Positions 1-64,000 of a stretch of 64,000 bases of DNA are shown here, in pieces. Location of the stretch: assembly GCF_041346945.1 (NCBI RefSeq), contig NZ_CP166850.1:3968001-4032000 (forward strand). Direction: 5' to 3'. Made by a program: the position numbers and the translations under genes. Below the pieces are notes generated by a model, which saw only the letters and a list, made by a program, of their open reading frames with translations, did not search any database and was not told where the DNA came from. The stretch is from Amycolatopsis sp. cg9. Its GTDB lineage: Bacteria; Actinomycetota; Actinomycetes; Mycobacteriales; Pseudonocardiaceae. Position 1 is the stretch's first letter. The number at the start of each line of letters is the position of its first letter.

Positions 1-395
1 TCGCGCCCGCGCACGAGCGCGCGTTGTCCGAATGGGCGGTGCGGGAGCACGGCTCGGAATTCCTGTTCGTCACCGGCTACCCGATGGCGAAACGGCCGTT
101 CTACACGCACCCGGACCCGGCGCGGCCCGGCTACTCGAACAGCTTCGACCTGCTCTTCCGCGGCCTGGAACTGGTGACCGGCGGCCAGCGCCTGCACCGG
201 CACGCCGACTACCTCGCGGTGCTCGGGGACGACGCGCCCGCGTATGCCGACTACCTGCAGGCGTTCGCGCACGGGATGCCGCCCCACGGCGGCTTCGCGA
301 TCGGTCTGGAACGCTGGACCGCGCGCCTGTTCGGTGCCGCGAACGTCCGGGAGGTCACGCTGTTCCCGCGCGACCTGCACCGGCTGACCCCGTGA
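1..395 (+). CDS. Aspartyl/asparaginyl-type tRNA synthetase, C-terminal part (partial at left edge)
   Basis: Only the end of the gene is in the window; the frame is open from base 3 and stops with TGA at 393-395. The visible ~130 residues carry the class II synthetase motif 3 (GFAIGLERW, with the ATP-binding Arg) and the closing NVREVTLFPRD and RLTP of the AspRS/AsnRS subclass IIb. The enzyme would activate Asp (or Asn) and charge tRNA. The compact C-terminus without a GAD insertion resembles the archaeal-type, often non-discriminating AspRS. The N-terminal anticodon-binding domain is outside the window, so I cannot tell whether this is the housekeeping copy or a paralogue. The next gene begins 8 bases downstream and is probably co-transcribed. 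Confidence 0.85.
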   Translation, partial: APAHERALSEWAVREHGSEFLFVTGYPMAKRPFYTHPDPARPGYSNSFDLLFRGLELVTGGQRLHRHADYLAVLGDDAPAYADYLQAFAHGMPPHGGFAIGLERWTARLFGAANVREVTLFPRDLHRLTP

Positions 396-403
396 GGAGC
401 AGC

Positions 404-1219
404 ATGACCGCACGCCGGCTCTGGGCGGCCGTCGAACCGTTGCACGCCGTCGTCTACTTCGCGCCCGAGACCGCGGCGGCGGCCAAGGCGGTGGGGCTGC
501 GGGGCTACTGGATGGGCTACTTCGCGGGCCGGCTGGCGCCACTGGGCCCGATCGGCCCGGAGCCGGCGGCCGCGGTGCTGTTCGGCTTCGCCCCGGCGAT
601 GGTGGCGCGGGCCCTGCCGGACGCGTGGTCGTTCGCCGCACCCGCGGCCGTTCTCGAGTCCCGGATCGAGGCGGTGTCGGCGGCGGTGCCCGCGGTGCCG
701 GAACTGGCCTCACTGCTGTGGCGCGCGGTCGGCGCGTGCGATTTCGGCGGCCGCCCGCTGGCGGCGGCGTGGGCGGCGGTCCCGAAGCCCGCGGACCCGG
801 CGGCCGCGCTGTGGCTGGCGGCGACGATCCTGCGCGAGCACCGCGGCGACGGCCACGTCCTGGCGGCGGTCCACGCGGGCTTGAGCGGCCTGGAGACGAC
901 ACTCACCCACATCGGCGACGACGTGATCGGCCGGGCGGACGTCCAGCCCCACCGGGGCTGGTCGGACGAGCAGTGGGACGCGGCAGCGGACCGCCTGCGG
1001 TCCCGCGGGGTGCTCGACGCGGCGGGCCGGCTGACCGAGGCGGGCCGGGACCTGCGCCGCCGTGTCGAGGCCGACACGGATCGGCTGGCCGCGGCGCCGG
1101 TGTCGGAGCTGGGTGATGACTTCGAACGGGTGCTGGAGCTGGCGGTCCCCTTGAGCCGAGCGGTGATCGATCGCGGCTTGGTCCCGGTGCCGAACCCGAT
1201 GGGCGTGCCCCGGCCTTGA
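404..1219 (+). CDS. SalK/SCO6745-like protein
   Basis: A 271-residue protein starting at ATG 404, just after a GAGGAG ribosome site that overlaps the end of the synthetase gene. It looks like the actinobacterial SCO6745/SalK family: an N-terminal helix-rich half opening with LWAAVEPLHAVVYFAPE, and a C-terminal winged-helix-like region (WDAAADRLRSRGVLD, then LTEAGRDLRRRVE) that resembles MarR-type recognition and wing segments. SalK itself is known only as a putative regulator near lantibiotic genes; a biochemical role is not established. No signal peptide or membrane segment. A transcriptional or ligand-sensing role is inference. The 3' end faces a convergent gene across a repeat-containing gap. 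Confidence 0.7.
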   Translation: MTARRLWAAVEPLHAVVYFAPETAAAAKAVGLRGYWMGYFAGRLAPLGPIGPEPAAAVLFGFAPAMVARALPDAWSFAAPAAVLESRIEAVSAAVPAVPELASLLWRAVGACDFGGRPLAAAWAAVPKPADPAAALWLAATILREHRGDGHVLAAVHAGLSGLETTLTHIGDDVIGRADVQPHRGWSDEQWDAAADRLRSRGVLDAAGRLTEAGRDLRRRVEADTDRLAAAPVSELGDDFERVLELAVPLSRAVIDRGLVPVPNPMGVPRP

Positions 1220-1292
1220 GGCGGGCCGCGGGGCGGACCCGCGCCTGCCGCAGCGACTGGCCCGGCGAAGTCGCGCGCATGGCCGCGGCGGT

Positions 1293-1435
1293 GTCGCGAA
1301 TGAGTCATTCGGGACCACGGAGGCCGCGAATGAGTCATTCGGGACCACGGAGGCCGCGAATGAGTCATTCGGGACCACGGAGGCCGCGAATGAGTCATTC
1401 GGGACCACGGAGGCCGCGAATGAGTCATTCGCGAC
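1293..1435. repeat. Five-copy 30-bp tandem array with palindromic core
   Basis: The gap 1220-1527 between convergent genes holds five copies of the core GAATGAGTCATTC at 1298, 1328, 1358, 1388 and 1418, exactly 30 bp apart. Each core is a perfect inverted repeat (GAATGA/TCATTC around a central G). The linkers, GGGACCACGGAGGCCGC, are identical. The left border (GTCGC before the first core) and right border (GCGAC after the last) are complementary, as if one 23-bp palindrome had been split by tandem duplication. There are no unique spacers, so it is not CRISPR. The array could act as a terminator for both genes. The rest of the gap shows nothing recognisable. Confidence 0.9.
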
Positions 1436-1527
1436 CCCCGGCGGCGGCCACGGGCCTGGCTTTCGACGTCACCCGGGCCGGCGGGCAGCCCCTTCCCGCC
1501 GGCCCGGGTCCCCGGGTTCCCCCGAGG

Positions 1528-2358
1528 TCATTCCTCCGCGCGGCTCGCCTGGCGCCGCAGGAGGTCGTACTGGCAGCTCAGCTCGTGGGCCTGGTCCTCG
1601 TACTCGCGCTTCGCCGCGAGGAACGGCCGCACGCTGTCGCTGTAGTGGCGCAGGTCGTCCTGCTCCAGGGAGCCGTCGCGGAAGGCCGTCCAGAACACGA
1701 GCGTCGCCGACACCACCATCACCAGGGCGACCAGCACCGCCATCAGCACGGCGAGGTCGTTCATGCCGGACAGCACGCCCTCCGTGTACACCCGGACGAA
1801 CATCACCACGCCCATCAGCCCGACCAGCAGCCCCACCGTGACCAGGCTGAGCTTCGACCCCGCCGACAGCTTCGGCCAGTCCAGCTGCCGCTTGGCGTTC
1901 TTGTGCTGGCGCTGGTTGTGGCCTAGGTGGTGCAACGCCGTCGCCGCGCCGCCGGTGGCCAGCACCGAGATCACGATGCTGATCGCCAGCGGCAGGCCGA
2001 GCGGGTCGCTCCAGTCGACGTTGAACACGGAACTGGCCAGCCACAACATGATCGGCAGGTCGACCACCGTCACCGTGAGCAGCGTCAGCACTCGCGTCAC
2101 GCGGCCGACGCGGCGGTGGCGCAGGCTGCCGCGCAGCTGCTCCAGCTCGATCAGCCGGTCGATCAGCTCGGCGCGGGCCTGCGCCTCGCCGACGGTCAGG
2201 TTCTGGCCGTGCGGGCCCACGACGTGGCCGTCCATCGCGCGGGTGGAGCGGTAGGTCAGCTCCTGCACGCGCGCGAGGAGCAGATCGCCGGCGGGCGCCT
2301 CGGCGCGCGGCCGCGGCTGGGGCAGTGGCAGGTTTCTCGTCTGGTCGGTGCTGGTCAT
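1528..2358 (-). CDS. Membrane protein with four predicted transmembrane helices
   Basis: A 276-residue protein starting at ATG 2358, eight bases after an AGGAGG site. After a charged N-terminal region of ~95 residues (Arg/Glu-rich, probably helical) come four hydrophobic segments in two pairs: VLTLLTVTVVDLPIMLWLA and LPLAISIVISVLATGGAA, then LSLVTVGLLVGLMGVVMF and LAVLMAVLVALVMVVSAT. It ends with a charged ~45-residue tail that looks coiled. I do not recognise the family. It lies 20 bp downstream of the OmpA-domain lipoprotein gene, same strand, so the two probably form an operon for a cell-envelope assembly. The charged ends are predicted cytoplasmic. Confidence 0.75.
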   Translation of the reverse strand: MTSTDQTRNLPLPQPRPRAEAPAGDLLLARVQELTYRSTRAMDGHVVGPHGQNLTVGEAQARAELIDRLIELEQLRGSLRHRRVGRVTRVLTLLTVTVVDLPIMLWLASSVFNVDWSDPLGLPLAISIVISVLATGGAATALHHLGHNQRQHKNAKRQLDWPKLSAGSKLSLVTVGLLVGLMGVVMFVRVYTEGVLSGMNDLAVLMAVLVALVMVVSATLVFWTAFRDGSLEQDDLRHYSDSVRPFLAAKREYEDQAHELSCQYDLLRRQASRAEE

Positions 2359-2378
2359 GGCCGTGCCTCCTGGTCTGG

Positions 2379-3620
2379 CTACGAACTCGGGCCGGTGCCC
2401 TGGTACGTGATCTCCACCCGCCTCATCCGGGCCGCCGCCGCTTCGTCGAACCGCCCGCCGGTCATCGCGGTGACCCCGGGTTCGGTGCCGGTGCCGGTGG
2501 CGTCGACCCGCTGGGTCACGCCGGCCCCGGTGAGCGCGCCGGCGACGGCACGCGCTCGTTGTTCCGCCAGTTCCCGCCGCCCCGCGTCGGTCGACCCGGG
2601 CGGGTCGGCCGCGAAGCCGCGGACGGTGACCGGCGCGTTCGACCGGCCGGCCGTGATGCTGCCCGCCAGCGACCGCAGCAGGTCGCTGGCGGATTCGGAG
2701 AGCACCGCGGAGTCCCCGGCGAAGCCGAGCGCGGCGTCCGAAACCGTGGTGGTGACCTCGCCCCGCGGGCCGGTCACCGACGTCACCCCCGGCACGGGCA
2801 CGACCGGCGTCGCCGCGGTGGCCCGCGACGGCTCGGCCGGCACCCGGCTCTGGTCGACGTCGCAGGCGGCCGCCCCGGCCGCCCGGCAGATCGCCTGCCA
2901 GTACGCGCCCAGCCGGTCGCGCGCCGGCGCGGGCAGCGGCGGCTGCGGCCCGGCGACCGACCCGAGCCCGGCGAAGACGACGTGCCAGCCGTCCAGCCGC
3001 GGCAATTGCCGGGCCGCGGTCAGCTGCCCGGCGACGGCCGCCGGGTCCGCCGCCCAGCCGACCTGCCGAAGGTCGAAGGCCCCGCCGGTGCTCAGGCCGC
3101 TGCTGTCCACGACCAGGGTCCCGGCGGGCACGCCGCGGACGGCGTCGGCGATGCCGGCGAGCAGGTCGAGCCCGCTCTTGCGCGCCACCGTGGCACCGAT
3201 CGCGTCGACGGCGCTCGCCACGTTCCGGTCGATCAGCGACGGCCGGGAAAGGCCGTGTTCCAGGGAACCGTCGGCCCGCCGCGGAGTGAGCACGACCGAG
3301 CGCCGGTCCCCGCCGTCCGCGGCCGAGATCAGCACGACGCTGCTCTTGCCCGAGCCCTGCTGCGAGACGTTCCCGCTGTTCGCGGCGTCGCGCAGCACGG
3401 CGAGAACGGCATCGGTGACGGCGGCCCGCGGCTCGTTCGCCGTCCCGCTGACGACCACGACCACCCGGTCCCCACCGGTGGGGACGATGTTCCGCGCGGG
3501 CACCGCGCAGCCGCCCACGACGGCGCCGAGGACCATCATCCCGGCAAATGCCGTCCGAGTGACACGTACCGGCCGCGATGTCGCCTTCCGCAGGCTGAGC
3601 GGGGTGTTCTTGAGCTGCAT
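2379..3620 (-). CDS. OmpA-domain lipoprotein-like exported protein
   Basis: A 413-residue protein. Residues ~22-38 form a hydrophobic signal (AFAGMMVLGAVVGGC) ending in a plausible lipobox with Cys ~38, so export and lipid anchoring are likely. A long middle region (~60-270) has no motif I recognise. The C-terminal ~100 residues match the OmpA/MotB peptidoglycan-associating fold: LSESASDLLRSLA, VTVRGFAADPPGS, RRELAEQRARAVAGAL, and the closing RRVEITYQ. OmpA-like domains bind meso-diaminopimelate in peptidoglycan. First gene of a two-gene operon with the membrane protein downstream, suggesting an envelope-tethered complex. The promoter is probably in 3621-3700. Confidence 0.75.
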   Translation of the reverse strand: MQLKNTPLSLRKATSRPVRVTRTAFAGMMVLGAVVGGCAVPARNIVPTGGDRVVVVVSGTANEPRAAVTDAVLAVLRDAANSGNVSQQGSGKSSVVLISAADGGDRRSVVLTPRRADGSLEHGLSRPSLIDRNVASAVDAIGATVARKSGLDLLAGIADAVRGVPAGTLVVDSSGLSTGGAFDLRQVGWAADPAAVAGQLTAARQLPRLDGWHVVFAGLGSVAGPQPPLPAPARDRLGAYWQAICRAAGAAACDVDQSRVPAEPSRATAATPVVPVPGVTSVTGPRGEVTTTVSDAALGFAGDSAVLSESASDLLRSLAGSITAGRSNAPVTVRGFAADPPGSTDAGRRELAEQRARAVAGALTGAGVTQRVDATGTGTEPGVTAMTGGRFDEAAAARMRRVEITYQGTGPSS

Positions 3621-3676
3621 GACGACCTCCCGACGGTCGATGACGCAAACTCAGGTTGGCATTTGCCCTGTAACAA

Positions 3677-3688
3677 TGTCAATTGACA
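3677..3688. promoter_or_regulatory. Perfect palindrome TGTCAATTGACA in divergent gap
   Basis: A 12-bp perfect palindrome in the 252-bp gap between the divergent OmpA-like gene and the PfkB-like gene. Each half reads TTGACA outward, a consensus -35 hexamer, so the site could hold back-to-back -35 elements or an operator. No convincing -10 box sits at 16-18 bp on either side, which lowers the case for a sigma70 promoter here. It lies ~57 bp upstream of the OmpA-like start. The surrounding DNA is locally AT-richer than the window. Confidence 0.4.
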
Positions 3689-3872
3689 ATGCGATGACAA
3701 GTGGAAGCGGTCCCTGGTCGACGCCCTTTGTGTGATCAGAGAGCGCTGAACGCCGGAGTCAAACGGGCCGAATGGAGCAACTTCGCGGCCCCGTTGCGAC
3801 GGGTGGCGGGATCGCGACGCGCAAGTGCCATGCGGAGAAGGGCAAGTGACATCCGAGGGGTAGGCTGAGGCG

Positions 3873-5342
3873 ATGGCGAGATACGACGCCACCGTCGAGG
3901 GCGTCCGGAGCGTCTTCCTCAAGCTGAGGACGCGCAGCGGGCTCACTGTCGAGCGCCTCGACGCCACCGAGGTCGACGTCCGCCTGCTCGCCGAGCTGCC
4001 CGCCGTCCGCCGCCGCGTCCGGGAGACCGGCGCGTCCGAGGGCGAAGCGATCGTCCACGTCGTGACCGCGGCCGTCGCCGCGCTCGACCCGGCCGACCTC
4101 CTGATCGCGGACGCCGCGCTGGCCCTCGGTGTCCTCCGCGCGCGCGTGGGCACGCACCCCGAGGTCGAGCGCCTCTACGCCGACGACCTCGGCGAGCGCC
4201 GCCGCGCGCTGGCGGAGGGGTGGGACGCCCTGCACGCGCTGGTCGGCGTCTCGAGCGAGTACCCGCCGCCGACGGTCCGCAGCCTCCGCGGCTCGATCGA
4301 GACCCGGACGCTGGGCGTGCTGGCCGAACGCTGCGTCCACGACGTCGAGCCCGTGGTGGCCGAGCCCGCCGGCGACACCGTGGGTGCCGTCGTGGTGGTC
4401 GGCAGCGCCGTGACCGACCACGTCGTGGTTTCCGACGAGCTGCCCGACGTCGGCGAGGCCGTCCAGGCGCAGTCGTTCGACGTGCACCCGGGCGGGAAGG
4501 GCCTCCTCCTCGCGGTTGCCGGTCGCCGCCTCGGCCTCGACGCGCGGCTCGTCACCGCGATCGGCGGCGACTCCCAGGCCCGGGACCTGCTGCAGTTCAT
4601 GCGCAAGGAAGGCCTGTCGACCGCGCTGGTCAAGGAAACCCCCGGCGTCGCCAACCCGCGTGCCCTGGTGCTCGTGAGCCAGACCGGCGAGACCCGGTAC
4701 CTCGGCTGGATGAACAAGGACGAAGTTTCGCTGTCCAGAGAGGACCTTCGCGCGTCGCGTGTCCGGGACGCGATGGCCGAGGCGGACGCCGTGCTGGTCA
4801 CCCTCGAACCGCCGATGGACACGATCAAGTGGGCGCTGTCGGCCTCGGCCGCGCAGGCGCGGAAACCCCTGGTGCTGTTGCAGGCTTCGCCGCCCCGCAC
4901 CGCTCCGCAGCAGCTCTACCGGCTCCTGCGCGGGGTCGACTACCTCGTCGGCCGCGAAGGCGAGCTGCGCCGGCTGCTGTCCGATCCGGACAGTCCACAA
5001 ACGATCGACGAGCTGGCCCGCTCGCTGCTCGCCCTCGGGGTGGGCGCGGTCTGTGTTGTCGAGAACTTTGGTTGTAGTATCCGCTCGAGCGTGATCTCCC
5101 GCGACATCGAGGGCCCGCCGGTCCCGCTCGACGACGCTCCAGGCGTGCGCGAAGCTTTTTCCGCGGCGCTGATCCAAAAACTCATTCAAGAGGGTGCCGG
5201 CCGGAGCCGCGAGGAAGCCCTGCACTGGGCGATCGCGGCGATGGCGACGAACCCGACCCTCGACGAGATCGCCGACTCGATGCCGGGTCTCGAGGAGGTC
5301 GAGCGAACCCTCGAGACCGAACAGACCATGGAGACACCGTGA
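3873..5342 (+). CDS. PfkB/ribokinase-fold protein with N-terminal extension and altered catalytic motif
   Basis: 489 residues. Residues ~1-150 form an extra N-terminal domain rich in Arg/Leu/Glu that I cannot name. From ~155 to 440 it has the ribokinase fold: VVVVGSAVTDHVV, then the sugar-site HPGGKGLLLAVAGRRLG (the GGKG signature) and AIGGDSQARDLL. The C-terminal PfkB signature is degenerate. Where active kinases have D-x-x-G-A-G-D, this protein has DDAPG-V-R-E (Gly424 to Glu427), so the anion hole and catalytic Asp are changed. It may be a pseudokinase or sugar-nucleoside sensor. Start: TAGGCT lies six bases before ATG 3873, suggesting a leaderless message. The stop overlaps the next start (GTGA), so the two proteins are made together. 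Confidence 0.75.
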   Translation: MARYDATVEGVRSVFLKLRTRSGLTVERLDATEVDVRLLAELPAVRRRVRETGASEGEAIVHVVTAAVAALDPADLLIADAALALGVLRARVGTHPEVERLYADDLGERRRALAEGWDALHALVGVSSEYPPPTVRSLRGSIETRTLGVLAERCVHDVEPVVAEPAGDTVGAVVVVGSAVTDHVVVSDELPDVGEAVQAQSFDVHPGGKGLLLAVAGRRLGLDARLVTAIGGDSQARDLLQFMRKEGLSTALVKETPGVANPRALVLVSQTGETRYLGWMNKDEVSLSREDLRASRVRDAMAEADAVLVTLEPPMDTIKWALSASAAQARKPLVLLQASPPRTAPQQLYRLLRGVDYLVGREGELRRLLSDPDSPQTIDELARSLLALGVGAVCVVENFGCSIRSSVISRDIEGPPVPLDDAPGVREAFSAALIQKLIQEGAGRSREEALHWAIAAMATNPTLDEIADSMPGLEEVERTLETEQTMETP

Positions 5343-5929
5343 CCGGATCAGTGGTGCACCAGCTGGAGGGAGCGGAGGGGGCGTTCCGCGCGATCGTCCT
5401 CGACGGCGGGCCCGGGTGGATGAACCCGCCGAGCGCGGCGGTGTACGGCACGCCGTCGAACGGCTGCCCCGTCCGCATCCACTCCCGGTGCCTCTACGGC
5501 GAAATCTTCGAGTCGACGAACTGCGACTGCCGGTGGCAGCTGCAGGAATCCCTCCGCATCATCCGGAAGCACGGCTCGGGCGTGCTGGTGTACCTCGACC
5601 AGGAAGGCCGCGGCGCCGGCTTGTTCGCGAAAGCGGAGGGCTACGAGCTGTCGCAGAAGCAGGGCCTGGACACCTTCGCGAGCTACGCGGCACTCGGCTA
5701 CAAGGCCGACAGCCGGTCTTACGAGGACGCCGCGGCCCTGCTCGCGCAGTTCGATCTCACTTCGGTGCAGCTGCTGACCAACAACCCCGCCAAGATCTCG
5801 GCGCTCGAGGCGGCGGGCATCCAGGCGGAGATGCGCCAGCTGGTGCAGCCGGACCCGAGCCGCGAGACGGTGCGGTACCTGGCGGCCAAGGAAGTGCACG
5901 GGCACGCGATCCTCCCGCGGCCCGCCTGA
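5339..5929 (+). CDS. GTP cyclohydrolase II-like (RibA-family) protein
   Basis: 196 residues, the size of a stand-alone GTP cyclohydrolase II. The family converts GTP to 2,5-diamino-6-ribosylaminopyrimidinone phosphate, formate and pyrophosphate, the first step of riboflavin and deazaflavin supply. The zinc site is intact (HSRC with Cys51, then NCDC with Cys62 and Cys64), as are DQEGRG (87-92), QGLDTF, the R-x-Y pair and LLTNNPAK. Several positions differ from housekeeping RibA (Arg and Tyr around the first Cys, EST before NCDC), and no DHBP synthase domain is fused. It is therefore likely a paralogue with a special role, perhaps for a pathway-specific pteridine or flavin-like product. GTG start 5339 overlaps the upstream stop. 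Confidence 0.85.
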   Translation: MTGSVVHQLEGAEGAFRAIVLDGGPGWMNPPSAAVYGTPSNGCPVRIHSRCLYGEIFESTNCDCRWQLQESLRIIRKHGSGVLVYLDQEGRGAGLFAKAEGYELSQKQGLDTFASYAALGYKADSRSYEDAAALLAQFDLTSVQLLTNNPAKISALEAAGIQAEMRQLVQPDPSRETVRYLAAKEVHGHAILPRPA

Positions 5930-5942
5930 GCCTCCCTGTCGA

Positions 5943-5985
5943 TTCCGGGTGCGCTCGTTCGACGCACCGGTGTACGCACCCGGAA
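5943..5985. promoter_or_regulatory. 11-bp inverted repeat just upstream of the SDR ribosome site
   Basis: TTCCGGGTGCG (5943-5953) pairs perfectly with CGCACCCGGAA (5975-5985) across a 21-base loop. It follows the RibA-like stop by 13 bases and ends three bases before the AGGAGGA of the next gene. It may be a weak terminator for the PfkB/RibA-like pair or a hairpin or operator affecting the SDR gene. No T-tract follows. Confidence 0.5.
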
Positions 5986-5997
5986 CCAGGAGGATCC

Positions 5998-6753
5998 ATG
6001 ACGCTGCTCGCAGGCAAGAACGCCGTCGTCTACGGCGCCGGCGGCCGGATCGGCTCGGCCGTCGCCGCCGCGTTCGCCGAGGAAGGGGCCACCGTTTTCC
6101 TCGCCGGCCGGACGCTGTCCCGGCTGGACGAGGTGGCCGGGCGGATCCGGGCCGCCGGTGGTGCGGCCGAGACCGCCGAAGTCGACGCCCTCGACGAGCG
6201 GGCCGTCGACGAGCACGCCGACGCCGTCGCCGCGCGGGGTGGGCTGCACGTGTCGTTCAACCTCATCTCGCACGGCGACGTCCAGGGCACGCCGTTGGCC
6301 GACATGGCGCTAGCGGACTACGAACGGCCGGTGCTGACCGCCGTGCGCACCCAGTTCCTGACCGCCCGCGCGGCGGCCCGGCACATGATCGGGCAGCGGT
6401 CCGGCGCCATCCTGCTGTTCGGCGGGGCGGGGGAGCCGATGCGCGAGTTCGCCGTCGGCGGGCTGCAGGTGGCCTTCCACGCGCTCGAGGCGATGCGCCG
6501 CCAGCTCGCCGCCGAGCTGGGGCCGCACGGGATCCGGACGGTGACGCTGCGGACGGGCGGCATCACGGAGGTGCTCCCGGCCGGCTTCCCGGGCCGCGAC
6601 GCGATCGAGGCGAACATCGTCGGCAAGACGATGCTCGGCCGCGCGGCCACCTTGGCGGACGTCGGCGCGGTGGCGGCGTTCGTCGCGTCCGACCGCGCCC
6701 GCACGATGACGGCGGCCACGGTCAACGTCAGCTGCGGTGCCTTGGTGGACTAG
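5998..6753 (+). CDS. Short-chain dehydrogenase/reductase (SDR), possibly atypical
   Basis: 251 residues; ATG 5998 follows an excellent AGGAGGA at 5988-5994. The Rossmann start is clear: NAVVYGAGGRIGSAVAAAF is the cofactor-binding Gly motif and FLAGRTLSRLDEV supplies the Arg that favours NADP. The usual Ser-Tyr-x-x-x-Lys triad is not clear: after ILLFGGAGEP the expected Tyr/Lys segment reads VGGLQVAFHALEAMRR, so Tyr appears replaced and catalysis may be altered. The C-terminal end (TAATVNVSCG) is standard for SDRs. Substrate unknown. The stop shares the tetranucleotide CTAG (6750-6753) with the stop of the convergent gene. Confidence 0.8.
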   Translation: MTLLAGKNAVVYGAGGRIGSAVAAAFAEEGATVFLAGRTLSRLDEVAGRIRAAGGAAETAEVDALDERAVDEHADAVAARGGLHVSFNLISHGDVQGTPLADMALADYERPVLTAVRTQFLTARAAARHMIGQRSGAILLFGGAGEPMREFAVGGLQVAFHALEAMRRQLAAELGPHGIRTVTLRTGGITEVLPAGFPGRDAIEANIVGKTMLGRAATLADVGAVAAFVASDRARTMTAATVNVSCGALVD

Positions 6754-7157
6754 CGGCGGGACGAGATCTGCTGGACCGCCCAGGCGTTGCCGTCCGGGTC
6801 GGTGAAGAAGACGAAGCCCACGTTGTCCAGGTCGGCCTTCCCGTCCCAGGGACCCGCGCCGATGACCTGGATCTCGCCCGCGTCGACCCCGCGTTCCAGC
6901 AGTTCCGCGTGCGCCTTCGGGAGGTCCTTGACGACGAGCTGCAGGCCCTTCAGCGACCCCGGCGGCATGTCCGGCACCGCGCCCTTGCCGATCACCACCG
7001 AGCAGCCCGAGCCCGGTGGGGTCAGCTGGACGATCCGGACGCCGTCCGCGGGCGCCACGTCGTGGTCGAGGGTGAACCCGAGCTGATCGGCGTAGAAGGC
7101 TTTGGCGCGGTCGATGTCGGACACCGGCACCACGACCACTTCGAGCGTCCATTCCAT
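6750..7157 (-). CDS. VOC/glyoxalase-fold protein
   Basis: 135 residues, one vicinal-oxygen-chelate domain made of two beta-alpha-beta-beta-beta modules. The first starts VVVVPVSDIDRAKAFYADQLG and the second includes FFTDPDGNAWAVQQ, both standard family signatures. These proteins are glyoxalases, dioxygenases, fosfomycin- or bleomycin-type resistance proteins, or small-molecule binders; the sequence does not decide which. ATG 7157 is preferred over upstream in-frame codons because the extra residues are not VOC-like. It begins 10 bp after the CGNR regulator gene ends, so the two are probably one transcript. Confidence 0.8.
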   Translation of the reverse strand: MEWTLEVVVVPVSDIDRAKAFYADQLGFTLDHDVAPADGVRIVQLTPPGSGCSVVIGKGAVPDMPPGSLKGLQLVVKDLPKAHAELLERGVDAGEIQVIGAGPWDGKADLDNVGFVFFTDPDGNAWAVQQISSRR

Positions 7158-7167
7158 GGGGGAGACG

Positions 7168-7737
7168 CTACTCGGCCGAAGCCCCGCGCTGCTCGACCAC
7201 GAGGCGCTGGTGACGGGCCGCGCGGACCCGGTCACCGCAGGTCGTGGAGCACCAGCGGCGGCGGGCGTGCTCCCGGAAGAAGAAGCGGACGCAGCCGTGG
7301 GCCTCGCACGGGCGGACCAGCCGGCCGAGGTCGCCGCCGACGACGTCGATCGCGTCGCGAGCCAGCGCCGCGACCGCCTCGTCGACGGTGCCCGGCCGGG
7401 TGCTGCGCCACTCGCGCAGCGGGCCGCCCCGCCAGACGAGCTGGGGTGCGGCGGCGTCGGCGCGGGCGGCCGCGTTCACCACCGCCACGGCGGCGGCGTC
7501 CGGGACGCGGTCGTCCGCCAGCGCGGCCAGCAGCTCGCGGACGGCGCCGCGCAGTTCGGCGAGGCGCGCCACGTCGGCCGGCCCCAGTGGTGCCGCCGCC
7601 AGTTCGCGCCGGCGCAGCCAGGCCGCGGCGCCGTGCGGTTCGGCGAGGTCGTCGACGTCGCCGTTCGCGCTCGACCGCCGGGTGTTGACCAGCGCCAGCG
7701 CGGGCGAGCGGTCCTCGCCGGGTGCCGCAGTGACCAC
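7168..7737 (-). CDS. CGNR zinc-finger (ABATE domain) transcriptional regulator
   Basis: 189 residues, GTG start 7737 preceded by GGGAGG. The N-terminal ~130 residues fit the ABATE stress-induced domain, beginning ALALVNTRRS with LRELRGAVRELL-type helices. The C-terminal zinc finger is CEAHGC, FFFREHARRRWCS and TTCGDR; the family's eponymous CGNR reads CGDR here. Such proteins are DNA-binding regulators in actinomycetes. It is divergent from a dehalogenase-like hydrolase across a 101-bp gap with a strong promoter and inverted repeat, and upstream of the VOC gene. It probably controls itself, the VOC gene and the hydrolase; that is inference. Confidence 0.85.
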   Translation of the reverse strand: MVTAAPGEDRSPALALVNTRRSSANGDVDDLAEPHGAAAWLRRRELAAAPLGPADVARLAELRGAVRELLAALADDRVPDAAAVAVVNAAARADAAAPQLVWRGGPLREWRSTRPGTVDEAVAALARDAIDVVGGDLGRLVRPCEAHGCVRFFFREHARRRWCSTTCGDRVRAARHQRLVVEQRGASAE

Positions 7738-7777
7738 ATCCGCCTCCCGAATCCGGTGCCCGGTTTTCCCCGGCCCG

Positions 7778-7825
7778 TTGACAGCCTACCTGTCTCATGG
7801 ATAAATAAAAAAGTAACCATGAGAC
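7778..7825 (+). promoter_or_regulatory. Sigma70 promoter overlapped by a 9-bp inverted repeat
   Basis: A consensus TTGACA (7778-7783) stands 16-17 bp from GATAAA/ATAAAT (7800-7806). A perfect inverted repeat, GTCTCATGG (7792-7800) and CCATGAGAC (7817-7825), brackets a 16-bp A/T-rich spacer. One arm lies in the promoter spacer, the other just downstream of the transcription start, a layout typical of repressor control. A possible TAGGCT -10 for the divergent CGNR gene lies at 7783-7788 on the other strand, so one bound dimer could block both promoters. Confidence 0.7.
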
Positions 7826-7838
7826 GCAGGAGGAACCG

Positions 7839-8693
7839 ATGGTCACCGTGCACCACCGCCACGCCACCGTCGCCGGGCACCGGCTCTTCTACCGGGAGGC
7901 CGGGCCCGCGGACGCACCCACGATCGTGCTGCTCCACGGGTTCCCGACGAGTTCGCACATGTTCCGGCACCTCATCCCGGCGCTGGCCGACCGCTACCAC
8001 GTCGTCGCGCCCGACTACCTGGGCGCCGGCGCGTCCGACGCCCCCGACGTGGCCGAGTTCGCCTACACCTTCGACGCGCTCGCCGACCTCACGCTCGGCC
8101 TGCTCGACGAGATCGGCCTGACCCGGTTCGCGCTCTACATCCAGGACTTCGGCTCGCCGGTCGGCCTGCGCATCGCGGCCGCCAACCCGGATCGGGTCAC
8201 GGCGATCGTCACGCAGAACGGCAACGCCTACGTCGAAGGGCTCGGCGCCGGGCTGCCGCAGAAGCTCGCCGCCGGCACGCTGACCGAGGACGACCTGCGC
8301 GCGATGGTCACCCTGGAAGCCACCAAGGCGCAGTACCTCGACGGCGTGCCCGACCCGTCGCTGGTCAGCCCGGACGTCTGGATCCACGACCAGGCCCTGC
8401 TCGACCGGCCCGGTGCCGCGCGGATCCAGCAGGCGCTGCTCGCGGACTACCACCACAACATCGGCCTCTACCCGAAGTTCCACGAGTACTTCCGGAGCAG
8501 CCGCGTGCCGCTGCTCGCCGTCTGGGGCGCCAACGACGAAATCTTCGTCGCCGCCGGCGCCCGCGCCTACGCCCGCGACCTGCCCGACGCCGAGATCCAC
8601 CTGCTCGACTCGGGGCACTTCGCGCTGGAGACACACCTGGACGCCATCGCCGGCTACATCCGCGGGTTCCTCGGGCGCGTGCTGGCGGGCTGA
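7839..8693 (+). CDS. Alpha/beta hydrolase, haloalkane-dehalogenase-like
   Basis: 284 residues with AGGAGGA ideally placed before ATG 7839. HGFPTSSHMFRHL forms the oxyanion region. The nucleophile elbow is YIQDFGSPVG with Asp103 where esterases have Ser, the hallmark of the haloalkane dehalogenase/epoxide hydrolase branch. The catalytic His is His260 in DSGHFALETH, and an acid sits near WGANDE. It should hydrolyse halogenated or epoxide substrates through an aspartyl ester; the true substrate cannot be read. Cytoplasmic, no signal peptide. Expression is probably controlled by the divergent CGNR protein through the inverted repeat upstream. Confidence 0.8.
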   Translation: MVTVHHRHATVAGHRLFYREAGPADAPTIVLLHGFPTSSHMFRHLIPALADRYHVVAPDYLGAGASDAPDVAEFAYTFDALADLTLGLLDEIGLTRFALYIQDFGSPVGLRIAAANPDRVTAIVTQNGNAYVEGLGAGLPQKLAAGTLTEDDLRAMVTLEATKAQYLDGVPDPSLVSPDVWIHDQALLDRPGAARIQQALLADYHHNIGLYPKFHEYFRSSRVPLLAVWGANDEIFVAAGARAYARDLPDAEIHLLDSGHFALETHLDAIAGYIRGFLGRVLAG

Positions 8694-8699
8694 CCGCGC

Positions 8700-9761
8700 T
8701 CAGCGCCAGCCGTCGTCGCCGAAGCCGAGGGTCACCGGGCCGCGGCGGGTGCCGGCCACCGTCTCCGACGGCAGGACTTCGTCCAGGAACCCGTAGTCCG
8801 GGCGGCGGGTGCGCGCGTGCCACTCGGCGATCTCGTGCCAGCCGGGGGCGGCGAGCGCCCCGCCGAAGTGCTGGACCGACAGGCTCGCGGTCAAGCACGC
8901 GAAGCGGAGCCGCTCCGCCAGCGGCCAGCCCGTCAGCGTCGCGGCGACGAACCCCGCCCCGAAGACGTCGCCCGCGCCCGTCGCGTCGAGGACGTCCACC
9001 GGCAGGGCCGGGACCGCCGCCGTTTCGCCCGTCGTGCCGTCGACCGCCAGCACGCCCGCGCCGCCGCGGGTGATCACCGCGATCGGGACCAGGTCCGCCA
9101 GCTTCGCCAGCGCCGCTTCCGCGGTGTCCGTGCGGGTGTAGGCCATCGCTTCGACATCGTTCGGCAGGAACGCGTGGCAGCACCCGAGCTGGTCGAGCAG
9201 CGCCGCCGACCAGGCCTCGGACGGGTCCCAGCCCACGTCGGCGAAGACCAGGCTGCCGGTCTGGTGCGCGGTGTGGACCCACTCCGCGGTGTCGAGGCCG
9301 ATGTGCGCGACGGTCGCGCGGCTCAGCGGCGGCGAGCCCGCCAGCTCCGCGACCGGGACCGGCGGCGCGTGGCCGTGGGTGACCATCGCGCGGTCGCCGG
9401 CGTAGGCGAGTGAGACCGTGACGGGGGAGTGCCACTCCGGGAACCGCCGCGAGCGGGACAGGTCGATGTGCTCCTGGCGCGCGAGGACGTCCCAGCAGTA
9501 GCGCCCGTAGACGTCGGTGCCGAAGGCGGCCGCCAGCGACGTCCGCAGGCCGAGGCGGCTCAGCGCGACGGCGAAGTTCGCGATCCCGCCCGGTCCGGAG
9601 CCCATGCCGCCCGTCCACACCTCCGTGCCCGGCGCCGGTGGTTGTTCGAGCCCGGTGAAGACCAGGTCGAAGAACAACAGGCCGGACAGGAAGACATCGG
9701 TTTCGGGTGCGGGCTCAGCCGGCACGGGCGCCTCCACGGAAGTTCGCGCAACTGTGCGCAC
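8700..9761 (-). CDS. PfkB family carbohydrate kinase
   Basis: Up to 353 residues. Complete PfkB kinase: N-terminal FLSGLLFFDLVF, the substrate-site GGMGSGPGGIANFAVALSRLG, and the intact catalytic DATGAGDVFGAGF (the Asp of GAGD is the general base). It should phosphorylate a sugar or sugar derivative with ATP in the cytoplasm. Start is uncertain: GTG 9761 lies inside an inverted repeat that looks like a DeoR operator, so GTG 9737 (giving EAPVPAEPAP) may be the real start. Divergent from the DeoR regulator and GH4 enzyme, with which it probably forms one sugar-use locus. It ends 6 bp from the convergent hydrolase. Confidence 0.85.
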   Translation of the reverse strand: MRTVARTSVEAPVPAEPAPETDVFLSGLLFFDLVFTGLEQPPAPGTEVWTGGMGSGPGGIANFAVALSRLGLRTSLAAAFGTDVYGRYCWDVLARQEHIDLSRSRRFPEWHSPVTVSLAYAGDRAMVTHGHAPPVPVAELAGSPPLSRATVAHIGLDTAEWVHTAHQTGSLVFADVGWDPSEAWSAALLDQLGCCHAFLPNDVEAMAYTRTDTAEAALAKLADLVPIAVITRGGAGVLAVDGTTGETAAVPALPVDVLDATGAGDVFGAGFVAATLTGWPLAERLRFACLTASLSVQHFGGALAAPGWHEIAEWHARTRRPDYGFLDEVLPSETVAGTRRGPVTLGFGDDGWR

Positions 9762-9839
9762 GAGAGTGCGTCAACCACGCAGATTTCGCAAGATCTGCGC
9801 ATTCTTGGTCAGGAACTGAGCACAGTTGACTGCTATGGT
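9746..9839. promoter_or_regulatory. DeoR-type control region between divergent sugar genes
   Basis: Two inverted repeats: GCGCA-ACTG-TGCGC at 9746-9759 and GCAGAT/ATCTGC (9779-9784, 9793-9798). Both contain the shared word TGCGC or TCTGCGC. TATGGT (9834-9839) lies exactly six bases before the DeoR ATG and is a good -10 for a leaderless message. DeoR repressors commonly bind repeats of this kind in front of their own gene and of divergent sugar genes. Confidence 0.5.
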
Positions 9840-9845
9840 CGCCGG

Positions 9846-10592
9846 ATGCTGCCCCAGCGTCGCCACGAGCTGATCCTGCGGGCCCTCCGCGCGGAGGGGC
9901 CGGCGCCGGTCGGCGCGCTGGCCGAGCGGCTCGGCGTCAGCCACGCCACCGTGCGCCGCGACCTGGTGCGGCTCGACCGCGAAGGCCGGCTGACCCGGGT
10001 CCACGGCGGCGCGATGGCGGCGGCCGGCGACGCCGAGCCGTTCGCGCCCGCCGCCGACCACGCCGACGAGAAGGAAGCCGTCGCCCGGCGCGCGGCCGCG
10101 CTCGTCGCCGACGGCGACACCGTGCTCCTCGACGTCGGCACCACCGCGCACCGGCTGGCGCGGCACCTGCGCGACCGCCCGCTGACCGTGATCACCAGCA
10201 GCCTCGCCGTCTACGAAGAGCTGAAGGACGCCAACGACGTCGAGCTCGTCCTGCTCGGCGGCGTCGTCCGGCGCGGGCAGCACTCGATGGTGGGGTTCCT
10301 GACCGAGGACGCGCTGCGCCAGGTGCGCGCCGGCACCGTCTTCCTCGGCGCGAGCGGCGTCCGCTGCGACGGCCACGTGATGGACTCGACGGTCGTCGAG
10401 GTGCCGGTGAAGCGCGCGATGGTCGCCGCGGCGGACCGGGTGGTGCTGCTCGCCGACGCCGGCAAGTTCCCCGGGACCGGGCTGGCGAAGGTCTGCGGGC
10501 CGGACGCGCTCGACGTGGTCGTCACCAGCGCCGGGGCCGACGAACCGACCTGCGCCGCGCTGGCCGACGCCGGGGTCGAGGTGCTGCGGTGA
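9846..10592 (+). CDS. DeoR family transcriptional repressor
   Basis: 248 residues. The N-terminal winged helix-turn-helix is classic DeoR: RRHELILRALRAEG, LAERLGVSHATVRRDL, LDREGRLTRVHGGA. The C-terminal effector domain has the isomerase-like sugar-phosphate fold: DTVLLDVGTTAHRLARHL, LLGGVVRRGQHSMVG and VVLLADAGKF. These repressors usually release DNA on binding a sugar phosphate, here plausibly the product of the adjacent kinase or the substrate of the GH4 enzyme. Its last codon overlaps the next start (GTGA), so repressor and enzyme are translated together. Probably leaderless (TATGGT six bases before ATG). Confidence 0.9.
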   Translation: MLPQRRHELILRALRAEGPAPVGALAERLGVSHATVRRDLVRLDREGRLTRVHGGAMAAAGDAEPFAPAADHADEKEAVARRAAALVADGDTVLLDVGTTAHRLARHLRDRPLTVITSSLAVYEELKDANDVELVLLGGVVRRGQHSMVGFLTEDALRQVRAGTVFLGASGVRCDGHVMDSTVVEVPVKRAMVAAADRVVLLADAGKFPGTGLAKVCGPDALDVVVTSAGADEPTCAALADAGVEVLR

Positions 10593-11869
10593 AGCTGGCC
10601 ATCCTCGGCGGCGGCGGGTTCCGCGTGCCGCTGGTGCACGGCGCGCTGCTGCGCGACGGCGGCGTCACGGACCTGGTGCTGCACGACGTCGACGCCGGGC
10701 GGCTCGCCGCGATCGCGCGGGTCCTCGCCGAGCAGGCCGCCGGGGTGGCGGGTGCGCCGCGGGTGCGCGTGGCGACGGACCTCGCCGACGCACTGTCCGA
10801 TGTGGACTTCGTGTTCTCCGCCATCCGGGTCGGCGGCCTGCGCGGGCGGCGGCTGGACGAGCAGCTCGCGCACGCGGAAGGCGTGCTGGGCCAGGAAACC
10901 GTCGGTGCGGGCGGGATCGCGTACGGCTTGCGGACGATCCCGGTCGCGGTCGAGCTGGCCCGGCTGATCGGCGAACTGGCGCCCCGCGCGTGGGTCATCA
11001 ACTTCACGAACCCGGCCGGGATGGTCACCGAAGCGATGGCCGCGCACCTCGGCGGCCGGGTGCTCGGCATCTGCGACTCGCCGGTGGGGCTGTGCCGCCG
11101 CGTCGCCGGGGCGCTCGGCGTCGACCCGGCGAAGGCGTGGTTCGACTACGCGGGCCTCAACCACCTGGGCTGGCTGCGCGCGGTCCGCGTCGGCGGCGAA
11201 GACGTCCTGCCGCGGCTGCTCGCCGACACCGGGGCGCTGGAGTCGTTCGAGGAGGGGAAGCTCTTCGGCGCGCCCTGGCTGCGCGCTTTGGGAGCCGTGC
11301 CGAACGAATACCTGCACTATTACTACTTCGCCCGCGAGGCAATGGGCTCTGCGTCACGCGGCGCGCTTCTCCTGGAGCAGCAACGGGATTTCTACGCGGA
11401 ACCATCGCTGGCGTCGTGGGATCGCACCCGTTTGGAACGGGAAGCGACGTACATGGCCGAAACGCGCGAGGGTGAGCGTGACGACCTCGAGGGCGGCGGG
11501 TACGAGAACGTCGCGCTGGCGCTGATGCGCGCGATCGCGCACGGCGAGCGCGCGAACCTGATCCTCAACGTGCGCAACGGATCCGCGCTCCCGGGCGTGC
11601 CGGCGGACGCGGTCGTCGAGGTGCCGTGCGTCGTCGACGCGAACGGTGCGCGCCCGCTCGCGGTTTCACCGCTGCCCGGCCACGCGCTGGGCCTGGTGAT
11701 CGCGATCAAGGCCGTCGAGCGGGCGACGATCGAAGCGGCGACGACGGGTTCACGCGAGGCGGCGCTGCGGGCGTTCGCCCTGCACCCGCTGATCGACTCG
11801 GTTCCCGTGGCGCGGCGGCTGCTCGACGCCTACGCCGCCGCGCACCCGGAACTCGGTTACCTGGCCTAG
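10589..11869 (+). CDS. Glycoside hydrolase family 4 enzyme (6-phospho-glucosidase-like)
   Basis: 426 residues, typical for GH4. These enzymes cleave phosphorylated or free glycosides using NAD+ and Mn2+ by an oxidation-elimination route. Seen: the NAD site LAILGGGGFRVPLVHGAL, INFTNPAGMVTEAM, the metal ligands Cys162 (ICDSP) and His192 (NHLGW), and PNEYLHYYY. The opening and the NEYL motif fit the 6-phospho-beta-glucosidase branch more than alpha-galactosidases, but the exact sugar is unknown. No signal peptide, so it works on an imported glycoside. Neighbouring kinase and DeoR support a cytoplasmic sugar-phosphate pathway; no transporter is in this locus. Shares CTAG (11866-11869) as stop with the convergent SDR. 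Confidence 0.88.
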   Translation: MKLAILGGGGFRVPLVHGALLRDGGVTDLVLHDVDAGRLAAIARVLAEQAAGVAGAPRVRVATDLADALSDVDFVFSAIRVGGLRGRRLDEQLAHAEGVLGQETVGAGGIAYGLRTIPVAVELARLIGELAPRAWVINFTNPAGMVTEAMAAHLGGRVLGICDSPVGLCRRVAGALGVDPAKAWFDYAGLNHLGWLRAVRVGGEDVLPRLLADTGALESFEEGKLFGAPWLRALGAVPNEYLHYYYFAREAMGSASRGALLLEQQRDFYAEPSLASWDRTRLEREATYMAETREGERDDLEGGGYENVALALMRAIAHGERANLILNVRNGSALPGVPADAVVEVPCVVDANGARPLAVSPLPGHALGLVIAIKAVERATIEAATTGSREAALRAFALHPLIDSVPVARRLLDAYAAAHPELGYLA

Positions 11870-12579
11870 ACCGCGGCCATCGCGTTGAACTCCGCTTCGG
11901 CCTCGTCGCGCTCGACGTACAGCGACCACGCCTGGTCGGCGATGTCGTCCGGGTTCAGCGTCCCGGCGGTGAACCCGTGGTCCTGCGAGGTGAACACGCG
12001 GTGGATGTCGCCGCGCTCGATGAGGCCGCCGATGGTGAGCGCGCCGGCGTAGACGCCCTTCTCGCGCAGGGCCGCGTGCAACGTCAGGACGTACATCCGC
12101 AGCGCCGCCGAGGCCGGGGCGAGGCTGCCGAGCATCGGCATCGGGTGCTTGCCGCTCAGGCCGCCGGCGAACAGCAGGGCGCCCGAGCCGCGTTCCAGCA
12201 TCGGCGGCAGCGCCGCTTTCACCAGGTTCGCGGCCGGCAGCATGAAGTTCTCGAACGGCGTGCGCAGGTCGTCCGGCCCGGCTTCGGTGAGCGGTTTGAT
12301 GCCCGGGCCGGCGGTCGCGTCGGCCGGGCCGAAGTACACCGTGTCGATCTCGCCGGCGTCGGCCGTGATCCGGACGAGGACGTCGCGGAGCTGGGTTTCG
12401 TCGGTGACGTCGGCGGTGTAGGTGTGCGTGGGGATCCCGGTCAGGGCCTCGCGGTACGCGTCGTGCCGCGTGGCGGTGCGGGAAACCAGCGCCGTGGTGA
12501 AGCCTTCGCGGCCGAAGCGGCGGGCGATCGACAGGCCGAGCCCGGGGCCGACACCCAGGACGGCGATCACTTTCGGCAA
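11866..12579 (-). CDS. SDR-fold oxidoreductase with non-canonical active site
   Basis: 237 residues. Rossmann start VIAVLGVGPGLGLSIARRF, followed by TTALVSRTATRHD and TADVTDETQL, clear SDR features. The catalytic Tyr-x-x-x-Lys is not found: the usual region reads LAPASAALRMYVLTLHAAL, so activity is uncertain. Start is TTG 12579, chosen because AGGAGG lies five bases upstream and the protein then begins right at the Rossmann strand; GTG 12570 is the alternative. The promoter region has a perfect 8-bp inverted repeat, so the gene is probably repressed by a regulator, yet none is adjacent. Confidence 0.8.
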   Translation of the reverse strand: MPKVIAVLGVGPGLGLSIARRFGREGFTTALVSRTATRHDAYREALTGIPTHTYTADVTDETQLRDVLVRITADAGEIDTVYFGPADATAGPGIKPLTEAGPDDLRTPFENFMLPAANLVKAALPPMLERGSGALLFAGGLSGKHPMPMLGSLAPASAALRMYVLTLHAALREKGVYAGALTIGGLIERGDIHRVFTSQDHGFTAGTLNPDDIADQAWSLYVERDEAEAEFNAMAAV

Positions 12580-12598
12580 GGGAACCTCCTCTGAGAGA

Positions 12599-12642
12599 AA
12601 CTTGAGACTGTCCTCAAGTTAGTCAGAAGTTGAGGGTGCCGT
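12599..12642 (-). promoter_or_regulatory. Promoter with overlapping operator for the SDR gene
   Basis: On the minus strand TTGACG (12642-12637), 18 bp, then TAACTT form a plausible promoter. AACTTGAG (12599-12606) and CTCAAGTT (12613-12620) form a perfect 8-bp inverted repeat with a 6-bp spacer that covers the -10 box and start point. This is the layout of a TetR- or MarR-type operator. A further AACTT word (12627-12631 region) gives a possible second half-site. Confidence 0.6.
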
Positions 12643-12797
12643 CAACTTGGCTCCGATGTGCGGCGAATGTCGTCACGGGTTGCGGCCACCGGCCGAACGC
12701 GCGCCCGGACTGCTGCTCCAAGCGGGTAGAACCTGTTTCAGTTTCGGGGCTGTCCCGACACGATGACCTTCGCCGTTCCGCGAGCGAGGAGTGCGCC

Positions 12798-14528
12798 ATG
12801 GATGCCGACCTGACCCGCCGCCAGATCCTGCGCGGCACCGCGGCGGGCGTGGGCCTCGCGGCGACGTCCGCGCTCGCCGCGCCGTCCGCGGCGAATGCGG
12901 CGCCGGTGGGCGAGTACGACGTCGTCGTGGTCGGGTCCGGCGCGGCGGGCATGACCGCCGCGCTGACGGCGGCCAAGCGCGGGCTGAGCGTCGTCGTGGT
13001 CGAGAAGGCGCCGACGTTCGGTGGCTCCGCAGCCCGGTCCGGCGCCGGCATCTGGATCCCGAACAACCCGGTGCTGCTCGCCGCCGGCGTGCCGGACACG
13101 CCGGCGAAAGCCGCGCAGTACCTCGCCGCCGTCGTCGGGCCGGACGTGCCGGCCGCGCGCCAGGAAGCCTTCCTGCGCAACGGTCCCGCGATGATCGCGT
13201 TCGTCCTGGCGAACAGCCCGCTGCGGTTCCGCTTCATGGACGGCTACAGCGACTACTACCCGGAGCTCCAGGGCGGCCTGCCGAACGGCCGCTCGATCGA
13301 GCCGGACCAGTTCGACGGCAACCTGCTGGGCGCGGAGCTGGCGCACCTGAACCCGCCCTACCTGGCGACGCCCGCCGGGATGGTCGTGTTCAGCGCGGAC
13401 TACAAGTGGCTCAACCTTGCCGCGGTCAACGCCAAGGGGGCCGCGGTCGCCGCCGCCTGCCTGGCCCGCGGCACGGCCGCCGCGCTCGCCGGGCAGAAGC
13501 CGCTCACCATGGGGCAGTCGCTCGCCGCCGGGCTGCGGGCCGGGCTGCTCGCGGCGAACGTGCCGGTGTGGCTGAACACCCCGCTCGTCGACCTGAACAT
13601 CGAAAACGGCGCGGTCACCGGGGTTCTGGTCCCGCAGGGGCTGGTGCGGGCGCGGCGCGGCGTGATCGTCGGCTCGGGCGGGTTCGAGCACAACGCCGGG
13701 ATGCGGGCGCAGTACCAGCGTCAGCCGATCAGTACCGATTGGACGGTCGGCGCGAAGGAGAACACCGGCGACGGCATCCGGGCCGGCCAGCGCGCCGGCG
13801 CGGCGCTCGACCTGATGGAGGACGCCTGGTGGGGCCCGGCCATCCCGGTACCCGGCGACCCGTACTTCTGCCTGGCCGAGCGCACCCTGCCCGGCGGGCT
13901 GCTGGTGAACCAGGCCGGGCAGCGGTTCGTGAACGAAGCCGCGCCCTACAGCGACGTCGTGCACACCATGTACGACAAGAACCCGACGGCGCCGGACATC
14001 CCCGCGTGGCTCGTCGTCGACCAGAACTACCGGAACAAGTACCTGTTCCGCGACATCCTGCCGCTGCTGCCGTTCCCGGATTCCTGGTACGCGGCCGGTG
14101 CCGTGTTCAAGGCCTCGACCATCCCGGACCTCGGCGCGAAGATCGGCGTTCCCGCCGCCGCGCTGAAGTCCACTGTGGACCGGTTCAACGCGCTCGCGCG
14201 GTCCGGTGTGGACAGTGACTTCCACCGCGGCGCGAGCGCGTACGACCACTACTACACCGACCCGCTGGTGCTGCCCAACTCCTGCCTCGCGCCGCTGTGG
14301 GCGCCGCCGTTCTACGCGTTGCGGATCGTCCCGGGCGACCTCGGCACGAAGGGCGGCATGCGCACGGACGCCCGGGCGCGCGTGCTGCGCCCGGACGGCA
14401 CGGTCATCCCCGGCCTGTACGCGGCCGGCAACGCGAGCGCCGCGGTGATGGGGCACAGCTACGCCGGCGCTGGCTCGACCATCGGCCCGGCGATGACGTT
14501 CGGCTACATCGCCGCGAGCGACGTCTAG
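12798..14528 (+). CDS. FAD-dependent dehydrogenase, KstD/fumarate reductase flavoprotein family, Tat-exported
   Basis: 576 residues; GAGGAG precedes ATG 12798. It opens with a twin-arginine signal (TRRQILRGTAAGVG, then Ala-rich, ending near ANAAP), so it is probably exported folded with FAD bound. FAD-binding strand: YDVVVVGSGAAGMTAAL, then VVVVEKAPTFGGS. The C-terminal GLYAAGNASAAVMGH and GAGSTIGPAMTFGYIAA match 3-ketosteroid delta1-dehydrogenases. The family removes hydrogens from steroid rings or reduces fumarate-like substrates; a ketosteroid-type substrate is likely but not shown, and Tat export is unusual for KstD. Convergent with the LLM gene, sharing CTAG (14525-14528). Confidence 0.82.
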   Translation: MDADLTRRQILRGTAAGVGLAATSALAAPSAANAAPVGEYDVVVVGSGAAGMTAALTAAKRGLSVVVVEKAPTFGGSAARSGAGIWIPNNPVLLAAGVPDTPAKAAQYLAAVVGPDVPAARQEAFLRNGPAMIAFVLANSPLRFRFMDGYSDYYPELQGGLPNGRSIEPDQFDGNLLGAELAHLNPPYLATPAGMVVFSADYKWLNLAAVNAKGAAVAAACLARGTAAALAGQKPLTMGQSLAAGLRAGLLAANVPVWLNTPLVDLNIENGAVTGVLVPQGLVRARRGVIVGSGGFEHNAGMRAQYQRQPISTDWTVGAKENTGDGIRAGQRAGAALDLMEDAWWGPAIPVPGDPYFCLAERTLPGGLLVNQAGQRFVNEAAPYSDVVHTMYDKNPTAPDIPAWLVVDQNYRNKYLFRDILPLLPFPDSWYAAGAVFKASTIPDLGAKIGVPAAALKSTVDRFNALARSGVDSDFHRGASAYDHYYTDPLVLPNSCLAPLWAPPFYALRIVPGDLGTKGGMRTDARARVLRPDGTVIPGLYAAGNASAAVMGHSYAGAGSTIGPAMTFGYIAASDV

Positions 14529-15553
14529 AACTCCTTTTCCACCAAGGGGAGCACCTCGGTGCCGAGCAGCTCGATGGCCTTCATGACCTCGGCGTGCGGG
14601 ACGCCGGACCAGTCCATCTGCAGCGCGTAGCGGTCCGCGCCGGTGAGTTTGCCGACCTCGATCAGCCGCTCGGCGATCTCCTGCGGGCTGCCGACGAACA
14701 ACGCCTGCGCGCCGTCGGTGTACTGGTCGTACTCGGCGCGGGTCGGGACCGCCCAGCCGCGGGCGCGGGCGCCGTACTTCATCGTCTCGAGCCAGTACGG
14801 GTAGAACGTCTCCTTGGCGTCCTGCGAGTTCGGCGCGAGGAAACCGATGGCGCCCATGGTGACGTGCAGGTCTTCGCGCTGGTGCTCCCCGGCCTCGCCG
14901 GCCTGGCGGTAGAGGTCGACGAGCGGGGCGAAGCGCTCGGGACGCCCGCCGATCACGGCGTACACGACGGGCAGGCCGAGCAGCCCGGCGCGGATCGACG
15001 ACTCGGGGTTGCCGCCGGTGCCGATCGAGATGCGCAGGCGACGGCCGTACGGGCGGGGCAGGATCCGGGCGTTGTCCAGCGGCGGGCGGAACTTGCCGGA
15101 CCAGGTCAGCGGGTCCTCGCGGTCGATGCGCAGCAGCAGCGCGAGCTTTTCTTCGAACAGCTCGTCGTAGTCGCCGAGGTCGTTGCCGAACAGCGGGAAC
15201 GACTCGGTGAACGACCCGCGCCCGGCGAGCAGTTCGGCGCGGCCGTGGCTGAGCTGGTCGAGCGTGGTGAACTGCTGGTAGACGCGGACCGGGTCCTCGG
15301 TGCTCAGGACGGTCACGGCGGAGCTCAGCGTGATCTGGTTCGTGACGCTCGCCGCGGCGGCCAGGACGGTGCCCGGGTTCGAGATCGCGTACTGGTCGAG
15401 GTGGTGTTCGCCGAGGCCGTAGAAGCCGAGGCCCAGCTCGTCGGCGAGCTTGATCCGCTCGAGGGTGTTGGCCAGCGTCTCCGCGACGGACGGCTGCTCG
15501 CCGGTCCGCGGATCCGGCGCGCGGTCGCCGAAGCTGTAGATGCCGAGTTTCAT
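14525..15553 (-). CDS. LLM class flavin-dependent oxidoreductase (luciferase-like monooxygenase)
   Basis: 342 residues from ATG 15553 (KLGIYSFGDRAPDP). The TIM-barrel luciferase-like fold is clear: LADELGLGFYGLGEHHLD, ISNPGTVLAAAASVTNQI, VYQQFTTLDQLSHGRAELLAGRGSF is the core family region, and RISIGTGGNPESS. Such enzymes use FMNH2 or F420 to oxidise organic substrates. The start lies 11 bp after the amino-acid dehydrogenase stop, so it is the last gene of the TetR-dehydrogenase-LLM operon. Substrate unknown. Confidence 0.88.
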   Translation of the reverse strand: MKLGIYSFGDRAPDPRTGEQPSVAETLANTLERIKLADELGLGFYGLGEHHLDQYAISNPGTVLAAAASVTNQITLSSAVTVLSTEDPVRVYQQFTTLDQLSHGRAELLAGRGSFTESFPLFGNDLGDYDELFEEKLALLLRIDREDPLTWSGKFRPPLDNARILPRPYGRRLRISIGTGGNPESSIRAGLLGLPVVYAVIGGRPERFAPLVDLYRQAGEAGEHQREDLHVTMGAIGFLAPNSQDAKETFYPYWLETMKYGARARGWAVPTRAEYDQYTDGAQALFVGSPQEIAERLIEVGKLTGADRYALQMDWSGVPHAEVMKAIELLGTEVLPLVEKEF

Positions 15554-15564
15554 ACAACGCTCAA

Positions 15565-16752
15565 CTACTTGGCGGCCGGATTCGTTCCCTCGCCGTACCG
15601 CGCCTGGATGGCCTCGAGGTTCCGCTCGGAAAGGCGCAGGGCGGCGGCGCGCAGGCTCGAGCCGTCCACGGTGGCGAGCTCGAACACGGCGGTGACCAGT
15701 TCGCGCATCCGGGCCCGGACCTTCCCGAACGCCTCGCCGGCGTCCGCGCCGACGTCGCCGAAGAGCGTCCACCACCACCAGGAGTTGGTCGCCGAGTTGG
15801 CCACGAAGTCCGGCACCACCGGGATGCCGCGGGCGCCGAGGAGCTCTTCGGCGTCCGCGGTGACCGGCAGGTTCGCGGCCTCGACGACGAGCTTCGCGCC
15901 GATCTTGGCCTGGTTGTCGCTGTCGACGTAGTAGGAGATCGCCGCCGGCACGAGGACTTCGGCCGGCACGTCCAGCCACGCTTCCGGCGGCAGGAGCTCG
16001 TCGCCGGGCCTGAGGTGGTCGCGGTCGATCCCGCCGAAGCGGTCGCGGTGCCGCAGCAGGTTCTCGACGTCGAGCCCGGCGGGGTTGGCGACGACCCCGT
16101 GGACGTCCGAGACCCCGACGACCGGCAGCCCGGCCTCGGCGAGGAACCGCGCGGTGGCCCCGCCCATCGACCCGAACCCCTGCACGACGGCACGGCTCGG
16201 CCCCGCGTACCCGAGCAGTTCGAGCCCGGTCAGCGTGGCCTGCGCGACGCCGAGGCCGCCGACCAGCTCGTCGAGCCCCAGCCCACCGACCTCGATCCGG
16301 AAGGCGTCGGCGAGCCGGGCGGTCGCCGCTTCGCGGTCTTCGAGCAGCGGGTAGACGGCCTGGACGGGGCTGAGCAGCCCGATCTCGGCGAGCACGCCGT
16401 CGATGACGTCCTGGCGCAGCCCGAGGTCTTCACCCATGGTCCAGTACCGCTCGATCAGCGGGCGCATGGCGTGCAGGTAGCGGGCGACGACGTCGCGGGC
16501 GCGCTCGTCGTACGGGTCGAAGTCGATGCCGCCCTTGGCGCCGCCGAGCGGGACGTACCGGCCGGCGGGGTCGTAGTTGAGGCCCTCTTTGAGCGTCATG
16601 CCCCGGGCGAGGCCGCGGACTTCGAAGAGGCTGCACCCGCGGCGCATCCGGAGCCCGCCGCTGGCGACGCCTCGCACGAGCCGGTCGATCACCAGGTAGC
16701 CGCGGCACCCGGTGACGGGATCGGTCCACGCCACTTCGAGGAGCGCGGTCAC
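15565..16752 (-). CDS. Glu/Leu/Phe/Val dehydrogenase family protein
   Basis: 395 residues, GTG start 16752 overlapping the TetR stop. Family signatures: the Lys-containing catalytic stretch VPLGGAKGGIDFDP, the N-terminal dimer domain (GLARGMTLKEGLNYD), and the Rossmann domain with VVQGFGSMGGATARFL, then VVEAANLPVT and PDFVANSATNSWWWW. These enzymes oxidatively deaminate amino acids with NAD(P)+. Substrate residues differ from typical Val/Leu enzymes, so the amino acid is uncertain. The operon with TetR and a flavin oxidoreductase points to regulated catabolism. Confidence 0.85.
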   Translation of the reverse strand: MTALLEVAWTDPVTGCRGYLVIDRLVRGVASGGLRMRRGCSLFEVRGLARGMTLKEGLNYDPAGRYVPLGGAKGGIDFDPYDERARDVVARYLHAMRPLIERYWTMGEDLGLRQDVIDGVLAEIGLLSPVQAVYPLLEDREAATARLADAFRIEVGGLGLDELVGGLGVAQATLTGLELLGYAGPSRAVVQGFGSMGGATARFLAEAGLPVVGVSDVHGVVANPAGLDVENLLRHRDRFGGIDRDHLRPGDELLPPEAWLDVPAEVLVPAAISYYVDSDNQAKIGAKLVVEAANLPVTADAEELLGARGIPVVPDFVANSATNSWWWWTLFGDVGADAGEAFGKVRARMRELVTAVFELATVDGSSLRAAALRLSERNLEAIQARYGEGTNPAAK

Positions 16753-17330
16753 CCGAGCTCCTGCCGCACGGCCTGCTCGACCCACCGCACACAGTCGGCG
16801 GCGGTGACGGACCCCGTCTTCGCGACGACTTGGACGGCCAGCCCGTCGAGCAGCGAGGTCAGCCGCCAAGCGGCCCCTCGCGGGTCTTCGCACCGGAAGA
16901 CCCCGGTTTTCACGCCCTCGGTGATCAGCGCGACGACGGCGTCCCGCCACCGCTGATCCAGCCGCTGCAGAACGGCCCGCAGTTCGGCGTCCCGCATGGC
17001 GGCGGCTTGCGCTTCGATCCAGAGCTGCCAGTTGTGCCCGGAATGGGCGGGCCCGTAGAGCGTGAGAACGGCTCGGAGCCGGGCATCGGCGGGACCACCG
17101 CGGGCCAGCTCGTCGCGAAGGGTGGCGAGAGCGGTTTCGGTTGCCTGGCGGAAGGCTTCGATGATGAGGGCTTCGAGGGTGCCGAAGTGGTAGAAGATCA
17201 GCGCGGTGCTGACATCGAGAACTTTGGCGACATCGGCGGCCCGGACACCGGCGATCCCCCGATCGCGGATTTGCCCAAGGGCGGCCCCGACAATCTCCTC
17301 CCGCCGGACGGCGACCGCCTTGCGCATCAT
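16749..17330 (-). CDS. TetR family transcriptional regulator
   Basis: 193 residues. N-terminal HTH: RREEIVGAALGQI, GVRAADVAKVLDVSTALIFYHFGTLEAL, a normal TetR recognition region. The C-terminal helical effector domain includes WQLWIEAQAAAMRD, common in regulators of amino-acid or fatty-acid genes. ATG 17330 is chosen because TACCGT (17343-17338 on this strand) ends seven bases before it, fitting a leaderless start. The long open frame upstream is GC-rich repeat and not TetR-like. It probably controls its own operon with the dehydrogenase (GTGA overlap) and the LLM enzyme. Confidence 0.88.
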   Translation of the reverse strand: MMRKAVAVRREEIVGAALGQIRDRGIAGVRAADVAKVLDVSTALIFYHFGTLEALIIEAFRQATETALATLRDELARGGPADARLRAVLTLYGPAHSGHNWQLWIEAQAAAMRDAELRAVLQRLDQRWRDAVVALITEGVKTGVFRCEDPRGAAWRLTSLLDGLAVQVVAKTGSVTAADCVRWVEQAVRQELG

Positions 17331-17508
17331 GCGGGTCACGGTACCGAGGGGGTGGGGGTGTGGGGAGACGACGAAGGGCGGGTTTGCGTTCTGGGGGTGG
17401 GGATTTGGTTCGTTGGCGGGCTTCGCGTGAGCCCGCTGGCGGGCTGCCGGCCGGCGGTGGCTGGTGGGTCGCGGGCCCACTTGGGGTGGGCCGCCGACGG
17501 GTTGGGCT

Positions 17509-17590
17509 GCCGGAGCGGTTGAACCGGTGGGTCGGGCTGTGGGGTGCCGGAGCGGTTGGGCTGGTGGGTCGGGCTGTGGGGTGCCGGTGC
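17509..17590. repeat. 37-bp tandem repeat, two copies and a partial third
   Basis: Copies begin GCCGGAGCGGTTG at 17509 and 17546, and a third begins GCCGG at 17583. Copies one and two differ only in four bases after GGTTG (AACC versus GGCT). They lie in the GC-rich gap downstream of the TetR promoter. Confidence 0.8.
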
Positions 17591-18330
17591 CGTCGGGCAT
17601 GGGCTGTCGGGACGGTAGCCGTGGCAGCGGGCTTCGGTGCCGGGGCGGCGGGGCTGCGGGTGCGGGCTGCCGGGATGACTGCGGCTGGAGCGGGGGGGGC
17701 GGGCCCGTTTGCTCCGGTGGCTCGTCGGCCTGCACGGCCCCGCTGGCCCGCTGCCCGGTAGAGGGGACGACGGTCCGGTCGGTCCCGCTCCGGCGGACCC
17801 GCGTGCCCGCTCGCCCCGCCGGCCAGCTCCGCGTGTCGGCTCGCTCCGCCGGCCCGGACAGCTGAGGTGGTCTGTCCGCCCCTGCGGCCCCGGGTGCCCA
17901 GGCCTGCCCCGGACCGCCCGGCGGCTCCGCGTGCCCGCTCGCTCCGCCGGCCTGGACGGCCTCGCTGGCTCGCCTGCCCCTGCGGCCCGCGGCCTGTCCG
18001 CCCCCGAGGCCACGGGTGGCCCGGCCTGCCCCGGTCTGCTGCGCCGGACCGCCCGGTGCGCCGGCCTGCCTGCTCCGCCAGTCCGGGCGGCTGCGCCGGC
18101 CCGCCTGCTCCGCGGCACCGGGCGGCCCAGCCTGCCCCCGCCGAAGCGGCGGCCCCGCTTGGTGTGCTGGCATGCCTGCCCCGCGGCCTCGGGTGGCCCG
18201 GCTGCTCCGGCCGGCTGAGCCGAACCGTCCCGCCGAAGCGGCGGCCCCGCTCGGTGTGCCGGCCTGCCTGCCCCGCGGTCCTGGGCGGCCCGGCCTGCTC
18301 CGGTTGGCTGCGCCGGACTGTCCCGCTGGA

Positions 18331-18440
18331 GTGGCGGGGTGGCGGGTGGTTGCGCTGGACCGGCCCGGTGGGGTGGCGGGGTGGCGGGTGGTTGCGCTGG
18401 ACCGGCCCGGTGGGGTGGCGGGGTGGCGGTTGCGCCGGAC
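18331..18440. repeat. 42-bp minisatellite, two near-identical copies and a shortened third
   Basis: The word TTGCGCTGGAC recurs at 18350 and 18392, 42 bp apart, inside near-identical units (GTGGCGGGGTGGCGGG before it, CGGCCCGGTGGG after). A third, TTGCGCCGGAC at 18430, is ~4 bp shorter and diverged. Further weak copies precede it. The array ends ~80 bp before the epoxide hydrolase stop codon. Confidence 0.8.
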
Positions 18441-18521
18441 CGGCCCGCTGGAGTGGCGGGGAGACGGGCGGCTGCCCCGGGCCGCCCCGCTGGAGCGGCG
18501 GGGCGGTGGGGCGACGGGCTG

Positions 18522-20228
18522 TCAAGCCTTCCACTCCGGGTTGCGGCCCAGGTAGCGCAGCAGGGCTGAGGCTGCGTCGTCGTTGGCCGGGCCCTCCAGG
18601 GCCGGGGCGTAGGCGAAGCCGCGGAGGGGTTCGGCCAGTTGCTTGGCTACCGGGAGGAGGGACTCCGCCAGTTCCTGGGTCAGTGGGGACTGCTGGCCCG
18701 AGGCCTTCGCGATGTCCCAGGCGTGGATCGCCGCGTCGAGGGCTGCTGCTCCGACCGCTACCGGGGCGGGGAGGGCGCCCTGGGGGAGGGGGGTGGGGAC
18801 CGCTGGTGCGTCCGGGGTGACCGTCGCGAAGGCGGCTGCTGCGGCCGACAGGGTGGGCTCGAGGAAGTCCGCGGGCTTGGTGGTGAGGGTGCCCGACGGG
18901 GAGAACGGGTCGAAGTCCGGGCCGCCGGTGCCGGTGATGAAGGCTGCGTAGCCGAGCTGGTCGCCTGCTGCGTGCTGGAGGACCTGGGTGATGGTCCACT
19001 CCGAGCACGGGGTCGGGGCCGACCAGTCCGTGACGCCCTCGATCACCGTGCGGAGGGCTTCGTGGGACTGGGCCAGGATCGGCCACGGCGTTGCCGGGCG
19101 CAGGCCGGCGAAGAACTGGCGGATGTCCGCCACCAGGACCTCCGGGGTTTCGTGCGCCGCGTAGTGGCCGGCTGCGTCGCGGGGGCCGCCGGAGGTTGCC
19201 GTTGCGTCGTAGGTGTTCCAGCTCACGATGTTCGCGTGGTCGCGGTCGGCGAAGCGGCGGATCGACTGGAAGTCGCCCGCGAACATCGCCAGGGCCGTCG
19301 GGACCGTCGTGGGGCCCTCCGGCTCGGCCTTGCGGTGCGCGTCCTCGTAATAGAAGCGGATCGACGAGCCCGCCGTGCCGGTCAGCCAGTACAGCGCCAC
19401 GTTCGCCACGACGAAGTCCGCGTCCAGGTGCTCGCCGAACAGCTGGGCGTTCCACGCCAGCAGGCCGAGCGGGGAGTCCGCCAGCGCGAACGCCAGCGTG
19501 TGCGGCTGCTGGCTGTGCAGCGTGTTGAACGAGAACATGTTCTCGTAGAACCACTGGAGGTGCGCCAGCGCGGCCTGGTCGGCCTCGCTCAGGTCCGCCA
19601 TCTCGGCCGGGTCGCCGGACGGGAACGAGAACAGCTGCGTCACGTGCACCCCGACGACCTTCTCCGGCGCCAGTCTGCCGATCTCCGGCGAGATCATCGA
19701 CCCCGCGTCGTTGCCCGCCGCGCCGTACGACTCGTAGCCGAGGCGGCTCATCAGCTCGGTCCACGCCGCCGCCGTGCGGTGGGTGCCCCAGCCCGACGAC
19801 TTCGCCGGGCCTGAGAAGCCGAAGCCCGGCAGGGACGGGATCACCAGGTGGAACGCCGGCTCGTCGGCCGACTCCGGCTCGGTCAGCGGGCCGATCACGT
19901 CCAGGTACTCCGCGATCGAACCCGGCCAGCCGTGCGTCAGCACCAGCGGCGTCGCGTCCGCCCGCGACGACCGGACGTGCAGGAAGTGGATGGTCTCGCC
20001 GTCGATCTCCGTCACGAACTGCGGGTGCGCGTTCAGCCGCGCTTCGAAGGCCCGCCAGTCGAACTCGCCCAGCCAGTGCTCGGCCAGCCCGCGGACGCGC
20101 TCGTTCGTGACGCCGTACTCGGCGGGCAGGTCGTCCGGCCACAGCGCCCCGCGCAGGCGGCTCTGCAGGTCGTCCAGCTTGGCCTGGGGGATCTCGGCGC
20201 GGAAGGGGCGGATGGCGGGGACGGTCAT
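18522..20228 (-). CDS. Epoxide hydrolase fused to a TIGR03086-type (mycothiol/maleylpyruvate isomerase-like) domain
   Basis: 568 residues, two parts. Residues ~1-375 are an epoxide hydrolase: the EHN N-terminal segment (IRPFRAEIPQAKLDDLQSRL), HGWPGS, nucleophile Asp174 in GNDAGSMI (most relatives have GGDWGS), YWLTGT and catalytic His355 in AGHYAAHE. An extra ~10-residue stretch precedes the His. Residues ~380-568 match TIGR03086-type DinB-like proteins: DWSAPTPCSEWTITQVLQHAAGDQ and the late HAWDIAKA. The fusion is one uninterrupted frame. The second part may bind a metal or thiol; its role with an epoxide hydrolase suggests thiol-assisted detoxification, which is inference. Divergent from its likely TetR repressor. 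Confidence 0.82.
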   Translation of the reverse strand: MTVPAIRPFRAEIPQAKLDDLQSRLRGALWPDDLPAEYGVTNERVRGLAEHWLGEFDWRAFEARLNAHPQFVTEIDGETIHFLHVRSSRADATPLVLTHGWPGSIAEYLDVIGPLTEPESADEPAFHLVIPSLPGFGFSGPAKSSGWGTHRTAAAWTELMSRLGYESYGAAGNDAGSMISPEIGRLAPEKVVGVHVTQLFSFPSGDPAEMADLSEADQAALAHLQWFYENMFSFNTLHSQQPHTLAFALADSPLGLLAWNAQLFGEHLDADFVVANVALYWLTGTAGSSIRFYYEDAHRKAEPEGPTTVPTALAMFAGDFQSIRRFADRDHANIVSWNTYDATATSGGPRDAAGHYAAHETPEVLVADIRQFFAGLRPATPWPILAQSHEALRTVIEGVTDWSAPTPCSEWTITQVLQHAAGDQLGYAAFITGTGGPDFDPFSPSGTLTTKPADFLEPTLSAAAAAFATVTPDAPAVPTPLPQGALPAPVAVGAAALDAAIHAWDIAKASGQQSPLTQELAESLLPVAKQLAEPLRGFAYAPALEGPANDDAASALLRYLGRNPEWKA

Positions 20229-20249
20229 TGCTGGCTCCTCGGGAAGACT

Positions 20250-20310
20250 GGAACGGAATGCTTCGTTCCGAACCGTACCAGAGCGGAACGATCCGTTCCA
20301 GTGCTAATCT
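20250..20310. promoter_or_regulatory. Two TetR-type operators and a leaderless -10 box
   Basis: Site 1 has GGAACG (20250-20255) and CGTTCC (20264-20269) with an 8-bp spacer. Site 2 has the same arms at 20285-20290 and 20294-20299 with a 3-bp spacer. The centres are ~32 bp apart, about three helical turns. TAATCT (20305-20310) lies six bases before the TetR ATG, so its transcript probably starts at the start codon. Both divergent genes would be repressed from here. Confidence 0.75.
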
Positions 20311-20316
20311 GCACCC

Positions 20317-20943
20317 ATGCCCGAGACAGCCCTGCCCGGCCGCCGCGGCCAGGCCGCCCGCAACGACGTCGTCATCCTCGATGCCGCCCGCCAGGTCTTC
20401 CTCGTCGACCCGAAGGCGCCGATCTCGCACGTGGCCGAGCGCGCCGGCGTCGGCATCAGCGCGCTCTACCGGCGGTACCCGAGCAAGGAGGTGCTGCTCT
20501 GCCGGCTCTGCCACGACGGCCTCCGCACCTACATCAGCGAAGCCGAAGCCGCCGCCGACGAGCCCGACGGCTGGGCGGCGCTGACCGGCTTCCTCGGCCG
20601 GGTCGTGGACGCCGACGTGCACTCGCTGACCGTGCACCTCGCCGGCACCTTCACCCCCACGCCCGACATGGGCGCGGACGCCCAGCGCGCGAACCAGCTG
20701 ACGCGGGACCTGGTCGAGCGGGCCCGGGAGAGCGGGCGCCTGCGCCACGACGCCGTCGCCGAAGACCTCGGCATGGTCCTCGAGTGCTGCGCGGCCATCC
20801 GCGTCGACGACCAGGAGCGCACCGCGCAGCTGCGGCGGCGCTACCTCGCGCTGCTCGTCGAGGGACTGGCGGCCGGCGGGCCGGATCTGCCGGGCCCGCC
20901 GCCGCGTCCGGGTGAGATGAACGGCCGCTGGCGTCCCTCCTGA
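20317..20943 (+). CDS. TetR family transcriptional regulator
   Basis: 208 residues. HTH: NDVVILDAARQVFL, ISHVAERAGVGISALYRRYPSKEVLL; the RRYPSKE turn is typical of TetR proteins controlling detoxification genes. Long C-terminal effector domain with no motif I can assign, ending in a Pro/Gly-rich tail. Divergent from the epoxide hydrolase fusion across 88 bp with two matching operators, so it most likely represses that gene and itself and responds to its substrate. Leaderless start predicted. Confidence 0.88.
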   Translation: MPETALPGRRGQAARNDVVILDAARQVFLVDPKAPISHVAERAGVGISALYRRYPSKEVLLCRLCHDGLRTYISEAEAAADEPDGWAALTGFLGRVVDADVHSLTVHLAGTFTPTPDMGADAQRANQLTRDLVERARESGRLRHDAVAEDLGMVLECCAAIRVDDQERTAQLRRRYLALLVEGLAAGGPDLPGPPPRPGEMNGRWRPS

Positions 20944-21101
20944 TGGCGGTGCCGCGCGGCGGCCGGACGGTGGTAAAGGCCGCCGGGCGGCGGTAACGAA
21001 TTCCGGGATCGGGGCGACTGATCAGCGTCGGACGTCCCCGAAAAGACCACGCACGACCTGTCATAGCGGCATTCCCGGACCCGAACAGCGAGATCACGAC
21101 T

Positions 21102-21968
21102 ATGCAACGAAGCTGGCGACGGACCACGATCCTGTCCGCGGTGGCCGCACTGGCCACGACGTTTTTCGCAATCGTGCCCGCCGCGCAGGCGGACACCCCG
21201 ACGAGCGCCGTCTCCGTGAGCGCCACCACGGTGCTGCCGGGGCAGACGTTCACCATCACGCAAACAATTCACAACGACCGCGATTTCACGGTGACCTTCG
21301 CGAAGGGCGCCATTTACGGAAATCCCACCGCGATCACCGACGTCGTCGACGTCGTCTCCTGCACCAACACGACGGCGGTCGGCTGCTTCCAGGCCGGCAG
21401 CAGCTACCGCGCCGCGTTCGGCGACCTCGAGGCGGGTGGCACGAAGACCACGGTGTGGACCCTGCGCGTCAAGGACACCGCGGCGCCCGGGCAGTTCACG
21501 CTGCAGCACCAGTTCGTCGGCGACAACTACTCCTTCGAGACCCTGGACGGCCCGGTCATCACCGTCGGCCAGCCGTCGACCCAGGCCGACGTCAAGGTCG
21601 CGCTCGCCGCGACCGGGCACGGCGGGCTGAACGCGCGCATCGACTACACGGTGACCGTGACGAACAACGGCCCGGCCACCGCGACCGGGATCCGCGTCGT
21701 GGCCACGTACCCCTCGGGCCTGTCCTTCGCCAGCGGCACCGGCTGCGCCCGGGTCGGCACCACCAGGAGCGTGAACTGCGACGTCGCATCGCTGGCCAGC
21801 GGGGCCTCGGCGACGGCGAAGTTCTCGGTCAACGGCGGCCTGCTCGCGCTCGGCACGTACACCACGACCGCCCAGCGGACGGCGAGTTCGCCGACGGATC
21901 CCAACCCCGCCAACGACAGCGCGGCCAAGTCGTGCTCGGCGCTCACCGGGCTCATCGTGACCTGCTGA
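21102..21968 (+). CDS. Secreted DUF11-repeat protein
   Basis: 288 residues. Signal peptide: Arg-rich start, hydrophobic TILSAVAALATTFFAIV, likely cut after AAQA (~30). Two Ig-like beta-sandwich regions follow. The second (~165-275) is a DUF11-type repeat, with DYTVTVTNNGPATATGIRV, YPSGLSFASGTGC, and DPNPANDSA near the end. Four Cys could form disulfides outside the cell. DUF11 domains occur in secreted surface proteins, often as stalks. No cell-wall anchor is visible, so it is probably released. A shared terminator hairpin separates it from the convergent protease gene. Confidence 0.8.
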   Translation: MQRSWRRTTILSAVAALATTFFAIVPAAQADTPTSAVSVSATTVLPGQTFTITQTIHNDRDFTVTFAKGAIYGNPTAITDVVDVVSCTNTTAVGCFQAGSSYRAAFGDLEAGGTKTTVWTLRVKDTAAPGQFTLQHQFVGDNYSFETLDGPVITVGQPSTQADVKVALAATGHGGLNARIDYTVTVTNNGPATATGIRVVATYPSGLSFASGTGCARVGTTRSVNCDVASLASGASATAKFSVNGGLLALGTYTTTAQRTASSPTDPNPANDSAAKSCSALTGLIVTC

Positions 21969-21981
21969 GGGTTCGCGAGAG

Positions 21982-22027
21982 GTGAACCGGGCTCGTGTCC
22001 TCCGCCAGGGACGCGGGCCCGGTTCGC
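21982..22027. terminator. Strong bidirectional stem-loop between convergent genes
   Basis: AACCGGGCTCGTGTCC (21985-22000) pairs with GGACGCGGGCCCGGTT (22009-22024), with two G-U pairs, across an 8-base loop; three further pairs extend it. No T-tract, as usual in actinomycetes. It sits between the stops of the DUF11 gene (21968) and the protease gene (22031) and can end both transcripts. Confidence 0.8.
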
Positions 22028-22030
22028 GTT

Positions 22031-22771
22031 TCAGCCCGTCGCCGTCGCGTAGAGCTTCGCGATGTCGTCGTCGAAGTAGGCGCTGTAGGAGACGTCCGGG
22101 GTGTCGCCGCCGAGTTGGTAACCGCCGATGACGCCGATGACCTCGCCGCCGGTCACCCACGGCCCGCCGCTGGTCCCGTCGGGGAAACCGGGGCAGGCGA
22201 CCTGCATCTGGTAGGTGTCCGAGCGCGTGGTCGTGCCGTCGCAAACGACCGGGGAATCGGCCGTGTCGGGGTAGCCCGAAAGGGTGATTCTGTGGTCGAA
22301 ACCGCGGTTCACGCCGAGTGCGTTCGCGCCGGTGAGGCTTTCCAGGGATGCCGGATTGCCGGGCTGGTGAACGGTCAAGAACGCGAAATCGAGATCCGGG
22401 TCGGCGGCTGAAGTCCAGCCGTCGGCGACGGTGATCCCGGTGACCGGCCACATTCCGAGCGGTGCGACGCCGTCGTGGTAACCGGGGGCGAACGCCATTC
22501 CGTCCTGGACGCAGTGCGCGGCCGTCAGCACCAGATCGCCGGTTCCGGAGTGGACGACGCTCGCCGAACAGAAATGGCTGCCGTTCGCGAACAACGCGCC
22601 GACCGGGGAAACGGTTTTCGCGGGCGCGGCTTTGCCCGCGGTGACCGGAACCGGGGCACCGGCGGCGTAGGCGTCGTCGGCGGCCGTGTCCGCGCCGACG
22701 GCCAGGCCGGTGCCCAGCACCAGCACCGCCGCCGCGGCCAGGGCGGCCGCCCGGAGAACCTTGATCGCCAC
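22031..22771 (-). CDS. Secreted trypsin-like (S1) serine protease
   Basis: 246 residues. Signal peptide (VLRAAALAAAAVLVLGTGLAVGA) and a short pro-region. The complete triad is visible: His86 (LTAAHC), Asp128 (DLDFAF) and Ser201 (DGTSGGPW), with Cys pairs around the His and Ser. It should be exported by Sec and cleave extracellular proteins; specificity is not readable. Start GTG 22771 overlaps TGAGGAGG, which is very close for a ribosome site, so initiation may depend on context. It faces the DUF11 secreted protein gene convergently; a functional link is possible but not shown. Confidence 0.85.
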   Translation of the reverse strand: MAIKVLRAAALAAAAVLVLGTGLAVGADTAADDAYAAGAPVPVTAGKAAPAKTVSPVGALFANGSHFCSASVVHSGTGDLVLTAAHCVQDGMAFAPGYHDGVAPLGMWPVTGITVADGWTSAADPDLDFAFLTVHQPGNPASLESLTGANALGVNRGFDHRITLSGYPDTADSPVVCDGTTTRSDTYQMQVACPGFPDGTSGGPWVTGGEVIGVIGGYQLGGDTPDVSYSAYFDDDIAKLYATATG

Positions 22772-22869
22772 CTCCTCAGATCACCACACCGCGGCCGGAT
22801 CGGCAGCGCGCGAAGCCGGATGCACAGCGACTTCACAGCGGGTGCCCGGCAGCGGTTAGCGTCGGCGCC

Positions 22870-23649
22870 ATGCCGGAATCGGTCACCTCGCGCGACGGGA
22901 CGGTCGTCGGGTTCGAGACGCTCGGCGCCGGGCCGCCGATGGTCCTCGTCCACGGCACCGGCGCGGACCACACCCGCTGGACGGCGGTCCGCGACCGGCT
23001 CGCCGAGCGCTACCGCCTGCACCTCGTCGACCGCCGCGGCCGCGGGCTCAGCCGCGCCGAGGCCGCCGGGTACGACATCCGGCGCGAGGGCGAGGACATC
23101 GCCGCCGTGGCCGAAGCCGCCGGGGGAGACGTCTACCTGCTCGCCCACTCCTACGGCGCGTTGTGCGCGCTGGAAGCCGTCCGGCTGACGAACGCGGTCA
23201 GCCGGCTCGTGGCGTACGAGCCGCCGCGGCCCGAGCCGGGTGGTCCCGTCGTCGGACCGGACGCGCGTGCCCGCATGCGGGCCGCGGAGGACCCGGAAGA
23301 GATCCTCGAAATCTTCCTGCGGGAAGCACTCCGGCTCGCTCCGGAGGCCGTCGAGGCGATGCGAGCCACGCCGGTCTGGCCCGCCCGGGTGGCCGCCGCG
23401 CCCACGATCCCGCGGGAACTGGACGCCGTCGAGGCCGTCGTGTTCGACGAGCGGCTCGCCGGAATCGCGATCCCGGTCCGGCTGTTCGCCGGCACGGAGA
23501 GCCCGGGTTACCTCCGGCTGGCCGCCCAGGCGGTCGCGGACCGGATTCCCGGCGCCGACGTCGTGCCGCTGCACGGCCAGGCGCACCAGGCGATGGACTT
23601 CGACCCGGAGCAGTTCACCGAGGCGGTGTTCGCCTTCAGCCGGCCGTGA
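22870..23649 (+). CDS. Alpha/beta hydrolase
   Basis: 259 residues. HGTGADHTRW oxyanion loop, VDRRGRGLSR, nucleophile Ser94 in LAHSYGALCA, and a C-terminal His in LHGQAHQAMDF. Similar actinomycete proteins are called esterases or haloperoxidase-like hydrolases; the substrate is unknown. TAGCGT lies seven bases before ATG 22870, suggesting a leaderless message. Its 3' end overlaps the end of the LuxR regulator by 14 bp on the opposite strand. Confidence 0.82.
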   Translation: MPESVTSRDGTVVGFETLGAGPPMVLVHGTGADHTRWTAVRDRLAERYRLHLVDRRGRGLSRAEAAGYDIRREGEDIAAVAEAAGGDVYLLAHSYGALCALEAVRLTNAVSRLVAYEPPRPEPGGPVVGPDARARMRAAEDPEEILEIFLREALRLAPEAVEAMRATPVWPARVAAAPTIPRELDAVEAVVFDERLAGIAIPVRLFAGTESPGYLRLAAQAVADRIPGADVVPLHGQAHQAMDFDPEQFTEAVFAFSRP

Positions 23650-26386
23650 GACCGCGGCGGTGCGCCCACGCCGCCACCTCGGTCCGGTTGGCCAGGCCCA
23701 GCTTGGCCAGGACGCTGCGGACGTGGCTTTCCACCGTGCGCTCGGAAAGCACGAGCCGGTGCGCGATCTGCCGGTTGCTCAGCGCGCCGGCGACGAGCGC
23801 CGCGATCTCCCGTTCGCGGCCGGTCAGCGGGTCGGCCGCGGTCCGCGCCCGGTCGAGCAGTTCCGTGGCGCGCCGCAGCCAGCCCGGCATCCCGAGCCGC
23901 CGGGCCTCCTCGGCCGCTTGCCGGGCCAGGGTTTCCGCGCGCGGGAGGTCGCCGAGGACGACGAGCTCGGCCGCCAGCCGGACGCGGTTGTGCACGACGT
24001 AGGGCCGGGCGCCGAGCCGCGCGTCCCACGCGATCGCCGCCTCGAACAGCGGCACGGCTTCGTCGGGCCGGCCCAGCAACGCGGCCAGGCGGGCGGACCA
24101 GCTGCTGGAGCAGTCGCTGCAGAACGTGCCCGCGCCGGCGGAGCCGACCGGCGGCGCGTCGGCGAGCTGCTTGGCGAGCCACTCCGCGGTCTCGACGTCT
24201 TCGAACGCTTCGAGCAGCGGCAGCAGGTTCGGGCCGATCCCCGGTGACTGGCCGATGAAGTCGGGGTCGCGCAGGCGCGGGCGCAGGGCGTCGTACCCGG
24301 CCCGCGCTTCGTCGCGACGGCCGTCGAGCAGGGCGCACAGCGGACGGGAGACGATCGTGATCGGCAGCGGCGGCGCGATCGCCAGCAGCTCCTCGTACCC
24401 GGCGAGCAGCTCGGCCGGGTCGCCGAGGACCTCGGCCAGCTGCTGCGCGAACGCGAACGACATCCCGGCCGCGGACCGGTCTTCGGCCAGCTCCGCCGCC
24501 GCGAGTTCGCTCGCGAGCCGGTTCTGCGCGCGGGCCTCGTCGAACGCGCCGCGGTAGGCCGCGACCGACGCGCGCAGCCGCAGCTCGTGCCAGCGGACGA
24601 GCGGCAGCCGGGTCGTCGCGGCCAGCGCGGAGATCGCGGTGAGCTCGGCGTCGACGACGGGAACCGTGCCGACCTCGAACGCCGCGTCGAGCCGCCACTT
24701 GTGGCCCCACAGCGCCACGAGCGGCCGTCCCGTGCCGCCCAGCGCCACCGCGAGCGCGCCCAGCCGCAGCCGTTCGGCCAGCGGCAGCTCCGTCGGGCGG
24801 ATCTTCAGCCGGGCGCGGACGGCGTCGAGCCGTGCCTCCTGGTCGCCGGAGAGCTCCGCGAGGGCCATCGCCTCGTCGGCGGTCGCGACGGCTTCGGTCG
24901 CCCGCCCGTAGTCGGCCGCCACGGCCGCGGACTGCGCGAGCAGCTTGGCCCGCACCGCGCGGTCCGCGTCGGGGCCGAGCCCCGCCAGCGCGGACGCGGT
25001 GAGCTCCGCCATCCCGGGCAGCAGGTCGGGCGCCGACGTGTCCCGGACGACGAGCGCCGCGGCGGCGGCCAGCGCCGGATCGGACGTCAGCTCGGCGGCT
25101 TCGCGCGCGTGGCCGAAGCCGCGCGCGAAGCGGCCCGCCCGGTACTCCGCGGTCGCGAGGTCGACGAGCAGGGCGGCCAACCCGTCGTGGTGGCCCGCGC
25201 GACGACGGCAATCGAGTGCGAGCGACAGGAAGCGCGCGGCTTCGGTGAAGGCGAGCGCGCGGGTGGCGTCCCGCGCCGCCGCTTCGGCCCAGCCCGCCGC
25301 CCGGGCCAGCGCGTCCGGCGTCGCCGCCGACCGCAGCCAGTGCCCGGCCACGACCCCCGGCTCGGCGCGGTGTTCCAGCGCGGCCGCCGTCCGGGCGTGC
25401 AGGTCCTCGCGGACGCCCTGGTCGAGGTCGGCGTAGATCCCGTCGCGCACCACGGCGTGGGCGAACCGCCGGGACCCGGCCTCGGCGGGCAGCAGCACCC
25501 CGGCGCGCACCGCGCGGTCGAGCGCCGGGACGACGTCGCCGGCCGGCTGCCCGGCGACCTCGGCGACGACGTGCGCGTCGACCTCCTCGCCGAGCACCGA
25601 AGCGATCGCCAGCAGCTCGCGCGCGCCGTCGTCGAGCCCGGCGACGGTGGTGCGGACGAGGTGCCGCAGCTCCGCCTCGCCGCCGCCGCCGGTCGCGGAG
25701 GAGCGGGCGACCGCCTTGAGGTAGAGCGGGTTCCCGCCCGAGCGCCGCAGCGCGTCGCGGGCGTCGACGGCGGCCCGGCCGACCTCGGCGAGGTAGGCCC
25801 GGACGTCGGGTTCGGTCAGCGGGGCCAGGCGCAGGCTCTCCGTCCCGGGCCGGCCGAGCAGGTCGGGCAGGGCTTCGAAGAGCGGGCCGGCGGACCCGTT
25901 GTCCCGGTAGGTGGCGACGACGGCGAGCCGGGACCGGCGGATTTCCCCGGCCAGGTGCCGCAGCAGCCGCAGGGACGCTTCGTCGGCCCAGTGGACGTCT
26001 TCGAGGACGACGACGAGCCCGGCCGGCCCGGCCGCGGCGACCAGCGCGTCGGCGGCCACCGCGACGAACCGGAAGCGGGCCGCGACCAGGTCGGCGCCGT
26101 CGTGGTCGTCCAGGTCGGCCAGCGCGCGGGAGACCTGGGCACCCGCCTCCGGCAGCGCTTGGAGGACCCGGCGCCACGGCCACAGCGGCGGCGCGCCCGG
26201 GTCGTCGACGCACCGGCCCCACACGGCTTCGCGGTCCGTGACCGCCTCGACCAGCCGGGACTTGCCGATCCCCGCCGGGCCGCCGACGAGCACCAGCGCA
26301 CCGGTGCCCCCGGCCGCCGCGGCGAGCCACGCGCGCAGTTCGGCCGCGGCACCGGCCCGCCCGACGAACGGCTCGCTGCGCGTCAC
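23636..26386 (-). CDS. LuxR family ATPase regulator (LAL type)
   Basis: 916 residues, the size of large ATP-binding LuxR (LAL) regulators. N-terminal AAA/NB domain: FVGRAGAAAELRAWL, Walker A GGPAGIGKSRL, Walker B region VVVLEDVHWADEASL. A long middle region of helical, TPR-like repeats follows. The C-terminal HTH is LTGREREIAALVAGALSNRQ, then LSERTVESHVRSVLAKLG. Such proteins use ATP to switch on secondary metabolism or sugar genes (MalT is the model). GTG 26386 is chosen because it opens right before the conserved FVGR and has GATACT six bases upstream; earlier in-frame codons would run into the divergent gene's control region. Confidence 0.88.
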   Translation of the reverse strand: MTRSEPFVGRAGAAAELRAWLAAAAGGTGALVLVGGPAGIGKSRLVEAVTDREAVWGRCVDDPGAPPLWPWRRVLQALPEAGAQVSRALADLDDHDGADLVAARFRFVAVAADALVAAAGPAGLVVVLEDVHWADEASLRLLRHLAGEIRRSRLAVVATYRDNGSAGPLFEALPDLLGRPGTESLRLAPLTEPDVRAYLAEVGRAAVDARDALRRSGGNPLYLKAVARSSATGGGGEAELRHLVRTTVAGLDDGARELLAIASVLGEEVDAHVVAEVAGQPAGDVVPALDRAVRAGVLLPAEAGSRRFAHAVVRDGIYADLDQGVREDLHARTAAALEHRAEPGVVAGHWLRSAATPDALARAAGWAEAAARDATRALAFTEAARFLSLALDCRRRAGHHDGLAALLVDLATAEYRAGRFARGFGHAREAAELTSDPALAAAAALVVRDTSAPDLLPGMAELTASALAGLGPDADRAVRAKLLAQSAAVAADYGRATEAVATADEAMALAELSGDQEARLDAVRARLKIRPTELPLAERLRLGALAVALGGTGRPLVALWGHKWRLDAAFEVGTVPVVDAELTAISALAATTRLPLVRWHELRLRASVAAYRGAFDEARAQNRLASELAAAELAEDRSAAGMSFAFAQQLAEVLGDPAELLAGYEELLAIAPPLPITIVSRPLCALLDGRRDEARAGYDALRPRLRDPDFIGQSPGIGPNLLPLLEAFEDVETAEWLAKQLADAPPVGSAGAGTFCSDCSSSWSARLAALLGRPDEAVPLFEAAIAWDARLGARPYVVHNRVRLAAELVVLGDLPRAETLARQAAEEARRLGMPGWLRRATELLDRARTAADPLTGREREIAALVAGALSNRQIAHRLVLSERTVESHVRSVLAKLGLANRTEVAAWAHRRGLTAG

Positions 26387-26496
26387 CCGAGCAGTATCCC
26401 CTGCGTGCCCGGTTTCAGTGCCCTTCTCCGTACTGGCACTGATGTCGCCGTCGCCGCCCCGGGCGAGAGTCGACGGCACAGCGGAAGGAGCACCCC

Positions 26497-27054
26497 ATGC
26501 ACGCCACCATCCACCAGTTCCGGGGGCCACTCGGGACCCACGGCTTCGGCGCGGACGCCCTCGGCGCCTGCACGCTCACCCAGCTCGGCGGCCTGGCCGG
26601 CGCCGTCGTCACGTTCTGGCCCGACGCCGCCACCGCGGGCGAAGCCGCCGCCCGCAGGCCGGCCGGGACGACCTGGCTCGAGTCCGGCGCGTACCGGGTC
26701 GTCGAAGCGCACTCGGCGTCCGGCGCGGCCGCCTACGCCCAGGTCACCTGGTTCGACGGGCCCCGGGGCGCCGAGCAGTCGGCCGCCGAGCTGCGCGCGG
26801 GCCGCGAGCGGATCTGGCCCGCCGTCCGCGACCTGGAGGGCGTCGGGACGACCTACGCGCTGCTCGGCGACGACCGTTCCCTGGTCGTCGTGGCCCTCTC
26901 CGCGTCGATGGCGACGATCGAGGCCACCCAGGACGCGATCATGGCCACCGAGCTGCTGCCCGGCGAGGACCCCGCGCTGCTGCCCGGCCCGGACCGCGTC
27001 GACGTCCACCGCGTTTCGCACGCGGCCCTGCCGGCCCCGGCGGGTGCGCGATGA
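26497..27054 (+). CDS. Hypothetical protein, probable dimeric alpha/beta-barrel (ABM-like)
   Basis: 185 residues with a good ribosome site (GAAGGAG) before ATG 26497. Two related halves, GGLAGAVVTFWPDAATAGEAAA early and STYALLGDDRSLVVVALSAS late, look like the strand-helix pattern of ferredoxin-like antibiotic-biosynthesis-monooxygenase folds. This is a fold guess, not a family match. Divergent from the LuxR ATPase regulator, which may control it. Its stop overlaps the start of the YceI gene (ATGA), so the two are translated together. Confidence 0.6.
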   Translation: MHATIHQFRGPLGTHGFGADALGACTLTQLGGLAGAVVTFWPDAATAGEAAARRPAGTTWLESGAYRVVEAHSASGAAAYAQVTWFDGPRGAEQSAAELRAGRERIWPAVRDLEGVGTTYALLGDDRSLVVVALSASMATIEATQDAIMATELLPGEDPALLPGPDRVDVHRVSHAALPAPAGAR

Positions 27055-27554
27055 GCCCGCGCACCGCCCCCGCGCTCCGCGCCGGGACGTGGACCGTCCG
27101 CACCGGCCGGACGACGGCGTCGTTCGAGGTCCGCAACTTCGGGTTCAACCGCGTCCGCGGCACGATCCCGGTCCGCGCGGGCACCGTCGAGGTGACCGGC
27201 GGCGGGGTGACCGCCGTCCGCGCGGAGCTCGACCTCGCCGCGCTCGGCACGGAGAACCCCCGGCGTGACGCCGACCTGCGGAAGCCGAACCTGCTCGACA
27301 GCGGCGCCCACCCGGACCTGACGTTCACGGCCACCGGTGTCCGGCGCCGTGACGAGGGCTGGGAGGTCACCGGTGGACTCCGGCTGCGCGGGACGTCGTG
27401 CCCGCTGACGCTGGCCGTCGAGCCGGTCACCGCGACCCGGGTGCGGGCGACGGGGACGCTGGACCGGGCCCCACTGGGCATGCGGGTGCCGCGCGCGGTG
27501 ATCGGCCGGTACGTCCGGATCGACGTCGAAGCGGAGCTCGAGCCGCCTAGCTGA
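27051..27554 (+). CDS. YceI family lipid-binding protein
   Basis: 167 residues, a single YceI lipocalin-like barrel: RAGTWTVRTGRTTASFEVRN, VRGTIPVRAGTVEV, the NPRRDADLRKPNLLDSGAHPD region (split here for length, ~75-95) and LRLRGTSCPLTLAVE. YceI proteins bind isoprenoid or amide lipids in a beta-barrel; some act in polyisoprenoid metabolism. No signal peptide, so it is predicted cytoplasmic, unlike E. coli YceI. Coupled to the preceding gene by ATGA. Ends 8 bp inside the end of the rhomboid gene. Confidence 0.85.
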   Translation: MSPRTAPALRAGTWTVRTGRTTASFEVRNFGFNRVRGTIPVRAGTVEVTGGGVTAVRAELDLAALGTENPRRDADLRKPNLLDSGAHPDLTFTATGVRRRDEGWEVTGGLRLRGTSCPLTLAVEPVTATRVRATGTLDRAPLGMRVPRAVIGRYVRIDVEAELEPPS

Positions 27555-28203
27555 GGTCCTTGGGGAGCAGGGTGGTCGCCGGGTCGGGGGCGGCGACCGC
27601 CTTGCGCCTGCGGTCGCGGAACAGCCAGCCGCCGATGATGCCGCCGGCGAACCCGAACAGGTGGCCCTGCCAGCTGATCCCCTCGTCGGTCGGCAGCAGG
27701 GACGTGAACTGGTAGGCGAAGCAGAGCGCCATCACGATCCCGAGCACGATGTCGATCGGGTGCCGGTCGAACAGGCCGCGCACGAGTACGTAGCCGAAGT
27801 AGCCGAAGACCAGGCCGCTGGCGCCGACCGTGACCGTGTTCGACGGGGCCGTGAACCAGACGCCGGCACCGCTGGCGACGATGATCAGCGCGCTCACGCC
27901 GAGCCACTTCTTCACCCCGCGGTAGGCGGCGAGGAAGCCGAACACGAACAGCGGGCCCGAGTTGAGTTCGAGGTGACCCCAGTTGGCGTGCACGAACGTC
28001 GAGCTGAAGATGTCCGGCAGCGACGCCGGATCGCGGGCCTCGATGCCGAGGTCCCGGCTGATCGCGTAGTCGCCGAGGGCGCTCACGATCTGCACCACCC
28101 ACAGCACGGCCAGCAGGCCCACCATGGCCCAGAGGGCCTTCTTGGCCTCGGCGATCATCGCTTCGGCCTCGCTGCGGCCCGGGCCTTCACCGGTCGTGCT
28201 CAT
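27547..28203 (-). CDS. Rhomboid intramembrane serine protease
   Basis: 218 residues with six hydrophobic segments. Catalytic dyad Ser129 in GASGLVFG and His181 in GHLFGFAGG, plus the family HANWGHLELN with Asn81 (oxyanion). It cleaves single-pass membrane proteins within or near the membrane. The N-terminal ~25 residues are cytoplasmic; a basic tail ends the protein. ATG 28203 follows a GGGGGAGAG site. The substrate is unknown. No obvious partner gene; FolP2 is divergent. Confidence 0.88.
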   Translation of the reverse strand: MSTTGEGPGRSEAEAMIAEAKKALWAMVGLLAVLWVVQIVSALGDYAISRDLGIEARDPASLPDIFSSTFVHANWGHLELNSGPLFVFGFLAAYRGVKKWLGVSALIIVASGAGVWFTAPSNTVTVGASGLVFGYFGYVLVRGLFDRHPIDIVLGIVMALCFAYQFTSLLPTDEGISWQGHLFGFAGGIIGGWLFRDRRRKAVAAPDPATTLLPKDLS

Positions 28204-28299
28204 GTCTCTCCCCCTGCTCGGTTGCGCGCGCAGGATAACCGGCCCGCGGCCCCGGGAGCGGCGTTTCGGACCCAGCTGTGACCTGGCAGGGTGAGGAGC

Positions 28300-29175
28300 A
28301 TGACGTCACACCGGCCGGAGGTGGTCTTCCGGGGCCGTCGCATGCCCGGCGACCGCGCGTTGGTCATGGCAATCGTGAACCGCACCCCCGATTCGTTCTA
28401 CGACAAGGGCGCGACCTTCGCCGAGGACGCCGCCCGCGAAGCCGTGGACCGCGCGGTCGCGGCCGGGGCCGACATCGTGGACATCGGGGGCGTCAAGGCG
28501 GGCGAGGGCCCCGAGATCGACGTCGACGAGGAGAGCCGGCGCGTGGTGCCGTTCGTCGCCGAGGTGCGGGACCGCCACCCCGGGCTGGTGATCAGCGTCG
28601 ACACGTGGCGGCACGAGGTCGGCCGCCAGGCCTGCGAGGCCGGCGCCGACCTGCTCAACGACACCTGGGCCGGCGCCGACCCGAAGCTGGTCGAGGTCGC
28701 CGCCGAGTTCGGCGCGGGCTACGTCTGCTCCCACGTCGGGGGCATGCCGGTGCGGACCGACCCGTACCCCGCGCCGACCCCGGAACGCCCGTTCTGGCCG
28801 CGCTACGACGACGTCGTCGCGGACGTGGTCGCCGAGCTGACGACGGCGGCCGAGCGGACGGTCGCCGCCGGGGTCCCGCGCGGCGGCGTGCTCGTCGACC
28901 CGACGTTCGACTTCGGCAAGAGCACCCGCCACGGCCTCGAGCTGCTCCGCCACTTCGACCGCCTGGTGGCGACCGGCTGGCCGGTGCTGGTCGCGCTGTC
29001 GAACAAGGACCTGATCGGCGAGACCCTCGACGTCGAAGCCCGCGACCGCCTGGCGGGCACCCTCGCGGCGACGGCGATCGCGGCGCACGCGGGCGCCGCG
29101 ATCTTCCGCGCCCACAACGTCCGCGAGACCCGGGAAGCCGTGGCGGCGGTCGCCGGACTGTCTACTGTGGACTGA
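28300..29175 (+). CDS. folP2: Dihydropteroate synthase-like FolP2
   Basis: 291 residues. The TIM-barrel DHPS fold with the FolP2-specific opening VMAIVNRTPDSFYDKG (housekeeping FolP1 reads NVTPDSFSDGG), then DIVDIGGVKAGEG, ISVDTWRHEV, DLLNDTWAGADP, VDPTFDFGKSTRHG and VALSNKDLIGE. In mycobacteria this paralogue does not replace FolP1, and its true reaction is unsettled. There it sits next to glucosyl-3-phosphoglycerate synthase (gpgS), which is not here. Start: ATG 28300, with CAGGGT seven bases upstream; GTG 28291 is in frame but shares GTGAGGAG with a ribosome site too close to either. The 3' end overlaps the methyltransferase gene by 14 bp. Confidence 0.88.
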   Translation: MTSHRPEVVFRGRRMPGDRALVMAIVNRTPDSFYDKGATFAEDAAREAVDRAVAAGADIVDIGGVKAGEGPEIDVDEESRRVVPFVAEVRDRHPGLVISVDTWRHEVGRQACEAGADLLNDTWAGADPKLVEVAAEFGAGYVCSHVGGMPVRTDPYPAPTPERPFWPRYDDVVADVVAELTTAAERTVAAGVPRGGVLVDPTFDFGKSTRHGLELLRHFDRLVATGWPVLVALSNKDLIGETLDVEARDRLAGTLAATAIAAHAGAAIFRAHNVRETREAVAAVAGLSTVD

Positions 29176-30232
29176 GCCGCCAGAGGGACGTGACCTCCGC
29201 GGCCCTGGCCCGGTGCAGGGGATCCGCCGGATCGAGCGCGCGGGGGTGCCGGGCCGGTGTCCCGGTCCGGTCCACCACCCGCAGGCCCGCCGCTTCGATC
29301 CAACCGAGGAGCTGCTCGCGCGGGCGCAGGCCCAGGTGCTCGGCGAGGTCGGACAGCACCAGCCACGCCTCGCCGTCCGGGGTCAGGTGGCGGCGGGACC
29401 GGTCGAGGAAGCCGCGCAGCATCCGGTGGCCCGGGTCGTACACCGCGTGGTCGAGCGGTGTGCGCGGGCGGCCGGGGAGCCACGGCGGGTTCGCCACCAC
29501 CAGCGGGGCGCGGCCGGGCGGGAACAGGTCCGTCCGCACGACTTCCGTGCGCGCGCCGAAGCCCAGCCGGGCCAGGTTCTCCCGCGCGCAGGCGACCGCC
29601 CGCGCCGAGGCGTCGGTGGCCACCACCCGCCCGACCCCGCGGTGGGCGAGGACGGCGGCCAGCACGCCGGTGCCGGTGCCGATGTCGAACGCCAGCTCCG
29701 CGCCGGGCAACGGCGCGGCGGCGACCAGCTCGACGTACTCCGGCCGCAGCGGCGCGAAAACGCCGTAGTGGGGGTGGATCCGCGCGCCGAGCGCGGGGAC
29801 GGTGACGCCCTCGCGGCGCCATTCGGCGGCGCTCAGCACCCCGAGCAGTTCCCGCAGCGGCACGGCCGCCGGCCCGGCCGAGGAGGGGTAGACGCCGGTG
29901 CACGCCGCCCGGACGTCCGGTGCCCGGCGCAGGGGCACGACGTACCCGGGATCGAGGGGGACGTAGAGCAGCGAAAGGAGCCGGGCCCGGCGGGCGCGGT
30001 CCGCCCGGTACCGCGCGAAGTCGTCCGGCGGCGGGGGCGGGAGGCGCCGGCCGAGCGCGTCCAGGAGCCGCCGCGCCGCCGGGTAGTCGCCGCGCCAGAG
30101 CAGCGCGACGCCGGACGAAACCGTGCGGAAGGCGGCCGCGGCGGACAGGCGGTCGTCGGCGAGGACCGCCTGCCGCGAAGGTGGGGAAAACAACCGGCGA
30201 TCGGGTTCGCCGGGCACGACGAGGTGAGCCAT
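29162..30232 (-). CDS. SAM-dependent methyltransferase (HemK/N5-glutamine type)
   Basis: 356 residues. The C-terminal ~200 residues are a class I methyltransferase: LAFDIGTGTGVLAAVLAH (SAM site), VVATDASARAVACARENL, and NPPWLPGRP, the NPPY-like motif of N-methyltransferases acting on glutamine, adenine or cytosine. The N-terminal ~140 residues are specific to an actinomycete subgroup (compare DUF7059 proteins). It may modify a release factor or ribosomal protein, but the substrate is unproved and a second PrmC would be expected elsewhere. ATG 30232 has no clear ribosome site; an earlier in-frame start cannot be excluded. Confidence 0.8.
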   Translation of the reverse strand: MAHLVVPGEPDRRLFSPPSRQAVLADDRLSAAAAFRTVSSGVALLWRGDYPAARRLLDALGRRLPPPPPDDFARYRADRARRARLLSLLYVPLDPGYVVPLRRAPDVRAACTGVYPSSAGPAAVPLRELLGVLSAAEWRREGVTVPALGARIHPHYGVFAPLRPEYVELVAAAPLPGAELAFDIGTGTGVLAAVLAHRGVGRVVATDASARAVACARENLARLGFGARTEVVRTDLFPPGRAPLVVANPPWLPGRPRTPLDHAVYDPGHRMLRGFLDRSRRHLTPDGEAWLVLSDLAEHLGLRPREQLLGWIEAAGLRVVDRTGTPARHPRALDPADPLHRARAAEVTSLWRLSPQ

Positions 30233-30398
30233 GGGAAGGAGGTCCGTTCGTTGCCGCGGGCACGTCGAAGAACCCGCGAGAGGGCGGGTGTGCGGGAGGT
30301 CCTGAGCGGGAACTAGCTCAGGACGGCGGCATGAACGGGGTTCGTCACCCTTCGACCCTAGCCTTCGTGGCGTACAAAGGGTGCAGAGGTGATGCCGG

Positions 30399-31520
30399 AT
30401 GACGGTGGTGCGGCGGGAAAAGCGTCGCCGGTGGGCGGTCGTCGCGGCCGTGGCCGCGGTTCTCGTCTCCGTTCCTTCGGTGCTCAGCGCGCTCGCGCCC
30501 GCCGGGGCGGCGGCCGACCCCGCCAAGCTGCGCGACCTCGTCCTGGCCTCCGCCGGACGGCCGTACCAGGGTTACGCCGAAAGCGCGGGTTCGCTGGCCC
30601 TGCCCGAACTGCCGAACCTCGGCGCCGTCACCGCGCTCTTCTCCATGCGGACGCCGATGCGCGCCTGGTACGCCGGGCCCGACCGCTACCGGGTCGACAT
30701 CCTCGGCACCGCCGGCGAGCACGACCTCTACCGGCTGCCCGACGGCGAATACACGTGGGACTACGGCGACAACACGCTGACCGAGCTGATCGGCGAGCCC
30801 GCCGTCCGGCTCCCGCGGGCCGCGGACCTGCTGCCGCCCGAGCTCGCGCGGCGGATCCTGCGCGCGGGCCGGGGCGACCCGGTGAGCGCGCTGCCCGGCC
30901 GCAACGTCGCCGGCGTCGCCGCGTCCGGGTTCCGGCTCGTCCCCGCCGACCCGGACACGACCATCGGCCGGGTGGACCTCTGGGCGGACCCGGCGACCGG
31001 GGTGGCCGTGCGGGTCGAGGTGACCGCGCGCGGGCAGCAGGCCCCGATCCTGGTCACCGAGTTCCAGGAGCTGGCGCAGACCACACCGGTCGTCGAGGCC
31101 CCGCGGCCGGTGCTCGGGTCCGGCTTCACCGTGGCGAGCGCCCCGGACGTCTCGGACACCCTCGGCGCCTTCAACCAGGTCCCGCTGCCGTCGGCGCTCG
31201 CCGGGCGGCCGGTGACGTCGTCGGACTTCGGCGGTGTCCAGGGCGCCGCGCTCTACGGCCGCGGGCTGGCCTCCTTCGCGGTGATCGCCGTGCCGCGCGC
31301 GGTCGCCAACGCGGCGAGCGACGCCGCCGGGAAGGCGGGCGCGGTGCAGGTCAAGCTGGCCGCCGGGACGGTGGTGCAGCTGTCGATCACGCCGTTGTCG
31401 CTCGCGATCGTCCGCTCGGCCGTCTCCCGCCGCTCCTACCTGCTGGCCGGGACGGTGACGGCCGACGTCCTGAAGTCCGTCGCGGACGAGCTGTCCCGGC
31501 TGCGGCGGAGCGGCCGATGA
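30399..31520 (+). CDS. Exported LolA/RseB-like protein coupled to an ABC exporter
   Basis: 373 residues. After a basic N-terminus, WAVVAAVAAVLVSVPSVLSAL is a signal anchor or signal peptide ending near AGAAAD. The rest resembles the LolA/LppX/RseB half-barrel that binds lipid chains: YAESAGSLALPELP, YAGPDRYRVDILG, DLYRLPDGEYTWDYG and VDLWADPATGVAVRVEV. The N-terminal strands are strongest; no zinc or catalytic motif is seen. The stop overlaps the ABC ATPase start (ATGA), so the three genes form one unit. A lipid-carrier or sensor role for the exporter is inference. Confidence 0.72.
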   Translation: MTVVRREKRRRWAVVAAVAAVLVSVPSVLSALAPAGAAADPAKLRDLVLASAGRPYQGYAESAGSLALPELPNLGAVTALFSMRTPMRAWYAGPDRYRVDILGTAGEHDLYRLPDGEYTWDYGDNTLTELIGEPAVRLPRAADLLPPELARRILRAGRGDPVSALPGRNVAGVAASGFRLVPADPDTTIGRVDLWADPATGVAVRVEVTARGQQAPILVTEFQELAQTTPVVEAPRPVLGSGFTVASAPDVSDTLGAFNQVPLPSALAGRPVTSSDFGGVQGAALYGRGLASFAVIAVPRAVANAASDAAGKAGAVQVKLAAGTVVQLSITPLSLAIVRSAVSRRSYLLAGTVTADVLKSVADELSRLRRSGR

Positions 31521-32428
31521 TCGTCACGCGCGCGCTCACCAAGGCCTACGGCCGCACCGTCGCCGTGAACGCGGTCGACCTCGACGTCCGCGAAGGCGAC
31601 CGCTACGGCTTCCTCGGCCCGAACGGCTCGGGCAAGACCACCCTGGTCCGGATGCTGCTCGGCCTCGTCTACGCGTCCAGCGGGGAGATCGAGGTGCTCG
31701 GCAAGCCGGTGCCGAAGCGGGTCGCCGAGGTGCTGCCCGAGGTCGGCGCGCTCGTCGAAGGCCCGGCCGCCTACCCGCACCTGTCCGGACGGCGGAACCT
31801 GGCGCTGCTCGACGCGGCCGGGCGGGGCGGCGGGCGGCGCACGCGACGGCGCCGCATCGACGAAGCACTGGAGCAGGTCGGGCTCGGCGGGGTCGACCAG
31901 CGGCCGGTCAAGGCGTACTCGCTCGGCATGCGGCAGCGGCTCGGGCTGGCCGGCGCGCTGCTGCGCAAGCCCCGGCTGCTGATCCTGGACGAGCCGACGA
32001 ACGGCCTCGACCCGCAGGGCATCAAGGAGATCCGGGAGCTGCTGACCGCGCTGAACGCGGGCGGCACCACGGTGTTCCTCTCCAGCCACCTGCTGGCCGA
32101 GGTGGAGCAGCTGTGCACCCGCGTCGGCGTCGTCGACCGGGGCCGGCTGGTGCTGGAAGAGGACCTGGCCGCGCTGCGGGCCGAGACCGGCCGGGTGCTG
32201 GTCGGGACGCCGGACCCCGCGGCGGCGGCCGCGGTCCTCGACGGGCAGCTCGAAGCCCGCGACGGCGACCGGCTGGTCATCCGGCACGCCGACCCGGCGG
32301 CGCTGAACGCGCTGCTCGTCGAAGCGGGGGTGCGCGTGACGTCGATCCACGCCGAGCAGCGGACCCTGGAACAGGTGGTCCTCGACGTGACGGGTCCGGG
32401 CTCGGACCGGTTCGGGGCGGCCGGGTGA
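31517..32428 (+). CDS. ABC transporter ATP-binding protein (export type)
   Basis: 303 residues. Walker A FLGPNGSGKTTLVRM, signature YSLGMRQRLGLAGALL, Walker B LLILDEPTNGLDP and the switch His in VFLSSHLLAEVEQ. The C-terminal ~75 residues (RVLVGTPDPAAAAAV) form the usual extra domain of bacitracin-type or ABC-2 exporters. It should power the membrane protein encoded next (GTGA overlap). Substrate unknown; antibiotic or lipid export are options. Confidence 0.92.
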   Translation: MIVTRALTKAYGRTVAVNAVDLDVREGDRYGFLGPNGSGKTTLVRMLLGLVYASSGEIEVLGKPVPKRVAEVLPEVGALVEGPAAYPHLSGRRNLALLDAAGRGGGRRTRRRRIDEALEQVGLGGVDQRPVKAYSLGMRQRLGLAGALLRKPRLLILDEPTNGLDPQGIKEIRELLTALNAGGTTVFLSSHLLAEVEQLCTRVGVVDRGRLVLEEDLAALRAETGRVLVGTPDPAAAAAVLDGQLEARDGDRLVIRHADPAALNALLVEAGVRVTSIHAEQRTLEQVVLDVTGPGSDRFGAAG

Positions 32429-33267
32429 TCGGCGTCGAACTGCGGAAGCTCGCGCTGCGGCCACGGGTGTGGGTCAGCGTGCTGCTGCTGTGCCTGCTGC
32501 CCGCGGTCGTCGGCGTCTTCCTGGCCACGGCCGACTTCGCGCCGCCGCCCGGGCAGGGCGGGGCGTTCCTGTCGGCGGTGGTGAACGACGGCGCGCTGTA
32601 CCCGGCCGCGGCGCTCGCCCTGGTGCTGCCGCTGTTCCTGCCGATCGCGGTCGCGGTGGTCGCGGGCGACTCGGTCGCGGGCGAGGCGTCCGGCGGCACG
32701 CTGCGGTACCTGCTGGTGCGCCCGGTCGGCCGGACCCGGTTGCTGAGCGCGAAGCTGGTCGCGATCGCGGTCTACGTGACCGCGGCGATCGTCATCGTCG
32801 TGCTGACGTCACTGGTGCTCGGGGTGATCCTGTTCGGCACCGGCGGCAACCCCGGTGTCGCCGGGCCGGGCGGGCAGCCGACCGGCGTGACGTCGTTGTC
32901 CGGGCAGTCGCTCAGCTCGTCCGGGCTCGGGTTGCGGCTGCTCGGCGCGGTGTCCTACATCGTCCTGTCGATGCTCGGGTTCGCCGCCATCACGATGTTC
33001 CTGTCCACGGTGAGCGACTCGGCGCTGGGCGCCGCGCTGTGCGGGCTGGCCGTGCTGATCACCAGTTCGGTGCTGGAGACCCTGGACGCGGCCGCGTCCG
33101 TGAAGCCGTACCTGCCGACGCACTACTGGCTGTCCTGGATCGACTTCTTCCGCGATCCGGTGCTGTGGCGCAACATCGACCACGGGCTGCTGCTGCAGGC
33201 GGGCTACATCGTCGTGTTCTTCGCGGCGGCGTGGGCGAACTTCGCGACGAAGGACGTCACGAGCTGA
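32425..33267 (+). CDS. ABC transporter permease (ABC-2 type)
   Basis: 280 residues with six hydrophobic segments: VWVSVLLLCLLPAVVGVFL, ALYPAAALALVLPLFLPIAVAVV, VTAAIVIVVLTSLVLGVILF, LLGAVSYIVLSMLGFAAITMF, ALGAALCGLAVLITSSVL and a last near the C-terminus. GDSVAGEASGGTLRYLLVRPVGR is the coupling-helix region seen in ABC-2 permeases. It probably forms a dimer with two copies of the upstream ATPase. Its 3' end overlaps the lipase gene by 11 bp. Confidence 0.88.
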   Translation: MIGVELRKLALRPRVWVSVLLLCLLPAVVGVFLATADFAPPPGQGGAFLSAVVNDGALYPAAALALVLPLFLPIAVAVVAGDSVAGEASGGTLRYLLVRPVGRTRLLSAKLVAIAVYVTAAIVIVVLTSLVLGVILFGTGGNPGVAGPGGQPTGVTSLSGQSLSSSGLGLRLLGAVSYIVLSMLGFAAITMFLSTVSDSALGAALCGLAVLITSSVLETLDAAASVKPYLPTHYWLSWIDFFRDPVLWRNIDHGLLLQAGYIVVFFAAAWANFATKDVTS

Positions 33268-34063
33268 GGCAGTCCGTCGGCGCTTCGAGCGGCGTGGTGC
33301 CGAGGGCCTGCAGGACGATCTCGGTGACGGCGGGGTCGGTGGGCAGGTCGCCGTGCGTGGCGCCGTTGCCCGGGCACACCTGCTGGAGGGCGACGTTGAC
33401 GGCGCCGTCGACCCGGGCGGACTCCGGCGGGGTCACGGTCTCGTCCTGCTCGGTCCAGAGCGAAAGCCACGGCAGCGTCGCCGGGATCGGTTCCTTCGCG
33501 AGCTCCTGCAGGAGGGCGCTGCCCGGCGCCAGCTGGACGCACGCGGCCGGGCAGCCGCCCGGGACCAGCGCGCCGCCCGCCGCGGCGAGGCCGGTGCCGT
33601 GCATCGGCGCGCCGAGCGTGACGACCCGGCGGGCCTGGTGGTCACCGCCTTCGCGGCTGACCCACAGCCGGGCCACGACCCCGCCGGCGGAGTACCCGAC
33701 GACGTCGACCGAAGGCGCTCCCTGCGCGTACGCGCGTTCGACGGCTTCGGCCAGGACGGCGGCCTGTTCGACCAGGTCACCGGTGCCGTCGCCGGCCAGG
33801 GTGAGCACTTCGGTGCTGCGGCCGGTCGCCTGGCGGATCCGCGCGGCGAGCTCGTCCAGCGCGCCTTGGCCGCCGCCGTAGCCGGGGACGAGGAGCACCG
33901 GGCCGGGCCGGTTCTGGTCGGGGGTGCCGGCGTCCGGCGCGCTCTTCGTGCCGGAGGTGGCGATGGCGGTCGCGGCGACCGCGGCCACCACGACGACGGC
34001 GACGCTGTTCAGCATCAGACGTCGCCGTGGGCTGATGCCGCGCCACCAGGCCGTGATCCGCAC
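33257..34063 (-). CDS. Membrane-anchored or secreted alpha/beta lipase
   Basis: 268 residues. Basic N-terminus then LMLNSVAVVVVAAVAATAIA, a signal anchor or signal peptide. PVLLVPGYGGGQGALDELA matches the lipase/triacylglycerol hydrolase start, Ser nucleophile in VVGYSAGGVVARLW, and WTEQDETVTPP supplies the acid. A His sits in THGDLPTDP near the end. Cys residues pair in PGGCPAACVQL. It probably works outside the membrane on lipids or esters. GTG 34063 is the only plausible start; CATCAT six bases upstream suggests a leaderless message. It lies 18 bp downstream of the CHAT gene and may be co-transcribed with it. Confidence 0.75.
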   Translation of the reverse strand: MRITAWWRGISPRRRLMLNSVAVVVVAAVAATAIATSGTKSAPDAGTPDQNRPGPVLLVPGYGGGQGALDELAARIRQATGRSTEVLTLAGDGTGDLVEQAAVLAEAVERAYAQGAPSVDVVGYSAGGVVARLWVSREGGDHQARRVVTLGAPMHGTGLAAAGGALVPGGCPAACVQLAPGSALLQELAKEPIPATLPWLSLWTEQDETVTPPESARVDGAVNVALQQVCPGNGATHGDLPTDPAVTEIVLQALGTTPLEAPTDCLSS

Positions 34064-34081
34064 AGCTCCATGATGCCTGGC

Positions 34082-36661
34082 TCAGCCGGCGCCGTAGCAG
34101 ACGTAACTCGTGGCGGCGGGGGAGTCCGGGAGCTCCGACTGGGCGCGGGCGAGGGCCTCGGCCGGGGTGTGGCCCGCGGCGAGGTGGCGGTGGTGGCGGA
34201 CCATCAGGGCGCGGCCGGCGTCGTCGGGGATCGGGAGGACGGTCGCCACCAGGCTCGTCGTGCCCAGCGCCAGCAGCGCCGAGGCCAGGCCCAGCAGTTC
34301 GTCGCCCGCATGGATCGCCGAGCGGCCCGAGTCGCAGCCGGACAAAACCACCTGCCGCGGCGGGCGGGCCAGCCGTTCCAGGTCGTACACCGTGAGCGGC
34401 CCGTCGGCCAGGCGCAACGACGAGAACAGCGGGTTGTCGGTGCGGAACCGGCCGTGCGCCGCGATGTGGCCGAGCGCGGCGCCGTCGAGGGCGGCGAGCA
34501 CCGGCTCGGCCCGCGCGGTCCGGCCGGTGAACCGGCGGGCACCCGGGTAGCGGCGGGCCAGCGCGGCCACTTCGGCGGCGGCGTGCGGCAGCCCGGGCCC
34601 GGCCACGACGACGTGGTCGCCGCCCTCGGCGCGCGGCGCGGTCGCCGCGCGGTGCCAGAGCGCCGCGGACGGGGCGAGGGACACCGGGCGGCCGCGGCAG
34701 CCCGGCAGGACCGGCCACGGCAGCTCGTGCAGCCGCCCGGTCGGCACGACGACCAGGGGGCCGTCGCCGAGCGAGAGCGGGGCGAGCAGCAGCTCGTCGA
34801 GCCGGCGGGCGGTCCGCTCGACGAGGTCCCCGATCGAGCCGAGGCCGAACACCGCCCGCCGCAGCGCGAAGCGCAGCTCGTCGAGGCGTTCCGCGGTCTC
34901 GGCCGCCGGGCCCAACGCGTACCGCCGCAGCCGGCCGCCCGTGACGGCGAGCGCGGTCAGCCGCCCGTCCAGCTCCACGTACTCCACGAGCGTCGACGGT
35001 CCGAGCGCCGCGGCGAGCTCCGCGCGGGACGGGACGCGAGTGTCCGAAGTGGACACTCCGGTCGCGTGCCGGGCGCGGTCCCGCACCGCTTTCTCCAGTT
35101 CGGCCTGACGGCGCAGCAGGGTCCGCGCGTGGCCCGTCCCGGTGGCGAGGTCGACGGCGATCTGGCGCAGCGCGGCGAGGTCCGCGGCCAGGACTTCGTC
35201 GTCCGGCGGCCGGGCGGGCCGCAGCCGCAGCGCGCCGGCGTGCCGCCACTCCGCCCAGCGCAGCACGGCCTCCGGGTGCCCGGCCTCCGCGGCGAGCCGC
35301 AGCCCGAGCCCGGTCAGCTCGCTCGCGTGCCCGGACGCGTGGGCGCGCAGCTCGCTCGCCCCGAGCCCGGCGCGGAACCGGTCGACCACCCGGACCCCGG
35401 CGCGCAACGCGGCGTCCGCGCCCCGGCGGTCGCCGTGCACCAGGCGCAGCAACGCCGTCGCGTGCCAGGCACGGGCGCGCATCTCGGCCGGGCCGCCCCG
35501 CCCGGCCCGGCCGACGAACGCCAGCTCCGCCTTCGCGATCTCCGTGCGGCCCAGCTCGAGCGCCAGCGCCGCGACGATCAGCCGCGCGTCCAGGGCCGGC
35601 ACCACCCAGCCCGCCTCGGTCAGCGCCGCCGCCGTCCGCTGTCCCGACCGGAGCATCGCCGCGGTCCGCAGGCCGCTGTCGCGGCGGGCGCGCAGAGCGA
35701 GGTACCCGCCGAGCGCGGCCCAGCCGGGCCGGTCCTGCCGCGCCGCGGACCGCCGCGCCAGCGAGGCTTCGCGCAACGCCGTGCCCGGATCGCCGTCGAG
35801 CAGCGCGACCTTCGCCAGCAGCAGCCGCGCCTGCACGAGGTCGACGGCGTTGCGCCGCCGTCCGTAGTCGGCGACGGCGGTCGTAGCCGCTTCGCGCGCT
35901 TCGGCGATCAGGCGCACCGAGAGCAGCGCTTCGGCGCGCTCGATCGGCAGCAGGCCGGGATCGGTGCCCGCTTCGCGGTAGCGCGCGGCGGCTTCGTCGT
36001 AGGCGGTCAGCGCGGCCGGGACGTCGCCGCGCACGGTGGCGGCCAGCCCGCGGTTCTGCCACACCATCGCCGTCCGTCCGATGTGGCCGGTCGCGGCGAA
36101 CCCGCGTTCGGCGTGGCGCAGGTCGTCTTCGGCGCCCCGCCAGTCGCCGAGGCGGGCCAGCACGATGCTGCGGTTGGTGCGGATCGTCGCCTCGATCAGG
36201 TCGTCGCCACCCGCGGCCCGGAGGGTCTCGAGGGCGTCCGCGAACCCGGCGGCGGCGTCGCCGAACCGGCTGATTTCGGTGAGCACGACGGCCCGCTGCA
36301 TGCGCAGCCGCGCCGCCGCCTGCCCGGTCAGCTCGGGCATCGCGCGGTCGAGTTCGCGCAGGGCTTCGGCGGTGCGCCCGGTCAGCGTCAGGACGTAGCC
36401 GAGCACCCCGCGCGTCTGCGCGGCCCGCTCCCGCAGCCCGGCCCCGCCGGCCAGCCGGAGCGCGGCGCGCAACCGCGTTTCGGCGTCCGTCAGGTGCCCC
36501 ATGGACACCCCGGCGAGCCCGAGCGCGTGTTCGGCCACGGCGGCGGCCTCGGTCCGCCCGCCCGCTTCGGCGAGCGCGGCTTCGGCGAGCGCCCGCGCCT
36601 CGGCCGGCGCGGTGAAGGCGAGATCCGCGGCGGCGACGGCCTTGGCCAGCGCGTCGCTCAT
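34082..36661 (-). CDS. TPR-CHAT protease
   Basis: 859 residues. The first ~560 residues are Ala/Arg-rich helical repeats of TPR type (such as ALGLAGVSMGHLTDAETRLR and AALRLAGGAGLRERAAQTRG). The last ~280 are a CHAT caspase-like domain: ELRFALRRAVFGLGSIGD, then catalytic His736 in GHIAAHGRF and Cys776 in VVLSGCDSG, 40 residues apart, followed by GLASALLALGTTSLVATV. Both catalytic residues are present, so it is predicted active. TPRs usually sense or bind a partner. It is divergent from a subtilisin-like protease (92-bp gap), with an ECF sigma factor and its partner close by. Such clusters recall the TPR-CHAT/sigma arm of Craspase. Confidence 0.88.
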   Translation of the reverse strand: MSDALAKAVAAADLAFTAPAEARALAEAALAEAGGRTEAAAVAEHALGLAGVSMGHLTDAETRLRAALRLAGGAGLRERAAQTRGVLGYVLTLTGRTAEALRELDRAMPELTGQAAARLRMQRAVVLTEISRFGDAAAGFADALETLRAAGGDDLIEATIRTNRSIVLARLGDWRGAEDDLRHAERGFAATGHIGRTAMVWQNRGLAATVRGDVPAALTAYDEAAARYREAGTDPGLLPIERAEALLSVRLIAEAREAATTAVADYGRRRNAVDLVQARLLLAKVALLDGDPGTALREASLARRSAARQDRPGWAALGGYLALRARRDSGLRTAAMLRSGQRTAAALTEAGWVVPALDARLIVAALALELGRTEIAKAELAFVGRAGRGGPAEMRARAWHATALLRLVHGDRRGADAALRAGVRVVDRFRAGLGASELRAHASGHASELTGLGLRLAAEAGHPEAVLRWAEWRHAGALRLRPARPPDDEVLAADLAALRQIAVDLATGTGHARTLLRRQAELEKAVRDRARHATGVSTSDTRVPSRAELAAALGPSTLVEYVELDGRLTALAVTGGRLRRYALGPAAETAERLDELRFALRRAVFGLGSIGDLVERTARRLDELLLAPLSLGDGPLVVVPTGRLHELPWPVLPGCRGRPVSLAPSAALWHRAATAPRAEGGDHVVVAGPGLPHAAAEVAALARRYPGARRFTGRTARAEPVLAALDGAALGHIAAHGRFRTDNPLFSSLRLADGPLTVYDLERLARPPRQVVLSGCDSGRSAIHAGDELLGLASALLALGTTSLVATVLPIPDDAGRALMVRHHRHLAAGHTPAEALARAQSELPDSPAATSYVCYGAG

Positions 36662-36753
36662 CGCGGCTTGTGCCGGCCCCGGCCGGGGTGTATCAGCTGG
36701 AGGGGCTCGCGGATCGAGTAGCCGACCCGTTCACCCGTGATCGAGGGGGACAC

Positions 36754-37902
36754 ATGACGCGATACCGCCATCGAGCAGGCGAGCTGCTGGTCCATGCGGA
36801 CGATTGTGCCGCGCTCCGGCCCGAACTGGCAGGGGCCGGCTACCACCCGGCCGGGGCGACCGGCACCGTCCACCGGTTCGTCGGGACGCGGCCGGTGCCG
36901 GAGGTGCTGGCCGCGCTGCGCGGCCGCGGAGCGAGCCCGAACCACTTGTTCGGCCTGGACCGGATCATCTGGGGTGAACTGCGCCCGAAGCCCACGAACA
37001 AGACGCTGGATCCGGTGCTCGCTCCGGAGGTCGCGCCGCTGGTCGGGATGATCGACACCGGCGTCGTGCTGCACGAGGGCCGCCCGCACCCCTTCCTCGG
37101 CAACCGGGTGGTGTTCGACCCGGAGGACACTGCCCGGGTGGTGCGCGGCGAAGACGGGAACCCGGCCGGTTCCGCCGCGCACGGGACGTTCGTCGCCGGG
37201 GTGCTGCTGAAGCAGGTGCCGCCCGAGGTCCGCATCCGCGTGAAGGGGGTGATCGACGAGCAGAGCGGCGAAATCGAAGACCTGGCGGTCGCCAACGCCA
37301 TCGACGAGCTGCGCGAGGAGGGCATCACCTTGATCAACCTGTCCTTCTCGGGAGCGACCTGGGAGGACGAACCGCCGAAGGCGATCGAGGCGGCGTTGAG
37401 CAGGCTGCCCGCGGACTCGATCGTGATCGCCTCGGCCGGGAACCGGGCGAGCCGGCACCGGGTCTACCCGGCCGGCATCAAGTTCGAGGCCGCCGTGCCC
37501 GGCAGCGTCGACCGCAGCCACGTCCAGGTGATCGCGGTCGGCTCGGCCGACGCGTCGCAAGACGCGAACAAGCCGCTCGTCGCGGACTTCAGCAACTACG
37601 GGCCCTGGGTCTCGGCCTACGCGGACGGCGTGGACGTGCTCGGCCCGTACTTCCGGCCGGGCTACCCCACCGAGCCCGCCGGGTACAACGGGTATGCGGT
37701 CTGGAGCGGGACGTCCTTCTCCGCCGCCATCGTGACCGGGCAGATCGCGGCGGTCATGGCCAAGGGCGCCTCCGCGTTCGAGGCCGCCCACGCGGTGCTG
37801 CACCCGGAGGGCGCCGAGGAGCCGGTCACGGTTCGCGTCCAGGACTTGAACGGGGAAGCGCCCGTCCCGTACGTGGCGGGTGTGCGGGAGCCGGGCGTCT
37901 AG
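36754..37902 (+). CDS. Cytoplasmic subtilisin-like (S8) serine protease
   Basis: 382 residues; GAGGGGGA lies four bases before ATG 36754. All catalytic residues are visible: Asp101 (GMIDTGV), His143 (AAHGTFVAG), oxyanion Asn230 (IASAGN) and Ser321 (SGTSFSAA). There is no signal peptide and no classical propeptide; instead ~85 residues (ELLVHADDCAALRPEL, RFVGTRPVPEVLAALRG) form an N-terminal domain that may act as prodomain or docking module. An intracellular subtilase next to a CHAT protease and sigma factor suggests a proteolytic switch. Its stop shares CTAG (37899-37902) with the convergent sigma-partner gene. Confidence 0.9.
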   Translation: MTRYRHRAGELLVHADDCAALRPELAGAGYHPAGATGTVHRFVGTRPVPEVLAALRGRGASPNHLFGLDRIIWGELRPKPTNKTLDPVLAPEVAPLVGMIDTGVVLHEGRPHPFLGNRVVFDPEDTARVVRGEDGNPAGSAAHGTFVAGVLLKQVPPEVRIRVKGVIDEQSGEIEDLAVANAIDELREEGITLINLSFSGATWEDEPPKAIEAALSRLPADSIVIASAGNRASRHRVYPAGIKFEAAVPGSVDRSHVQVIAVGSADASQDANKPLVADFSNYGPWVSAYADGVDVLGPYFRPGYPTEPAGYNGYAVWSGTSFSAAIVTGQIAAVMAKGASAFEAAHAVLHPEGAEEPVTVRVQDLNGEAPVPYVAGVREPGV

Positions 37903-38342
37903 AGGCTCGCCCAGCCCGTGGTGACCGCCGTGCCGTCCGCGGCGGTCACCTTCACGCGCGTCGCTCCGCGTGGGAGCCCCGCCGCCGTGAACCAGCCCTC
38001 CGCGCCGATCGGGCGGACGTGCCGTTCGCCGGCCACCTCGATCACCGCTTCGCCCGTCGCGCCGGTGATCAAGCCGCGCAGGGAAACGCCGCCGTCCGCG
38101 TACTCCACCTGCAGCTCCACCGACACCCGCGCCGACGCGAACGACAGCAGCCGGACGTCCTCGGCCGCCGCGCGGACCGCGCCCGCTTCCGCGAGGTCGG
38201 AGTCGAAGGCCAGGTCCGCCAGTTCGGCGTCGGGATCGCGCAGGCTCAGCGCCGCCTTGGCCTGGCGCAGCACCAGGTCCGGTACCGGGTCCGCCTGGGC
38301 CGCGGCCGCGCGCAGGACTTCCATGAGTTCGTCGTCGGTCAT
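37899..38342 (-). CDS. Sigma-factor partner protein, probable regulator
   Basis: 147 residues, ATG 38342 overlapping the sigma factor stop (ATGA). The N-terminal half (DDELMEVLRAAAAQADPVP, DLVLRQAKAALSLRDPDAEL) is helical and acidic; the C-terminal half (VSVELQVEYADGGVSLRGL, EGWFTAAGLPRGATRVKV) looks like a beta-sandwich of the carboxypeptidase-regulatory type. I recall similar proteins encoded after sigma-70 genes in other actinomycetes, but none has a known function. Translational coupling suggests it binds the sigma factor, as anti-sigma factors do, although no zinc motif is present. It could be the substrate of the CHAT or S8 protease; that is inference. Confidence 0.7.
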   Translation of the reverse strand: MTDDELMEVLRAAAAQADPVPDLVLRQAKAALSLRDPDAELADLAFDSDLAEAGAVRAAAEDVRLLSFASARVSVELQVEYADGGVSLRGLITGATGEAVIEVAGERHVRPIGAEGWFTAAGLPRGATRVKVTAADGTAVTTGWASL

Positions 38343-38899
38343 GTCCGGTCCTCCGTCCCGAGCCCGGCCGCGCCGGCCCGCTCGCGCAGACGGCCGAGGC
38401 AGCGCTGCCGCGTCGGGCCGATGCTGCCGACCGGCATGTCGAGGGCGGCCGACACCTCCGCGTACGACGGCGGGGGCGTGGCCATGAGCGCGCGCAGCAG
38501 CCGGCGGCAGTGCTCCGGCAACGCGGCCAGCGCGCGCCAGAGCGTGGCGTCGCGTTCGTCCAGCAGCACCGCCGCGTCGACCGGCTCGCCCGGCGCCGGT
38601 TCGTTCTGCCAGACGTGGTCGTCGGCCGGGCGTTCCCGTTCGCCGCGGCGGAGCTGGCGGAGGCACTCGTGGCGGGTGGTGGTGCCCAGCCAGCCGGGCA
38701 GCCGTTCCGGATCCTTGATGCGGCCGAGGTTTTCGATCAGCTTCAGCCACACCGTCTGGACGACGTCGGCCGCGTCGGCCTCGGAAAGCCGGTGGGCGCG
38801 GGCGATCGACCAGAGCAGGCTCGCGTACCGCTCGACGAGCGCGTCCCAAGCCGCCTGGTCGCCGCGCGCGGCCGCTGAGAGCAGGGTCGTGGTGTCCAC
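38339..38899 (-). CDS. ECF-type sigma-70 factor
   Basis: 186 residues from GTG 38899, with AGGGGAGG four bases upstream. Region 2: DALVERYASLLWSIARAH, LSEADAADVVQTVWLKLIEN (core binding and -10 melting). Region 4: ALPEHCRRLLRALMATPPP, SYAEVSAALDMPVGSIG, PTRQRCLGRLRE. It should direct RNA polymerase to a small regulon. An alternative start, ATG 38959, also has AAGGAG seven bases away and would add 20 residues that look non-conserved. Translated with its partner gene by ATGA overlap. Close to the subtilase and TPR-CHAT genes. Its own target promoters cannot be read here. Confidence 0.88.
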   Translation of the reverse strand: MDTTTLLSAAARGDQAAWDALVERYASLLWSIARAHRLSEADAADVVQTVWLKLIENLGRIKDPERLPGWLGTTTRHECLRQLRRGERERPADDHVWQNEPAPGEPVDAAVLLDERDATLWRALAALPEHCRRLLRALMATPPPSYAEVSAALDMPVGSIGPTRQRCLGRLRERAGAAGLGTEDRT

Positions 38900-39097
38900 T
38901 TCGCCTCCCCTTGACCCGCTCAGCCTAGCCAAGAGCGGCCCTTCGGACCGGTACGCCATCGGGGGACTCCTTCGCGTCTTCCCCCCGTTCCTCCGATCCG
39001 GTGGCAGCCCGGGAAATACCTGAACCCGGCCGGGACGGGCGCCGTGTGCGCGGTGGGAGTGGTGGAGACGGATCGGGGTGAGCCGATCGTGCGGGTG

Positions 39098-39277
39098 ATG
39101 GTGTTCGTGCTGCTCGTGTGGGGACTGGTGGCGTGCGGGCAGCCGGTGGACGGCCGGGCGGTGCCCGTCCCGGCGCGGTCCGGGGTGCCCGGGTGCGCGT
39201 TGCTCGGGGACACGCCGGTGGTGCCGGGCGGGCTTCAGACCTTCTCGGAAACCCGGTGGGTGGCCGGCGCGGGCTGA
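39098..39277 (+). CDS. Possible small lipoprotein
   Basis: 59 residues. MVFVLLVWGLVACGQPVDG is a short signal with lipobox Cys13, as in actinomycete lipoproteins; the mature part is only ~47 residues (VPVPARSGVPGC and on) with no domain. The end overlaps the EamA gene by 43 bp on the opposite strand. There is no clear ribosome site, though GTG 39089 and GTG 39044 are in frame. It might be a remnant of a longer lipoprotein cut short next to the transporter. Nothing else is seen in 38960-39234. Confidence 0.4.
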   Translation: MVFVLLVWGLVACGQPVDGRAVPVPARSGVPGCALLGDTPVVPGGLQTFSETRWVAGAG

Positions 39278-40116
39278 GACCGGCGCTGGGCGGCCACGAC
39301 GGCGGCGAGCACGACCGCCGCGCCCAGCAGCTGCCACGGGGTCAGCCGCTGGCCGAGGACGAGCCAGCCGAGCAGCGTCGCGACGACCGGGCTCAGCAGC
39401 CCGAGGAACGTCACGTGCGTGGCCGTCAGCGCGCGGATCCCGCGGAACCACAAGGCGTACGCGAACGCGGCGCCGATCAGCGAGAGGTAGGCGTAGCCCG
39501 CGAGGTTCGCGCCGGACAGCGACGACGGTGGCGCGCCTTCGACGGCCAGCGCGACCGGCACGAGCACCAGGCCGCCCGCGACGAGCTGCCAGCCGGTCGT
39601 CGCCAGCAGGGGTGCGGGAGACGTCCAGCGCTTGCTGAGCACGACGCCGGTGGCCATCACGACCGCGCCGCCGGCCGCGGCGGCGACCCCGATCGCGTCG
39701 AGCCGGGCGTCGGACTGCAGCACCAGCAGGCTGACGCCGACGACCCCGGCGACGCCCGCGAGCACGGTCCGCGTGGTCAGGCGTTCGCCGAGCAGCCCGG
39801 TCGACAGACCGGCCACGAGCAGCGGCTGCAGCGCGCCGAGGGTGGCGGCGACCCCGCCGGGCAGCCGGTAGGCGGCGACGAACAGCAGCGCGAGGAAGGC
39901 GCCGATGTTGAGCGTGCCGAGCACCAGCGAGCGCCACCACCAGTCGCCCTTCGGCAGCCGCCGGGTGAGGGCGACGAGCAGCAGCCCGGCGGGCAGTGCC
40001 CGGACGACCGCGGCGAGCAGCGGGCGGTCGGGTGGCAGGAACTCGGTCGTGACGAGGTAGGTGGAGCCCCAGATCGCGGGGGCCAGCGCGGTGGCGAGGA
40101 GCTGTTTGTTTAGCAC
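39235..40116 (-). CDS. EamA-family transporter (DMT superfamily)
   Basis: 293 residues with ten hydrophobic segments in two EamA halves. First half: LAPAIWGSTYLVTTEFLPP, the Pro/Arg helix LLAAVVRALPAGLL, GGVAATLGALQPLLVAGLS. Second half: LAGYAYLSLIGAAFAYALW, THVTFLGLLSPVVATLLGW. These exporters move amino acids, nucleotides or metabolites out. The GTG start 40116 lies inside a TTTAGCACTAAG operator copy. Divergent from a MarR regulator across ~75 bp with three matching operators, so MarR repression is likely. Cargo unknown. Confidence 0.88.
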   Translation of the reverse strand: MLNKQLLATALAPAIWGSTYLVTTEFLPPDRPLLAAVVRALPAGLLLVALTRRLPKGDWWWRSLVLGTLNIGAFLALLFVAAYRLPGGVAATLGALQPLLVAGLSTGLLGERLTTRTVLAGVAGVVGVSLLVLQSDARLDAIGVAAAAGGAVVMATGVVLSKRWTSPAPLLATTGWQLVAGGLVLVPVALAVEGAPPSSLSGANLAGYAYLSLIGAAFAYALWFRGIRALTATHVTFLGLLSPVVATLLGWLVLGQRLTPWQLLGAAVVLAAVVAAQRRSQPAPATHRVSEKV

Positions 40117-40171
40117 TAAGACAGTTTACCTCAGCGCTAAGGTAAATGACCAGAGCTCACTTAGCGCTAAG
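40109..40171. promoter_or_regulatory. Three MarR-type operators between EamA and MarR genes
   Basis: Copies of the palindrome CTTAGCGCTAAG: perfect at 40160-40171; one mismatch at 40130-40141, where outer arms TTTACC (40125-40130) and GGTAAA (40141-40146) extend it to 22 bp; and TTTAGCACTAAG at 40109-40120, spanning the EamA start codon. TACGCT (40180-40185) is the likely MarR -10, six bases before ATG. Spacings between centres are ~21 and ~30 bp. Confidence 0.8.
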
Positions 40172-40191
40172 GAATCGGCTACGCTGGGCCG

Positions 40192-40683
40192 ATGGCCGAC
40201 CACGTGGACCGCGTCCTGGCGCAGTGGCACGCCGAGCGCCCCGACCTCGACGTCTCCCCGATGGCGGTGATCGGCCGGCTGTCCCGGCTGAGCGCGCTGG
40301 TCGACGCGGAGCTGCGCCGCACGTTCGCCCGCCACGGGATCGACCGCGCGACCTTCGACGTCCTCGCGACCCTGCGCCGCAGCGGCCCGCCGTACCGGCT
40401 GACCCCGACGGAGCTGATGCGCTCGGCGATGGTGACGTCCGGCGCGATCACGCAGCGCCTGGACAAGATGGAGGCGCGCGGCCTCGTCAAGCGCACGCCG
40501 AACGAGACGGACGGCCGCGGGGTCCGCGTCGAGCTGACCGACGCGGGCGGCGAGCTGATCGACCGGGCGCTGCCGGAGCACGTCGAGAACGAGCACCGGA
40601 TCCTGAGCGCGCTGAACCCCGGCGAACGCGACGAACTCGCCGCGACGCTGCGGACCCTCCTGGAAAGCCTGAGCGGGTCCTAG
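40192..40683 (+). CDS. MarR family transcriptional regulator
   Basis: 163 residues. Winged helix: DRATFDVLATLRRSG, LTPTELMRSAMVTSGAITQRLDKME, RGLVKRTPNETDGRGVRVELT (wing with the conserved Asp-x-Arg). MarR proteins repress efflux and stress genes until a ligand binds. The divergent EamA exporter and three palindromic sites make it the likely regulator of that gene and itself. Leaderless start predicted. Its stop shares CTAG (40680-40683) with the convergent metallo-hydrolase. Confidence 0.9.
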   Translation: MADHVDRVLAQWHAERPDLDVSPMAVIGRLSRLSALVDAELRRTFARHGIDRATFDVLATLRRSGPPYRLTPTELMRSAMVTSGAITQRLDKMEARGLVKRTPNETDGRGVRVELTDAGGELIDRALPEHVENEHRILSALNPGERDELAATLRTLLESLSGS

Positions 40684-41624
40684 GAGATCTGGCGGACCGG
40701 TTCGCCGTCCAGCAGGTAGTCCAGGTCGATGCGGCCGCCCGCCGCCGCGAGGATCGCGTCGATCGCCAGGTCCACGTCCAGCTTGCGGCCGTGCTGGTCG
40801 GCGTAGGCGCGCATCAGGTTGCCGATGTGCCGTTCCGGGTTGCGCCAGCCCGGCCAGCGCAGGGACGCCTGCCGCGCCAGCTTCGTGAAGTCGGTCTGGC
40901 GCTCGGTCACCTCCAGCAGCCACTCGAGGTAGACGCGCATCGCGTGGAACGCGGTGTGGCCCGGGTTGGCCACCGGGCCGTGGCCGGGGACCAGGGTGCG
41001 CGGGCGGAACGTGTCCTGGAGCCAGTCGAGCGCGTCGAGCCAGCCCGGGATCGAGCCGTGCACCGCCACCGGGGTGTCGCCGATGACCACCAGGTCGCCG
41101 GTGAACAGCGTGCCCGAGCGGGGCTCGTGCACCACCAGGTCGCCCGCCGTGTGCGCGACACCGGGGACCGCGACCACGTCCGCCGCCGCGTCGCCGAGGT
41201 CGAGCCGCCGCCAGCCGGTGACCGGCTGGACCGCGTCCGGCTCCGGCGGCTCGAGGACGCCCCAGCGCGTGTAGGTGAAGACGTTGCCGTAGGTCTGCGG
41301 GCCGGCCTTGACCAGGTCGAGGGCGCCCGGCGCGGCCAGTGCCGTGCCGCCGTCGCGCAGGGCGACGCCGAGGCCGTTGTGGTGCTCGCCGTGCGCGTGC
41401 GTGATGACGACCGTGAGCTCGCGGTCACCGGCGTACTTGCGCACGTCGCGTAGCAGTTCCAGGGTCGCCTGCTCGGTTCCGCAGGTGTCGATCAGCACGA
41501 CGCCGTCGCTGCCCTGGATCCAGCCGCTGTTCGCGACGAACCACTCGGCCGGGCTCTTCACGTACGCGACCACGCCCGGCTTCGCGTGCCGGAGCGGGAC
41601 GATGTTCGATGTGACGGCCGGCAT
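40680..41624 (-). CDS. Metallo-beta-lactamase-fold hydrolase with HxHxEH motif
   Basis: 314 residues; GAGGGAGGGG precedes ATG 41624. MBL fold: VVLIDTCG strand, then His76-x-His78-x-Glu80-His81 (THAHGEHH), a second-ligand His in GVAHTAGDLVV, Asp in LFTGDLVVIGD and His in VPGHGPV. The usual HxHxDH has Glu here in place of Asp, so the second metal site may be altered. C-terminal extension of ~90 residues (TDFTKLARQASLRWPGW). Related enzymes hydrolyse lactones, thioesters or beta-lactams; the substrate is unknown. Confidence 0.8.
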   Translation of the reverse strand: MPAVTSNIVPLRHAKPGVVAYVKSPAEWFVANSGWIQGSDGVVLIDTCGTEQATLELLRDVRKYAGDRELTVVITHAHGEHHNGLGVALRDGGTALAAPGALDLVKAGPQTYGNVFTYTRWGVLEPPEPDAVQPVTGWRRLDLGDAAADVVAVPGVAHTAGDLVVHEPRSGTLFTGDLVVIGDTPVAVHGSIPGWLDALDWLQDTFRPRTLVPGHGPVANPGHTAFHAMRVYLEWLLEVTERQTDFTKLARQASLRWPGWRNPERHIGNLMRAYADQHGRKLDVDLAIDAILAAAGGRIDLDYLLDGEPVRQIS

Positions 41625-41698
41625 GCCTTCCCCTCCCTCATGCAGACGATGCGTTAACGACGGCGGCCCGGACAGGTTGCGCGGATTTCCCGAAATGT

Positions 41699-42955
41699 TC
41701 AGGCCGGTCCTTGCCAGCGCTGGTTCGCGGTGGCCGCGCAGGTCCGGATCTGCAGGCGGGTGCCGTCGGCCGGGGAGCTCCCGGTCGCGTCGAGGCACTT
41801 GCCCGACTGCGGGTTCAGCAGGGTCCCGTCGGTCCGCGCCTGCCACGTCTGCGCGCCGGTGGCGTTGCAGTCCCACAGCTGCACGAGGGTGCCGTCGGCC
41901 GTCCCGCTGTTCGCGACGTCGAGGCACTTGCCGAACGCGCGGAGCGTGCCGTTCTGCTTCGTCCAGCGCTGAGCGGCGGTGGAGTTGCAGGTCCACAGCT
42001 GGACCGCGGTGCCGTTGGCGGTGTTCGACGCGCTGACGTCGACGCACTTGCCGCCGAGCCCGGTGATCGTCCCGGCGGGGTACGGGCTGCCGCTCGCGAT
42101 CAGGTACGCGCTGTTCGCCACGTTCCAGTGCGTCGCCAGGTACGTGCCCGGCGCCGGGTTGGTGTTGAAGTAGTCGTCGCCGAGGCAGTCGAGCTGGTTC
42201 TCCGGCGCGCCGGGGCACACCTTCACCAGGCCGCCCGGCGGGTTCGGCAGCCCGCCGTCGTCGTAGCACATGATGTCTTCGTCGTCCCAGCAGTGACCGT
42301 AGGTGCTCGAGTGCGGGGCGCTGCCCTGGACGGCGCCGAGGGTGTGCAGGAGCTCGTGCCCGGTCGCCTGCCACGACCAGCAGCCGGTGCCGACCGTCGC
42401 GTAGTGCGGGCCCGCGTTGTACGGGTTGCTCGCGCCCGGGCTGTCGTTGCCGCCGTTGCCGAAGGCGAGTCCGCAGCCGTCCTTGTCGTACCAGACGACG
42501 TACTTGCGGTCGGCGCGGTTGTACCCCTGTGCCTTGATGGCGTTCGTGATCGTGTCGACGGTGGCCATGTCGCCCTGGGTGACCACGACGTTCCCGATGG
42601 TCGCGCGGCAGCTCGAGTCGGTCACGTACCGGACGTGCCGGACGCCGCCGCCCAGCCGGTACGCGGCTTCGACGAAGGCGTCGTCGATCTGGCTCGCGAA
42701 GGTCTGGAACTGGCCGGCGAACTGGCCGTACCGGTCGGCTTGGCCGTTCCCGCGGACGTAGAGCGCCTGGACGCGCTTGCCGCTGACGCCGTCGCCGTCG
42801 CAGGCGGCCGAACGCGGAGCCGGGGCCGCGGCGGACGGCGTGCGGAGGTGGCCGGGCAGTTGCTCGGTGCCGTCGGTCGCGGCGGCCGAGGGCAGCGCGG
42901 TGGCGAAGAGGAGCGCGGTGCTGAGCGCGGTGAGGCGCAGGGATCTCGCGGTCAC
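41699..42955 (-). CDS. Secreted metzincin-like zinc protease with ricin-type lectin domain
   Basis: 418 residues. Signal peptide LRLTALSTALLFATALPSAAA. A protease-like region (~50-285) contains His200-Glu-Leu-Leu-His204 (zinc site HELLH) followed by TLGAVQGSAPHS with His215 as likely third ligand, then DEDIMCYDD, the Met-turn of metzincins, with many Cys. Residues ~286-418 are a ricin B-type beta-trefoil: three QxW-like repeats (AAQRW, GAQTW, NQRW), each with a GKCLDV-type start. It should bind carbohydrate and cut nearby protein outside the cell. GTG 42955 starts the protein. Substrate unknown. Confidence 0.8.
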   Translation of the reverse strand: MTARSLRLTALSTALLFATALPSAAATDGTEQLPGHLRTPSAAAPAPRSAACDGDGVSGKRVQALYVRGNGQADRYGQFAGQFQTFASQIDDAFVEAAYRLGGGVRHVRYVTDSSCRATIGNVVVTQGDMATVDTITNAIKAQGYNRADRKYVVWYDKDGCGLAFGNGGNDSPGASNPYNAGPHYATVGTGCWSWQATGHELLHTLGAVQGSAPHSSTYGHCWDDEDIMCYDDGGLPNPPGGLVKVCPGAPENQLDCLGDDYFNTNPAPGTYLATHWNVANSAYLIASGSPYPAGTITGLGGKCVDVSASNTANGTAVQLWTCNSTAAQRWTKQNGTLRAFGKCLDVANSGTADGTLVQLWDCNATGAQTWQARTDGTLLNPQSGKCLDATGSSPADGTRLQIRTCAATANQRWQGPA

Positions 42956-43130
42956 GGGGGTTCCGCCTTTCCCGGTGCGGCAGGGGGCGAGGAAGTGCGG
43001 TCTAGACCAATGGGAATGATAGGAGGGGCCCGCCGGGGTGTCACTGACAAGACCGGACAGCTCCGGGTGAACCTCTCACCAGGGAGTTTTCGATCGGCCG
43101 CCCGGTCGAATAATTTTCGGGTTTTCGCTC

Positions 43131-43173
43131 TTGACAGTCGATCACGACCGTCCATACTGGTATATACCTTTAT
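43131..43173 (+). promoter_or_regulatory. Upstream PTS promoter P1 with dre-like operator
   Basis: TTGACA (43131-43136), 16 bp, then CATACT (43153-43158). The operator-like site ATACTGGT (43154-43161)-ATAT-ACCTTTAT overlaps the -10; its core GGTATATACC (43159-43168) is a perfect palindrome. TGGT-N4-ACC resembles DasR/NagR binding sites. The gap 42956-43330 holds this promoter, a hairpin and a second promoter; nothing else is evident before 43131. Confidence 0.65.
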
Positions 43174-43214
43174 GGGAGGGTCCGGGGTAACACGAGGGGG
43201 GCTTCGCGCTCGTG

Positions 43215-43250
43215 GGCCGACGGAAGGTCTGAGGGGTCCTTCCGTCGGCC
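43215..43250. terminator. 13-bp hairpin between the two PTS promoters
   Basis: GGCCGACGGAAGG (43215-43227) pairs perfectly with CCTTCCGTCGGCC (43238-43250) over a 10-base loop. With P1 ~60 bases upstream this could end a ~90-nt transcript or attenuate read-through; P2 lies just downstream. No T-tract. A 34-codon frame from ATG 43172 passes through it but has no recognisable features. Confidence 0.7.
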
Positions 43251-43275
43251 GCGCGAAGGCCGGTCACCGGCAGTG

Positions 43276-43304
43276 TTGACACAGATACTGGTACGAACCA
43301 GTAT
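43276..43304 (+). promoter_or_regulatory. Main PTS promoter P2 with perfect dre-like operator
   Basis: TTGACA (43276-43281), 17 bp, then CAGTAT. ATACTGGT (43285-43292)-ACGA-ACCAGTAT (43297-43304) is a perfect 8+4+8 inverted repeat overlapping the spacer and -10, so a bound repressor would block transcription. ACTGGT...ACCAGT matches the DasR/NagR-type consensus, fitting the GntR encoded at the end of this locus. Confidence 0.8.
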
Positions 43305-43330
43305 GTCTCCTGCCGTCCGGGAGGAGAAAC

Positions 43331-43804
43331 ATGGCGGGGGCACACGTCCGGATCGACAACCGGCTGATCCACGGGCAGGTCACGGTCGCGTGGACCCGCC
43401 GGCTCGGCGTGCGCCGCCTGCTCGTCTGCAACGACGACGTCGCCGCCGACGACCTGCAGCAGGTGCTGCTCCCGCAGGCCGCCCGCGGGCTGCCCACCGC
43501 CGTGCTGTCGGTGGCCGCGGCGCTCACGGTGCCGCTCGACGGGGATGTCATGATCATCGCGAAGGATCCCGGGGACGCCTTCCGCCTCGTCGAAGGCGGG
43601 CTGCGGCCCGGGGTCGTCAACGTCGGCAACGTCGCGCCCCGCCCGGGCACCGCGTACACCATGGTCACCCGCTCGATCGCGGTCACCGCGGACGAAGCCG
43701 GCGGCTACCGCAAGCTCGCCGCCGGGGTCCCGCTGGTCACGCAGCTGATGCCGCAGGACAAGCCTGCCGAATTCGTCCCACTGCTCGACCGGAAAGGGCT
43801 CTAG
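43331..43804 (+). CDS. PTS system IIB, mannose/fructose/sorbose family
   Basis: 157 residues; GGGAGGAG precedes ATG 43331. Family opening VRIDNRLIHGQVTVAWT with phosphorylated His14, then LVCNDDVAADDLQQ and VNVGNVAP, all typical of ManX-IIB domains. IIB takes phosphate from IIA and gives it to the sugar bound in IIC/IID. First gene of a five-gene operon under two dre-like-controlled promoters. HPr and enzyme I are not encoded here. Confidence 0.92.
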   Translation: MAGAHVRIDNRLIHGQVTVAWTRRLGVRRLLVCNDDVAADDLQQVLLPQAARGLPTAVLSVAAALTVPLDGDVMIIAKDPGDAFRLVEGGLRPGVVNVGNVAPRPGTAYTMVTRSIAVTADEAGGYRKLAAGVPLVTQLMPQDKPAEFVPLLDRKGL

Positions 43805-43810
43805 CCCCGC

Positions 43811-45427
43811 ATGCTCGTCGCGCTGGCCCTGACCATCTGGGCGATCTACTGCACCTACGACGGGCTCGGCCCGTTCCTCATCTACGCCCAGCGCCCGCTG
43901 ATCGCCGGCTCGGTGGCCGGGCTGATCACCGGGAACCCGCTGCTCGGCCTGCTGATCGGCGCGACGCTGGAGCTCGCCGCCCTCGGCGTCTACACCTACG
44001 GCGGCGCGACCATCCCGGACTACCAGACCGGCGCGATCGTCGGCACGGCGCTGGCCGCGGGTGCCGCCGGCGGGACGTCCGCCCAGGTCGCCGTCGGGAT
44101 CGGCGTCGGGTTGCCGGCCGCGATCCTGCTGTCGGCCCTGGACCCGGTCGGCAAGATGGTCACCACCGCGCTGGTGCACCGGGCCGACGCCTACGCCGCC
44201 GACGGCAACGCCCGCGGCCTGGCGACGATCCACTGGGTCAGCCTGGTCCCGTGGGTCGCGGTGCGCGCGATCCCGACGTTCCTCGCCGCGCTCGCCGCGT
44301 CGGGTGGCCTGGTCAAGGACATCACCGCGAGCATCCCGGCCGGGTTCGTGCAGGGCATGACGCTCGCCGGGTCGCTGCTGCCCGCGGTCGGCTTCGCGCT
44401 GCTGCTCGGCATGATGGAGCTGTCGCGGTACTGGTACCTGCTGCTGATCGGCTTCGTCGGGTTCGCCTACCTGAAGCTGCCGGTGCTGGGGATCGCGCTG
44501 GTCGGCGTCGCGGTGGCGATGCTGTTCGTGACGCTGAAGCGCGACGAACCGGCCATCGCCGTGCCCGAGCCGGCCGAAGAAGCCGCGGTGGACCCCCGGC
44601 TGACCAAGCAGGACCTGCGGCGGGTGTTCCGCCGCTACTTCTGGTCGAGCCAGATCTCGTGGAACTACGAGCGGATGCAGGCGCTCGGGTTCGCGTACTC
44701 GATGGAACCGGTGCTGCGCCGGCTGTACCCGGAAAAGGCCGACTACGTCGCCGGCCTGCAGCGGCACCTGCAGTTCTTCAACACCTCCGTGCTCATCGGC
44801 GGCCCGCTGATCCTCGGCTCCAGCGTCGCGCTGGAGGAGGCGGGGACGCCGAAGTCGGCGGCGAGCACCAAGGTCGCGCTGATGGGGCCGCTGGCCGGCA
44901 TCGGCGACACCGTCGTTTTCGCGCTGTACAACAGCATCGTCTTCACCATGGGCGCGTCGTGGGCGCTGCAGGGCAACTGGCTCGGCCCCGCGTTCGCCGC
45001 CGTGATGGTGCTCGTGCCGTACGCGCTGGTGCGGCGCTGGCAGTTCGGGTTCGCCTACCGTGAAGGGAAGCGGCTGGCCGGGCACCTCGCCGCCGGCGCG
45101 CTGGCGCGCGTGGCGCAGGGGGCGACCGTGCTCGGGTTCGTCGTGCTCGGCGGGTTCATCCCGTCGATCGTCAAGGTCGTCACCACGCTGACCTACCGGC
45201 AGACCACCACGGTCCAGGGACAGCCGGTGACCCAGTCGGTGGCGATCCAGGACCGGCTCGACGAACTGCTGCCGTTCCTGCTGCCGGTGCTGGTCACCGC
45301 CGGGGTTTACCTGCTGACGGCCAAGGCCCGGCTGCGGCCGGTCTGGGTCATCGGCATCGTCGTCGTCGCCGGGGTCGTCCTGGGGTGGCTCGGCTGGTTC
45401 GCGCCATCGGCCCCGGTGAAGAGCTAA
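43811..45427 (+). CDS. Fused PTS IIC-IID membrane component, mannose family
   Basis: 538 residues in one open frame. The N-terminal ~245 are IIC: ALTIWAIYCTYDGLGPFLIYAQR, LIGATLELAALGVYTYGGA and helices to ~245. The C-terminal ~275 are IID: LTKQDLRRVFRRYFWSSQISWNYERMQ region, LRRLYPEKADYV, LMGPLAGIGDTVVFALY and four hydrophobic segments. In most mannose-family systems (ManY/ManZ) IIC and IID are separate. The junction is a charged linker (PAIAVPEPAEEAAVDPRLT). It imports and phosphorylates a sugar with IIB. Sugar unknown; the DasR-type regulator suggests an amino sugar. Confidence 0.9.
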   Translation: MLVALALTIWAIYCTYDGLGPFLIYAQRPLIAGSVAGLITGNPLLGLLIGATLELAALGVYTYGGATIPDYQTGAIVGTALAAGAAGGTSAQVAVGIGVGLPAAILLSALDPVGKMVTTALVHRADAYAADGNARGLATIHWVSLVPWVAVRAIPTFLAALAASGGLVKDITASIPAGFVQGMTLAGSLLPAVGFALLLGMMELSRYWYLLLIGFVGFAYLKLPVLGIALVGVAVAMLFVTLKRDEPAIAVPEPAEEAAVDPRLTKQDLRRVFRRYFWSSQISWNYERMQALGFAYSMEPVLRRLYPEKADYVAGLQRHLQFFNTSVLIGGPLILGSSVALEEAGTPKSAASTKVALMGPLAGIGDTVVFALYNSIVFTMGASWALQGNWLGPAFAAVMVLVPYALVRRWQFGFAYREGKRLAGHLAAGALARVAQGATVLGFVVLGGFIPSIVKVVTTLTYRQTTTVQGQPVTQSVAIQDRLDELLPFLLPVLVTAGVYLLTAKARLRPVWVIGIVVVAGVVLGWLGWFAPSAPVKS

Positions 45428-45439
45428 GGGGAGTCCGCC

Positions 45440-45829
45440 ATGTCCGTCCCGATCATCCTGGCCGGCCACGGCCGGCTGCCCTCCGGCGTCGGCGAGGCCG
45501 CCGAAATGATCCTCGGCCCGCAGTCGCGGCTGAAGGTCTGCGAGCTGAGCCCGCACGACAGCCCGGAGGAGTTCGGCGCCCGCGTGCTCGCGCTGGCCGG
45601 CACCGCCGAGGGGGTGCTCGTGCTCGCCGATCTGCACGGCGGCTCGCCGTTCAACGCCGTCCGCACGCTCGCGGCCGGGCACCCGCGCATCCAGCTCGTG
45701 TCGGGGCTGAACCTGCCGATGCTGCTGGAGGTCCTGCTGCACACCACCGGCGACGTGACCGAGCTCGCCGGCGTGGCTCGCGCCGCCGGCCGCGACGGCG
45801 TGGTCGACGTCCTGGAATCGACCTGGTGA
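45440..45829 (+). CDS. PTS system IIA, mannose family
   Basis: 129 residues. IILAGHGRLPSGVGEAAEMI contains phosphoacceptor His10 in the GHG site, then LVLADLHGGSPFNAVR and LVSGLNLPMLLEVLL. It receives phosphate from HPr and passes it to IIB. ATG 45440 has AAGGGGAG upstream. Its stop overlaps the start of the hydrolase gene (GTGA). Confidence 0.92.
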   Translation: MSVPIILAGHGRLPSGVGEAAEMILGPQSRLKVCELSPHDSPEEFGARVLALAGTAEGVLVLADLHGGSPFNAVRTLAAGHPRIQLVSGLNLPMLLEVLLHTTGDVTELAGVARAAGRDGVVDVLESTW

Positions 45830-47133
45830 CCGCCGCCCTCCTGCTCGCCGCGCAAGACGTCCGGATCACCCCGGAGCCCGGGCACCCGCTCGGCGGCTAC
45901 CTGGCCCGGCACGGCGTCGCGACCGGCACGCACGACGAGCTCGAAGCGTCGCTGATCTGGCTGTCCACCGAGGACGACCCGGGTGTGGTCTGGGTGGCGC
46001 TGGACGCGCTCGCGGTCGACGCCGGCCTCACCCGCACCCTGGCCGACGCGGTCGGCGCGGCGGTGGGCGTCGATCCGGAGCGGGTCCTCGTCTGCGCGTC
46101 GCACACGCATTCCGGGCCCGAGGGCTGGACCGGCCCGCTGCACCCCGGGCTGCCGGGGGAGCGCGACCCGGGGCTGGTCGGCCGGATGGCGGAGAAGGTC
46201 ACCGGGGCCGCGCTGCGGCTGCGCGCCTGCCGCTCCCAGGTCCGGGCCCGCTGGCACGCGGGGTCGACGGAAGCCGTCGGCGGCAACCGGTACCGGCCGG
46301 ACGGGCCGCACGACACGTCGTTCGGCGTGCTGGAACTGAGCCGCGACGACGGCACCCCGGCGGCGCTGCTGTTCGACTACGCGAGCCACCCGACCGTGCT
46401 CGGCCCGGACAACCTGGCCTGGTCGGCGGACTGGCCGGGCGCGACCCGGAGAGAGCTGGCCGCGCTGATCGGCCGCCCGGTGGCGGCGTTCCTGCAGGGC
46501 GCGGCGGGCGACGCCAGCTCCCGCTTCGTCCGCCGCGGCCGCGACCACGCCGAAGTCCGCACCCTGGGCGGCCACCTGGCGACGTCGATCGCCCGCACGC
46601 TGGCGGCGGCGTCGGCGATCGGCGCGAGCGGCCCGGTCCGGCTGACGCGGTCTTCGCTGCACCTGCCCTACCGCGACGTGCCGTCGATCGAGGACAGCTT
46701 GGCGCTGCGCGAGTCGGCGGAGGTGGAGTGGCAGCGGGAGCTGGCCCACCACGGCGAGGACCACCCGGCGGTCCGGATCGCGCAAACCCGCTACGAGGGC
46801 TGCGCGATGCTCGCGGCGATGGCGGCCAGCGACCGGCCGACGGGGTGCGCCGAGGTGCCGGTCAGCGTCGTCTCGCTGGGGGACATCGCGTGGCTGCACA
46901 CGCCGTTCGAACTGTTCGCGTCGCTGGGGCTGCGGATCCGGCGGGGGAGCCCGTTCCGGCACACGCGGGTGATCGGCTACACCGACGGCTACCTGGGGTA
47001 CCTGCCGGACGCCGAGGGGCACCGGACCGGGATCTACGAGTCGTACGTGACGCTGTTCGGCGCGGACGCCGCGGACCTGCTGGTGGAGCACTGCCTGAAG
47101 GTCCTGCGGGCGCACCGGCTCAGCCCGCAATAG
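45826..47133 (+). CDS. Neutral/alkaline-ceramidase-like amidohydrolase in the PTS operon
   Basis: 435 residues, GTG 45826 coupled to the IIA gene. It matches the N-terminal domain of neutral/alkaline ceramidases: ITPEPGHPLGGYLARHG, the zinc-site CASHTHSGPEGW, ALLFDYASHPTVLG, FLQGAAGDAS and HTPFELFASLG. Family members cleave amide bonds of N-acyl lipids with zinc. There is no signal peptide and the second ceramidase domain is absent, so it probably acts in the cytoplasm on the imported phosphorylated compound, perhaps an N-acylated sugar; that is inference. Confidence 0.75.
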   Translation: MTAALLLAAQDVRITPEPGHPLGGYLARHGVATGTHDELEASLIWLSTEDDPGVVWVALDALAVDAGLTRTLADAVGAAVGVDPERVLVCASHTHSGPEGWTGPLHPGLPGERDPGLVGRMAEKVTGAALRLRACRSQVRARWHAGSTEAVGGNRYRPDGPHDTSFGVLELSRDDGTPAALLFDYASHPTVLGPDNLAWSADWPGATRRELAALIGRPVAAFLQGAAGDASSRFVRRGRDHAEVRTLGGHLATSIARTLAAASAIGASGPVRLTRSSLHLPYRDVPSIEDSLALRESAEVEWQRELAHHGEDHPAVRIAQTRYEGCAMLAAMAASDRPTGCAEVPVSVVSLGDIAWLHTPFELFASLGLRIRRGSPFRHTRVIGYTDGYLGYLPDAEGHRTGIYESYVTLFGADAADLLVEHCLKVLRAHRLSPQ

Positions 47134-47149
47134 GTCGCGGGCGGGCTGC

Positions 47150-47917
47150 TCAGGCCGGGCTGCGCCGCGCCTGCGTGAAGACCGTGTAGCGGTCGGCCCG
47201 GTACAGCGACCGGCCCGCTTCGATGACGCCGCCGCTCTGGTCGTGCAGCGTGCCCTCGATGATCAGGCACGGCTGGGTGGCTTCGATGCCGAGCAGGACC
47301 GCGTCGCCGGTGTTGGGGAGGACCGCCGAGATCGCCGTGTCGTTCCACTCCGCGCGGACGTCCCAGCGCTCCTCGATCGTGCGGTGCAGGGATTCGGTTT
47401 CCCAGTCGAACTGCTCGATGCCCGGGAACCGGTCGACCGAGAGGTTGGTGCGCTCGACGGCGAACGGCTCGTCTTCGACGTAGCGGAGCCGTTCGAGCCG
47501 GAACACCCGCGCGCCCGGGGGCACGTTCAGGCGGCCGGCGATGCGCTGGTTCGCGCTCTCCACCTCGGCGTGCAGCACCTTCGTCTTGGGGACGACGCCG
47601 CGGGCCTTCATGTCCTCGGTGAACGAGGTCAGCATGTCGATGTGCGCCGCCTGGCGTTCCGCGGTGAAGGTCGCGGTGCCGTGCTGGCGGTACAGGACGC
47701 CGTCCGCGACCAGGCGGTTGATCTCCTGGCGCACGGTGCCGCGGGCGACCTGGAAGTGCTCGGCGAGGAACCGTTCCGACGGCATCAGCCGGCCGGGGCC
47801 CGCCTCCGTCGCGACGGATTCGAGGATTTCGCGGAGCTGGTCGCCCTTCGGCCGCCCCGGCTGCAGCGCGCCCGGGAGGCGCAGATCGCTCGCGGGGACG
47901 TGTTTTGGACGGGGCAT
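47150..47917 (-). CDS. GntR/HutC family regulator (DasR/NagR-like) with UTRA domain
   Basis: 255 residues. GntR winged helix: LREILESVATEAGPGRLMPSE, RFLAEHFQVARGTVRQEIN, RLVADGVLYRQHGTATF. The C-terminal UTRA domain (DMLTSFTEDMKARGVVP, VFRLERLRYVEDEPFAVERT, LLGIEATQPCLIIEGT) binds small effectors such as amino-sugar phosphates in relatives. ATG 47917 is chosen because CATACT lies six bases upstream, suggesting a leaderless message. It faces the PTS operon convergently. The operon's dre-like operators (43154-43173, 43285-43304) are its likely targets; the -10 of its own gene also contains an ATACTG half-site. Confidence 0.9.
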   Translation of the reverse strand: MPRPKHVPASDLRLPGALQPGRPKGDQLREILESVATEAGPGRLMPSERFLAEHFQVARGTVRQEINRLVADGVLYRQHGTATFTAERQAAHIDMLTSFTEDMKARGVVPKTKVLHAEVESANQRIAGRLNVPPGARVFRLERLRYVEDEPFAVERTNLSVDRFPGIEQFDWETESLHRTIEERWDVRAEWNDTAISAVLPNTGDAVLLGIEATQPCLIIEGTLHDQSGGVIEAGRSLYRADRYTVFTQARRSPA

Positions 47918-47953
47918 GGGTTCAGTATGTCGCGCCGGGGGCGGCAACGTGCC

Positions 47954-48000
47954 GTGAAGGCCACCTTGAGGCAGCACAAGTTCCGCGCGGTGGCCTTCAC
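47954..48000 (-). terminator. 12-bp stem-loop downstream of the SARP-type regulator gene
   Basis: GTGAAGGCCACC (47954-47965) pairs perfectly with GGTGGCCTTCAC (47989-48000) across a 23-base loop. It begins nine bases after the stop codon of the minus-strand regulator (48009), so it can end that transcript. It may belong to a family of dispersed intergenic palindromes. Confidence 0.65.
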
Positions 48001-48008
48001 GAAGCTGG

Positions 48009-51000
48009 TCAGCCGGTGGCGCGCCCGGCCAGCTCCGCGAGGAACCGGGCGGCCACGGCTTCGCCCGTCACGTGCCCGACCGCGCGGTACAGCGACCGCG
48101 ACTCCCGCGCCGTCCCGTCGGCGAGCGTCGAGCGGCCCGCGGCGGCCTCGACCGCCGCCAGCCCCAGCAGTGCTTCCGCCTCGACGACGCGGAACCCGCC
48201 CGCCCGCGCCGCGTCGAGGGCCGCCCGCGCGTGTTCGCCCGCCTCGCCCGCGCGGCCGCCCGCGGCCAGCACCCGGGCCAGCGTCGCCGCCGCCTCCGCC
48301 AGCTGGCCGCGCAGGCCGGACTCCGCCGTCAGTTCCCGGGCTTCCCGCAGGACGCGCTCCGCCGCACCCAGGTCACCCCGGCCTTCCTCGGCGCGGCCCA
48401 GCGCGATCAACGCGGCCGCCTCGACCTGCCGGTCGCCGTCGCGGCGGACGGATTCGAGGGCCGCTTCCGCCGTTCGCGCCGCCGCGGCGTGTTCGCCGCG
48501 GGCGATCTGCAACGCGCTCACCGCGTTCAGCACCGTCGCTTCGCCGAAGCTCGTACCGAGGTCGCGGAACGCCGTCAGGGCCTGGTCGAGGACCTCGCCC
48601 GCCTCCGCCAGCCGTCCGGTGGCCAGCAGCACCCAGCCCAGGTCGGCGAGGTTCGCCGCCTCCCAGAACGCCAGGTCTTCCTTGCGGGCCAGCGCGATCG
48701 CCTCGACCAGGCAGTCCTCCGCCTGCTCCAGCCGGCCCAGCTGGCGGTAGTGGCAGCTCAGCGAGTTCAGCGCGAGCGCCTCACCCGACCGGTTGGCCAG
48801 CTCGCGGAACAGCTGGATCGCGCGACGGCTGTGTTCGACGGCCTCCGACAGCCGGCCGGTCCACTCCAGCATCGAGCCCAGGTTCGCGACGGCGGTCGCC
48901 TCGCACTCGCGCCAACCGCACGCCCGGCTGGCCAGCACCGCCTTCTCCGAATGCCGGATGCCCGCTTCGTGCTGGCCCTCGCGGAAGTACGCGCCGCCGA
49001 TGGACAGGTGGACCAGCGCCTCGGCCGGCTGGGCGCCGTGGTCGCGGGCCGCGCGCAGGACGATCGGGGCCAGTTCGAGCCACTCCGCGCGGCGGCCGTG
49101 GTCGTGGAAGAACCGCCGCAACGCGTCGGCCAGGTACCAGGCGCCGGGGTACGGCCCGCGCGTCGCGGCCTGCCGCAGCGCCGCCGAAAGGTTCGGGACC
49201 TCGACGTCGAGCCAGGCCACGGCGGCCGCGGCGTCGGCGAACGCGACCGGGCTCGGCGCCGCCGGGGCGTCTTCGCGGGGCAGCGTCACGATCCGCGCGC
49301 CGAGCAGCGCGACCGCGGCGTCGGCGGCCGCGCAGTAGCCGGTGAACAGCCGCTCCCACGCGCCCTCGCGCGTGGCTTCGTCCTCCTCGGCCCGGACGCA
49401 CTGCTCGGCGTAGCGGCGGGCGAGGTCGTGGAACCGGTAGCGGCGGGGCGCGTGCGCCTCCAGGAGGTTCGCCGCCGCCAGCCCGCGCACCCGCCGCGCC
49501 GCCTCCTCGGGCGGCACGTCCAGCAGCGCCGCCACGGCGATCGGCGTGAAGTCGGCGCCCGGCACCAGCGCGAGCAACCGGAACGCCTGCCGCAGCCCGG
49601 GCGCCAGTGCCTGGTAGGACACCGAAAACGCCTTGGCGACGGCGCTTTCCTCGGCGCCGTCGAAGCCGAGCTGGGCCAGCGGGTCGCCGCGCAGCTCGTC
49701 GACCAGCTCGCCGATGCTGGCGACGCCGGTGTTCGCCGCGGCGATCCGCAGGGCGAGCGGGTGGTGGCCGCAGAGCCGGGCCAGCTCGGCCGCGGCTTCC
49801 GGTTCGGCGCTGGTCCGGTCGCCGAGCAACGCGGTCAGCAGCGCCTGCGAGTCGTCTTCGCGCAGCTGCGCCAGGCCCAGCGACCGCGCGCCGGTGCGGG
49901 CGACCAGCTCGTCGAGCCGGTGGCGGCTGGTCACCAGCACCCGGCCCGACGACGGCAGCAGCGGGAGCACCTGGGCGGCGTCGCGGGCGTTGTCCAGCAC
50001 GACGAGCGCCTGCCGGTCGGCCAGCAGCGAGCGGTAGAGCTTGCTCTGGTCGTCGAGGCCCGGCGGCACGTCCCGCAGGTCGACGCCGAGGGTGCGCAGC
50101 AGCTGCGCGAGCGCGGCGGCGGGGGTGAGCGGCTCGTCGTCGGCGTCGAAGCCGCGCAGGTTCACGTACAGCTGGCCGTCGGGGTAGCGCGCCCGCGCGG
50201 TGTGGGCCCAGTGCACGGCCAGCGCGGTCTTGCCGACGCCCGCCGTGCCGGTGATCACCCAGACGTCGCCGGGTTCGTCGAGCGTGGCCAGTTCCGGGGC
50301 GCGGCCGGCGAACCCGCGGACGTCCAGCGGCAGCTCGGCCGGCCGCAGCGCGACCGGGGCCGCGGCGGGCGCGGGCGCCGGTTCGCCTTCGCCCCGCAGG
50401 ATCCGCATCCGCAGGTCCTGCAGGGCCTGGCCGGGCTCGATGCCCAGTTCGTCGACGAGCAGGTCGTGCGCCCGCGTGTACGTCTCGAGCGCTTCCGGCG
50501 TGCGGCCGCAGCGGTGCAGCGCGAGCATCAGCGCGGCGCGCAGCCGTTCGCGGAACGGGTGTTCTTCGACGAGCTGCCGCAGCTCGCCGACCACCTCGGC
50601 GTGCCGTCCCGAAGCCAGTTCCTGCTCGTACAGCTCCTCCAGCACGACGAGCCGGCGCTCGGCCAGCGCCGGGCCCTCGTGCTCGGCCAGGGCTTCGCTG
50701 ACACCGCCGAGCGGGGTGCCCTCCCACAGCGCGAGCGCGGCACGCAGGTGCGCGACGGCGTCGGGCCCGGAGGTGGCCCTGGCCTTGGCGACCTCGTCGT
50801 CGAACACGTCGAGGTCCCGGTCGCCGGGACCGACCTCGATGACGTAGCCGGGCGCGCGCCGCACGATGACGTCGCGGCCGAGCAGCTTCCGCAGTTCCGA
50901 GATGTGCACCTGGAGCCGCCCGCGGACGCTCGGCGGCGCGTTTTCCCCCCAGGTCAGGTCGATGAGGCGGTCTTCGGTGACCACGCGGTTCGGGTTGAGC

Positions 51001-51098
51001 AGGAGCGCGGCCAGCACGGACGTCTGTTTCTGGCCACCGGGCCGGAACGCCCCCGTGTCGCCGAGGACCGTGACCGGCCCGAGCAGGCGGTAGCGCAC
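48009..51098 (-). CDS. SARP/AfsR-type regulator with NB-ARC and TPR domains
   Basis: 1029 residues. N-terminal OmpR-type DNA-binding domain (VRYRLLGPVTVLGD, VLAALLLNPNRVVTEDRL, RLQVHISELRKLL) and BTAD bundle (ALALWEGTPLGGVSEALAE to RCGRTPEALETYTRAHDLL). NB-ARC domain: FAGRAPELATLDE, Walker A ITGTAGVGKTALAVHWAH, LVVLDNARDAAQVLPLLP and GHHPLAL. C-terminal TPRs from ~690. This is the AfsR/SARP-NB-TPR layout; such proteins activate secondary-metabolite genes in response to nucleotides or phosphorylation. GTG 51098 starts the conserved VRYRLLG. Divergent from a thioesterase-like gene; no biosynthetic cluster is in the window, so the targets are elsewhere or lost. Confidence 0.9.
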   Translation of the reverse strand: MRYRLLGPVTVLGDTGAFRPGGQKQTSVLAALLLNPNRVVTEDRLIDLTWGENAPPSVRGRLQVHISELRKLLGRDVIVRRAPGYVIEVGPGDRDLDVFDDEVAKARATSGPDAVAHLRAALALWEGTPLGGVSEALAEHEGPALAERRLVVLEELYEQELASGRHAEVVGELRQLVEEHPFRERLRAALMLALHRCGRTPEALETYTRAHDLLVDELGIEPGQALQDLRMRILRGEGEPAPAPAAAPVALRPAELPLDVRGFAGRAPELATLDEPGDVWVITGTAGVGKTALAVHWAHTARARYPDGQLYVNLRGFDADDEPLTPAAALAQLLRTLGVDLRDVPPGLDDQSKLYRSLLADRQALVVLDNARDAAQVLPLLPSSGRVLVTSRHRLDELVARTGARSLGLAQLREDDSQALLTALLGDRTSAEPEAAAELARLCGHHPLALRIAAANTGVASIGELVDELRGDPLAQLGFDGAEESAVAKAFSVSYQALAPGLRQAFRLLALVPGADFTPIAVAALLDVPPEEAARRVRGLAAANLLEAHAPRRYRFHDLARRYAEQCVRAEEDEATREGAWERLFTGYCAAADAAVALLGARIVTLPREDAPAAPSPVAFADAAAAVAWLDVEVPNLSAALRQAATRGPYPGAWYLADALRRFFHDHGRRAEWLELAPIVLRAARDHGAQPAEALVHLSIGGAYFREGQHEAGIRHSEKAVLASRACGWRECEATAVANLGSMLEWTGRLSEAVEHSRRAIQLFRELANRSGEALALNSLSCHYRQLGRLEQAEDCLVEAIALARKEDLAFWEAANLADLGWVLLATGRLAEAGEVLDQALTAFRDLGTSFGEATVLNAVSALQIARGEHAAAARTAEAALESVRRDGDRQVEAAALIALGRAEEGRGDLGAAERVLREARELTAESGLRGQLAEAAATLARVLAAGGRAGEAGEHARAALDAARAGGFRVVEAEALLGLAAVEAAAGRSTLADGTARESRSLYRAVGHVTGEAVAARFLAELAGRATG

Positions 51099-51185
51099 GT
51101 GTTGCCCCCCAGAAGGCGGACCGAAGCGGAACGGAAGTGCCGTGCTCGACCCTAACCCTGGACGGAAAGGGAAGGGAGGCCACGG

Positions 51186-51812
51186 GTGGACACCGATGAT
51201 CCGGAGCGCTTGCTGTTCGTCTGTTTCCCGGACGCCGGTGAAGCCGCCGGCCGCTACCGGGCCTGGCGCGATCCGCGGATCGCGGTGCACGTCGTCGAGC
51301 TGCCCGGGCGGGGCGAGCGCCGTGACGAGCACCCGTACCGGGACATGTGGCTGCTCGTCGAGTCGCTGTCCGCGGAACTGGCCGGGGTGCTCGCCGGGCC
51401 GCACGTGCTGTTCGGCGCGGGGCTCGGCGCGCTGGTCGCCTACCGGCTGGCGCAGCGGCGGGTGGCCGCGGGACTGGGGGTCCCGCGGGCGCTCGTCGTC
51501 GCGCACCAGGCCCCGCCGGACCGGGCCGCGCGGGCGGTGCCCGACCAGGCGGACCGCGCCGACGTGAGCCTGCTGGTCAGCGACGCGCACGTGCCGGCGG
51601 CGCCCCCGCTGCCGTGCCCGATCCGCGGGTTCGGCGAGCCGCACGTGATGACCGGCTGGGGCGAGCACACGAGCGCCGGGTTCGTGCTGATCCCGGCGCG
51701 GGCCCGGGACAGCGCCGCGTTGCTCCGCGACGCCGTCCTGCGCTCGGCCTACCTGATCTCCGCCCTGGCCGTGCAGGGGCTCGCACCGCCGTCGAAGTCG
51801 ACGGAGGCGTAG
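51186..51812 (+). CDS. Type II thioesterase-like protein, catalytically degenerate
   Basis: 208 residues, GTG start with GGGAAGGGAGG upstream. It has the type II thioesterase opening (LLFVCFPDAGEAAGRYRAW), VVELPGRGERRDEHPYRD and a late CPIRGFGEP. The nucleophile motif G-H-S-M/L-G reads Gly77-Ala78-Gly79-Leu80-Gly81: both His and catalytic Ser are lost. The C-terminal catalytic His region also looks absent and the protein is shorter than the usual ~250 residues. It is probably not a hydrolase; a binding role or decay are alternatives. Divergent from the SARP-type regulator. Confidence 0.72.
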   Translation: MDTDDPERLLFVCFPDAGEAAGRYRAWRDPRIAVHVVELPGRGERRDEHPYRDMWLLVESLSAELAGVLAGPHVLFGAGLGALVAYRLAQRRVAAGLGVPRALVVAHQAPPDRAARAVPDQADRADVSLLVSDAHVPAAPPLPCPIRGFGEPHVMTGWGEHTSAGFVLIPARARDSAALLRDAVLRSAYLISALAVQGLAPPSKSTEA

Positions 51813-52177
51813 CTCGGGACGTCCTGCGGGACCTTGACGTCTTCGGGGAGGTGGACGCTGAGCTTCGTGCCCGCGGTCCCGGTGAAGGTGCCGCGGTAGA
51901 CGGACGTGGTGGCGCCCGCGTCGACGTAGGAGACGTCGAGGACGAACGTCGCCGAGTCGCCGATGTACGGGCCGCCGCCGATGGTGGCGACGCCCGGGTG
52001 GTACTCGGTCGTGCCGACGGGCTGGTAGGTGACCGACACGGTGCCGCGGAACGGGCCGGCGGTGCAGCTCGCCGCCACCGTCTGGGCTCCGGTCCCGGCC
52101 GCTTCGGCGGGGGGTGCGAGGACGACCGCCCCCAGGACGGCCGTGCCGATGACGGCGTGGATTGCACCGGCTCTCAT
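51749..52177 (-). CDS. Small secreted protein of unknown function
   Basis: 142 residues, ATG 52177 after AGAGGAG. Signal peptide MRAGAIHAVIGTAVLGAVVLA cut near AEAAG. The mature part (~110 residues) looks all-beta, with GPFRGTVSVTYQPVG, SATFVLDVSYVDAG and one Cys near each end that may form a disulfide. I do not recognise the family. Its last 64 bp overlap the thioesterase-like gene on the opposite strand. Divergent from the MFS exporter. Confidence 0.65.
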   Translation of the reverse strand: MRAGAIHAVIGTAVLGAVVLAPPAEAAGTGAQTVAASCTAGPFRGTVSVTYQPVGTTEYHPGVATIGGGPYIGDSATFVLDVSYVDAGATTSVYRGTFTGTAGTKLSVHLPEDVKVPQDVPSYASVDFDGGASPCTARAEIR

Positions 52178-52285
52178 GGTGACTCCTCTTGCGTTCGGGG
52201 TGCGGCAGATGCTGCCGGAGGCGACTTCCAAACCACTTCCTTCGCCGCCCGCGGCAAACATATAAGCGCTGTTACACTTTGCGCC

Positions 52286-53536
52286 GTGCTCCGAGCCCTC
52301 GTCGACACGACCCCGCTGCGCTCGTCACCCGCCTTCCGCCGGCTCTGGCTGGGCCGGGTGTTTTCCGGCTTCGGAGCCCAGATGACCCTGGTCGCCGTGA
52401 TGTTCCAGGTCTGGGAGCAGACCGGCAGCACCGGGTGGACCGGGGCCGTCGGGCTCGCGCAGGCCCTGCCGGTCATCGCGTTCGGCCTGTTCGCCGGCAC
52501 GCTGGTGGACCGCGTCGACCGGCGGAAGTTCGCCCTCGTGATGACGGCCGGGCAGGCCGGCTGCTCGGTCCTGCTGGCCGTGCAGGGGTTCGTGGGCGGC
52601 GTGCCGGTGCTCGTGGTGCTGGGACTGGTGGCCGTCCAGTCGTGCTTCGTCGCCGGCGGCGGGCCGGCCGGGCGCACCTTCATCCCCCGGCTGCTGCCGC
52701 CCGAGCAGCTGCCCGCGGGGCTCGCGCTGAACCGGATCGCCTTCCAGGGCGCCATGTTGCTCGGCCCGGCGCTCGGCGGGCTGCTCCTCGGCTGGCTCGG
52801 CGTAGGCGGCTGCTACGTCGTCGACGCGCTCACCTTCGGGCTGGCGTTCTACGGCGTCTTCGGCCTGCCGCCGATGCGGCCCGGCGGCGAGCTGTCGCGG
52901 CCGGGCCTGCGCGGCGTGCTCGACGGACTGGCGTTCCTCGTCCGGACCCCGGTCGTGCGCGGGGCGCTGCTCACCGACCTCGCCGCGACCGTCCTGTCCA
53001 TGCCCATCAGCCTGTTCCCGCTGGTCAACGAGGAGCACTTCGGCGGGAACCCGCGCACGCTGGGCTTGTTCCTCTCCGCCATCGCGGTCGGCGGCGTGGC
53101 GGCGTCGGTGTTCTCGGGGGCGTTCACCCGGCTCCCGCGGCCGGGCCTGGTGATGCTCGCGGGCTCCGCCGCCTGGGGTGTCGCGCTGACGGTGTTCGGG
53201 CTGGCGCCGAGTCCGTGGCTCGGGCTCGCGTGCTTGGTGCTGGCGGGCGCGGCGGACACGGTTTCGGTCGTTTCGCGCGGGGCGCTGGTCCAGCTCAACA
53301 CCCCGGACGCGCTGCTCGGCCGGGTGGCGGCGGCCGAGCAGATCGTCGGGCAGGCCGGCCCGGACGTCGGCAACCTGCGCGGCGGCCTCGTGGCCGGCGC
53401 GACGTCGGGGACGTTCGCGCTCGTCAGCGGCGGCTTGCTCTGCGTGGCCGCGGTGGTGGCCGTCGGTGCCGCGACCCCGGGGCTGCGCCGGTTCGCGGTC
53501 ACGGCAGCTTCAGCGACAGCACGTCCGGGATCGTGA
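52286..53536 (+). CDS. MFS exporter (EntS-like)
   Basis: 416 residues with about twelve hydrophobic segments. PAFRRLWLGRVFSGFGAQMT is the EntS/MFS_3 opening, with the loop LVDRVDRRKFALVMTAGQAG after helix 2 and IAFQGAMLLGPALGGLLLGWLG later. EntS-type proteins export siderophores; others export drugs. GTG 52286 has TACACT seven bases upstream, suggesting a leaderless message. The end overlaps the kelch gene by 38 bp. Confidence 0.88.
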   Translation: MLRALVDTTPLRSSPAFRRLWLGRVFSGFGAQMTLVAVMFQVWEQTGSTGWTGAVGLAQALPVIAFGLFAGTLVDRVDRRKFALVMTAGQAGCSVLLAVQGFVGGVPVLVVLGLVAVQSCFVAGGGPAGRTFIPRLLPPEQLPAGLALNRIAFQGAMLLGPALGGLLLGWLGVGGCYVVDALTFGLAFYGVFGLPPMRPGGELSRPGLRGVLDGLAFLVRTPVVRGALLTDLAATVLSMPISLFPLVNEEHFGGNPRTLGLFLSAIAVGGVAASVFSGAFTRLPRPGLVMLAGSAAWGVALTVFGLAPSPWLGLACLVLAGAADTVSVVSRGALVQLNTPDALLGRVAAAEQIVGQAGPDVGNLRGGLVAGATSGTFALVSGGLLCVAAVVAVGAATPGLRRFAVTAASATARPGS

Positions 53537-54413
53537 CGACGCTGCCGTAGGTGTTCGCGCTCCCGCCGATCGCGAGGATCCGGTGCGCCGACACGGTCGC
53601 GCACACCAGCGACGCCCGGCCGTGGGGGAGCAGCGTGCCGGGCAGCACCCAGTACCCCGTGCCGGGGTCGAAGACCTCGGCCGTGCGGTCGCGGGCGGTC
53701 GGGTCGTCGACCGGGGCCGGGCCGCCGCCGACGACCACGATCTTGGTGCCCACCACCGCCGCCCCGGGCGAGCCGCGGCGCTTGTGCATCGGCGCCACGG
53801 CTTCCCAGCGGTCGGACTCCGGGCAGTACCGCTCCACCGACGCGAGCGCGTCCTGCGCCCGGCTCGGCAGGCCGCCGAGCGCGTACAGGTGCGCTTCGGT
53901 GGCCACGAGCCGGAACTGCGCCCGCGGGGTCGGCATCGGTGCCACCGGTACCCAGTGCGGGCGGGGGTCCGCCGGGTCCAGCACGCGGACGGCGTCGGTG
54001 GCGTGCTGCGCGGGGTCGGCGTCCCCGACCACGCCGCCCGCGACGTACACCCGGCCGTCCAGCCCGGCGGCCGAGGCCGCGGCCAGGGGAACCGGCAACG
54101 CGGGCGCCGGGTGCCATTCGTCGCGTTCGGGGTCGTACCGGTCGACCGCGTCCAGCGCGGCCCCGCCGCGGCCGGTTCCGCCCGCGGCGTAGACGATCCC
54201 GCCCACCACGGCGGCCGCGAAACCGCTGCGGGGCACCGGCATCGGGCAGACGTGGTGCCACTCCCCGTCGCCGCGCGCGTGGCGGGTCTCGACGGAGCTG
54301 TGGACGAGGTCGCCGTCGGTGCCGCCGAGGACGAAGAGGTGGTCCCCGGCGGCGGCCACCTCGTGGCCGGACCGGGGTGACAGCAGCGGTGGCCGGTACT
54401 TCCATTCGTTCAT
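53499..54413 (-). CDS. Kelch-repeat beta-propeller protein
   Basis: 304 residues from ATG 54413, with GAGGGTGG upstream. Five to six kelch motifs with the doubled Gly: HLFVLGGTDGDLV, IVYAAGGTGRGG, RVYVAGGVVGDAD, HLYALGGLPSR, KIVVVGGGPAPV and RILAIGGSANTYG, each followed by a Trp-containing strand. This makes one beta-propeller. There is no signal peptide, so it is probably cytoplasmic, and no catalytic domain is attached. Likely a protein- or ligand-binding module; partner unknown. The 300-bp gap 54414-54713 to the next gene shows no clear promoter. Confidence 0.82.
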   Translation of the reverse strand: MNEWKYRPPLLSPRSGHEVAAAGDHLFVLGGTDGDLVHSSVETRHARGDGEWHHVCPMPVPRSGFAAAVVGGIVYAAGGTGRGGAALDAVDRYDPERDEWHPAPALPVPLAAASAAGLDGRVYVAGGVVGDADPAQHATDAVRVLDPADPRPHWVPVAPMPTPRAQFRLVATEAHLYALGGLPSRAQDALASVERYCPESDRWEAVAPMHKRRGSPGAAVVGTKIVVVGGGPAPVDDPTARDRTAEVFDPGTGYWVLPGTLLPHGRASLVCATVSAHRILAIGGSANTYGSVVTIPDVLSLKLP

Positions 54414-54713
54414 CGTTTTCCACCCTCTTTGCCGCTCAGAGTCTCCGCGGTGATCCGGTTCGTTACGGCGGCCGCGATTTCCGCCGTCGGAGCAGTGCCG
54501 GTGACGATCAGACGTCCCAGTGCGCTCGCCCGGATGGCGGACAACGATCACGCTGTGTGCGACCTCCTCGTTGGTTTGTTTCCCCACGTGATCATTGCGG
54601 TCGCAATTCTCGGCAACGTGTTTGCGGGCGCGGAAATCGTCATCTACAGTCCGGCGGATCACGGCTCCACCGCCGGATTCCACGTGCAGAAGTATTCATT
54701 TCCGAGGAGTGCC

Positions 54714-55694
54714 ATGCCCAGACGCGCCTCGACCCGCCGGTTCGCCGTGCTCGCCGTCGCCGCCGCCCTGCTGCTGAGCGGGTGCAGCCAGCTCGGCGGG
54801 ACCAAGACCGGTGGCGCCGTCGAAAAACCGGCCATCCGGGTCGCGATCCTCACCACCGTCGACCTCGCCACCCTGTGGCTGGCGCAGGAAGGCGGCTACT
54901 TCAAGGCCGAAGGCCTCGAGGTGCAGACCGACATCGGCGCCAGCGGCCAGGACACGCTGAACCGCATGGTGGCGGGCAAGGACGACCTCGCGCTGTCCAC
55001 CTACACGCTGTTCTTCCTGGCGAAGAACAGCGGCACCGCGGACGTGAAGCTCATCGCCGACGCCACTTCGGCGAGCCCGCGCAGCAACGAAGTCGTCACG
55101 GTGCCGAACTCGCCGGTGAAGACCATCGACGACCTCGGCGGCAAGCGGATCGCGATCAGCTCGAAGAACGCGGCCTCCGACGTGCTGACCCGGTCGGTGA
55201 TGCGCGACCACGGCATCGACGCCACCAAGGTGACGTGGGTCCCGATGCCGCTGCCGGAGATGGGCGCGGCACTCGCGCAGGGCCGGGTCGACGCCGCCTA
55301 CCAGCCGGAACCGTTCCTCACCCAGGCCGCCAAGACCGCCGGCGCGTACCCGGTGATCGACGCCGCCAGCGGCAGCACCCAGGCCTTCCCGCTGACCGGC
55401 TACGGCGCCACGGCCCAGTGGGCCCGCGACCACCCGAAGACGCTGGCCGCGTTCCAGCGCGCGATGCTCAACGCCACCCGCGCCGCGGTGGACCGCGCCC
55501 GCGTGGAACCGCTGGTGGTCCGCAACGCCCGCGTGGACCAGGACATCGCGAGCCTGATGGTGATGCCCGCGTTCGGGTCCACGTTGGACGCCCGCCGGAT
55601 CCAGCGGGTGCCGGACCTGTTGCAGCAGCTGGGTGTGGTGCAGACGAAGATCGACGCCTCGTCGATGATCGCCCCGCAGGCCAGCACCGGCTGA
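54714..55694 (+). CDS. NMT1/taurine-type ABC substrate-binding lipoprotein, orphan
   Basis: 326 residues; GAGGAG five bases before ATG 54714. Lipoprotein signal with LLLSGC (Cys ~24). The mature part is a type II periplasmic-binding-protein fold of the NMT1/SsuA family: IRVAILTTVDLATLWLAQEG, FKAEGLEVQTD, DDLGGKRIAISSKNAASD and PEMGAALAQGRVDAAYQPE. These bind sulfonates, nitrate, thiamine precursors or aromatic acids. No SsuB/C-type permease or ATPase is nearby; the next ABC genes are of another class. A strong terminator follows. It may work with a distant transporter. Confidence 0.85.
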   Translation: MPRRASTRRFAVLAVAAALLLSGCSQLGGTKTGGAVEKPAIRVAILTTVDLATLWLAQEGGYFKAEGLEVQTDIGASGQDTLNRMVAGKDDLALSTYTLFFLAKNSGTADVKLIADATSASPRSNEVVTVPNSPVKTIDDLGGKRIAISSKNAASDVLTRSVMRDHGIDATKVTWVPMPLPEMGAALAQGRVDAAYQPEPFLTQAAKTAGAYPVIDAASGSTQAFPLTGYGATAQWARDHPKTLAAFQRAMLNATRAAVDRARVEPLVVRNARVDQDIASLMVMPAFGSTLDARRIQRVPDLLQQLGVVQTKIDASSMIAPQASTG

Positions 55695-55708
55695 CGCGGG
55701 CGATGGCG

Positions 55709-55742
55709 GAAGGGCGGGTGTGCTTCGGCGTGCCCGCCCTTC
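55709..55742 (+). terminator. Terminator stem with UUCG tetraloop
   Basis: GAAGGGCGGGTGTGC (55709-55723) pairs with GCGTGCCCGCCCTTC (55728-55742), with three G-U wobbles, around a TTCG loop, an unusually stable hairpin. It starts 15 bases after the lipoprotein stop and separates that gene from the liv-type operon. Confidence 0.88.
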
Positions 55743-55763
55743 GTCGTGCCCCGGCGGCAATGC

Positions 55764-55782
55764 CATGAACGACTCGTTCATG
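55764..55782. repeat. 19-bp intergenic palindrome
   Basis: CATGAACGA (55764-55772), a central C, then TCGTTCATG (55774-55782): a perfect inverted repeat with a single-base centre. The odd-length layout is like the GAATGA-G-TCATTC core of the 1.3-kb array. It lies between a terminator and the liv-type operon. It may be an operator or a dispersed palindrome. Confidence 0.6.
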
Positions 55783-55958
55783 ACGTCTCGGCGTGCACGT
55801 TCTGGTGCCGAATACCACTAAGCGCGCGCTTTGTGAAAATTCCCGGAGCGTCCGGTTTCGACACTTCGTGCCTTGACTTCACCGCCGCTGCCCTCCACCC
55901 TCTTCATACCGACCGCGCGGTACGGCCTGGTCCACATGGTGAGACAGGAGAGTCATCG

Positions 55959-56765
55959 ATGACACTTCTCGGGGAGGCTCAGCCCGGCGAGGACCTGCTC
56001 GTGGTCGACGGCCTCACCGTGCGCTTCGGCGGCCTCACTGCGCTGCACGACGTCCGGCTGAGCGTCGACGCCGGCACCGTCGTCGGGGTGATCGGGCCCA
56101 ACGGCGCGGGCAAGACGACGCTGTTCAACGTCGTCTGCGGGTTCGTCCGGCCCCAGGCGGGCCGCGTGCTGTGGCGCGGGGAGCCGCTGGTCCGGCACCG
56201 CCCGGAACACCTGGCCGGCCTCGGGATCGTGCGGACCCTGCAGGGCCTCGGCCTGTTCCCGGGCTTGACCGTGCTGGAGAACGTGATGGCCGGCGCGGGC
56301 CGGCACGCTCGCACCGGCGTGCTCCCCGCGCTCGTCGGGGCCGGGCGGTCCGCGCGTGATGAAGCCGACCTGGCCGGGCGGGCCCGCGCGACCCTCGGCG
56401 AGCTGGGGATCGCCGACCTCGCCGACCGGCTGCCCGGTGTTCTGCCTTACGGGGTCAGGAAACGCGTCGCGCTGGCGAGAGCGCTCGTGGCGGAACCCGA
56501 CCTGCTCCTGCTCGACGAACCCGCGAGCGGGCTCTCGGCCGCCGAGCTCGTCGAGCTGTCGACGTTGATCCTGTCGCTGCGGCGGCACATGGCGGTCGTG
56601 CTCGTCGAACACCACATGGACCTGGTCATGCAGGTCTGCGACCGCGTCGTGGTGCTGAACTTCGGCGAGGTGATCGCGGCGGGCACGCCGGCCGAGATCC
56701 AGGCCGACCCCCGCGTGGCCGAGGCCTACCTCGGCGACCCCGCCGAGGAGGCGCCCCGTGCTTGA
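55959..56765 (+). CDS. livG: Branched-chain amino acid-type ABC ATPase (LivG family)
   Basis: 268 residues from ATG 55959 (GGAGAG upstream). Walker A VIGPNGAGKTTLFNVVCGF, LivG-specific GIVRTLQGLGLFPGLTVLENV, signature LPYGVRKRVALARAL (normally LSYGxQRR), Walker B LLLLDEPASGL, and VVLVEHHMDLVMQVCDRV. It powers import through LivH/LivM with LivF. First gene of the operon. The substrate of such systems ranges from Leu/Ile/Val to aromatic acids and urea; it is not fixed here. Confidence 0.9.
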   Translation: MTLLGEAQPGEDLLVVDGLTVRFGGLTALHDVRLSVDAGTVVGVIGPNGAGKTTLFNVVCGFVRPQAGRVLWRGEPLVRHRPEHLAGLGIVRTLQGLGLFPGLTVLENVMAGAGRHARTGVLPALVGAGRSARDEADLAGRARATLGELGIADLADRLPGVLPYGVRKRVALARALVAEPDLLLLDEPASGLSAAELVELSTLILSLRRHMAVVLVEHHMDLVMQVCDRVVVLNFGEVIAAGTPAEIQADPRVAEAYLGDPAEEAPRA

Positions 56766-57465
56766 GATCGAGGAGCTCTCCGTTTCCTACGGCGCCGTCC
56801 GCGCGCTCGACGGCGTCGGCATCACCGTCGAGCGGGGCGGGATCACCGCCGTGCTCGGGGCGAACGGGGCCGGCAAGAGCACGTTGCTGCGCACGATCAG
56901 CGGCCTGCAGCCCGCCCGGGCCGGCCGGATCTCCTGGGACGGCGCGGAACTCACCGGCCGGGCGCCGGACCGGATCGCCCGCGGCGGGGTCGCGCACGTG
57001 CCCGAAGGCGGCGGGGTGATCACCGAGCTGACCGTCGACGAGAACCTCCGGCTGGGCGCGCTGTGGCGGCGGGACCGCGCCGATCGCGCCGCCGCGCGCC
57101 GGGAGGTCTACGAGCTTTTCCCACCCCTGGAGGAACGTTCGGCGAAACCCGCGTCGACGCTCTCCGGCGGGGAACGGCAGATGCTGGCCATCGGCCGCGC
57201 CCTGATGAGCCGGCCCGGGCTGCTGCTGCTGGACGAGCCGTCGCTGGGGCTCGCCCCGCTGATCACCGCGCGGATCATGGGGATCCTGCGGGACCTGCGG
57301 GCCTCGACCGGGCTGACCGTCGTGCTCGTCGAGCAGAACGCGCACAGCGCGCTGTCCATCGCCGACCGCGGGTACGTCCTCGCGCTCGGCAAGGTGGTGG
57401 CCGTCGACACCGCGGCGGAACTGCTGGCCGACGACGGCCTCCGCCACGCCTACCTCGGCTTCTGA
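56758..57465 (+). CDS. livF: Branched-chain amino acid-type ABC ATPase (LivF family)
   Basis: 235 residues, GTG 56758 overlapping the LivG end by 8 bp. Walker A VLGANGAGKSTLLRTISGL, LivF-type GGVAHVPEGGGVITELTV (Q-loop region), LSGGERQMLAIGRALM, LLLLDEPSLGLAPL and VVLVEQNAHSALSIADRGYVL. Second ATPase of the transporter. Confidence 0.92.
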   Translation: MLEIEELSVSYGAVRALDGVGITVERGGITAVLGANGAGKSTLLRTISGLQPARAGRISWDGAELTGRAPDRIARGGVAHVPEGGGVITELTVDENLRLGALWRRDRADRAAARREVYELFPPLEERSAKPASTLSGGERQMLAIGRALMSRPGLLLLDEPSLGLAPLITARIMGILRDLRASTGLTVVLVEQNAHSALSIADRGYVLALGKVVAVDTAAELLADDGLRHAYLGF

Positions 57466-57494
57466 CCGTCCACAATGGAGGTGACCGGTCCGGT

Positions 57495-58346
57495 ATGCAG
57501 GACTTCTTCGATCTGACCCTCGGCGGGATCTCGGCCGGCGCGGTGTACGCGGCGCTCGGGCTCGCCCTGGTCATCATCTACCGGGCCACCCGGGTGGTGA
57601 ACTTCGCACAGCCCGCCCTCGCCCTCATCTCCACCTACCTCGCGTACTCGGTGACCAAGGCGACCGGCAGCTACTGGCTCGGCTTCGCCGTCGCGATCGT
57701 CGCCGGGACCGTGCTGGGCGTCGCCACCGAACGGCTGCTGATCCGGCCGCTGCGGCACCGCTCCGAGCTGAGCTCGATCATCGTCACGCTCGGGCTTCTG
57801 CTGGTGCTGCAGGCGATCGCGGGCATGATCTGGTCCAACGAGCCGCTGGCGTTCCCGTACGCCTTCGACTTCCGCGGCCGGTTCTCCGCCAACGACCTGT
57901 TCGTCGTGCTGATCGTGCTCGCCATCGCCGCGCTCGTGCTCGTCGTGTTCAAGTACACCCCGCTGGGCCTGCGGATGCGCGCGGCGGCGTTCGCGCCGGA
58001 CGTCGCCCGCACCCTCGGCGTGCGGGTCGGGCTGATGCTCACCGTCGGCTGGGGCATGGCGGCGGCCGTCGGCTCCCTGGCCGGGCTGCTCGCCACCCCG
58101 CCGTTCCTGTTCCCGAACGTGCTGGACGGCGTCTTCGTCTACGCGCTCACCGCGGCGGTGCTCGGCGGCCTCGACAACCCCTTGGGCACCATCGCCGGCG
58201 GGTTCGTCCTCGGCGTCGGACTGTCCTACGTGTCCGGCTACTTCGGACCCGAGATGGTGACGATCGCCGCGCTGGCGATCCTGGTGATCGTGCTTTCCGT
58301 GCGCCCGAGCGGGTTGTTCGGCCGGGCGAAGGCGAGGCGGGTATGA
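57495..58346 (+). CDS. livH: Branched-chain amino acid-type ABC permease (LivH family)
   Basis: 283 residues with eight hydrophobic segments. LTLGGISAGAVYAALGLALVII and RATRVVNFAQPALALI are LivH signatures; a GLRMRAAAFAPDVARTLGV loop contacts the ATPase, and AAVLGGLDNPLGTIAGGFVLGV closes the core. ATG 57495 lies 29 bp after the LivF stop. Works with LivM, whose start overlaps its stop (ATGA). Confidence 0.92.
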   Translation: MQDFFDLTLGGISAGAVYAALGLALVIIYRATRVVNFAQPALALISTYLAYSVTKATGSYWLGFAVAIVAGTVLGVATERLLIRPLRHRSELSSIIVTLGLLLVLQAIAGMIWSNEPLAFPYAFDFRGRFSANDLFVVLIVLAIAALVLVVFKYTPLGLRMRAAAFAPDVARTLGVRVGLMLTVGWGMAAAVGSLAGLLATPPFLFPNVLDGVFVYALTAAVLGGLDNPLGTIAGGFVLGVGLSYVSGYFGPEMVTIAALAILVIVLSVRPSGLFGRAKARRV

Positions 58347-59419
58347 GCGTGCGCACCTCCCTCCCGCGGACCACCGTGCGGACCGAAGAAAAGAAGCGCA
58401 CGCTGCCGCCGCTGGTCCGCCACGTGCTCGCCGCGCTGGCCGCCTTCGCCGTCGTCGTGGTGCTGACGCTGGTGACCGACGAGTTCACCAACCTGCGGAT
58501 CGCGACGATCGGCTACTACCTGATCGCGGTGGCCGGGCTGACCCTGCTGACCGGCCTCACCGGCCAGGTCTCCCTGGGCCACGGCGCGTTCATGTTCATC
58601 GGCGCGTACACGGTGGCGCTGCTGGTGAACAAGGTGCCGTCGTTCCCGCTGTGGGCCGACCTGCTGCTCGCGTCGGTGGCGGGCGGGCTCGCCGGGTTGC
58701 TGGCCGGGGCCGCGGCGGCCCGGCTGCGCGGGCCGTACCTGGCCGGGGCGACGCTCGCGCTGGCCGTCGGCCTGCCCGCGCTGACCCGCAGGTTCCCGGA
58801 CTTCCTCGGCGGCAGCAACGGGCTGAGCTTCACCGTCCACAGCAGACCGTCCGGAATGGTCGGTGTGGTCCCGGAACTGCGGTGGCAGACCTGGATCGTC
58901 TGGCTCAGTGTGCTCATCGCGCTGGTGCTGGTGGTCAACATCGTCCGCGGGCGGCTCGGGCGCGACTTCCGCGCCGTCCGCGACGACGAGGTCGCCGCGT
59001 CGCTGAGCGGGATCGCCGTCGGGCGCACCAAGATCCTCGCGTTCCTGGTCAGCGCGGTGTGCGGCGGGCTCGCCGGTGGCCTGCAGGCGTTCCTGCTCGG
59101 CACCGCCGCGCCGGGGTCGTTCACGCCCGCGCTGTCGCTGAGCCTGCTGGCGGCCGTGGTGCTGGGCGGGCTCGGGTCCCTGTGGGGCGCGCTGTGGGGC
59201 GCGGTCGCGCTCGTCTACTTCCAGGCCTGGTCCGAGGACCTCGCCGACGTGCTGCACCTGAACACCGACGTGGCCAACAACCTCCCGCTCGCGGTGTACG
59301 GCGTGATCCTCATCGTCGTCGTGCTCGCCTTCCCGCGGGGCATCCAGGGCGGTTTCCAACGCCTGCGCGGGCTGCTCCGCCGACCCGCCGAAAAGAAGGA
59401 GAACCATGAGACTCACTAG
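58343..59419 (+). CDS. livM: Branched-chain amino acid-type ABC permease (LivM family)
   Basis: 358 residues. After ~35 charged residues come hydrophobic segments; LLTGLTGQVSLGHGAFMFIGAY is the LivM signature, with RAVRDDEVAASLSGI as the coupling loop and AAVVLGGLGSLWGALWGAVAL near the end. ATG 58343 overlaps the LivH stop. Its last 14 bp overlap the binding-protein gene. Confidence 0.92.
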   Translation: MSVRTSLPRTTVRTEEKKRTLPPLVRHVLAALAAFAVVVVLTLVTDEFTNLRIATIGYYLIAVAGLTLLTGLTGQVSLGHGAFMFIGAYTVALLVNKVPSFPLWADLLLASVAGGLAGLLAGAAAARLRGPYLAGATLALAVGLPALTRRFPDFLGGSNGLSFTVHSRPSGMVGVVPELRWQTWIVWLSVLIALVLVVNIVRGRLGRDFRAVRDDEVAASLSGIAVGRTKILAFLVSAVCGGLAGGLQAFLLGTAAPGSFTPALSLSLLAAVVLGGLGSLWGALWGAVALVYFQAWSEDLADVLHLNTDVANNLPLAVYGVILIVVVLAFPRGIQGGFQRLRGLLRRPAEKKENHETH

Positions 59420-60719
59420 GTACGGCGCGGGTTTCCTCGCCCTCGCCCTGGCGCTGACCGCGTGCGGCGGCGCGGGGGAGAGCGACGGCGGCGGTCAGCA
59501 GGCCGCGGACTCGGCCGTCGGCGTCACCAAGGACACCGTCGTGATCGGCACCCACCAGCCGCTGACCGGGCCGGCCGCGCCGGGGTACAGCAAGATCTCC
59601 GTCGGCGCTCGCGCGGTCTACCAGGCGATCAACGACGGCGGCGGCGTCAACGGGCGCAAGATCGACTACAAGGTCGAGGACGACGGCTACAACCCGACGA
59701 AGACCGTCGAGGTGGTGAAGAAGCTCGTCCTGCAGGACAAGGTGTTCGCGATCGTCGGCGGGCTGGGCACGCCGACGCACTCCAAGGTCGTCGACTACCT
59801 CAACTCCGAAGGCGTACCGGACCTGCTGGTGTCCTCGGGCGCGCTCGCCTGGGACAACCCGCAGAAGGCGCCGATGACCTTCGGGTACCAGGTGGACTAC
59901 ACGCGCGAGGGCAAGATCCAGGGCAAGTACATCAAGGACACCTTCGCGGGCAAGAAGGTCGGCTACTTCACGCAGAACGACGACGTCGGCCGCGACACGC
60001 AGGCCGGGCTGGACCAGTTCGTCAAGGACCAGGCCGTCGTCCGGCAGGGCTACGACAGCGCGAACACCGACGTCACGCCGCAGCTGTCCGCGCTGAAGGC
60101 CGCGGGCGCCGAGGTCGTCGTCTGCGCGTGCATCCCGGCGTTCACCGCGCTGTCGATCCTGGCCGCGGCGAAGATCGGCTACCGGCCGCAGTTCGTGGTC
60201 AGCAGCATCGGCGCGGACCCGGCGACGCTGTCCGGGCTGCTGCAGGACTTCGCCAAGCGCGGCGGCGCCAGCGTCTCCAGCGGGCAGCTGCTGGCCGGCC
60301 TGATCGGCACCGGCTACCTGCCGGACGTCGCCCAGACGTCGGACCCGTGGGTCGCCTACTTCAAGGGCATCCACGACAAGTACATCCCGAAGGAGCCGTT
60401 CACGAACACCGTGCTGTTCGGCATGGTGCAGGCGTACACGTTCGCGCAGGCGCTCAAGGCCGCCGGGCCGGACCCGACGCGCCAGAAGCTCGTCGACGCG
60501 ATGAGCTCCGGGTCGCTCAAGGGCCCCGGCCTGACGCCGTTCGGGTTCTCGAAGGAGTCCCACGCCGGCTACACCGGCGCGTACGTCTTCAAGATCAACC
60601 CGGACACCACCACGGCGGTCATCCAGCCACCGTCGGTCACCGACCGGGGTACCGGGGCCATCACGGCGTACACCGGTGAACGCGCCACCCCGGAGCAGGT
60701 GAACCTGCTGAGCAAGTGA
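59406..60719 (+). CDS. livK: Branched-chain amino acid-type substrate-binding lipoprotein (LivK family)
   Basis: 437 residues. Lipoprotein signal FLALALALTAC (Cys ~20), then a Gly/Ser-rich linker. Type I binding fold: DTVVIGTHQPLTGPAAPGYS, VNGRKIDYKVEDDGYNP, FAIVGGLGTPTHSKVVDYLN and VGYFTQNDDVGRDTQAGLDQF. It captures the substrate outside the membrane. Last gene of the operon and AAGGAG precedes ATG 59406 inside the LivM end. A terminator hairpin follows. Liv-type binding proteins of this size often prefer aromatic or organic acids, so the substrate is open. Confidence 0.9.
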   Translation: MRLTRYGAGFLALALALTACGGAGESDGGGQQAADSAVGVTKDTVVIGTHQPLTGPAAPGYSKISVGARAVYQAINDGGGVNGRKIDYKVEDDGYNPTKTVEVVKKLVLQDKVFAIVGGLGTPTHSKVVDYLNSEGVPDLLVSSGALAWDNPQKAPMTFGYQVDYTREGKIQGKYIKDTFAGKKVGYFTQNDDVGRDTQAGLDQFVKDQAVVRQGYDSANTDVTPQLSALKAAGAEVVVCACIPAFTALSILAAAKIGYRPQFVVSSIGADPATLSGLLQDFAKRGGASVSSGQLLAGLIGTGYLPDVAQTSDPWVAYFKGIHDKYIPKEPFTNTVLFGMVQAYTFAQALKAAGPDPTRQKLVDAMSSGSLKGPGLTPFGFSKESHAGYTGAYVFKINPDTTTAVIQPPSVTDRGTGAITAYTGERATPEQVNLLSK

Positions 60720-60724
60720 GGAAC

Positions 60725-60757
60725 GGGCCGGTTCGCGGCGGTGCCGCGGACCGGCCC
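60725..60757 (+). terminator. Terminator of the liv-type operon
   Basis: GGGCCGGTTCGCGGC (60725-60739) pairs with GCCGCGGACCGGCCC (60743-60757), one G-U pair, with a three-base GGT loop. It starts six bases after the binding-protein stop. The following TetR gene has its own -10 (TAGGGT 60768-60773). Confidence 0.88.
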
Positions 60758-60779
60758 CCCGCTCACATAGGGTGGCGAC

Positions 60780-61346
60780 ATGACGGTCAGGGAGAAGGTC
60801 GTGCGGGCGGCGGTCCGGCTGTTCGCCGAGAAGGGCTTCGAGGCGACGACGGTCCGCGAGATCGTCGAAGCCGCCGGCGTCACCAAGGGTGGCCTCTACC
60901 ACTACTTCGAGTCCAAGGACGACCTGCTCTTCGAGATCTACGTGGCGATGCTGCGGATGCAGACGCGGCGGATGGTGACGATCGCCGGGTCGGACCTGCC
61001 GCTGCCGGAGCGGCTGCACGCGATCATCGTCGACGTCGTGGTGACGAGCATCGCCGACCTGGACGCGGCGACCGTGTTCTTCCAGTCCTTCCCGCTGCTG
61101 GAGAAGTCCAAGCAGGTCCAGGTGCGCGCCGAGCGGCGGACGTACCACGAGCGCGTGCGCGACCTGGTCGCCGAGGGGCAGCGGGCCGGTGTCTTCCGCG
61201 CGGACGTCCCGGCCGACCTGGTGATCAACTACCACTTCGGCGCCATCCACCGGCTCGGCATGTGGTACCACGCCGACGGCGAGCTGTCGGGGGAACAGGT
61301 CGGCGAGCACTTCGCGAACCTGATGCTGCGCAGCCTCCGTCCTTAG
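60780..61346 (+). CDS. TetR family transcriptional regulator
   Basis: 188 residues. HTH: VREKVVRAAVRLFAEKGFEA, TTVREIVEAAGVTKGGLYHYFESKDDL, very close to FadR/KstR2-like acyl-CoA regulators. C-terminal domain: VFFQSFPLLEKSKQVQVRAERR, YHFGAIHRLGMWYH. TAGGGT lies six bases before ATG 60780, so the message is probably leaderless and independent of the liv-type operon, which ends at a hairpin just upstream. Position suggests, but does not prove, control of that operon. Confidence 0.9.
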   Translation: MTVREKVVRAAVRLFAEKGFEATTVREIVEAAGVTKGGLYHYFESKDDLLFEIYVAMLRMQTRRMVTIAGSDLPLPERLHAIIVDVVVTSIADLDAATVFFQSFPLLEKSKQVQVRAERRTYHERVRDLVAEGQRAGVFRADVPADLVINYHFGAIHRLGMWYHADGELSGEQVGEHFANLMLRSLRP

Positions 61347-61367
61347 TGGACGATCTATCGTGGGGTC

Positions 61368-62318
61368 ATGCACATCGTGGCGGTCCTCGCGCTGGACCAG
61401 GTCGTCCCGTTCGACCTGGCGACCCCCATCGAGACCTTCTCGCGCACCCGGCTGCCGGACGGCGCACCGGCCTACGAGGTCCGCATCTGCGGCCCGGCGC
61501 CCGAGATCGACGCGGGCGCGTTCACGCTGCGGCCACCGTGGGACCTGACCGGCCTGGCCGAGGCGGACACGATCATCGTGCCGGGCCGCTCGGCGAACCC
61601 GCCGGTCCCCGCCGCGGCTTCGGCGGCGCTGCGCGCGGCGGCCGAGCGGGGCGCCCGGATCGCGTCGATCTGCTCGGGCGCGTTCATCCTGGCCGAGACG
61701 GGCCTGCTGGACGGCCTGCGCGCGACGACCCACTGGGCGGCGGCCCCCGAACTGGCCCGCCGGCACCCGGCGGTCGAGGTCGACCCGGACGTGCTGTACG
61801 TGGACAACGGCCAGCTCCTCAGCTCGGCGGGCGCGGCGGCCGGGCTGGACCTCTGCCTCCACCTGATCCGCCGCGACCACGGTTCGGCGGTGGCCGCCGA
61901 CGCGGCCCGCATGTCGGTGATGCCCCTGGAACGCGAGGGCGGACAGGCCCAGTTCATCGTTCATGACACCCCGCCGGCCCCGCGCGGGTCCGAGCTGGAG
62001 CCGCTGCTGGCGTGGCTGGAGGAGAACTGCGCCGCGGAGCTGACGCTGCCGGGCATCGCGGGGCAGGCGGGGATGAGCACGCGGACGCTCAACCGCCGCT
62101 TCCGCGAACAGACGGGAACGACGCCGCTGCAGTGGCTGCTGCGGGCCCGGGTGCGCCGGGCGCAGTACCTACTGGAGGCGACGGCGGACCCGGTGGACCG
62201 GATCGCGGGCGAGGTGGGGTTCGGATCGCCGACGGCGTTCCGCGAGCGCTTCAAGCGGGTGGTGGGGCGGAGCCCGCAGGCCTACCGCGCGAGCTTCCGG
62301 GCGGCCGGGATGACGTGA
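61368..62318 (+). CDS. GlxA family (PfpI-AraC) transcriptional regulator
   Basis: 316 residues. N-terminal DJ-1/PfpI-like domain (VAVLALDQVVPFDLATPIETF, IIVPGRSANP, RIASICSGAFILAETGLLDG with the nucleophile-position Cys, TTHWAA). C-terminal AraC HTH pair (ELTLPGIAGQAGMSTRTLNRR, FREQTGTTPLQWLLRARV, DRIAGEVGFGSPTAFRERFK, VVGRSPQAYR). GlxA-type regulators sense small molecules and activate catabolic genes. TATCGT six bases before ATG 61368 suggests a leaderless start. Confidence 0.92.
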   Translation: MHIVAVLALDQVVPFDLATPIETFSRTRLPDGAPAYEVRICGPAPEIDAGAFTLRPPWDLTGLAEADTIIVPGRSANPPVPAAASAALRAAAERGARIASICSGAFILAETGLLDGLRATTHWAAAPELARRHPAVEVDPDVLYVDNGQLLSSAGAAAGLDLCLHLIRRDHGSAVAADAARMSVMPLEREGGQAQFIVHDTPPAPRGSELEPLLAWLEENCAAELTLPGIAGQAGMSTRTLNRRFREQTGTTPLQWLLRARVRRAQYLLEATADPVDRIAGEVGFGSPTAFRERFKRVVGRSPQAYRASFRAAGMT

Positions 62319-62407
62319 GCGGGTGGGGCGCGACCGCCGCCGGGTTTGAGCCTGCCGTTCTCGTGGTACTGACCGGGATCATCGCAGTCCCGTTCGGGAG
62401 GGTGCTC

Positions 62408-62797
62408 GTGCAGATCCAGGTCAACACCGACCACAACGTCCACGGTGGCGAACGACTGGCCACCTTCGTGACCACCGACCTGGAGAGCAGCCTCTCCCGG
62501 TTCGGCGGGTGGGTGACCCGGGTGGAGGTGCACCTCAGCGAGGACGGCGGCGGCAAACCGGACGACAAGAGGTGCGTGATCGAGGCCCGCCCCGGCGGCA
62601 AGCAGCCGATCGCGGTCACCCACCACGCGACCACTGTGGACGACGCGTACACCGGCGCGGCCCACAAACTGGGGCGGGTACTGGATTCCCGCTACGACCG
62701 CGCCCACGACCACAAGGGCAGCGAGAGCATCCGGCACATGCCGGCCCCGGAGGACCCGGACCAGGTCGGCGTGCTCGAGGACGAACCGCGGGACTGA
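62408..62797 (+). CDS. HPF/RaiA family ribosome-associated protein (short)
   Basis: 129 residues. QIQVNTDHNVHGGERLATFV opens the ribosome hibernation fold (beta-alpha-beta-beta-beta-alpha), followed by VTRVEVHLSEDGGGKPDDK, RCVIEARPGGKQPIAVTHH and the long helix DDAYTGAAHKLGRVLDSR. Such proteins bind the 30S A/P sites; this short form lacks the C-terminal dimerisation domain of long HPF. GTG 62408 is chosen because GGGAGGG lies five bases upstream (GTG 62402 is the alternative). No stress-gene context is visible. Confidence 0.82.
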   Translation: MQIQVNTDHNVHGGERLATFVTTDLESSLSRFGGWVTRVEVHLSEDGGGKPDDKRCVIEARPGGKQPIAVTHHATTVDDAYTGAAHKLGRVLDSRYDRAHDHKGSESIRHMPAPEDPDQVGVLEDEPRD

Positions 62798-62881
62798 GCA
62801 AAGCCGGCGGCCTCCTGCGAGACGCGCACACGCCGTGACAGGGCGTGGCGCGTTCGGCAGACCGGCAGCCGGGATCGGCGA

Positions 62882-63250
62882 TCGGCTCCGACGCGGGAAT
62901 CCCTGCTGAAGCAGCGCGCGCAGCTCGACGAACAGCGGCGCGAGCGCGATGCTCGCCGTGACTACGAGTACGAAGCCCGCAAACGGCTGTACGCCGAATG
63001 CGGGCCGATCCTGCTGCAACTGAGCGAGGCCGCCGAGCGCCGGATCGCCGCACTCGCTCGAACGGCGCGGCAAGGTCACCTCGGGCCGGAGCGGACGTCG
63101 TGGCTGGCGGCGGCTCACCCTGGTCGATTTCAAGCTGGACCGTGAAATCCAGGACACGCGCGCCCTGCCCAGGCCTACCTCTACCGGGCCTTGCTGCAGG
63201 TTCCCACCGACGTCGGCGTCGCCGAGGGGTACCTCGCGGAGCGACCGGCG
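62882..63250 (+). pseudogene. Broken gene of a conserved actinomycete family, two frame changes
   Basis: The DNA codes in pieces. Frame A, from about 62897, reads SLLKQRAQLDEQRRERDARR, YEYEARKRLYAECGPILLQLSEA, then ends in a stop near 63143. Frame B reads RRLTLVDFKLDREIQ (~63105-63150). Frame C reads AQAYLYRALLQVPTDVGVAEG (~63170-63230). Joined, they form one protein-like text of a helical, Arg/Gln-rich family, with a deletion between RTSWLA and RRLTLVDF compared with intact homologues as I recall them. No intact start or end is seen. The gap 62798-62881 holds nothing recognisable. Confidence 0.7.
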
Positions 63251-63259
63251 GCTGTCCCA

Positions 63260-64000
63260 TCACCCCGGGTATTCCGCGTGGATCTCGCCGTCGAACAACC
63301 GCCAGTAGAAGGCGTTCAGCTTCGCGGCCGCAGGCGCGTGCCGGGCCAGGATCGCGGCTACGGTTCGCGGCACGTCCGCCGGGATGTGCCCGGCAGCGCA
63401 CCGGCGGACGTACTCGTTGCGCTCGACCGGGCCGCCGCCGGCCGGCACCGGTACGCCGCACACCGCGGTCACCAGCCAGTTGACCAATCGCATGGCGGCG
63501 TAACCTTCGTCATGGTTCGCGTGGCGTTCGGCAAAGTCGCGCTCGGCGGCCGACAGGTCGAAGTGCGGCGAGGTGGCCAGCCCGAAGTCGGTGAGGTAGA
63601 TCCGCTCCCCGTCCGTGCGCAGGTTGCCGAAGTGCCCGTCCATGTGCAGCAGTTGCCTGCCGCGCAAGAACTTCACGATCTCGGAAAGCTGCCGCTCGAC
63701 CGCGGCGGCCTTGCCGGCGGGGTCCTCGCCCAGCCAGTCCGGCAGCGGGTGCGGGAGGTACTCGCAGAACAGCACCAGGCTGCTCGATGCCGCGGCCAGC
63801 GCTTCGAACCGCGCACGCACGGTCGAGCTGCCGCCCAGCGCGGCGACCACCCCGTCGATGTCGGCGTACTCGGCCGCGAGCGGTGACCGGCCGGGCAGCA
63901 CCCGCCAGTGGTGGAGAATCGGGAACGCCTGGGTTTCGCCGGCCAGCACGGCGTCGGTGACGATCACGTTCGCGGCCAGTTCCCGCCACGCGGTGAACCC
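63260..64000 (-). CDS. Kinase-fold (aminoglycoside phosphotransferase-like) protein, partial at right edge
   Basis: The frame is open to the window edge: before GTG 63967 the codons read GFTAWRELAANV, which continues the protein, so the true start is outside. The visible ~247 residues have the catalytic loop LLHMDGHFGNLRTDG (His-x-Asp-x4-Asn) and YLTDFGLATSP (DFG), as in aminoglycoside phosphotransferases and protein kinases. The N-terminal ATP-binding lobe is mostly missing from the window. Substrate unknown. It faces the broken gene convergently. Confidence 0.8.
   Translation of the reverse strand, partial: GFTAWRELAANVIVTDAVLAGETQAFPILHHWRVLPGRSPLAAEYADIDGVVAALGGSSTVRARFEALAAASSSLVLFCEYLPHPLPDWLGEDPAGKAAAVERQLSEIVKFLRGRQLLHMDGHFGNLRTDGERIYLTDFGLATSPHFDLSAAERDFAERHANHDEGYAAMRLVNWLVTAVCGVPVPAGGGPVERNEYVRRCAAGHIPADVPRTVAAILARHAPAAAKLNAFYWRLFDGEIHAEYPG

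Follow-up and report, generated by a model that had tools for sequence, protein, structure and literature searches.

The four neighbouring genes at positions 34082 to 38899 of the 64,000-nucleotide stretch of DNA analysed here (the window) are strongly supported as a real module, a functional unit of protease(s), an ECF sigma factor, and a partner protein, which is spread over several classes of Actinomycetota. Our leading reading, held tentatively at just short of even confidence, is that the module is a soluble proteolytic switch in which a TPR-CHAT protease would sense a signal, cut the partner at Arg57, and free the sigma factor, with a subtilisin-like (S8) protease as an accessory. The conserved gene set, its co-distribution, an invariant Arg in the partner's linker, natural fusions, and a promoter motif were computed directly; from these we infer binding, inhibition, and cleavage. 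The initial annotation had placed the four genes here with their catalytic residues and had the sigma stop overlapping the partner start, and open reading frame positions, Pfam searches, and a residue check agree with it on each point. The features are:

34082..36661, minus strand: TPR-CHAT protease, 859 aa; Pfam CHAT (PF12770), E 4.9e-37; His736 and Cys776
36687..36719, plus strand: putative sigma-dependent promoter of the S8 gene, a TGTATCAG-N14-GGATCG variant, 14.7 bits
36754..37902, plus strand: S8 (subtilisin-like) protease, 382 aa; Pfam Peptidase_S8 (PF00082), E 1.5e-22; Asp101/His143/Ser321
37899..38342, minus strand: partner protein, 147 aa; candidate sigma antagonist and protease substrate
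38172..38174, minus strand: codon for Arg57 of the partner, a candidate cut site (coordinates from the gene start)
38339..38899, minus strand: ECF sigma factor, 186 aa; TIGR02937, E 2.1e-19

The sigma and partner genes share a 4-nt ATGA overlap, indicative of translational coupling; the S8 and partner genes converge and overlap by 4 nt, and the CHAT and S8 genes diverge with 92 bp between them. Similar neighbourhoods in other actinomycetes, which the initial annotation had mentioned, do recur. All four families occur within 8 kb in 54 of 80 partner-anchored and 48 of 80 sigma-anchored loci, and in these two sets sigma is followed immediately, on its own strand, by the partner in 78/80 and 71/80 loci; the ATGA overlap is present in 74 of 151 pairs. 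By simple arithmetic, the seven CHAT matches in the 10.6-Mb source genome give a chance of ~1% that a CHAT lies within 8 kb of a given gene. Among 394 genomes, profiles matched the partner in 130 and the module CHAT in 127 (both in 122, partner only in 8, CHAT only in 5, neither in 259), corresponding to a phi of 0.93 that is uncorrected for relatedness. In 13 genomes the system is split, with the partner away from CHAT, and all 13 carry a module-type CHAT with an adjoining S8 elsewhere; in further genomes with a CHAT-less locus, CHAT is present in trans in 11 of 12. Geodermatophilus siccatus has sigma and partner, and a search of it for the module CHAT found none. A chance neighbourhood is rejected because of this four-family co-occurrence, the co-distribution of partner and CHAT, and the split genomes with CHAT and S8 elsewhere. 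The idea that another sensor replaces CHAT in Dactylosporangium was also discarded: the neighbouring gene at the two loci concerned (L154 and L155) encodes an FHA/ABC transporter, and CHAT lies elsewhere in both genomes.

The initial annotation's picture of a signalling set of two proteases, sigma, and partner stands as far as the functional unit is concerned; the two proteases, however, are not equal, because CHAT closely tracks the partner whereas S8 does not always do so. Eight loci have sigma, partner, and CHAT with no local S8; the module S8 is missing from 6/6 of their genomes that were tested, and CHAT is retained even where S8 has been lost. Both proteases have their catalytic residues intact. 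The CHAT protein has the PF12770 domain score together with the His/Cys dyad, which is kept in all 116 matches that cover both residues (117 in all), and Asp813, 37 residues past the Cys, is conserved in 92% of 98 sequences. The S8 protein has the PF00082 domain score together with the Asp/His/Ser triad, kept in 111/111, 112/112, and 112/112 relatives where covered (113 in all). The loss of catalytic residues in homologues, which had been named as a finding that would count against the proposal, is not seen in these matches. A hydropathy scan found no N-terminal hydrophobic segment in the window S8, as expected of the protein without a signal peptide that had been described, or in any of 92 relatives. 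Compared by sequence with PDB chains, the CHAT protein gave no match up to E 0.01. Among PADLOC defence families, no match extends over most of any of the proteins: CHAT aligns with BovA across just 76 residues, S8 hits a subtilase model (E 3.7e-9), and partner and sigma match none.

The partner is where a cut would be expected to act. Its structure model predicts helices at residues 3-16 and 22-33, a less certain helix at 37-52, and a beta-sandwich at 63-147; the sandwich has block mean pLDDT values of 90-98, the linker at 52-58 is below 50, and confidence is low across ~31-60, a stretch wider than Arg57 alone. Arg57 is the best-conserved residue of the protein (Arg in 125/127 sequences), and the residue that follows is G, S, or A in 83%. 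Aligners tend to gather Arg residues, but an alignment artefact was ruled out by shuffling the linkers and realigning, since in eight runs the Arg column reached only 16 to 22 of 127 as opposed to the 125 observed. The position of Arg57 within a low-confidence linker makes it a candidate cut site, a proposal new to this analysis that lends sequence support to the earlier suggestion that the partner is the protein cut. S8, rather than CHAT, might make the cut. The CHAT family presumably belongs to clan CD. In favour of a CHAT cut at Arg57, the clan CD families that cut after Arg include clostripain, paracaspase, metacaspase, gingipain, separase, and PrtH; against it, further families of the clan favour Asp, Asn, or Leu (PMC4357240).

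Arg57 could instead be a contact with sigma, conserved for binding or for folding in the complex, with regulation by partner switching and no cut at this site. Contacts of this kind would be invisible in monomer models, and 31 of the 33 partners that lack a local CHAT retain the Arg, although CHAT is present in trans in nearly all such genomes searched and a partner with no CHAT in its genome is rare. The CHAT protease Csx29 requires no particular residue in its substrate: alanine substitutions in Csx30 revealed no essential residue, and loop size mattered (PMC10028731). The case for a cut at Arg57 is weaker, and that for a non-cut role stronger, because of this mutagenesis and because model confidence is low over so wide a stretch. 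The spacing between Arg57 and F68, however, ranges from 7 to 21 residues within variable surroundings, and a linker Arg persists in natural sigma/beta-sandwich fusions that mostly lack the helical head, so that a role confined to binding or folding strikes us as highly improbable. These fusions, whose retention of a linker Arg is reported here for the first time, are represented by ten Kibdelosporangium records (apparently one lineage, two of them only C-terminal). Like the module, they have a related sigma, the same beta-sandwich, and the linker Arg; unlike it, they are a single polypeptide from which most of the helical head is missing. In the one fusion modelled, the linker is disordered.

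Several other features bear on what the partner is. It looks soluble, with no transmembrane-like stretch in any of 76 partners, and Pfam and NCBIfam searches at E up to 1 gave no match to a known anti-sigma family. Against Pfam it reaches CarboxypepD_reg at E 0.033, below the cut-off, and two close relatives carry the source name 'Carboxypeptidase regula...'; a peptidase identity nevertheless finds no support, given that there is no Pfam or NCBIfam peptidase match and that the model consists of helices and a beta-sandwich. The top PDB match of a fold search, CrdA, had an E-value of 2.5e-3, which is too weak to build on. The partner might also work as a positive factor or an adaptor, such that cutting yields an active head that aids sigma, or the beta-sandwich merely recruits CHAT to sigma. 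Coupled translation and the fusions argue for a partnership and are silent as to its sign; in the closest worked case, by analogy only, Csx30, a CHAT substrate that binds sigma, acts as an inhibitor (PMC10028731), and we regard a positive role as unlikely.

A third alternative concerns sigma itself. The ECF54 group (Casas-Pastor 2021 and Huang 2015, as cited in the review PMC8999054) is an actinobacterial group of ECF sigma factors whose genomic context, in the review's entry on it, includes carboxypeptidase, subtilase, and CHAT domains, and for which proteolytic control with no anti-sigma factor has been proposed. The initial annotation knew of no described function for such neighbours; this must be corrected, as both context and control are already in print there. 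The module shares the actinobacterial ECF sigma and all three kinds of context, carboxypeptidase-annotated domains among them, when set against the review's description; the NCBIfam matches of the window sigma include no ECF group model. The ECF54 'carboxypeptidase' is probably the non-enzymatic partner described here, an identification that is new. In the review's account, proteolysis acts on sigma, which would be degraded at rest and spared under stress. The conservation of proteases beside sigma and the partner's lack of any match to a known anti-sigma family agree with that account, but it leaves unexplained a partner distributed like CHAT, the invariant Arg in its linker, and the fusions that keep this Arg. 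Sigma is accordingly an improbable target in our estimation, and the partner the more likely one.

The promoters of the module would allow feedback. A motif of the form TGTATCAG-N15/16-CTC (in the window, the S8 version has N14 followed by GGATCG) was found in 55 of 119 held-out regions, and in 3 of 119 when their opposite strand was scored; a strand-neutral composition effect is ruled out by these two comparisons and by a control with permuted columns. This strand-specific motif, also new here, precedes sigma, often S8 (in 30 of the 73 operons that join S8 to sigma and 11 of the 36 S8 genes that stand apart), and never CHAT directly (0 of 110 scored CHAT genes, 79 of which are not joined to the partner); at 31 loci CHAT comes after the partner in the same orientation and may be read from the sigma promoter. 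A large sigma regulon finds no support: TGTATCASN{15,16}CTC has 52 sites in 12 genomes versus 29 for the reversed pattern, and in the source genome TGTATCAN{14,17}CTC has 2 versus 3. Nor do the split genomes support S8 as a universal target, its gene having a sigma site in 0/12 (family f22) and 1/1 (G177). The sites before S8, together with the 31 loci, would suit a scheme in which the proteases are output, with sigma and partner answering some other signal and turning on S8, and CHAT where it shares the operon, for other targets. Such a scheme is very unlikely in view of the absence of an own motif before CHAT, the retention of CHAT where S8 is lost, and the linker Arg, which it would not explain. 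Against the CHAT switch, on the other hand, the S8 gene found in trans lacks a sigma site in 12 of the split genomes, and G177, the thirteenth, is the only one to have it.

Taken together, these observations suggest the following course for the CHAT switch. The sigma factor would be co-produced with the partner, whose helical head probably binds it and holds it inactive, and whose beta-sandwich probably docks the protease. An intracellular signal would be sensed by the TPR array of CHAT; active CHAT would then cut the partner after Arg57, parting head from beta-sandwich and freeing sigma. From the TGTATCAG-N15/16-CTC promoters, freed sigma would transcribe the operon that encodes it and, in many species, also S8 and one or a few nearby genes, giving positive feedback, with S8 acting as a later or accessory protease.

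The review lists proteolytic control of ECF54 from genomic context alone, as its entry presents it (PMC8999054); the present analysis supplies a residue (partner Arg57), a first-candidate protease (CHAT), and a promoter for a reporter, and the natural fusions and split systems are ready controls. If the switch is correct, TPR-CHAT proteases cut sigma partners in settings other than CRISPR too, and caspase-like proteases lie upstream of transcription in ordinary bacteria. This would bear on the origin of the Craspase signalling arm and on the role of actinobacterial CHAT proteases.

Two known systems invite comparison. In RseA/RsiW-type regulated proteolysis, named in PMC10028731, a sigma antagonist is removed by proteolysis, as proposed for the module; that antagonist is a membrane anti-sigma factor, whereas the module partner looks soluble. 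The type III-E CASP/Craspase system comprises Cas7-11, Csx29, Csx30, and CASP-sigma (PMC10028731); Csx29 is the only CHAT protease whose substrate is known. Like the module, this system has a TPR-CHAT protease, an ECF sigma, a sigma partner made of two domains and a flexible region, and promoter motifs within the locus itself. It differs in that the module CHAT is not Csx29 (NF041237, 12.2 bits against a cut-off of 300), the partner has no NCBIfam match (by profile search), a subtilase is present, and the cut in Csx30 falls between residues 427 and 429, not at an Arg (PMC10028731). Nor does a CRISPR-like repeat array lie beside the module (at 20-55 kb of the window only two-copy repeats were found), in keeping, as far as arrays are concerned, with the earlier statement that no CRISPR part is present. 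A broader view, for which our confidence is limited, is that a CRISPR-independent, soluble TPR-CHAT/sigma switch operating across classes of Actinomycetota, which would cut a sigma antagonist at an invariant linker Arg, embodies the general logic, and that the CRISPR-linked CASP sigma arm may be one recruited version of it.

The four genes lie where the initial annotation had placed them, and a check of genes and residues found every residue that it had named:

34082-36661, minus strand: TPR-CHAT protease (CHAT), divergent from S8 across a 92-bp gap
36754-37902, plus strand: S8 protease, convergent with the partner gene with a 4-nt overlap
37899-38342, minus strand: partner (147 aa), its 3' end overlapping S8 by 4 nt and its start overlapped by the sigma gene
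38339-38899, minus strand: ECF sigma factor, in ATGA overlap with the partner start

Among the matches listed, which may omit the records closest to that of the window, the nearest named relative of the sigma factor is that of Amycolatopsis eburnea (95% identity). No link to the module is seen in the flanking genes, an alpha/beta hydrolase (33257-34063) and an EamA transporter (39235-40116). In profile searches, the 10.6-Mb genome that contains the window has three partner genes (in the window, at 1816615 and at 2937189) and four module-type CHAT genes. It holds a second complete set (G000:C1:1813811-1818394; loci L070 and L039) and a third, lone sigma-partner pair (G000:C1:2937189-2937590; locus L071) with a promoter site of 23.8 bits.

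Co-occurrence of the four families outside strain cg9, which the proposed signalling system presupposes, is borne out by two samples that share some genomes and were both scanned with home-made profiles. The partner-anchored sample consists of 80 loci, hand-picked from more than 150 listed places by score and to cover many genera, and includes two further copies from the window's own genome; the sigma-anchored sample consists of 80 of the 554 loci returned by a sigma search, many from Lentzea. All four families lie within 8 kb in 54/80 partner-anchored loci, and the others have sigma and partner only (14), these with CHAT (8) or with S8 (2), or lack sigma and have partner and S8 with CHAT (1) or without it (1). 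All four are present in 48/80 sigma-anchored loci, the remainder having sigma and partner (14), sigma alone (7), or sigma and partner with S8 (6) or CHAT (5); contig ends account for some of the missing families. The partner lies downstream of sigma on the same strand in 78/80 and 71/80 loci, respectively, and the ATGA coupling is identical in 74 of 151 sigma-partner pairs, taking the start codon nearest that position. Among the sigma-anchored loci, complete sets occur under Acidimicrobiia and Thermoleophilia titles as well as Actinomycetes (e.g. L164, L187, L130). At L139 of Saccharothrix sp. ALI-22-I (9062-10489), sigma and partner are intact and the S8 and CHAT frames both lack their N-terminal parts at the common divergent gap, as if a single deletion had taken both starts. 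In two Dactylosporangium loci (L154, L155) an FHA/ABC transporter gene occupies the usual place of CHAT, and the module CHAT is elsewhere in the genome.

Both proteases keep their catalytic residues in homologues: with hits cut short set aside, the CHAT His and Cys are present in 116/116 covering hits and the S8 triad positions in 111/111, 112/112 and 112/112. In S8 relatives, a simple hydropathy scan finds a hydrophobic N-terminus in 0/92. The same type of scan exceeds 1.6 over 19 residues somewhere in 72/109 CHAT proteins; these stretches are taken as buried core.

The distribution of partner and CHAT across 394 genomes of the class is strongly linked. The partner profile finds at least 130 genomes (best ten candidates per genome scored) and the profile of the module CHAT, with a threshold of E 1e-40, at least 127 (best seven candidates); with these totals as lower bounds, 122 genomes have both, 8 partner only, 5 CHAT only and 259 neither (Fisher p 1e-84, phi 0.93, descent ignored). 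The eight genomes with the partner alone comprise five whose hits fall short of E 1e-6 (G175, G275, G494, G498, G517), two that are 75% and 81% complete (G401 and G393), and one, G235, to which neither applies. CHAT domains were also sought in 13 genomes with split systems, in which the partner lies away from CHAT, as judged from a locus with sigma and partner alone (ten) or from different contigs (G366, G303, G384). In each of the 13, a single module-type CHAT lies at another place and scores 244-282 bits against the module profile, and a module-type S8 adjoins it in all 13; six CHAT proteins of other types, from these genomes and the window's own, give 30-56 bits or no match. (In three of the 13, at L294, L296 and L297, two module-type S8 genes stand in tandem beside CHAT.) Twelve further genomes with a CHAT-less locus, four of these loci having an S8 of their own and two lying close to a contig end, yielded a module CHAT in 11 cases at E 1e-30. 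At that threshold none is found in the genome of Geodermatophilus siccatus, whose loci L191 and L199 carry sigma genes of the group and two partner genes; the published example of the sigma group ECF54 is from the same genus (PMC8999054). Eight partner-anchored loci hold sigma, partner and CHAT and lack a local S8. In six of their genomes S8 was sought: four gave no hit at E 1e-20 and two gave only subtilases at around 80 bits, a score that unrelated subtilases also reach; in three control genomes the local S8 was recovered at 168-310 bits. Because CHAT is found in trans while S8 is less strict, the core is sigma, partner and CHAT, with S8 a frequent addition.

The best-conserved partner residue is Arg57 (R57), present in 125/127 aligned sequences (158 hits, reduced to 126 by removing short and near-identical ones, plus the window's own); next are G116 (96%), F118 (95%), and P21, F68 and G90 (94%). 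R57 is followed by G, S or A in 83% of the 127, and the spacing from R57 to F68 ranges from 7 to 21. The predicted structure (45 sequences; mean pLDDT 84, pTM 0.58) has helices at 3-16, 22-33 and 37-52, followed from residue 63 by a beta-sandwich with block means of 90-98; the stretch of roughly 31-60 is of low confidence, with minima at 47-49 and 52-58, so that the third helix is uncertain. A simple hydropathy scan finds a transmembrane-like stretch in 0/76 partners. Since aligners may gather Arg in gappy regions, the linker residues were shuffled within every sequence and realigned; the best Arg column in eight such realignments holds 16-22 of 127, as against the 125 observed, and an alignment artefact was rejected. 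A flexible linker with an invariant Arg resembles a protease site, and from alignment and model we infer, short of proof, that R57 is a candidate cut site. The conservation could also reflect contact with sigma, and R57 is kept in 31/33 partners without a local CHAT.

Sigma and beta-sandwich form a single frame at three loci of one genus; a database search adds others, e.g. P0051 from Kibdelosporangium aridum. Ten aligned fusion records (P0051-P0059 and P0061, two without the N-terminal part of sigma) all have a linker Arg, followed by S, G or N, but are not independent cases because they seemingly form one lineage. In the P0051 model the Arg is residue 195, within a segment (169-198) of pLDDT below 50; the domain arrangement is uninformative because of the low overall scores (mean pLDDT 74, pTM 0.32). 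On the protease side, the CHAT residue Asp813 is conserved as D in 92% of 98 sequences, and an Asp at about this position forms the S1 pocket in separase. CHAT is a member of clan CD. Six families of that clan cleave after Arg, others after Asp, Asn or Leu (PMC4357240). In Csx30 the cut made by Csx29, the CHAT protease of the type III-E CRISPR system (CASP), falls between residues 427 and 429; alanine substitutions in the cut region revealed no essential residue, which counts against a simple Arg rule (PMC10028731).

A promoter motif, GTATC-N16-GCTC, precedes sigma or S8-sigma units (dyad count 18, versus 0 on the opposite strand, in 119 non-redundant regions). A weight matrix built from 36 sites, with these left in the scan, gives 134 sites above 18 bits across 160 loci; ten column-permuted versions average 4.9, with a maximum of 13. 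When training and test halves are kept apart, 55/119 regions score above 16 bits, versus 3/119 on the opposite strand. In 73 S8-sigma operons the site lies before S8 in 30 and between S8 and sigma in 18; at 36 loci with a separate S8, S8 has a site in 11 and sigma in 19. The site is found before S8 in 0/12 split genomes of family f22 and is present there in split genome G177. CHAT has no site of its own at 79 separate genes or at 31 that follow the partner (six unscored); these 31 could still be transcribed from the sigma promoter. In the window, a variant site of 14.7 bits lies upstream of S8 (three such sites in the genome versus one in the control). Scores before S8 in Amycolatopsis relatives are 13.1 (L130), 19.3 (L131) and 17.3 bits (L165), and for a fourth, L132, the stretch contains no S8. 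Upstream of the window's sigma gene there is no matrix site (4.1 bits); by eye, a weak GTATT-N17-ATCG is common to L130, L131 and L132. Because the motif is rare genome-wide, the regulon appears small and local. Strong sites precede genes for LuxR-type ATPases (L096:1353-3176, L121:8597-11278) and a HopA1-domain protein (L120:4466-5398), possible outputs of the proposed switch, and at L206 a gene for a second protein, whose carboxypeptidase-regulatory-like domain scores slightly below the Pfam cut-off. Directly behind CHAT, a protein of 220-250 residues is encoded at L206 (3262-3993; with such a domain C-terminally), L203 (3174-3905), L152 (3273-4028), L143 and L156, with its own module-type promoter in the first three; this protein could be an effector or a further substrate of CHAT.

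Among the matches listed from an open-access library, none describes the partner, the partner's linker or a promoter. ECF54 has been proposed to be under proteolytic control on the grounds that its genomic neighbourhood encodes carboxypeptidase, subtilase and CHAT domains, and the same review counts the group among those with no anti-sigma factor (PMC8999054). In CASP, Csx30 binds and inhibits CASP-sigma and is cut by Csx29, and the sigma motifs are located at CASP's own locus (PMC10028731). The module resembles CASP in logic; family membership fails where tested. The module is real and previously noticed; what is new are the proposals on the target, the cut site, the promoter and a difference in role between the two proteases.
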